Positions 1 to 21,000 of a DNA stretch of 21,000 bases are shown here, in pieces; positions within the stretch are counted from its first letter, which is position 1, and each line of letters begins with the position of its first letter. The notes beneath the pieces are model-generated. The model made no database searches and had not been told where the DNA came from. It saw only the letters and a program-made list of their open reading frames with translations. The position numbers were made by a program, and so were the translations under genes. Where the stretch lies: positions 1 through 21,000 of IMG/VR virus record IMGVR_UViG_3300020553_000043; one strand, written 5' to 3'. This DNA comes from a virus.

Positions 1-453
1 TAACTTAATCCATGCACTTGTTTTATCTGTCTCCCAACTGTTGGGTGTTGACTTAGCCAATACCAACTCCTCACAACAACACTCCTCAAAGCCTCTATTC
101 TGTGGAGGGCATACTTGAGGGAGCTTGATAGACTTGTAATCAAAAAACATTCTATCCTCATTCTTAGCACATTCACACTCAGTTGTTTTAGTTGTTACAG
201 CAAATGATAACCAGTCAACACTATTGCCTAATGGACATGGATCATTTGACTTCAAACTATCAACATAAGTCCCACCTCCAACAAGATCCGTCATATACCA
301 TGTGTCAGCTCCATCATACCATATGTAATATGTATTACCAAAGTAAGTGAACTCAAAAGTATTGAATCCATTATACGTGCCTGATGCATCAACCTCAAAA
401 TTTAATTCGGCATAAGTACCAGATTGAAACGAAATATTAAGACAATCACACAT
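1..453 (-). CDS. Cysteine-rich distal tail-region protein, 3' end outside window
   Basis: The ORF starts at ATG 453 and runs open through position 1 for 151 codons without a stop, so the C-terminus is missing. Its first 8 bases overlap the end of the upstream tail gene (ATGTGTGA), which suggests translational coupling. The protein begins MCDCLN, has a beta-rich, aromatic first half (several Y, W and G residues) and nine cysteines in the visible part, including CEC and CCC clusters. I do not recognise the family. Its place after the tape measure and other tail genes suggests a baseplate, tail-tip or fibre-associated role, which is inference from position only. The clustered cysteines could bind a metal or form crosslinks. 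Confidence 0.75.
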   Translation of the reverse strand, partial: MCDCLNISFQSGTYAELNFEVDASGTYNGFNTFEFTYFGNTYYIWYDGADTWYMTDLVGGGTYVDSLKSNDPCPLGNSVDWLSFAVTTKTTECECAKNEDRMFFDYKSIKLPQVCPPQNRGFEECCCEELVLAKSTPNSWETDKTSAWIKL

Positions 454-2632
454 AACAACCTTTTATTTTAGATGTAAATTTAACTCCATTGGATAGGTTA
501 ACATTGTTTGGATTAAAGTAACACTCAATCAATGCAACCTGTGGACTTGGAAATGTTAAGTCTGCATACAACCCTGTAATCGGAGTCAATGGATTAGCTA
601 AGTTATTATCATAAGGAACAACCGTTGAACATATCCAGCGAGGTGATGCCTCTGTTGGTTCAATGGTAATCATACCCCAAACAGTTGCAGTATCCCATAT
701 GTCAGCTGTATTGATTGTATGATACGCACTAATCTTATGTAACTCACCTTCCACAACTACAGAAACAATTTGAGATGTGCTCACAACTTCCAAATCCATT
801 GTCTGATCTATTGCAGCATCAGAATCATAATCTTTGATTACAATATTCTCACTGTAGATGTGATCTAACTCATTGATGTCAACAGTAACTCTGAGCTGCA
901 ACTTCCAATCAGTTTCAGTTCCATAAGGCACCCAATTACGTGTTTGTTTGTTAGGAAAAAAGAATGCATTAGCATTAGGCTGTGCAATCCAATACTGCCA
1001 ACTATAAAAGAATGGCAGGTATATTCTCATACCATAGTGAGTAATCGTATCTATGTAAGAATCCCTCTCAAGTTGAGCTGTCAACTTAGCAGATGTTGAT
1101 GGCAAAGTTGTTATAACACTTTGAGATTGATTAACAGGATAGTATCCACCAACTTTTGGAACACCTGCAAAGTCAAAATAAGAGCTGTTCAATAGAAACT
1201 CCTCATCTGTCACTGCATTAACTGACCAAATTTCAGCCTTAGCATATCGTATATTTGCATTGATAGGTACTAAAAACTTACCAATGAATGCAATATCATC
1301 TTCAATGTTACCTTCAAATCCTAACTTAGTCACATTGTCATCTGCAATGTTTTGTGAATGATCAACAAATCTATGGACCGGCATATCTAATACACCAGGT
1401 GCAGGGGGTTGCTCAGTTAGTTGGTCTTCAAATAACAACAGGTTAACTGTTCCATACTTAGCCCAAATGTAAAATAACCTATCACCAATGCTTCGTGCAT
1501 CCATAAAGGTAATGAATGCTGCATTAGGTGTGAACTCCCAATCCCATGTGGTCACTGTTCCAACTGTCACAGGGTTGCTGAACTCTAATGTGTAACCTGC
1601 TCCACTTGGATTTGTTGGTGATGTCAGTATAATAGGGGCTGCACTTGTTTTGGTTTCAGCTAACATGCTCAAATGACTCTGATCATTTGTTTGGTTTTTA
1701 TAATATGTTGCATCAACCGGCATATAACCTGCTCCAAATCCAAAGGATGTACTTGCAGAATCAATTGAAATCTGTCCTGTTTGTACTGTGTTAAACTCCA
1801 ATACTGAAATACCACTTACAAGAGTTGCATTGGCAACACCTAAATTGAATGGCTCATCATACCAACCTGTATCTGCATTATCACTTATTACAAAAGTTGT
1901 ATTATGATTAGGATTGCCATAAGTACGCTGCCAAATTGTGCCAAAATAAGTTTTTAAACAGCCACCAAAATCAAAACTTGACTGTAACATTGGGCCGCCT
2001 TGAATAAATACCACTGATAAGTCATAGCTCCTGGTCTTATTTGGATAGGTTGTTTTATCAGTAATGGTTGCACTCACAGCATATTGCCCTGACTTGATAC
2101 CAACTTGAGTGCCTGTTACAACTTGATTTGTTGTTGTGCCTGTGAGATTAAATAATATCTTATTTACTGAGCCATCTATTAAGCTGTTTGGTGTAAGTGA
2201 GCCTGTTTGCTGTAAGAAATTCAAGTTAAGTTCCAATCCATTACGCTTTGAGCCACCTTTTTGTTTTGCTATGATGTAAACATATTGAGTGCCACTCTTC
2301 CATGTCATGGATGCATTGACAATCATTGTGTTTGCTGTCACACTTACTATCTCAACAGTGTTTGTATGGTGTATATTACCATTGGCATTGTAAATAATTA
2401 CCTCAATCTCATCACCTGCCTCAAACCCCTCTGATAGAAAACTTGCACCGGATAAACTTATCTGATTTTGACCTGCAAAGTAACTCAATACAATGGCAGG
2501 TGTCTCAATAATTGATATGTTTTCTGTTAATCTACATGTGTAAGTTTGTTTGTCACCTGCATTGGCTCGATAGAACCCCAGGTTAACATTAAACATATCA
2601 TTATAATTCTGATTACTTACTATAATTGGCAT
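446..2632 (-). CDS. Large beta-rich distal tail or baseplate protein
   Basis: A 728-residue protein lying downstream of the tape measure gene. The sequence is rich in T, N, S, V and aromatic residues with short beta-strand-like stretches throughout and almost no charged helical segments, as in baseplate, tail-tip or receptor-binding proteins. No transmembrane segment or signal peptide is visible. An FDFGGC motif lies near residue 220. ATG at 2632 overlaps the preceding 73-aa gene by 20 bases, and its TGA overlaps the start of the next gene by 8 bases, so it sits inside a tightly packed tail operon. I do not recognise a named family. A tail structural role is inferred from gene order and composition, and receptor binding is possible but unproven. 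Confidence 0.75.
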   Translation of the reverse strand: MPIIVSNQNYNDMFNVNLGFYRANAGDKQTYTCRLTENISIIETPAIVLSYFAGQNQISLSGASFLSEGFEAGDEIEVIIYNANGNIHHTNTVEIVSVTANTMIVNASMTWKSGTQYVYIIAKQKGGSKRNGLELNLNFLQQTGSLTPNSLIDGSVNKILFNLTGTTTNQVVTGTQVGIKSGQYAVSATITDKTTYPNKTRSYDLSVVFIQGGPMLQSSFDFGGCLKTYFGTIWQRTYGNPNHNTTFVISDNADTGWYDEPFNLGVANATLVSGISVLEFNTVQTGQISIDSASTSFGFGAGYMPVDATYYKNQTNDQSHLSMLAETKTSAAPIILTSPTNPSGAGYTLEFSNPVTVGTVTTWDWEFTPNAAFITFMDARSIGDRLFYIWAKYGTVNLLLFEDQLTEQPPAPGVLDMPVHRFVDHSQNIADDNVTKLGFEGNIEDDIAFIGKFLVPINANIRYAKAEIWSVNAVTDEEFLLNSSYFDFAGVPKVGGYYPVNQSQSVITTLPSTSAKLTAQLERDSYIDTITHYGMRIYLPFFYSWQYWIAQPNANAFFFPNKQTRNWVPYGTETDWKLQLRVTVDINELDHIYSENIVIKDYDSDAAIDQTMDLEVVSTSQIVSVVVEGELHKISAYHTINTADIWDTATVWGMITIEPTEASPRWICSTVVPYDNNLANPLTPITGLYADLTFPSPQVALIECYFNPNNVNLSNGVKFTSKIKGCYV

Positions 2633-2834
2633 ACTTGTTCACTAAATTATTGATTTGACTCATGTCTTTTGCCTGTTGTGCCTCTGATAAGTCACGTAAT
2701 AACTCATCTGCCTGCCCAGGGTTATCCTTTGCCACCTCTTTAATGGCCATGTGTGCCATTGTTAACACCCCTTGAAGAGAATTGGCAAGGTTTTCAGACA
2801 TTGCCTTGAGTTCATTTACTTGATCCTGTGTCAT
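2613..2834 (-). CDS. Small helical protein of the tail operon
   Basis: A 73-residue protein, MTQDQVNELK to NKYANYSK, that reads as two or three amphipathic helices rich in A, Q, D, E and K, with no membrane segment and no cysteine. Its ATG at 2834 shares one base with the stop of the upstream tail gene (TAATG), and its 3' end overlaps the next gene by 20 bases. This packing between two large tail genes supports real coding despite the short length. I do not recognise it. A small tail-tip component or assembly factor is plausible from position alone. Confidence 0.7.
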   Translation of the reverse strand: MTQDQVNELKAMSENLANSLQGVLTMAHMAIKEVAKDNPGQADELLRDLSEAQQAKDMSQINNLVNKYANYSK

Positions 2835-4579
2835 TAGTTTATCTTTTCTAAAATTACCTTACCATTTGCCCAATCAAGCGGCTCTTTGTATGTGATTTTA
2901 GCATCACTTTTCTCATCAATCCACTCAATTCTCAGTACCTCACACCACTTATTGTTAGTGAAAATGTAGTTACTGTTCTGCAAAGATACAAATTGAGATT
3001 GTCTTAATCTTATTCGAGCCTCTTCATGTATGATAAAATCATTATTTGCTATGAAATTAATGTAGTGAAAGTTATTCCATAAGGCTGTTGCACTGTATGT
3101 ATCATCAAAATTATTATTGGAAGTATCAAGGCTCACCTTATTACCGCCTGCAGGTGCCTGCTTAACATATAAACTTTTTGTGATACCAAAGTATTCATTA
3201 GACACCTTTAACACGTTAACTCTATCTAATATCTGAGCATAATAATTAGTTCCATTACCAACACCAAAGGATGCAAATGCAATAGTGATAGTGTCAACAA
3301 GTATCAAAAATGGAATTGCCAACACCTCAATGAAACTTAATTTTCCTTTTGGAGCTCCCATTGCAAAGTTAATCCTAACCTCATTCAATCCCTTGATAGT
3401 AACAAGGTCAGCATTGACAGTTGGTACGTTATTCTCAGTTGAGTATTCAGCTTGATGCCTTGCGAACATCTTGCCATCAACTGTGTGAGTATCAGTGTAA
3501 TCTAATGTGTAAGAAATGTAATATCTCTTCCATGCCTCCTCTGTATTGTAAGTGAACTGCTCATCTCTATCCGGTTGTATGTTCAATGCAGGATCTATCT
3601 GTAAAGGTGTTTGAGTATCAAGCCAATCTCTCCTCTCAATCCTTACTGTCTTATTTGTAGGGTCAATAAATAGCTTTGCATTGAATTGCTTTAACACCTC
3701 ATCAAGCCATGCTCCAAAGGTTGGTGTTGTATCAGATGCTGAGCATGTTGCTTTGTTCTTTGGATCTGCTAAATCATTGGATATGCCATCAAAGAAACTG
3801 TCATTATCTTCATTCAATGGAACCGGCAAAGTTAACCAACCCGGTTGAAGGTTAAATATTGTAACAGATGGCAAAGCTGTGTAACCTAAAAACTGACACC
3901 CTTTGTTGAATATCTCTGAGTAATACAGTCCTTTAAAGTATTTTATTCGAGGGAACAGGATAGGAAATAATTGACTAATTAATGTTATGATAGCAGATAA
4001 TAAACTAATCCAATAGATTATCTGAATGGCCCATTTTAATGCAGCCTGTATGGGAGCTGTTGGGGTTTCAGCTGACCTATCTGCAAAATCTTTAATTGCA
4101 TTATACAACTGAACAGTCATTATGAATATTGTTGTACTCAATTGTAATGCCATCATGGCAGCATCATCCCTCACAACAATATATCCTACTCTTTTCTCAT
4201 CAAAATAAAATGGATCATCTTTAACCATCAAATCAAAGGATGTGCCTCGAGCCTTATCCCAAAATGTATCTGATCCATTACGTCTCTTTAACTTGACTTC
4301 AATCTCATGCTGTCTGATTACAGGCTTAGCACTTGAATCTGATAAGTCAATATAGTAATCAAGTGAGATGTTGCCATCCATTTCAACTGTGTAAGGTATG
4401 CCAATGAATAAACCATTATTTTGAATCCATGTTTTGATGTACTGATTAGCCTCCCTTGGTAAGATCACTGAGTCAACATTCAGACTCAACACATCTGGAT
4501 CACCTGTGAAATCACTCACAACCCCAATTGAATCCCTGTTGCGTGGGCTTACCTCAATCCCATTTAATAAGTGTCTCAT
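2834..4579 (-). CDS. Tail protein downstream of tape measure (probable tail-tip or distal tail component)
   Basis: A 581-residue protein whose ATG overlaps the tape measure stop (ATGA), as distal-tail genes commonly follow the tape measure in siphophages. The N-terminal ~130 residues look like a beta-rich domain; the C-terminal half includes LFIDPTNKTVRIERRDW and strand-rich text resembling baseplate or tail-tip folds. Two hydrophobic stretches stand out, roughly residues 180-212 (around WAIQIIYWISLLSAII) and 415-440 (around AIPFLILVDTITIAFA). Hydrophobic segments are unusual for a virion surface protein and might act in membrane contact during DNA entry. The exact family is not recognised, so the call rests on gene order and general character. 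Confidence 0.7.
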   Translation of the reverse strand: MRHLLNGIEVSPRNRDSIGVVSDFTGDPDVLSLNVDSVILPREANQYIKTWIQNNGLFIGIPYTVEMDGNISLDYYIDLSDSSAKPVIRQHEIEVKLKRRNGSDTFWDKARGTSFDLMVKDDPFYFDEKRVGYIVVRDDAAMMALQLSTTIFIMTVQLYNAIKDFADRSAETPTAPIQAALKWAIQIIYWISLLSAIITLISQLFPILFPRIKYFKGLYYSEIFNKGCQFLGYTALPSVTIFNLQPGWLTLPVPLNEDNDSFFDGISNDLADPKNKATCSASDTTPTFGAWLDEVLKQFNAKLFIDPTNKTVRIERRDWLDTQTPLQIDPALNIQPDRDEQFTYNTEEAWKRYYISYTLDYTDTHTVDGKMFARHQAEYSTENNVPTVNADLVTIKGLNEVRINFAMGAPKGKLSFIEVLAIPFLILVDTITIAFASFGVGNGTNYYAQILDRVNVLKVSNEYFGITKSLYVKQAPAGGNKVSLDTSNNNFDDTYSATALWNNFHYINFIANNDFIIHEEARIRLRQSQFVSLQNSNYIFTNNKWCEVLRIEWIDEKSDAKITYKEPLDWANGKVILEKIN

Positions 4580-7500
4580 TTTCTTACTTTAAATCTGTTA
4601 TAGACTGTTGTATTACCTTTGCGAGTTGACTGTACTATCTCCATTGCTGACTGTGTAATCTCACCTAATTGGATGTTGGTCTCTGGCTTATGCTTAATCA
4701 CATCTGTAAGGTTGTCTAACTTAGATGCTAAGATAGCTAAATCCATTGAACTGTGTGCAACATCTTGACCAACTAACCTGCCATTTTGATACTCCATTGC
4801 AAGCCTTGTTAACTGCTCATTAGTAAGGTTGCCTATCTGGTCATTCAATGACTTAGGTATAACCCTCTCATGTGGATGTAACACAGCGTGAAATCCTCCT
4901 TTACCATCTACTCCACCGCCTGCACCTGTGTCCTCTGTTCCATCATAGAACATTGGCAGTGAACTAATGAAAGCCTGTAATAAACTTGCATCTTTAATGG
5001 TGTTCATTAGAGCTGTCTTAGGGTCCTTTGCAGCGTGACTTGCATAGGTCTGATATATTGTGTTAGCCAGCTCCATTCTTTGCTGTCTCTTTTGCTCTCT
5101 CTCTTTTTTTCTGTTGCCCTCTGCAATGATACGCTCCTGTTCAGCAAGTGACTCTTTTGCATTGATGTTACCATTGGCAGCCAAAGTTCTGTACATGTCA
5201 GCTTGTTTCTCAGCCGCTGCAATTTCTTTGTCAATTAGTGCAATACGCTCATCTGATTGTTTCTTTAAAAAGTCAGTTGTTTTCTGTGCAAATTCCTGAG
5301 TAGTTTTCCATCTTTCTTCATTGGCTTTTTTATCTTCTTCCTTTTGTTCTAAATTTGCCTTATCCTGTGCAGCTTTAATCTCTTTATTCCTTTTTTGATA
5401 AGCTAATGTGGTTAACTTATCGTACTCCTGCTGACTTATTTCCTTTTTATCCAATTGAGTTTGTAATGCCCATAACTCATCTTGATAAGCATTCTCAATT
5501 AATTTCTTTTGCTTTTTAAGACCCTCATCCATTAAGTCTGTCTCAGCATCTCTGATTTTCTTTGCAGCATCATATTGTTTCTGATCATCTGCAATCATTT
5601 CAGCCACCAATTTATCCTCTGCCTCTTTATCTATTGCATCCCATTTTTGATTGATGTCATAGATACCCTTTCTGATATTCTCTTGATATTGTTTTTCTAA
5701 TGCTGCTATCTTAGTGGCTTGTTCCTTATCATCTTTGAGCTCAACTTTGGCATCCTCTAATTTACGTTTATAATCAAGAGCCAATGCATCTAATTCCTTT
5801 TTTCTGCTCTCATCTCTGGCTGCCATCTTCTCATCCTCTAATCTGCGTTGAATATCTATCTCAGTTTGTGCATTATCATTCTGAGTATTTAATTTATCAT
5901 TATTATGTTTTTGGTCAATCTTTTTATCCTCTAATAACATGGCATCTTTTTTACCCTGTATTTGAGCTCTTTGTAATTCTAATTTCCTAATAGCTTCTTT
6001 TCCCTGCTTTTCTGTTTCACCTGGATCAAATACCATTTTAGCCACCCAATCAGATGCTGTCTCTAATCCCTCACTGATATATTGATTGATGTTTTTATCT
6101 ATCATTCTACCTTTGCCCAGCATCTCGCTAATCAAGTTTATCTCCTCAATTACAACATCAAATGGCAAAGCAATTGCCCTTGTAACTAATGCCATTGACT
6201 CTAAGGTGATACGCACATACCATGACAAATATTCTGCATATAATTTTTGAGAATCAATACGACCTTGAATCTCATTTTTTTGTCTCTGAATATCAATATC
6301 TAATGAATTTATTTGTTTGTTTAATTCTATTTCCTTTAATTTATTAATCTCTTTTTGAGATTTACCTTGAAGGAGCATTGTACTTTCCTGAGCCTCAAGT
6401 AACTCTAATTTATACTCAGAATCTGCGACATCCTGTTTAAGTTTTTCTCCATATTTCTTTTGCTCAGCAGATACACCTGTGACAGCCTCCTTAATATCAT
6501 CCCAATAGGCAACAATAGTTCCTAATGCAACAACCAATAAACCAATACCTGTTGCAGCAATACCACCTCTAATACCAGATAAGGCAGCCTTGGCAGCTGT
6601 GCCCATCTTAGAAAATCCTGTACTACCTGCATTGACAGCAACATTTTGAGCATTTTGAGCAGCTGTGAATTGGAAGGTCTTAGCAATGGCTGCTGTAAAT
6701 CCTGCCCTTATTTCAGTGAGCATGTCACCTAATCCTCCCAAAGTCTTTAATGCATCACCTAATCCTGCAAGAGCCTGGAGTTTTGCCATGCCTTCCAAGA
6801 TATTCTCATTCTCAACACCCAATAACATCATACTTGATTGCACTCCCTGGAAGGCTGCAATACCAATCTCACCTGCCTTAGCTGTTGCACCGGCAAAATT
6901 CTCCATTGCTGTACCTGCTGTGGCCTTAACAACTGCCTGAGTATCTGAAATTCTATCCCTAAGTTCACCGGCTTGCTGTGCCATTTGTTGGAATTGCGGG
7001 TCAGACTCATCCATGTTCTGCAATGCCTGAGTTAATTCTCTCAATTGTAGCTTTAAACTCTTTGTTGCCTCACCATAATTACCAACATTTCGTTGATGTT
7101 GACCCACTGTTGCATCAACTTTCTTCAATTGAGCATCTAATCTGGTCACTGTATCAAGTAATTCCTTACCCTCTACACTGTTTTCTTGGTTCTGAACAGC
7201 TAAATCCTTGTATGCTTTACGAGCTTTGTTAAGTTCAGCACTAAGTTTACTGTAAGCACTTGCCTCATTAGATGCTAACTTAGCCGCTTTCTCCTGTTCC
7301 TTTGCCAATCTTGCAGTCTCTTGAGCTTGCATCTTTTGGAGCTTGACAATTTCCTGCTCAGCTTTAATCTTTTGTTGGTCTGCCTGTGCTTTCAACTTCT
7401 CAATCTGTACAGCCTGTTGCATTAACTTATTTGCCTGCTCACTTGCTGCACTGAATTGCTTTAACTGAGCTGTTGATGCCTGTGTATTAGCTGTTAATTC

Positions 7501-7641
7501 AGTCTTTAATCCTTGAGCTGTTGCCTTGAGTTCAGCCTGTAACTCATTGAATACTGCCAATGTTTTAGATGCTGAATCCCTAACTCCTTTGAACAAATCC
7601 TCCTGTTCAAATAGATCACTACTACTTATCTTTTTTGCCAT
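4576..7641 (-). CDS. Tail tape measure protein
   Basis: A 1021-residue protein, the longest in the window, dominated by A/Q/K/E-rich coiled coil at residues ~30-240 and ~570-870. A hydrophobic stretch sits near residues 352-385 (around TGIGLLVVALGTIVAYW), followed by a second amphipathic stretch around ALVTRAIALPFDVVIEEI. The C-terminal part carries FYDGTEDTG, then a G-rich linker and HAVLHPHERVIP, a pattern I associate with tape measure proteins of Bacteroidota phages. Tape measure proteins set tail length and pass into the cell during DNA ejection. At about 0.15 nm per residue (general rule for the family), a tail near 150 nm is inferred. The start ATG overlaps the preceding gene by 20 bases. 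Confidence 0.92.
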   Translation of the reverse strand: MAKKISSSDLFEQEDLFKGVRDSASKTLAVFNELQAELKATAQGLKTELTANTQASTAQLKQFSAASEQANKLMQQAVQIEKLKAQADQQKIKAEQEIVKLQKMQAQETARLAKEQEKAAKLASNEASAYSKLSAELNKARKAYKDLAVQNQENSVEGKELLDTVTRLDAQLKKVDATVGQHQRNVGNYGEATKSLKLQLRELTQALQNMDESDPQFQQMAQQAGELRDRISDTQAVVKATAGTAMENFAGATAKAGEIGIAAFQGVQSSMMLLGVENENILEGMAKLQALAGLGDALKTLGGLGDMLTEIRAGFTAAIAKTFQFTAAQNAQNVAVNAGSTGFSKMGTAAKAALSGIRGGIAATGIGLLVVALGTIVAYWDDIKEAVTGVSAEQKKYGEKLKQDVADSEYKLELLEAQESTMLLQGKSQKEINKLKEIELNKQINSLDIDIQRQKNEIQGRIDSQKLYAEYLSWYVRITLESMALVTRAIALPFDVVIEEINLISEMLGKGRMIDKNINQYISEGLETASDWVAKMVFDPGETEKQGKEAIRKLELQRAQIQGKKDAMLLEDKKIDQKHNNDKLNTQNDNAQTEIDIQRRLEDEKMAARDESRKKELDALALDYKRKLEDAKVELKDDKEQATKIAALEKQYQENIRKGIYDINQKWDAIDKEAEDKLVAEMIADDQKQYDAAKKIRDAETDLMDEGLKKQKKLIENAYQDELWALQTQLDKKEISQQEYDKLTTLAYQKRNKEIKAAQDKANLEQKEEDKKANEERWKTTQEFAQKTTDFLKKQSDERIALIDKEIAAAEKQADMYRTLAANGNINAKESLAEQERIIAEGNRKKEREQKRQQRMELANTIYQTYASHAAKDPKTALMNTIKDASLLQAFISSLPMFYDGTEDTGAGGGVDGKGGFHAVLHPHERVIPKSLNDQIGNLTNEQLTRLAMEYQNGRLVGQDVAHSSMDLAILASKLDNLTDVIKHKPETNIQLGEITQSAMEIVQSTRKGNTTVYNRFKVRK

Positions 7642-8068
7642 TTTGAGCCTTTAAATAACGTTCATATTCCTTTTGTAAAGTAAAAAATTCCTTTACACTT
7701 ATTTCCTTTGGCTTGATCCACTGACCCAACCATTTAGACATGTGGACCATCATCTGTTCAATGGTGACTCCACTGCCTGTTGTATTAACCATACTCTTTA
7801 ACCGCTCCTCCTCCATCTGTATCAAGGTTAATTTAAACTTATCACCTGTAATCACATACTCAAGTTCAATCAAAGCCTTTTGTTTTATCACTTTGAGAAT
7901 CTTAGCATGTACCTTTGACAATCCAAACTCCTTAATGTACTCATCATGCAGTCGCTCCCACACTTCAATATCCTTTTGTTCTGAGCCATTCTCAGACCTT
8001 CTAACAAACTTTAACTCACCCGACAAACATTTATACCAATTGTGTATTGGTAACTCATCAATACTCAG
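7622..8068 (-). CDS. Conserved tail-assembly gene preceding the tape measure; start codon unclear
   Basis: The frame is open from ATG 8206 (194 codons), but its first ~46 residues lie inside the upstream gene and read as a basic, Ser/Arg-rich shadow. Protein-like sequence begins at LSIDELPIHNWYKC, with VWERLHDEYIKEFGLS further on, which I recall from proteins placed before the tape measure in Bacteroidota phages. No ATG, GTG or TTG lies at that point; the nearest options are CTG at 8068 and ATT at 8062. AGGA ends six bases before the CTG. The interval given assumes CTG. The position is that of a tail assembly chaperone, although the function is inferred. The frame is +1 relative to the upstream gene, so a frameshift fusion is also possible. 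Confidence 0.65.
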   Translation of the reverse strand: MSIDELPIHNWYKCLSGELKFVRRSENGSEQKDIEVWERLHDEYIKEFGLSKVHAKILKVIKQKALIELEYVITGDKFKLTLIQMEEERLKSMVNTTGSGVTIEQMMVHMSKWLGQWIKPKEISVKEFFTLQKEYERYLKAQNGKKDK

Positions 8069-8528
8069 ATAATATCCTGCGTATCTCTTTGTTGTATCTT
8101 GTGAGGAGTTCCTCCTGGAGCTTAATCCTGCTCTCTTCAGTGAGCCCAATAATGCCCTCCCCGAATTTTGTAAATAAGTTATCATTGTCTTTAATTGGGT
8201 CCGCATCTATTTCAAAAAAATCTTTTCCTAACAAAAATACCATACTTTTATAGAAATCACCACTATCAAATAAATTATATGGCTCTCCTTCCCTTTTGCG
8301 GCCATCTGATAACATCTCTGTTGTGGCTGAATAGGTTGTTCTACCATTGTCTTTATTTCTCAATGGATTGCCACTCTCATCAACACCCTTATCAAGTAAC
8401 TGATCTTGTTGGATGTACTCTACAATGATAGTATTTTGCAGTGTTTTGTCTAAGAATACCCTCTTCCATACCTCATCTGGCTTGAGAAAAGATGTAATGT
8501 TATCCAATAAATTTATAGCTGCCTCCAT
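8058..8528 (-). CDS. Tail completion/neck-like protein (HK97 gp10-like character)
   Basis: A 156-residue protein starting at ATG 8528 (MEAAINLLDN). An ATG at 8561 would add 11 residues but lies in the loop of a terminator hairpin, so the inner start is preferred. The middle contains GRKREGEPYNLFDSGDFYKS, and the C-terminal half has FGEGIIGLTEES and a terminal basic helix, features I associate with HK97 gp10/tail-completion-like proteins of Bacteroidota phages. Such proteins act at the head-tail joint or in tail assembly. It follows a terminator and a possible -7 box (TACCTTTG). The following gene overlaps its end in the +1 frame. Confidence 0.7.
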   Translation of the reverse strand: MEAAINLLDNITSFLKPDEVWKRVFLDKTLQNTIIVEYIQQDQLLDKGVDESGNPLRNKDNGRTTYSATTEMLSDGRKREGEPYNLFDSGDFYKSMVFLLGKDFFEIDADPIKDNDNLFTKFGEGIIGLTEESRIKLQEELLTRYNKEIRRILSEY

Positions 8529-8536
8529 TTCAGAAT

Positions 8537-8544
8537 CAAAGGTA
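8537..8544 (-). promoter_or_regulatory. Candidate Bacteroidota -7 promoter box (TACCTTTG)
   Basis: On the minus strand the sequence reads TACCTTTG, matching the Bacteroidota -7 consensus TAnnTTTG. It lies eight bases upstream of ATG 8528 and just after the terminator hairpin. No TTTG box is visible at the usual distance upstream, and the transcript would be nearly leaderless. One such 8-mer near some gene start is expected by chance in a window this size, so support is weak. Confidence 0.3.
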
Positions 8545-8545
8545 T

Positions 8546-8584
8546 AAAAAAAGACCCGCACATTTCTGAGCGAGTCTCTTTTTT
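8546..8584 (-). terminator. Intrinsic terminator after the major tail gene
   Basis: Read on the minus strand, GACTCGC and GCGGGTC (8576-8570 and 8559-8553) form a 7-base-pair stem with one G-U pair and a 10-base loop, followed directly by seven T residues (8552-8546). It lies 18-56 bases beyond the stop of the probable major tail gene and before the next gene. A terminator here would cap a transcript carrying the high-copy capsid and tail-tube genes and lower expression of the assembly genes downstream. Confidence 0.75.
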
Positions 8585-8601
8585 GGGTTTATAGTTTAAT
8601 A

Positions 8602-9501
8602 TTAAACTGTGAAAGTTACAGATCCAATGAATCCATCTTTAACAACTGACACTGTGTAAGTATCACCGGTTACAAGAGTTTTCAATAATGTGTAAGTTCC
8701 TTGAGGTGACTCAGATACACCCGTTGGGTTACCATAAGCAGCCTGAGCAGTTACATCATAGAATGACCAGTCAGTCAATCCTGTTACTCCTTGAAGTAAG
8801 ATAGGATTAAGAGCTGTTCCATAATCAAATGATGCTGTCAATACAACGTTACTTGTAGATGATGATATCTCAACTAAGTTAACATCAATCAATCCTACCA
8901 ATGTGTTGAAGTCAACACCTGCCTCTGTTGATGTAATCATGTACATTGTTGAATCATCAAATAGACGATCAAAGTCAAATGTTAACATGATTTTCTGAAC
9001 TGTTGAGTCAGTTGCAAACATGAATGTAGGGTTCCATGATTGGTTGTCTACAGGAATTGGATACAAATATCCACCTACTTTAGAACCAATTAAGTTACCT
9101 GTTACATCAACAACATACACTCCAAAGTTCACACAACGACCAGCTTTCATTTTACCAAGCAATGTTGGAGTTGAATCCTCACCCCATAACTCACCTGTGA
9201 ATGATCTTTTACCTTCTCTTAAGAATGCCATTCTACCAGAGTTAGCCTCCTCAAATTGAGACTCAGCCTTTGGAAGTTCTACATTCTCAAATGCCGGTAA
9301 TGGGAACCATCTCTTTGATGCATCTGTCTCATTGATTAAACTGTTCCATGTTGGAAGTGGAGCAGATAAGTCTATCCCGTTCAATGTTCCATCATTGGCT
9401 GTCAATGGAACCATTATTAATTTACTTGTTACGCTCTGAATAGGAACGCACCCTGGTCTCCCTGTGTTGCCAAGACCAGCATTACAATTACATCCTGCCA
9501 T
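8602..9501 (-). CDS. Probable major tail (tube) protein
   Basis: A 299-residue protein located after the neck genes and before the terminator, tail-assembly genes and tape measure: the standard place of the major tail protein in siphophages. The sequence is beta-rich, with LPAFENVELPKAESQFEE near the front, a core around GKMKAGRCVNFGVYVVDVTG, and a C-terminal ~80-residue Ig-like or beta-sandwich stretch (from about VVLTASFDYG to VTFTV). The N-terminus is odd, MAGCNCNAG...GRPGC, with three cysteines in the first 18 residues. ATG at 9501 is the only sensible start. It is the last gene before a strong terminator, which fits a high-abundance virion protein. Confidence 0.75.
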   Translation of the reverse strand: MAGCNCNAGLGNTGRPGCVPIQSVTSKLIMVPLTANDGTLNGIDLSAPLPTWNSLINETDASKRWFPLPAFENVELPKAESQFEEANSGRMAFLREGKRSFTGELWGEDSTPTLLGKMKAGRCVNFGVYVVDVTGNLIGSKVGGYLYPIPVDNQSWNPTFMFATDSTVQKIMLTFDFDRLFDDSTMYMITSTEAGVDFNTLVGLIDVNLVEISSSTSNVVLTASFDYGTALNPILLQGVTGLTDWSFYDVTAQAAYGNPTGVSESPQGTYTLLKTLVTGDTYTVSVVKDGFIGSVTFTV

Positions 9502-9513
9502 AATTTCTATTTT

Positions 9514-10167
9514 TTAGCATTTACAATTTTGTTTATATTTCGTTAATTTAATTCTTAGCTCAACACCACTTAAATTTGCATCCAATATGTTTTGAAAATA
9601 ACCATTAGACTGCTCAGTTCCAAATCGAGTAAAGTTCACTATCTCATAGGTATCCAAAGTTTTGTAGTTCCTGTCATTGTTAACAACATCAATGAACTTC
9701 TCAGCGAGCTTACTCATTGGCACAACAACATTATCAATATGATCCTTTGTTAGGTAGTTCACAATATCAGTCTCATCAAGGAAGAAAATCCTCAAGTCAG
9801 ACTCCCAATCATAAACACTCTCCCTACCAAACTTCACATATCTAACATCATGTAACAACCAAACAAGAGGGGTCTTTTGTGTAAGGTCATTGCTGAACTT
9901 AGTCCACTCATTGTTAGCTGAAATCTTAGTGCCCGGCACAAAGTAAGGTACAGGCAAAGTAAGTATACCGGTTGCAGTTCCTGCCACCAAATACTCATCT
10001 GTTTCAACCTCTGTGATTAGTAATGTGCCATTGATATACTTACCTACTCTTGCATAAGACGTATCACATGTGATAGTCCTTTGCAGAATAGGATCATACA
10101 ACCCAAGGATTTCATTATCAATCAACCCTACTAACTCCTCAACAGCCTGTGAAACATCCTGTGTCAT
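9514..10167 (-). CDS. Head-tail joining (neck/head completion) protein
   Basis: A 217-residue protein from ATG 10167, which overlaps the preceding stop as ATGA; a TTG two codons upstream at 10173 is less likely. The gene lies between the DUF6712-like connector and the probable major tail protein, where siphophages place head-closure and tail-completion proteins. The sequence has a mixed alpha/beta character (DVRYVKFGRESVYDWESDLRIFFLDETD in the middle, shown here in part) and ends in a basic helix with KQNCKC at the very C-terminus. I do not recognise a named family with confidence. The terminal Cys-X-Cys resembles cysteine motifs in two other virion genes here. Confidence 0.65.
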   Translation of the reverse strand: MTQDVSQAVEELVGLIDNEILGLYDPILQRTITCDTSYARVGKYINGTLLITEVETDEYLVAGTATGILTLPVPYFVPGTKISANNEWTKFSNDLTQKTPLVWLLHDVRYVKFGRESVYDWESDLRIFFLDETDIVNYLTKDHIDNVVVPMSKLAEKFIDVVNNDRNYKTLDTYEIVNFTRFGTEQSNGYFQNILDANLSGVELRIKLTKYKQNCKC

Positions 10168-10949
10168 AACCAATATGCTGTTAATTTTGGAACACCTCTG
10201 AACTTTCTGTAATCACCAATACCAACATATGTAAGTTCTATTATTGCATTATCATCACCGCCTGGCAGTATGAATGTATCACCTATTGTGTAGTTCTTAC
10301 CTGCATCTACAATGGTAACCTCTTGCACATCTGAGCCACTCGGTGTGACTGTGATATCAACTGTCAAGCCTGTGCCTGTGCCACCTGTTAAACTTACATT
10401 TGTTTGGTTAGAATATCCAGTACCCCCACTTGTCAATGACAGTGTAACTGCTTGACCTAATGGGGGAGCTGTAGTATATTTAATGAAATCTCTTATTGAG
10501 TTATAGGACCGTATTGCCTCATTGTACCGTGTGTACATCATGCTAAACAAAGTGTTAGCAACAGTACTGTTTTCATTGTCTGGCTTAACTAATCCTATTG
10601 GCGTGATTTGGTTGCTCAAGTCTTTTACATACTCAAAATAAATAAATCCTTTCAACATCTCTTTAATCCCCTCTGAGTCTATTTGGTTTACTCCTTCATA
10701 TATCCCATTGAAATAATAGAAATTGTATCCCATATCCTCTGATAATGGATTAAATAATATCAAGAAATTAGGACTTTGAGGCACATTATTAAGTAGGTCT
10801 GATTGAAAGTCATTGTATAGACTTATTCCAAACAGCTCCTTTAAATAACGTGGCTCATATCTATTGATGTAATCCTGCAATTTTGCCTGGTCATACATTC
10901 CTGTAGATACTTGATATTTGCCCGTAAAATCTTGAATTGAAAGTATCAT
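10164..10949 (-). CDS. DUF6712-like head-tail connector with inserted beta domain
   Basis: A 261-residue protein. Residues 1-~165 are helical and match my recollection of the DUF6712 connector family of Bacteroidota phages, including YEPRYLKELFG, KGFIYFEYVKD and the helix around MMYTRYNEAIRSYNSI. Near residues 175-245 there is a G/T-rich beta segment (SGGTGYSNQTNVSLTGG and FILPGGDDNAIIEL), followed by the usual short C-terminal end, FRGVPKLTAYWL. The beta segment therefore appears inserted before the terminal strand. Such GG-x-GY segments are common in phage virion proteins and may be exposed decoration. The protein probably docks to the portal as an adaptor. It lies between the 71-aa gene and the neck protein. 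Confidence 0.72.
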   Translation of the reverse strand: MILSIQDFTGKYQVSTGMYDQAKLQDYINRYEPRYLKELFGISLYNDFQSDLLNNVPQSPNFLILFNPLSEDMGYNFYYFNGIYEGVNQIDSEGIKEMLKGFIYFEYVKDLSNQITPIGLVKPDNENSTVANTLFSMMYTRYNEAIRSYNSIRDFIKYTTAPPLGQAVTLSLTSGGTGYSNQTNVSLTGGTGTGLTVDITVTPSGSDVQEVTIVDAGKNYTIGDTFILPGGDDNAIIELTYVGIGDYRKFRGVPKLTAYWL

Positions 10950-10950
10950 T

Positions 10951-11166
10951 TTATTTTATTTTTCCGTATCCTTTTTTTACCAAAATCTCTGCCTTTGAGC
11001 CTAACATTTTCCATATTTGACCTTTGCCAAGTCCAGGGAAAGTGCCATTGCTAATGAATGTATACTCAGCTTTTGGATCTAAGCTCACAACCTCAACAGT
11101 TGGAACCTCAATCTTATTCTCAAGTTCTACATTAGCAACCTTCTTTTTGCGTGGTTTCTTTTCCAT
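10951..11166 (-). CDS. Small basic protein between capsid and connector genes
   Basis: A 71-residue protein with a strongly basic N-terminus (MEKKPRKKKV), a short acidic/valine segment, and a C-terminal part resembling a small beta fold, YTFISNGTFPGLGKGQIWKM. It sits 13 bases after the major capsid gene and one base before the connector start. A comparable short ORF is often found at this point in siphophage head operons, as decoration, head-fibre or adaptor genes. I do not recognise the family, and the head-associated role is inferred from position. Confidence 0.65.
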   Translation of the reverse strand: MEKKPRKKKVANVELENKIEVPTVEVVSLDPKAEYTFISNGTFPGLGKGQIWKMLGSKAEILVKKGYGKIK

Positions 11167-11179
11167 ATTGGATTAATTT

Positions 11180-12394
11180 TTAGTCGTTGATTAGAGCAAT
11201 GTCAGTTGCAATGTCAGATTGAACAAATGCATTCACATCATTTCCTTTAACATAAGCTACCAAACGAGCCTCACAAAGGATTGTAACCATGTTACGTGTG
11301 AAATCATCATTCTCATATCCTACTGACATGTTCATATCTTCTCTGAACTTGATGTTGAATTTAGTGAAATCACCAACAATCATAGTACCTGCAGTGATGT
11401 TATTTGAAGAAACAACAACCAATCCAGCCACTCTCATGTTAGCATCCCAAAATGCAGGATAAGTGTACTCACCTGTAGATGTTTTAGTCAACTCAATTTT
11501 AGCAACATCCTCTGGATTCAATACAACGTGTGTTGGTACAAAGTTAGCAGCCTCAATCTGAGCTTTACATATACGGATTAAATCCATGATGTTAGCTCCT
11601 GGGATAGTACCTGCAAATGTACCTGGTGCAAAGTTAGGTGCAACAGATAACAATCCGTTAAGGTCATTACCACCGTTACCGTTCACTAATGAGAAATCAA
11701 TGTTTTGCTCAATAGCTTCCATCAACTCAGTGTTGATTTCAGAACGAACAAATGATAAGTCAGCCAACATCTCTTTTGATACTTTGATGTAAGCAGCAAC
11801 TTTTTTCACTTCCTCTGATACCTCTTCATATTTAACCTCTCCGTTAAATTTAGGACCAGCCTCATTAACCCAAAGTGACTCTTCTGCACCTGGAGTAACG
11901 TTTTGTGTTTGTTGGATGTAAGTAACAAATTTTGAAGTTGTTGAACCTACATTTGAGATCTCTCTCAATCGTCTTACAGGTCTTGCAATTCTGTTTACTC
12001 CTGGCTCTAATACAGATAGTGCAACGTTACCTGTGTAATCACCATCAATTGTAGTGTCAGTCTTAACATCTAATGTGATTCTGTTACCTTTCTCGATTGA
12101 CTCAGAGATAGCCTTAACATTATCAGTATAAGTTTTAACTAATGCCTCTTTGATAGTTTTAGCTCCTTGAGCTTTTGGTGCATCAACTGCTTTCTCAGAC
12201 ATTGCCTCAATGCGGCCTTCCATCTTTGCAATTGCTTTCTCCATTTCAGAGTTCTTTACTTCAATAGCTTTGAAGTTATCTAACTCACTTTTTAATTGAG
12301 CAACCTCATCCTTTGTAGGTACAGTTGCCATTTTTTCAGAGAACAAACCGTTGATTTTTTCAACAACTTGCTCAGGTGTTAATTGGTTTTCCAT
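11180..12394 (-). CDS. HK97-fold major capsid protein
   Basis: A 404-residue protein. Residues 1-~75 are coiled coil with alternating E/K and A (the delta or scaffolding-like domain that HK97-type proteases remove). From ~105 the sequence follows the HK97 capsid pattern: VLEPGVNRIARPVRRL, a shell-stabilising segment with WVNEAGPKF, KKVAAYIKVSKEMLAD (P-domain start), the spine-helix segment ELMEAIEQNIDF with LVNGNGGNDLNGLL, then PTHVVLNPEDVAKIEL and the C-terminal VTILCEARLVAYVKG. It follows the prohead protease, as expected. The protein assembles the icosahedral procapsid. Its size is normal for the family, and no Shine-Dalgarno is present, only an A/T-rich leader. Confidence 0.93.
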   Translation of the reverse strand: MENQLTPEQVVEKINGLFSEKMATVPTKDEVAQLKSELDNFKAIEVKNSEMEKAIAKMEGRIEAMSEKAVDAPKAQGAKTIKEALVKTYTDNVKAISESIEKGNRITLDVKTDTTIDGDYTGNVALSVLEPGVNRIARPVRRLREISNVGSTTSKFVTYIQQTQNVTPGAEESLWVNEAGPKFNGEVKYEEVSEEVKKVAAYIKVSKEMLADLSFVRSEINTELMEAIEQNIDFSLVNGNGGNDLNGLLSVAPNFAPGTFAGTIPGANIMDLIRICKAQIEAANFVPTHVVLNPEDVAKIELTKTSTGEYTYPAFWDANMRVAGLVVVSSNNITAGTMIVGDFTKFNIKFREDMNMSVGYENDDFTRNMVTILCEARLVAYVKGNDVNAFVQSDIATDIALIND

Positions 12395-12416
12395 TTTGTT
12401 TTTAAAATTAAATTAA

Positions 12417-13295
12417 TTAAAGTTTACTAATTACCTCTGTCCAATCAAAAATTGGTTGCTCCGGCTCATACAATTTAACAGAATGGTTTTCCGGTTCTGT
12501 TTGTGCGAGTAAAGTCAATTGACTTGATAGGAAGTTGGCTTTCATTTCTAATTCATACAAACGCTCATCTGACCCCTTACCATTTACAAGGGCCTTGATT
12601 ACTGTTTGTAAATCATCTGAAATCTTATCTATAAAAGTTTTCTTATTCTCACTCTTCATGATGCTCACCACATTGGTTAACTCATTTGCTCCAAAGGTAA
12701 CTGCAGAACCCTCCCATAGTTTAACCTCTTGCAATAGAGTAAATCCTCCCATGGGATTGGATGTATCCTTGACAAACTTAGTCTTATCAGATACTCTTTG
12801 AAACCCAACTGAGTGCTCCTTTATGATGCCATCTTGATAGTCTCTCCATGCATCCTCACCCATTGTTGAGGTGCCTAATCTACCCACAGCAAAGAGGCCA
12901 TTGTCATCCTCCTCCATTTTGCTGAACACACCAATCTGTTTCTCCCAATCATGGTGTCTTAGGAATGCTATCTTCCTGTTACTTGATGCACCTGGTCCAC
13001 GTTCCTGGATAGACTTTTTAAACGCACCCTTTTGGATTACATCATTGTCACTGTCAACGTTACCAAACTTTGCTAAGTACACTGCAACCTCTCTCCTGTT
13101 GCTGTCCATGTCCTTGATTTCAAAGCCGCTCTTTATTTCATACTTACTCATACTTTTTGTGTTATCTGTCCATGCTGTTGAACATACTGCAAATCTCTGG
13201 TCATTATCATACTCAGATGCCATTGTCTCATCTGACATACATCTGCCAATGAACTGCTCCTCATTCTCATCTCCTGTTGGCTTAGGTATTGGCAT
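12417..13295 (-). CDS. HK97-family prohead protease with N-terminal Cys-motif fusion
   Basis: A 292-residue protein. The protease domain spans ~50-215 and includes a GAF motif at 90-92, the catalytic-type histidine in LRHHDW (114-115) and the serine in EHSVGF (162), the signature of HK97 prohead (U35) serine proteases, which trim scaffold from the capsid during maturation. Residues 1-48 (MPIPKPTGDENEEQFIGRC..., C19 and C38, ending AVCSTAW) form a short separate motif that I recall from other phage head genes. An internal ATG at 13151 would give the protease alone. The longer start overlaps the portal gene by 14 bases and is kept because the extension itself looks conserved. Confidence 0.88.
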   Translation of the reverse strand: MPIPKPTGDENEEQFIGRCMSDETMASEYDNDQRFAVCSTAWTDNTKSMSKYEIKSGFEIKDMDSNRREVAVYLAKFGNVDSDNDVIQKGAFKKSIQERGPGASSNRKIAFLRHHDWEKQIGVFSKMEEDDNGLFAVGRLGTSTMGEDAWRDYQDGIIKEHSVGFQRVSDKTKFVKDTSNPMGGFTLLQEVKLWEGSAVTFGANELTNVVSIMKSENKKTFIDKISDDLQTVIKALVNGKGSDERLYELEMKANFLSSQLTLLAQTEPENHSVKLYEPEQPIFDWTEVISKL

Positions 13296-14706
13296 TGGCT
13301 TGTGGATTAGTTATCATTGAATTGGCTGTGATACTGTCATAACCATAGTAGTTAACCAATGTGTTCACAGCTGTTTGTCTATCCATTGCACCACTGCTCA
13401 CTGCAGTATTGAGCCCAATGATTCCATCTAACCCCTCTACAGTTCCTTTAAGGTTGGTTTGTGCCTGTGCTAATGCAGCCGCTTGTGATTCTGTTCTATC
13501 CTGTTTCTGTAGTTCAATATCAAACTCCTCTGCATATTGCTGTTGAGTGATCACCCCATCTCTAAGCATCACACTATAAGTATCTACTTTGGTTTTCTCT
13601 GCAGATGCTTTCTGATTCTCATCATCCTGCAATATTGGTAAGTGGTCAAAGTTAGCCTGTAGATAGTACTGACCTTGCAACCCCCATTGAGAAATCATTG
13701 AGTCATAGATTTGCTGTGTCTCAGGAATGATTGTATCAGTGTAACACATCCGGATTGAGTCTCTCACATTGCTGAATGTCGCACCCTTCTCACTTGAAAA
13801 TAGGTTATAATTCAATCCAAATGCATCAATGATGGCTAACTTATCCTCTGTAAGCTCCTCAAATAACATGAGATCCCTTGTTGGATAACTCATTGGCTGC
13901 CAATTTACATTGGATTCAGTGATAATTAACTCATCTTTTTGCCTACGATACCAATCTTTTTGTATCTTTTGACGCTCCTCTGGTGTCATTGGGATAGCTC
14001 CTCCCATGTCATTACTCTGAGCAGATAGGATTCCAATGGCTCCAAGGTTCTCAAGTAATACATTACGCTTGTTATAGCTTGCCATGATGTTGGATAGAGG
14101 TAATCTAAGTGAGTCTATCCTTGAGATGGGCCTAACTATGTTCATTCCATCTGCTGTTGTGAGGTAAACTGTATCATCAAAGATAATTGTCTCCTTAGAT
14201 CCATCATCATAAGTGAACTCAAATGAGGTGATGAGGTCATTAGCCTCCATTTGTTTGAGCTTTTTACCACTTAGATTGATTCTAACCTTGTTATTTGGTA
14301 GTGTTATGATTAGATTTCTAACACCAAATGACCTCAATGGACAGTAAGCAACCACATTAGAGTATAATGCATCTTGAACAGCCATTGAATAGACAACATC
14401 TGACCATGACTGCACTCCATTAGGCTTGTTGATTAGGTCATTTATCCAATGATTAGTGACAATATTACCATCCTTATCAAATAAAGTAGGGATGTTAGTA
14501 CTCATCATTGTGGCTCGCTTGTTCACAACACTCCTCAACTCTGGTATGTCTATGAACAGCCTCCATGCATCACCTGTATCTAACCAAACAGCCTCTTTTT
14601 TTCCCCATATCTGTATTGCAGGGGGGAAGATTTGCCTTGTTAAGTTACGATACCGGTCTGTATTGGCATAATTATCAACAAATGCACTAATGAAATCAAA
14701 TGCCAT
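13282..14706 (-). CDS. Phage portal protein
   Basis: A 474-residue protein between large terminase and prohead protease, the usual portal position. It has the order expected of HK97-type portals: an N-terminal segment with IPELRSVVNKRA, the beta-rich wing region around KVRINLSGKKL, an insertion with VRPISRIDSLRLPLSNI, the stem/clip helix near FGLNYNLFSSEKGATFSNVR and a Q/A-rich C-terminal region. The portal forms the dodecameric ring at one capsid vertex through which DNA enters and leaves. A candidate promoter lies in the 55-base gap before the gene, so the structural genes may have their own transcript. Its 3' end overlaps the protease start. Confidence 0.87.
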   Translation of the reverse strand: MAFDFISAFVDNYANTDRYRNLTRQIFPPAIQIWGKKEAVWLDTGDAWRLFIDIPELRSVVNKRATMMSTNIPTLFDKDGNIVTNHWINDLINKPNGVQSWSDVVYSMAVQDALYSNVVAYCPLRSFGVRNLIITLPNNKVRINLSGKKLKQMEANDLITSFEFTYDDGSKETIIFDDTVYLTTADGMNIVRPISRIDSLRLPLSNIMASYNKRNVLLENLGAIGILSAQSNDMGGAIPMTPEERQKIQKDWYRRQKDELIITESNVNWQPMSYPTRDLMLFEELTEDKLAIIDAFGLNYNLFSSEKGATFSNVRDSIRMCYTDTIIPETQQIYDSMISQWGLQGQYYLQANFDHLPILQDDENQKASAEKTKVDTYSVMLRDGVITQQQYAEEFDIELQKQDRTESQAAALAQAQTNLKGTVEGLDGIIGLNTAVSSGAMDRQTAVNTLVNYYGYDSITANSMITNPQANANT

Positions 14707-14721
14707 TTAATAATGTTTTGG

Positions 14722-14749
14722 CAAATATAGTAAATAATTACATAACAAA
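14722..14749 (-). promoter_or_regulatory. Candidate promoter upstream of the portal gene
   Basis: Within the 55-base gap before the portal start, the minus strand reads TTTG (14749-14746), 16 bases, then TATATTTG (14729-14722), which fits TAnnTTTG exactly. The spacer is a little shorter than the usual 17-23. Transcription would begin about ten bases before ATG 14706 and would serve the head and tail genes. It is one of the few intergenic gaps in this block. Confidence 0.45.
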
Positions 14750-14761
14750 AAGGGGGTCTGA

Positions 14762-16111
14762 TTAAGCCAACTGTCTGAACATAGATTGTGCAAAGATAGC
14801 CAACCCGGCTAAGCAATCTGGTGCATCATCATTCTTATTCTTACCCTCCTTACTGAAATGCAGTACATTCTGAATGAATAACTCACTTTCAGGAGTGCCA
14901 TTGTTGACAAATGTAATCCTTTGCTGTATCCAAACAGATTGCATTATGATCCTGGTTATCTTATTCACTGAGTTGTGGACCGGTAAAATCTTTGTGTTAG
15001 TTTGTTTCTGCAATCCTCTTGCAAACATGGCACCCATGCTATTGGATTCCACCCTGCAATAGGTCACGTTCCATTGATTGAGCTTAGCTGCAATGAGTGG
15101 CATGGTCACATCTGTATTGGACTTGTTGAACACATAGTCAACAAGATAGAACTCATTACCTGCCACTGCTAATATGGCAAAGGCTGTGAAATCTGCTCCC
15201 TGGTCTGCCACATCACAGTAAGCAATGCAACCTTGAACTGTACTTTTGATTGAATTGAACTCAGTTAACTGCATGGTCTTAAGGTCATTGAATAACCTAC
15301 CTTGAATATCAACAGGACTCTGCATGTATTCAGCCTCCCAAATGGATGGCTCAGTACGTTTCTTTTTAGTTAAGTACTCCTCTGTAGTCATGACTGATTC
15401 ACAAAATGACTTACCATCTATCAATGCAGGAATGACAATGGATCTGTCATAGATGCCATCATTCATTTGCCTGCCTATCACATCATTGAGTGACCAACGT
15501 GTGCCTATGTCAATCCTCTTGCAACCAGATTCAAACCTTGAGTCATGTGTTGCCTCCTTCCATTGAATGATTCTCTCATTCTGAGTATCTGATAAGGCCT
15601 GTTCTAATCCTGTGTAAAGGTCATCTGTTACTGCTATATTGTCAGCTCCAAATCCAATGATAGTACCCCCAACACCTGCTCCAAAGTAACTGACCTGCTT
15701 AGCATAATTGGTGTTCCAACCTTGTAGATTTGCCTTGTCATCACTCAGCTGAACAGATGGAAATACCTGTTTGAACTTATCACTCTTGACAATATTTCTA
15801 ACATCATAGCTGAACTTGAGGTATAATGTGGCAGTACATGCATTTCTCATCACTGATCTTGCCGGGTTCCTGCCAATGGTCCAGGCACAAAACAGTGAAC
15901 TGATATATGACTTGCCTGCTCTTGGTGGCATAGATACACTGAGTGATCTAATACTACCCTCCTCTAAATCTTGAAATGACTGTGCGACACTGTGTAAAAA
16001 TACTCTACTTTCAAAGAATGCCGGGTCATAGTACTGACAAAACTCCCAAAATTCCCTCCTGCAAAGTTCGAGACGTAATAAGTTCCTAATTGCTTTTTGT
16101 GTGTCATTCAC
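14762..16111 (-). CDS. terL: Terminase large subunit (TerL)
   Basis: A 449-residue packaging motor. The ATPase domain has a Walker A motif, MPPRAGKS (61-68), and a Walker B-like NIAVTDDLY (158-166). The RNase H-like nuclease domain has acidic residues D300 in YCDVADQG, E355 in VESNSMG and D429/D432 in NDDAPDCLAG. The enzyme translocates DNA into the prohead and cuts concatemers. The length is normal. The start appears to be GTG at 16111, overlapping the small-subunit stop by 8 bases; no in-frame ATG offers a better choice. The 55 bases after the gene carry a candidate promoter for the portal operon. Confidence 0.95.
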   Translation of the reverse strand: MNDTQKAIRNLLRLELCRREFWEFCQYYDPAFFESRVFLHSVAQSFQDLEEGSIRSLSVSMPPRAGKSYISSLFCAWTIGRNPARSVMRNACTATLYLKFSYDVRNIVKSDKFKQVFPSVQLSDDKANLQGWNTNYAKQVSYFGAGVGGTIIGFGADNIAVTDDLYTGLEQALSDTQNERIIQWKEATHDSRFESGCKRIDIGTRWSLNDVIGRQMNDGIYDRSIVIPALIDGKSFCESVMTTEEYLTKKKRTEPSIWEAEYMQSPVDIQGRLFNDLKTMQLTEFNSIKSTVQGCIAYCDVADQGADFTAFAILAVAGNEFYLVDYVFNKSNTDVTMPLIAAKLNQWNVTYCRVESNSMGAMFARGLQKQTNTKILPVHNSVNKITRIIMQSVWIQQRITFVNNGTPESELFIQNVLHFSKEGKNKNDDAPDCLAGLAIFAQSMFRQLA

Positions 16112-16412
16112 CTTTGAGTAGTAATTTTATCTCATCTGTTGATAACCCTGTGAGGTCCACATTGGTTTGTGTCTGCTCTACCTGTTGAACAGGTGCACCA
16201 TATGCACTATCTAACACAGCCTTATAGGCATTAGTATCCTTTTGTTCAATGGCTTTATCAATCTGAGCTTGATGCATCTTTAACTCCTGGTCATTTACAT
16301 CAAGTAACTCTCTCAAAATAGTACTTCTGTTGCGTGCTCCTTTGGGTCTGCCATTAGGATTACCACTTTGACCTGACTGCCACGCTGGTTTTAAATTATC
16401 TTCCCTTGACAT
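16104..16412 (-). CDS. terS: Terminase small subunit-like protein (DUF5681-like)
   Basis: A 102-residue protein directly upstream of and overlapping terL. The N-terminal half carries SGNPNGRPKGARNR (14-27), typical of DUF5681-like proteins found beside phage terminases. A helical segment follows, with LRELLDVND and a Q/K/A-rich helix, and a C-terminal helix DEIKLLLKGE. Small terminases recognise the packaging site and recruit the large subunit. The motif and the coupling to terL support the assignment, although the DNA-binding region is shorter than in classical TerS proteins. Confidence 0.75.
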   Translation of the reverse strand: MSREDNLKPAWQSGQSGNPNGRPKGARNRSTILRELLDVNDQELKMHQAQIDKAIEQKDTNAYKAVLDSAYGAPVQQVEQTQTNVDLTGLSTDEIKLLLKGE

Positions 16413-16434
16413 AATCGGTGTATTTTCGGTGTAG

Positions 16435-16656
16435 TTAAAACAAATTAGTTACCAACTGATATAAACCAAAGACAGCCAGTGCACCAATCACTCTGAATAG
16501 GCTCTCAGTTGCTTTCTTAGGGTCATATATCCACTTCTGAATAGTGTCTGAGCTCTTCCATGGCATAAACCATAGAACGAACTTATCTGCAAAGTATAAC
16601 AGTGTGAACACAGGAAGGATTGTAAGTCCTAAGACTACCTTTAATTTTTGTCTCAT
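16435..16656 (-). CDS. Small two-helix membrane protein, possible holin-like protein
   Basis: A 73-residue protein with two hydrophobic helices, about residues 7-32 (LGLTILPVFTLLYFADKF... FVLWFMPW) and 55-72 (FRVIGALAVFGLYQLV), joined by a polar loop containing KSSDTIQKW and KKATES. The basic N-terminus (MRQKLK) favours a cytoplasmic start. ATG at 16656 overlaps the preceding stop as ATGA. Size and topology would suit a holin or membrane accessory protein, but no lysin gene is nearby and no family is recognised, so the function remains open. Confidence 0.6.
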   Translation of the reverse strand: MRQKLKVVLGLTILPVFTLLYFADKFVLWFMPWKSSDTIQKWIYDPKKATESLFRVIGALAVFGLYQLVTNLF

Positions 16657-16844
16657 GCCTCAAAGTTAGTGAAATTTTTAACAGGTTGCCACAGCCTAAA
16701 CTCTTGTTCAATGCCATCATCCCATAGAACATTTATGGATGTGTCTGAATGATCAACAATTGCACCCAATGGCTTATCATTTATGTAAGCTGTTTTGGTC
16801 TCAAAGTTGAATGAGTAAATTTTCTTAGTCTCTTGTGAGTTCAT
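16653..16844 (-). CDS. Small orphan protein
   Basis: A 63-residue soluble protein that begins MNSQETKKIYSF and contains AYINDKPLGAIVDHSD and a D/E-W-rich middle (LWDDGIEQEFRLW). It reads as a compact beta-rich fold. Its start lies inside the end of the upstream 50-aa ORF (20-base overlap), and its stop overlaps the next start as ATGA, which supports coding. The family is not recognised and position gives no clear role. Confidence 0.6.
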   Translation of the reverse strand: MNSQETKKIYSFNFETKTAYINDKPLGAIVDHSDTSINVLWDDGIEQEFRLWQPVKNFTNFEA

Positions 16845-16977
16845 ATTTTAAAAGATTTATTGCCTTAGTGTAATTCAGTGCATCTGTTGGATTGCTAATG
16901 TAATCATATCCAATATCAGAGATTAGGTTGATAAGCTCCATTAGTTTGGTCTTATCAATGTCAGATGTATCTATCAT
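16825..16977 (-). CDS. Unannotated 50-residue orphan ORF
   Basis: From ATG 16977 the minus strand encodes 50 codons to TAA at 16825: MIDTSDIDKTKLMELINL onward, ending KYELTRD. It fills the gap between the 96-aa and 63-aa genes and overlaps both (17 and 20 bases), as neighbouring genes in this strip do. The product is predicted to be two helices with acidic and hydrophobic faces and a YDYISNP turn. No family is recognised. The continuous open frame bridging an otherwise unexplained ~115-base gap, with overlaps of the same size as elsewhere, is the main support. Confidence 0.55.
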   Translation of the reverse strand: MIDTSDIDKTKLMELINLISDIGYDYISNPTDALNYTKAINLLKYELTRD

Positions 16978-17251
16978 TTATTATCTTATTTCTTACTAAA
17001 AAATTATGTCTCATTGAGTTACTGATTGACCTCTTAAACTTCCTGTATTCATATACCCTACCATGTGGTGTCTCATGTGTTATTTTGAACAGATTGATGT
17101 TATCACAGAACCATCTGATCTCATATCTTGTGAGCTCTTGGCATCTAATGTATCTATCTTTGAACAGTATTGAGTACAGCCGCCCATGTGTTTCATTAGT
17201 TACTGTAATGGCAAATGGTTTCTGTTTTCTATGCAGGTCAATGATTAACAC
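16961..17251 (-). CDS. Orphan protein next to the cassette; non-ATG start
   Basis: A 96-residue basic protein. The frame opens with TAA CTT AGC CAA and then GTG at 17251, followed by LIIDLHRKQKPF. No ATG is available upstream, and the outer edge of a palindrome begins only ~20 bases away, so the natural 5' end may have been changed by insertion. The protein contains TNETHGRLYSILFKDRYIRC and ends with a very basic helix (KFKRSISNSMRHNF). The pattern, with R, W and H rich strands, could bind nucleic acid, but no family is recognised. Its 3' end overlaps the 50-aa ORF by 17 bases. Confidence 0.55.
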   Translation of the reverse strand: MLIIDLHRKQKPFAITVTNETHGRLYSILFKDRYIRCQELTRYEIRWFCDNINLFKITHETPHGRVYEYRKFKRSISNSMRHNFLVRNKIINDRYI

Positions 17252-17270
17252 TTGGCTAAGTTAGTAATTA

Positions 17271-17323
17271 TTCATAACAGTTGCTAATAGCCATTGAAAC
17301 GGCTGTTAGCTTTGTGTTATAAG
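17271..17323. repeat. Imperfect palindrome A (cassette end, 3' side of the 127-aa gene)
   Basis: A 53-base nested palindrome. Inner arms GCTAATAGCC (17283-17292) and GGCTGTTAGC (17301-17310) pair at 9 of 10 positions around an 8-base loop. Outer boxes TCATAACA (17272-17279) and TGTTATAAG (17315-17323) pair except at one position. Unpaired spacers of 3 and 4 bases separate inner and outer boxes, giving an asymmetric folded strand. The outer boxes match those of palindrome B on the other side of the gene. Confidence 0.8.
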
Positions 17324-17327
17324 CAAA

Positions 17328-17711
17328 TTAAATTTTCCCACCGCACTGCAAAACGATGTCATTTAGTTTACTTGTAAATATTTCTATTGCTTTCTTCTTG
17401 CAAAAATCCAATGTGAAATCATTATATGGTATTTTCTTTTCGCTTGAATAAAACTTTTCAATTGGTTGTCTTTGGAAATAAGTGAATTTTATTTCACAAT
17501 GTTTTTGCGGTGGATGTACATACCATTTTGTTTTTGCATTATCAATCCACCAACCAACCTCAACTTTTCTATCATAGAAATATATTTCCAAAACAGGCGA
17601 CTTTGTTTTTTTATTCCATTGTGTTGGCTCAAAGTTTAGCCATAGTTCACATCGTATGTTTTCCGTTTTCCCATCGGAACTTTGTATTTGTTTTGTGGTT
17701 ATCCATTCCAT
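17328..17711 (-). CDS. Orphan cassette-borne protein
   Basis: A 127-residue soluble protein starting at ATG 17711 (MEWITTKQIQ). It is rich in K, W, Y and F, with strand-like segments (LEIYFYDRKVEVGWWID, CEIKFTYFQRQPIEKFY) and a C-terminal helix (KKKAIEIFTSKLNDIVL) ending CGGKI. The pattern suggests a small alpha/beta fold of about five strands and one helix. I do not recognise it. It has about three times the CpG density of a phage stretch counted nearby, and stands alone between the two palindromes without overlapping any neighbour, unlike the phage genes around it. This favours separate acquisition. No clear TAnnTTTG promoter lies upstream. Confidence 0.65.
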   Translation of the reverse strand: MEWITTKQIQSSDGKTENIRCELWLNFEPTQWNKKTKSPVLEIYFYDRKVEVGWWIDNAKTKWYVHPPQKHCEIKFTYFQRQPIEKFYSSEKKIPYNDFTLDFCKKKAIEIFTSKLNDIVLQCGGKI

Positions 17712-17730
17712 CGCTCAAAAATTTAATCAG

Positions 17731-17827
17731 CTTATAACAGCGTATATACAATATACGCCTACAAGCATTTATTTATAATTTGAAATTTCGTTAAGGCGTA
17801 CCTCGTATATACGCAAAACGTTATAAT
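17731..17827. repeat. Imperfect palindrome B (cassette end, 5' side of the 127-aa gene)
   Basis: A 97-base palindrome. Two 20-base inner arms, 17740-17759 and 17795-17814, pair along nearly their full length around a 35-base AT-rich loop; each arm contains the core CGTATATACG or a close variant. Outer boxes CTTATAACA (17731-17739) and CGTTATAAT (17819-17827) flank them, with zero and four unpaired bases between inner and outer boxes. The first arm also contains its own small palindrome, GCGTATAT...ATATACGC. The outer boxes match palindrome A. Confidence 0.85.
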
Positions 17828-17956
17828 AAAGGGAGCTGTTACACTCCCCTTATGGCTGCCATTGAAGGTGTTGCCATGCACCTGCATTACTTGTACGTCT
17901 ACTTTCTTGGATGGCTTGTGGCTTATCAGAGCCTTAGTATGTTCCCCCTGTGACAT
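17759..17956 (-). CDS. Doubtful 65-residue ORF across the structured region and palindrome B
   Basis: An open frame begins at ATG 17956 (MSQGEHTKALISHK). Residues 44-65 are encoded entirely by palindrome B, starting exactly at its outer edge, so the present C-terminus is not an original protein end. The first 43 residues overlap a GC-rich stretch with several hairpins, and the start codon lies at the base of one hairpin loop. No family, promoter or overlap with a neighbour supports coding. It may be a gene truncated by the cassette, but I think it is more likely to be non-coding. Confidence 0.2.
   Translation of the reverse strand: MSQGEHTKALISHKPSKKVDVQVMQVHGNTFNGSHKGSVTAPFIITFCVYTRYALTKFQIINKCL
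17828..17851 (-). terminator. Terminator-like hairpin ending the structured region
   Basis: On the minus strand AAGGGGAG and CUCCCUUU pair over eight positions (one G-U) around the loop UGUAACAG, followed by AUUAU. The U-run is broken by A residues, so strength is uncertain. It would end transcription from the HTH-like gene or the candidate RNA, and it abuts palindrome B. Confidence 0.45.
17920..17933 (-). repeat. 14-base hairpin repeat, copy 1
   Basis: GGCTCTGATAAGCC on the minus strand. The ends GGCT and AGCC can pair, leaving the loop CTGATA. It matches the second copy 63 bases away except for one loop base (A or G). Confidence 0.6.
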
Positions 17957-17982
17957 AGTGCCGATCTAAGTGACAAGGGGTT

Positions 17983-17996
17983 GGCTTACCAGAGCC
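17983..17996 (-). repeat. 14-base hairpin repeat, copy 2
   Basis: GGCTCTGGTAAGCC on the minus strand, four bases before the stop of the HTH-like gene in plus-strand order. The same GGCT/AGCC stem as copy 1, differing in one loop base. Shared loop sequence CTGRTA suggests a common binding partner for RNA or DNA. Confidence 0.6.
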
Positions 17997-17999
17997 GAG

Positions 18000-18215
18000 T
18001 TACTTCATTAGGTATTTAAACACCTTATCATAGAACTTACCTGTAACCTCCTTACCATACATGAACCTGTACATTTGAAACTTATCCACACCAACATCCT
18101 CTGCCAAATGTACTATCTTGTATCTTCTGGATAGCTTATCTTTGAGCTCACCTCTCACTGAGTCAGTGAACGTCTCATCATCTTTGATGTAGACTATCTT
18201 AGAACGGGAGGTCAT
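18000..18215 (-). CDS. Small HTH-like protein
   Basis: A 71-residue basic protein. Residues 28-60 (RRYKIVHLAEDVGVDKFQMYR onward, shown in part) read as a helix-turn-helix: a first helix, LAEDVGVDKF as the turn region, and a recognition-type helix followed by GKEVTGKFYDKVFKYL. The pattern resembles small Cro/Xre-like phage domains, but key residues are too few for certainty. ATG at 18215 overlaps the end of the DUF3127-like gene by 17 bases. It may regulate the adjoining repeats and candidate RNA or bind DNA as part of the recombination module. Confidence 0.65.
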   Translation of the reverse strand: MTSRSKIVYIKDDETFTDSVRGELKDKLSRRYKIVHLAEDVGVDKFQMYRFMYGKEVTGKFYDKVFKYLMK

Positions 18216-18528
18216 CGTCTAACTCTATTGGTTGTGTACTTGGCTGTGATGGCTTAGATCCTATAACCTCAACCTTCCATGCATCAAGAGTATTGTAATA
18301 CCTCCCATTAAACTCCCTGCCTCTGACATTGTATGATACTTCCACTTGCTGACCTACACCCAATGACTCTAAGACATCCATCTTATCATTGATTGTTTGG
18401 AACAGTATGTCCTGTGGATACTTGGCATCCGGTGTTGTAACTACGAACTCTCTCACTGAGAATTTATCTGAGATTACCTTGATTGGGTTGATGAGCTTGA
18501 TAGCTCCTTTGATTGTTGATTCTGACAT
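18199..18528 (-). CDS. DUF3127-like single-stranded DNA-binding protein
   Basis: A 109-residue protein with the DUF3127 pattern common in Bacteroidota: strands around REFVVTT, a middle PQDILFQTINDKMDVL, then VSYNVRGREFNGRYYNTLDAWKVE (key residues R69, N74, R76, W84). The core resembles an OB fold. The C-terminus ends ELDDDLPF, like the DDDIPF tip by which bacterial SSB recruits partner enzymes. Together with the neighbouring ERF annealase and exonuclease this strongly suggests an SSB substitute in phage recombination or replication. The family link is from memory; the tail is directly visible. Confidence 0.8.
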   Translation of the reverse strand: MSESTIKGAIKLINPIKVISDKFSVREFVVTTPDAKYPQDILFQTINDKMDVLESLGVGQQVEVSYNVRGREFNGRYYNTLDAWKVEVIGSKPSQPSTQPIELDDDLPF

Positions 18529-18558
18529 TGTTTATATTTTGTTTTGATTGTTAGTAAT

Positions 18559-19182
18559 TTATTTACTGTTTAACTCATTTACATATTGAGCATAATATTC
18601 AGAGCATGCCCTTAATCTCTCTTTTATCTGTTCCTCAATGGCTAAGTCTCTCTCATATCTTAACACAGTCACCCTATGGTGTGCAGGTATGTGATTGACT
18701 TTATGTATTGATTTGTTATCCCAATCAGTGAGTAGAGTATCATCTGTATCATACATGGTGTACACTAACTCAAATGATGGCCTATCATACAGCCACATGT
18801 ATGCTCTACCCTGCCACTCATAGTCTGAGTTCTCACCTTCTGATGGTGTTGCCGGGAAGGTCTCTAAGGACCAGGAGCTCTTAATGTCAATGATTAGATC
18901 ATCCATGAGTATATCACAACACCCTGACATGAGCTCATTAGTTACTCTGATTGTGTTCTTTGTGTACTTTTTAGTGAAACGAACATCATTGAGTAGATCA
19001 ATGCCATCCTGCTCCCAATCAGTTCCTTTGATCATTGGCTTAGTCTTAATGTCTGAGCTGTATCCAAAGAAATCCTGTTTTGCTATCTTGCGTATCTCAT
19101 CTTTACATGTTTTAGATAAACCTTTTACACCCTTTTTAGGGTTAGTCATGAGCTTACCTAATTGTGATGGCCTCCATTTCAT
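18559..19182 (-). CDS. YqaJ/lambda-Exo-like PD-(D/E)XK exonuclease
   Basis: A 207-residue protein with a recognisable nuclease core: E57 in TDWEQDG, D90 in SGCCDIL, D99 and K101 in IIDIKSSW, and Q124 in WQGRAYMWL. This order (E, D, D-x-K, QxxxYM) is that of YqaJ and lambda exonuclease relatives, which resect double-stranded ends to make single strands for annealing. ATG at 19182 overlaps the ERF gene stop (ATGA), and the pair would be co-translated. The following 30 bases before the DUF3127-like gene contain no distinct signal. The length is typical of phage exonucleases. Confidence 0.83.
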   Translation of the reverse strand: MKWRPSQLGKLMTNPKKGVKGLSKTCKDEIRKIAKQDFFGYSSDIKTKPMIKGTDWEQDGIDLLNDVRFTKKYTKNTIRVTNELMSGCCDILMDDLIIDIKSSWSLETFPATPSEGENSDYEWQGRAYMWLYDRPSFELVYTMYDTDDTLLTDWDNKSIHKVNHIPAHHRVTVLRYERDLAIEEQIKERLRACSEYYAQYVNELNSK

Positions 19183-19733
19183 AGTTGTGCCTCCTGTTCT
19201 TTGGTTAAATAAAACTTAGCTTTCAACTCCTCAACTGTGAACTCATTAGCCTTAATCTTAGCAAGAGCATTATTGAAACGTTCAGTTGACAATGATTCTT
19301 TTTTAGTCTCAGTTGGTTGGTCCTTAGATGCCTGTTGACCATCATCATCCACTGCCTGCAATGAGAGAGCACTTTGAAGGGTGTACCTACGATAGTAAGA
19401 AATGGCACTACCCATCTGTTGAGGGTTGACATTTTGAGGTAAGTCCATGGTTGATTGCAACATGGCACCTGAGTCAATGTCAACAATCTGAGTGCACACA
19501 CTGTTGCCCTGGATAGGTTGTAATAAGATTAAGCCATTTTCAAGTAGTACAGGCTCAACCTCTGCCATGATAGCATTGAGGTCTGCATACTTTGAGTGGT
19601 GACTTTGTGCATTCTTAACTACCTTACCAATGGCTAACTTTGCCCGGTGTAGTTTTTGGTGTAGAGTGAGTGTGTTACTCAACTCATTCAGCTCCTTGAT
19701 TTTCTCAGTCGCTGTTTTGATTTCTTTTTCCAT
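19179..19733 (-). CDS. erf: ERF-family single-strand annealing protein
   Basis: A 184-residue protein from ATG 19733 (MEKEIKTATEKIKEL). A longer frame starts at 19775, but a good promoter lies between the two starts, so the shorter one is preferred. The ERF signature is GSAISYYRRYTLQSALSL (108-125), followed by DDDG (129-132), with SKYADLNAIMAEVEPVL earlier. ERF proteins coat single strands and anneal homologous ends in phage recombination. The C-terminal ~50 residues are helical and charged, ending KEQEAQL. The exonuclease gene follows with an ATGA overlap, giving the usual nuclease-annealase pair. Confidence 0.9.
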   Translation of the reverse strand: MEKEIKTATEKIKELNELSNTLTLHQKLHRAKLAIGKVVKNAQSHHSKYADLNAIMAEVEPVLLENGLILLQPIQGNSVCTQIVDIDSGAMLQSTMDLPQNVNPQQMGSAISYYRRYTLQSALSLQAVDDDGQQASKDQPTETKKESLSTERFNNALAKIKANEFTVEELKAKFYLTKEQEAQL

Positions 19734-19753
19734 ACTGTTTTTATTTATTGAGT

Positions 19754-19785
19754 CAAAGTTAATAAAAGATTGCATATATCACAAA
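19754..19785 (-). promoter_or_regulatory. Bacteroidota-type promoter upstream of the ERF gene
   Basis: On the minus strand TTTG (19785-19782), a 20-base spacer and TAACTTTG (19761-19754) fit the Bacteroidota consensus TTTG-N17-23-TAnnTTTG. Transcription would begin near 19748, about 15 bases before ATG 19733, so the longer ORF start at 19775 would lie upstream of the mRNA. It probably drives the recombination genes. Confidence 0.65.
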
Positions 19786-19800
19786 TTAAGTTATCAACAA

Positions 19801-19899
19801 TTAGTATTTTATTATGTTAATAACTAATGCTGTTACAGATATTACCAAACTGATTAGAGCCACAGTTAAATTAATGTAAAATAGTTTATTCTCATCCAT
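19801..19899 (-). CDS. 32-residue single-pass membrane microprotein
   Basis: From ATG 19899 the minus strand encodes MDENKLFYIN, then one long hydrophobic helix (LTVALISLVISVTALVI, residues ~11-27) and NIIKY before TAA at 19801. The start overlaps the stop of the preceding gene (ATGGATGA), which supports translation by coupling. It fills the gap before the ERF promoter. Charge placement (acidic N-terminus, K31 near the end) would put the N-terminus outside by the positive-inside rule. No family is recognised. Phage microproteins of this kind may act in superinfection exclusion or lysis, but nothing here shows that. Confidence 0.55.
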   Translation of the reverse strand: MDENKLFYINLTVALISLVISVTALVINIIKY

Positions 19900-20260
19900 T
19901 GGCTGTGTCTTTAATAGTTAGCTCATCACCTGTAAGTGCAAAGTATAGATTTTGAAGTTGGTGAACATGCTCAATATCCTTATACCAATCACCATACTTA
20001 TTTATGTAGAAATGACAATACACATTATCTTTAGTGTCAACATCATATCCATTCTTTTGATAGAGATCCTCAAATTCACTATATTCAAACCCAAACTTTT
20101 CTAACCATTTTGTGTTTAATGGTATTGGCTCAAAGCTGGATAACAACCTCCATGCATTAGAGGAGTGAATGTAATCTGTTTCAATACCCTCAACAAGCCA
20201 TGATATATTGTGCCCTATTCCTTTGACATAATTACCAACTCTCAATTCATTTGCCTTCAT
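19892..20260 (-). CDS. Conserved Bacteroidota phage hypothetical (MKANELRVGNYV family)
   Basis: A 122-residue protein with an N-terminal MKANELRVGNYV, a PIPLNTKWLEKFGFE segment in the middle and VHQLQNLYFALTGDELTI near the end. This combination is one I recall as a widespread small family in Bacteroidota phages and prophages, with no known function. It may adopt a small beta-barrel N-terminal fold followed by helices. The preceding 100 bases carry no gene but hold a hairpin. Its stop overlaps the start of the membrane microprotein. Confidence 0.75.
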   Translation of the reverse strand: MKANELRVGNYVKGIGHNISWLVEGIETDYIHSSNAWRLLSSFEPIPLNTKWLEKFGFEYSEFEDLYQKNGYDVDTKDNVYCHFYINKYGDWYKDIEHVHQLQNLYFALTGDELTIKDTANG

Positions 20261-20280
20261 ATCTAATCTGTTTCATTATT

Positions 20281-20300
20281 AATACCCTTCACAGGGTGTT
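20281..20300. other. Hairpin in the leader of the conserved hypothetical gene
   Basis: AATACCCT and AGGGTGTT pair over eight positions (one G-T) around the loop TCAC. Its edge is 20 bases before ATG 20260. On the minus strand no T-run follows, so it does not look like a terminator in that direction; the T-rich tract lies on the opposite side. It could be a leader structure or a remnant. Confidence 0.4.
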
Positions 20301-20360
20301 TATATTTCTTTTTTTTGTGCTTTAAATTCACAATGATGCGGGGAAATTTTATTTTGATTC

Positions 20361-20840
20361 TCATAGACTTTTGATGAAATTATCATACCATACCATAAAA
20401 GTATCAAAGTCTCTCACAATAATATACACACCGCCTGCCCTTTCAATGGCCCCTTGATATTCCTTTTGTACATCTGATTGCCTATCCTTACCATACTTAA
20501 TCTCAATCTTAACTGACCGCCCTCTGATCGTGGCAGATATATCTGCAGTTCCTTTGGTTGACTGTCCAGGTGTCCATTTGCCCGGTAACTGTTTTGTGTG
20601 TGCCATGATGCCGGAACCAACCTGTATCTTTGCTCCTTCCCTGTACTGACCCTGTGAAGAGATACGTTCAGCTTGACCGCCATTGAACTGTATCCATGCA
20701 ATGACACACTTTGTCAAGGCATTGGCTGAGTTATCTGTCCAATCAGTCTTTGGTATGTATGCCTCTGGCATGTTAGGATACTTCTGTTTCAACTGCTCCA
20801 TCATTAGAGCATTGAGTTTGTCTTTGTTACTTCGTTTCAT
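20361..20840 (-). CDS. VRR-NUC type PD-(D/E)XK nuclease
   Basis: A 159-residue protein. The core lies at ~95-142: D100 in GTADISATI, E113 and K115 in KIEIKYGK, and Q125 in DVQKEYQGAIERAGG, followed by strand VYIIV. This is the VRR-NUC pattern (D, ExK, Q). An E58 in AERI may be the first acidic residue. Phage VRR-NUC proteins are single-domain nucleases proposed to cut branched DNA. The N-terminal ~50 residues are helical and basic. ATG at 20840 overlaps the methyltransferase stop (ATGA), so both are co-expressed. Confidence 0.83.
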   Translation of the reverse strand: MKRSNKDKLNALMMEQLKQKYPNMPEAYIPKTDWTDNSANALTKCVIAWIQFNGGQAERISSQGQYREGAKIQVGSGIMAHTKQLPGKWTPGQSTKGTADISATIRGRSVKIEIKYGKDRQSDVQKEYQGAIERAGGVYIIVRDFDTFMVWYDNFIKSL

Positions 20841-21000
20841 ATAAATAAATTTAATTGATTAGTATGATTAGTTATCCTTTGCATTGCCTTATCAAAATAC
20901 TCCTTATCAAGCTCACAGGCTGTGAGATCAAATCCATAGTCATGGCAGGCAATTGCTATTGAGCCACTGCCTAAGTGAGTATCAAGTATTTTATCACCTT
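20837..21000 (-). CDS. DNA methyltransferase, C-terminal fragment (5' end outside window)
   Basis: The last 53 complete codons of a gene entering from the right edge, ending at TGA 20837. The peptide contains ILDTHLGSGSIAIAC, a motif-I variant (D-x-H/F-x-GSGS) for S-adenosylmethionine binding, followed by LTACELDKEYFDKAM, as in DNA N6-adenine or N4-cytosine methyltransferases where motif I is near the C-terminus. It may protect phage DNA from host restriction. The target-recognition region and motif IV lie outside the window, so specificity cannot be judged. Confidence 0.75.
   Translation of the reverse strand, partial: GDKILDTHLGSGSIAIACHDYGFDLTACELDKEYFDKAMQRITNHTNQLNLFI

Follow-up and report, generated by a model that had tools for sequence, protein, structure and literature searches.

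A 127-aa gene in a phage genome fragment is very probably a mobile cassette of an integron-like, folded-strand system of Bacteroidota that is distinct from the IntI integrons. The window analyzed here, the whole 21-kb stretch of phage DNA from a virus collection, carries genes for terminase, portal, Erf-type annealing protein, exonuclease, and single-strand binding protein. An initial annotation, made from these letters alone, had proposed a distinct cassette system of Bacteroidota that loads genes into phages. The proposal is supported by an insertion with its empty site in related phages, by content at that site that differs between phages, by a copy of the gene in a bacterial MAG, and by a conserved hairpin that forms arrays with paired boxes and an adjoining recombinase. 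It is refined in two respects: the system consists of a recombinase, an attI-like site, and cassettes, and phage cassette genes are reversed relative to the hairpins.

The Window Gene Lies between Two Unlike Hairpins

The gene (127 aa, 17328..17711, minus strand; no significant family match) is flanked on the same strand by genes for proteins of 71 aa (18215..18000) and 96 aa (17251..16961). Upstream of it in the gene direction stands P2, an attC-like hairpin of 87 nt bounded by AAC and GTT (17736..17822, minus strand), and at its other end P1, a short attC-like hairpin of 43 nt (17276..17318, minus strand) with the loop CGTTTCAATG. Along the minus strand the order is TTATT-ATAAC-GTTTT-(P2 stem-loop)-T-GTTATAAGC, 26 nt, the gene (17711..17328), and then AAAATTTAATTTGCTTATAAC-ACAAA-(P1 stem-loop)-AACT-GTTATGAATAATT. 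The inner arms of P1 and P2 are unlike each other, which confirms the annotated picture of a lone gene between two palindromes with different inner arms. P2 was matched with 66.7 bits (E = 4.4e-14, over 17730-17828) by the covariance model R2, trained on 147 other hairpins without any window sequence. P1 gives a weak match by itself (18.4 bits, E = 0.019); a P1-like hairpin occupies the same phage site in contigs L158 and L160, and the P1 loop (CGTTTYAATG) is the one that short hairpins of phage arrays normally carry. Counted from AAC/GTT, the spacers measure 5 and 1 nt in P2 and 5 and 4 nt in P1; the asymmetry noted at the outset is real, and the exact lengths depend on where the stem end is counted.

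The two boxes that face the gene read, in the gene direction, ATAAGCTGATTAAATTTT between P2 and the gene and AAAATTTAATTTGCTTAT between the gene and P1. As annotated, GCTTATAACA and TGTTATAAGC form a perfect 10-bp inverted repeat. This repeat extends to 22 nt with 2 mismatches (17315-17336 versus 17718-17739, both minus strand), the gene-end box being AAAATTTAAT TT GCTTATAACA and the gene-start box TGTTATAAGC TG ATTAAATTTT, with the same TG/TT offset as in chromosomal cassettes. The description of shared outer TTATAAC/GTTATAA boxes holds broadly, except that the phage-facing box of P1 is CATAAC (minus strand GTTATGAATAA), not TTATAAC.

Related Phages Carry an Empty Site or a Different Gene

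We collected 160 related phage stretches by terminase and exonuclease searches, a search of relatives for an empty site having been named beforehand as a check of the cassette idea. In the nearest relatives, homology stops at 17267 (junction 17258..17267, minus strand ACTAACTTAG) and resumes at 17823 (junction 17823..17831, minus strand CTTTATTAT), and ~12 nt stand where the window has the whole block. The empty site, CTCCCTTTATTATGTTAATAACTTTTACTAAC or a close variant, was present at 38 loci in 35 distinct contigs (three of them counted twice), clearly diverged ones included. Hence the empty state is most likely ancestral, and the 127-aa gene with both hairpins most likely a derived insertion. 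The window's cassette was shared by only one other contig (99.96% identical, same virus). Retention of the gene and palindromes in all relatives, with the boxes occurring nowhere else, had been set down as the outcome that would tell against a cassette; what we found were empty sites in relatives and hairpin arrays elsewhere.

At the same site, L158 and L160 carry a hairpin, the box GTTAGTGGCAGTAC, a gene for a 258-aa DNA methyltransferase, the box GTATTGCCACTAAC, and the P1-like short hairpin. A place whose content varies from phage to phage in this way is a cassette site. No target duplication was found in the empty-site comparison. The insertion replaced the ~12 nt of target, so the junction is not that of a clean single crossover, a point that counts against our preferred explanation.

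Just upstream of the cassette site (window 17840-17990), the sequence is variable among relatives: it is absent in L087, and other short genes or repeats stand there elsewhere (L003, L010, L021, and L027 compared). In L010, L020, L021, and L027, this upstream stretch holds tRNA-like strings (ending TTCGAGTCC...CTGACTAC), for which neither ARAGORN nor Rfam gave a call. A second kind of gain is seen in L089 (2548-2922) and L006, where another small gene occupies the same phage site between direct repeats TTATTATGTTRA and without these hairpins. In a further relative, L005 (1267-2049), a DNA methyltransferase-like gene is inserted near the site, outside the hairpin layout.

A Bacterial Copy of the Gene Ends at the Box

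Homologs of the 127-aa protein were found neither in named phages or plasmids nor in the other 394 sampled genomes; its sole relative among the scanned species genomes lies at a contig end of the Bacteroidia MAG SJ334 (JADLER010000063.1). The match covers the last 36 aa of the protein with 97% identity. The DNA is identical at 120/125 positions, through TTTGCTTATAAC inclusive, and the identity stops exactly at the TTATAAC box, within the gene-end box of the window. Directly past TTTGCTTATAAC, SJ334 has a different hairpin, P3 (~175 nt), matched by R2 at E = 1.3e-11. Because identity ends at the box and another hairpin comes next, the boundary lies at AAC and not at the far end of the hairpin. 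The SJ334 copy has the phage-type gene orientation, like the window gene, and the contig could be contamination.

A candidate reading in which the hairpin travels with the upstream gene (in the gene direction) was dropped, since the MAG comparison and the copy boundaries given below place the exchange point at AAC. The exact TTATAAC...GTTATAA pattern, used as a search key in the SJ334 genome, gave chance numbers (12 versus 10 in a control); as the outer boxes are specific to each cassette, this pattern is the wrong key.

A copy of P2, 89% identical, precedes another gene in another Bacteroidia genome (L207, G028:C12), where about eight hairpins follow one another along a 9.4-kb contig. The genes of this contig are oriented as in phages, and it may come from a phage or plasmid and have been binned with the bacterial genome. 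When plasmid DNA was searched with P2, only chance-level matches were obtained.

The Hairpin Is a Conserved and Asymmetric Structure

Covariance model R1, built from 14 hairpins, was run against a sample of one class, Bacteroidia (395 genomes, mostly MAGs), and matched 147 of them (37%) at E <= 0.01. The 64 loci that we fetched hold 147 hairpins; because they were chosen as R1 matches, counts taken from them describe arrays, not genomes at large, and the unselected figures are the 147 of 395 genomes and the top-20 recombinase test described below. With 231 further hairpins in phages, the expectation that a covariance model would recover the structure in Bacteroidota genomes and phages was borne out.

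Eighteen of the 19 stem pairs covary, with a covariation score of 0.855 compared with 0.196 for shuffled and ~0.1 for slid pairings. An invariant G·T (145/146) stands 13 bp into the ~20-bp stem. At the 64 chromosomal loci, AAC is present in 142/146 hairpins and GTT in 145/146; the spacer after AAC is 5 nt long, usually GTTTT or GGTTT, and that before GTT 1-2 nt. The strand that carries AAC and the 5-nt spacer folds more stably than its complement in 116/146 and 182/204 hairpins (298/350 in total), by a mean of ~3 kcal/mol, and the invariant G·T of this strand is A·C on the other. Stabler strand and invariant G·T likely correspond to the features by which the bottom strand is selected in attC. 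No fixed extrahelical base of the classical attC type was found among the hairpins. Neither a class 1 integron nor 22 kb of E. coli gave a match with R2. The specificity of R1 rests on E-values, on the 248 genomes without a match, and on the box and recombinase evidence, both of which are independent of it.

Hairpins Form Arrays with Paired Boxes

Neighboring hairpins lie on the same strand in all 77 chromosomal and all 156 phage pairs. The start and end boxes of one gene agree at 6/6 positions in 53/74 chromosomal cassettes, compared with 147/5000 random pairs (3%; Fisher p = 2e-60), and in 103/156 viral cassettes, compared with 1.4% of random pairings (p = 8e-127). The model leaves the box positions unpaired, so this test is independent of it. 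The recurrent layout is GTTANNNGC-TG-NNNN ... NNNN-TT-GCNNNTAAC, to which the window gene conforms. The repeat differs in sequence for each cassette; the layout alone is shared, and there is no fixed end sequence beyond AAC/GTT and the box layout. The full RYYYAAC core fits 17/141 chromosomal and 13/201 viral sites, and the full GTTRRRY core 11/141 and 15/201. Complementary facing boxes are expected if they are the halves of one site in a circular cassette, which is how we would most naturally read them.

Gene-bearing copied segments end at AAC in 11 cases and at GTT in none; they start at AAC in 8 and at GTT in 2. These counts are small, as homologous segments between arrays mostly end inside genes rather than boxes (56/66 starts, 56/67 ends), which counts against the reading. 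Taken with the MAG comparison, the copy boundaries locate the exchange within the AAC/GTT triplet that adjoins the 5-nt spacer; on the opposite strand this triplet reads G^TT. Integrons are cut at G^TTRRRY. From the copy boundaries and this rule, the exchangeable unit of the window would be the gene plus P2, cut at G^TT at both ends (17317..17820, plus strand).

The cargo of chromosomal cassettes (alignment A4) is diverse: among it are a Tad6-like Thoeris inhibitor, MutH, GmrSD-type restriction, SUKH immunity, MerT, and a lincosamide nucleotidyltransferase-like domain. Two successive cassettes of L259 (282-1109 and 1227-2054) have the same length, reading frame, and boxes, apparently through a recent tandem duplication.

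A Xer-like Recombinase Adjoins Chromosomal Arrays

A tyrosine recombinase gene adjoins the chromosomal arrays, on the strand opposite the hairpins, in the direction of the cassette genes, and with its 3' end towards the array. When the top 20 IntI-like recombinases of the 395 genomes were taken by score alone, 6 had R1 hairpins beside them, all in this constant layout; with R2, 8 had hairpins, seven of them in the expected layout by position and strand, whereas the remaining match is weak and lies on the other side. The first cassette start box lies 77-108 nt past the recombinase stop codon in 12/17 loci; of the remainder, L303 is partly masked and four have the start box further away. A CCTATAAATGA-like string often precedes the first start box. 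By position, the region behind the recombinase stop codon is an attI-like site.

The array recombinases have their best family match in NF040815 (XerA-like; 216-232 bits, cut-off 220). Against TIGR02249 (IntI), they score 206-216 bits (cut-off 265), in two pieces around a missing part. Indeed, the gap between motifs spans 55-65 residues in array recombinases, compared with 102 in IntI1 and L309, so the IntI-specific domain is missing; the best PDB match is the XerC/XerA-like 4a8e. A single one of the 395 Bacteroidia genomes has an IntI above the NCBI cut-off (L309, G143:C40), and neither R1 nor R2 found hairpins beside this one true IntI. In a 47-row tree, IntI is placed among the array recombinases, a position made unsure by long branches. 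The same arrangement occurs on a complete plasmid of the cultured Chryseobacterium sp. SNU WT5, where a recombinase (WP_143853951.1) annotated as 'site-specific tyrosine recombinase/integron integrase' precedes at least six hairpins, which lie among genes that mostly point the same way. Recombinases ~50% identical were also seen on Klebsiella, Aeromonas, and Acinetobacter plasmids (hits H66-H84), one of them named TnpF.

Phage Arrays Carry Genes in the Reverse Orientation

Viral contigs were scanned with a pattern and the matches then checked against the model; this yielded 231 hairpins distributed over 80 stretches, some of which pack more than 10 into 8 kb. The exact-pattern count (at least 120) was set aside as evidence in favor of the model check, as many of its matches could be chance. 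The longest reading frame follows the AAC-5-nt strand in 132/141 phage cassettes, compared with 6/69 chromosomal ones (63/69 opposite; p = 2e-36), and the window gene has the phage-type orientation. Three phage contigs (L375, L376, and L394) encode a member of this recombinase family themselves, with 46-47% identity to its chromosomal relatives; the gene occupies the array end known from chromosomes, but runs in the phage's direction. N6_N4_Mtase was matched by 10 of 80 phage cassette proteins, and further methyltransferase families by several more.

In Polaribacter phage P12002L, R1 finds six hairpins around methyltransferase genes, all on the strand of the genes. Two attC sites in divergent directions were reported from this phage, one of them recombined by IntI1 via the bottom strand only (PMC9892861); the comparison of hairpins and reported sites is at the level of the whole phage.

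Discussion

We propose that the mobile unit would be one gene plus one hairpin. In a circular free form, the gene-facing boxes would meet as an outer stem round the hairpin (~9 bp of GTTANNNGC, the fixed TG/TT offset, and more pairing). A tyrosine recombinase, Xer/IntI-like but without the IntI-specific domain, would exchange strands inside the AAC/GTT triplet beside the 5-nt spacer, and cassettes would be inserted either next to the attI-like site by the recombinase gene or next to another hairpin. Phages bearing such a hairpin could thereby gain, lose, and swap cassettes, here the 127-aa gene and in sister phages the DNA methyltransferase. We infer the circular intermediate from the box pairing; neither excision nor a circular cassette was observed in the sequence data examined. 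We found no recombinase gene in the window, nor in the examined parts of its 33-kb sibling contig (3300044613_000551), and the enzyme for the window's cassette would presumably be the host's or another phage's, acting in trans. Of the folded-strand part of the initial annotation, the conserved asymmetric hairpin stands, and its structure suggests that the sites act as folded single-stranded DNA.

An ordinary integron cassette cluster (CALIN), with normal attC hairpins and a normal IntI supplied elsewhere, would share the AAC/GTT logic, the hairpin, and the adjacent gene, and IntI1 does recombine a site of P12002L, bottom strand only, in the phage where R1 finds its six hairpins (PMC9892861). 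We nevertheless consider this explanation improbable: IntI is found in 1/395 Bacteroidia genomes compared with hairpins in 147/395, the array recombinases lack the IntI insertion (55-65 versus 102 residues between motifs), the RYYYAAC and GTTRRRY cores fit only 17/141 and 11/141 sites, and R1 and R2 find nothing in a class 1 integron or beside the true IntI. Less probable still is that the gene lies within a transposon-like element bounded by 22-nt terminal inverted repeats, or between a pair of MITEs. A 22-nt, 91% inverted repeat does flank the gene, but it differs in every cassette with only the fixed layout in common; as judged for DDE transposons and MITEs, there is neither a shared terminal repeat nor a target duplication, copies end at AAC, and many different genes form one-orientation arrays with a recombinase at one end. 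A role of the hairpins at the RNA level, as terminators or processing sites in a gene-dense phage region that gained a gene by ordinary mosaicism, would fit strong stems between co-directional genes and a region variable among relatives, but is scarcely credible, as no Rfam match came near threshold, the paired boxes stand outside the hairpins, and an RNA role does not allow gene orientation to be opposite in phages and chromosomes (132/141 versus 6/69) while hairpin position is fixed relative to recombinase and boxes.

Beyond the mobile cassette of the window, a wider reading, to which we give moderate confidence, is that a second class of integron, independent of IntI, is common to Bacteroidota and their phages, and that in this class Xer/XerA-like recombinases without the IntI-specific domain capture cassettes as folded strands. 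This class would be far commoner in Bacteroidia than IntI integrons, would be turned round by phages so that cassettes follow phage transcription, and would give them a stock of short genes open to exchange, DNA methyltransferases foremost among them. If true, the IntI-specific domain would be no requirement for folded-strand cassette recombination. The system makes it directly testable whether such recombination needs this domain or a plainer Xer-like enzyme suffices. Integron finders require the domain, so the Bacteroidota system is largely invisible to them, with hairpins in 37% of the sampled Bacteroidia genomes and one true IntI in 395. The system opens a large pool of cassette genes of unknown function and gives phages a gene-by-gene means of changing anti-restriction genes. 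In the open-access literature we found no description of the wider system, which is no proof of absence.

Comparison with Known Systems

The array recombinases resemble XerA/Xer enzymes, their best family match (NF040815) bearing the name 'site-specific tyrosine recombinase/integron integrase'. Known Xer enzymes act on double-stranded dif sites; unlike them, the array recombinases sit beside hairpin arrays. The dif modules (pdif) of Acinetobacter plasmids likewise hold small genes between recombinase sites, which are 28-bp Xer sites without long stems; compared by description, the long stems would set the Bacteroidota system apart.

With integrons, the system shares the combination of one gene and one palindromic site, same-orientation arrays, a recombinase and attI-like site at one end, the AAC/GTT boundary, the strand asymmetry of the folded site, and presence in phages, where phage-borne clusters are described (PMC9892861). 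It differs in that the boxes are GTTANNNGC, not GTTRRRY, and their pairing continues past the TG/TT offset. The sites have 5-nt and 1-2-nt spacers, a ~20-bp stem, and an invariant G·T in place of the described extrahelical base. The recombinase is co-directional with the cassette genes, the attI-like site follows its stop codon, and phage genes are inverted relative to the sites. As in attC, a conserved fold goes with variable sequence and strand asymmetry; the full core boxes are absent from most sites. The window itself holds one gene, not an array.

IntegronFinder 2.0 reported one complete integron in Bacteroidetes proper (PMC9024848). The IntI-specific domain, which IntegronFinder uses, is given as a defining feature by Messier and Roy (2001), as cited in PMC9668308. 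The reversed integrase gene recalls the reverse-orientation integrons of spirochaetes (Treponema; PMC9668308; also PMC3607928), which, unlike the Bacteroidota arrays, use a true IntI with the extra domain. With its arrays of one-gene cassettes and, by position, an attI-like site, the Bacteroidota system works like an integron, yet, its recombinases lacking the IntI-specific domain, it is not a member of that group by the IntI criterion.
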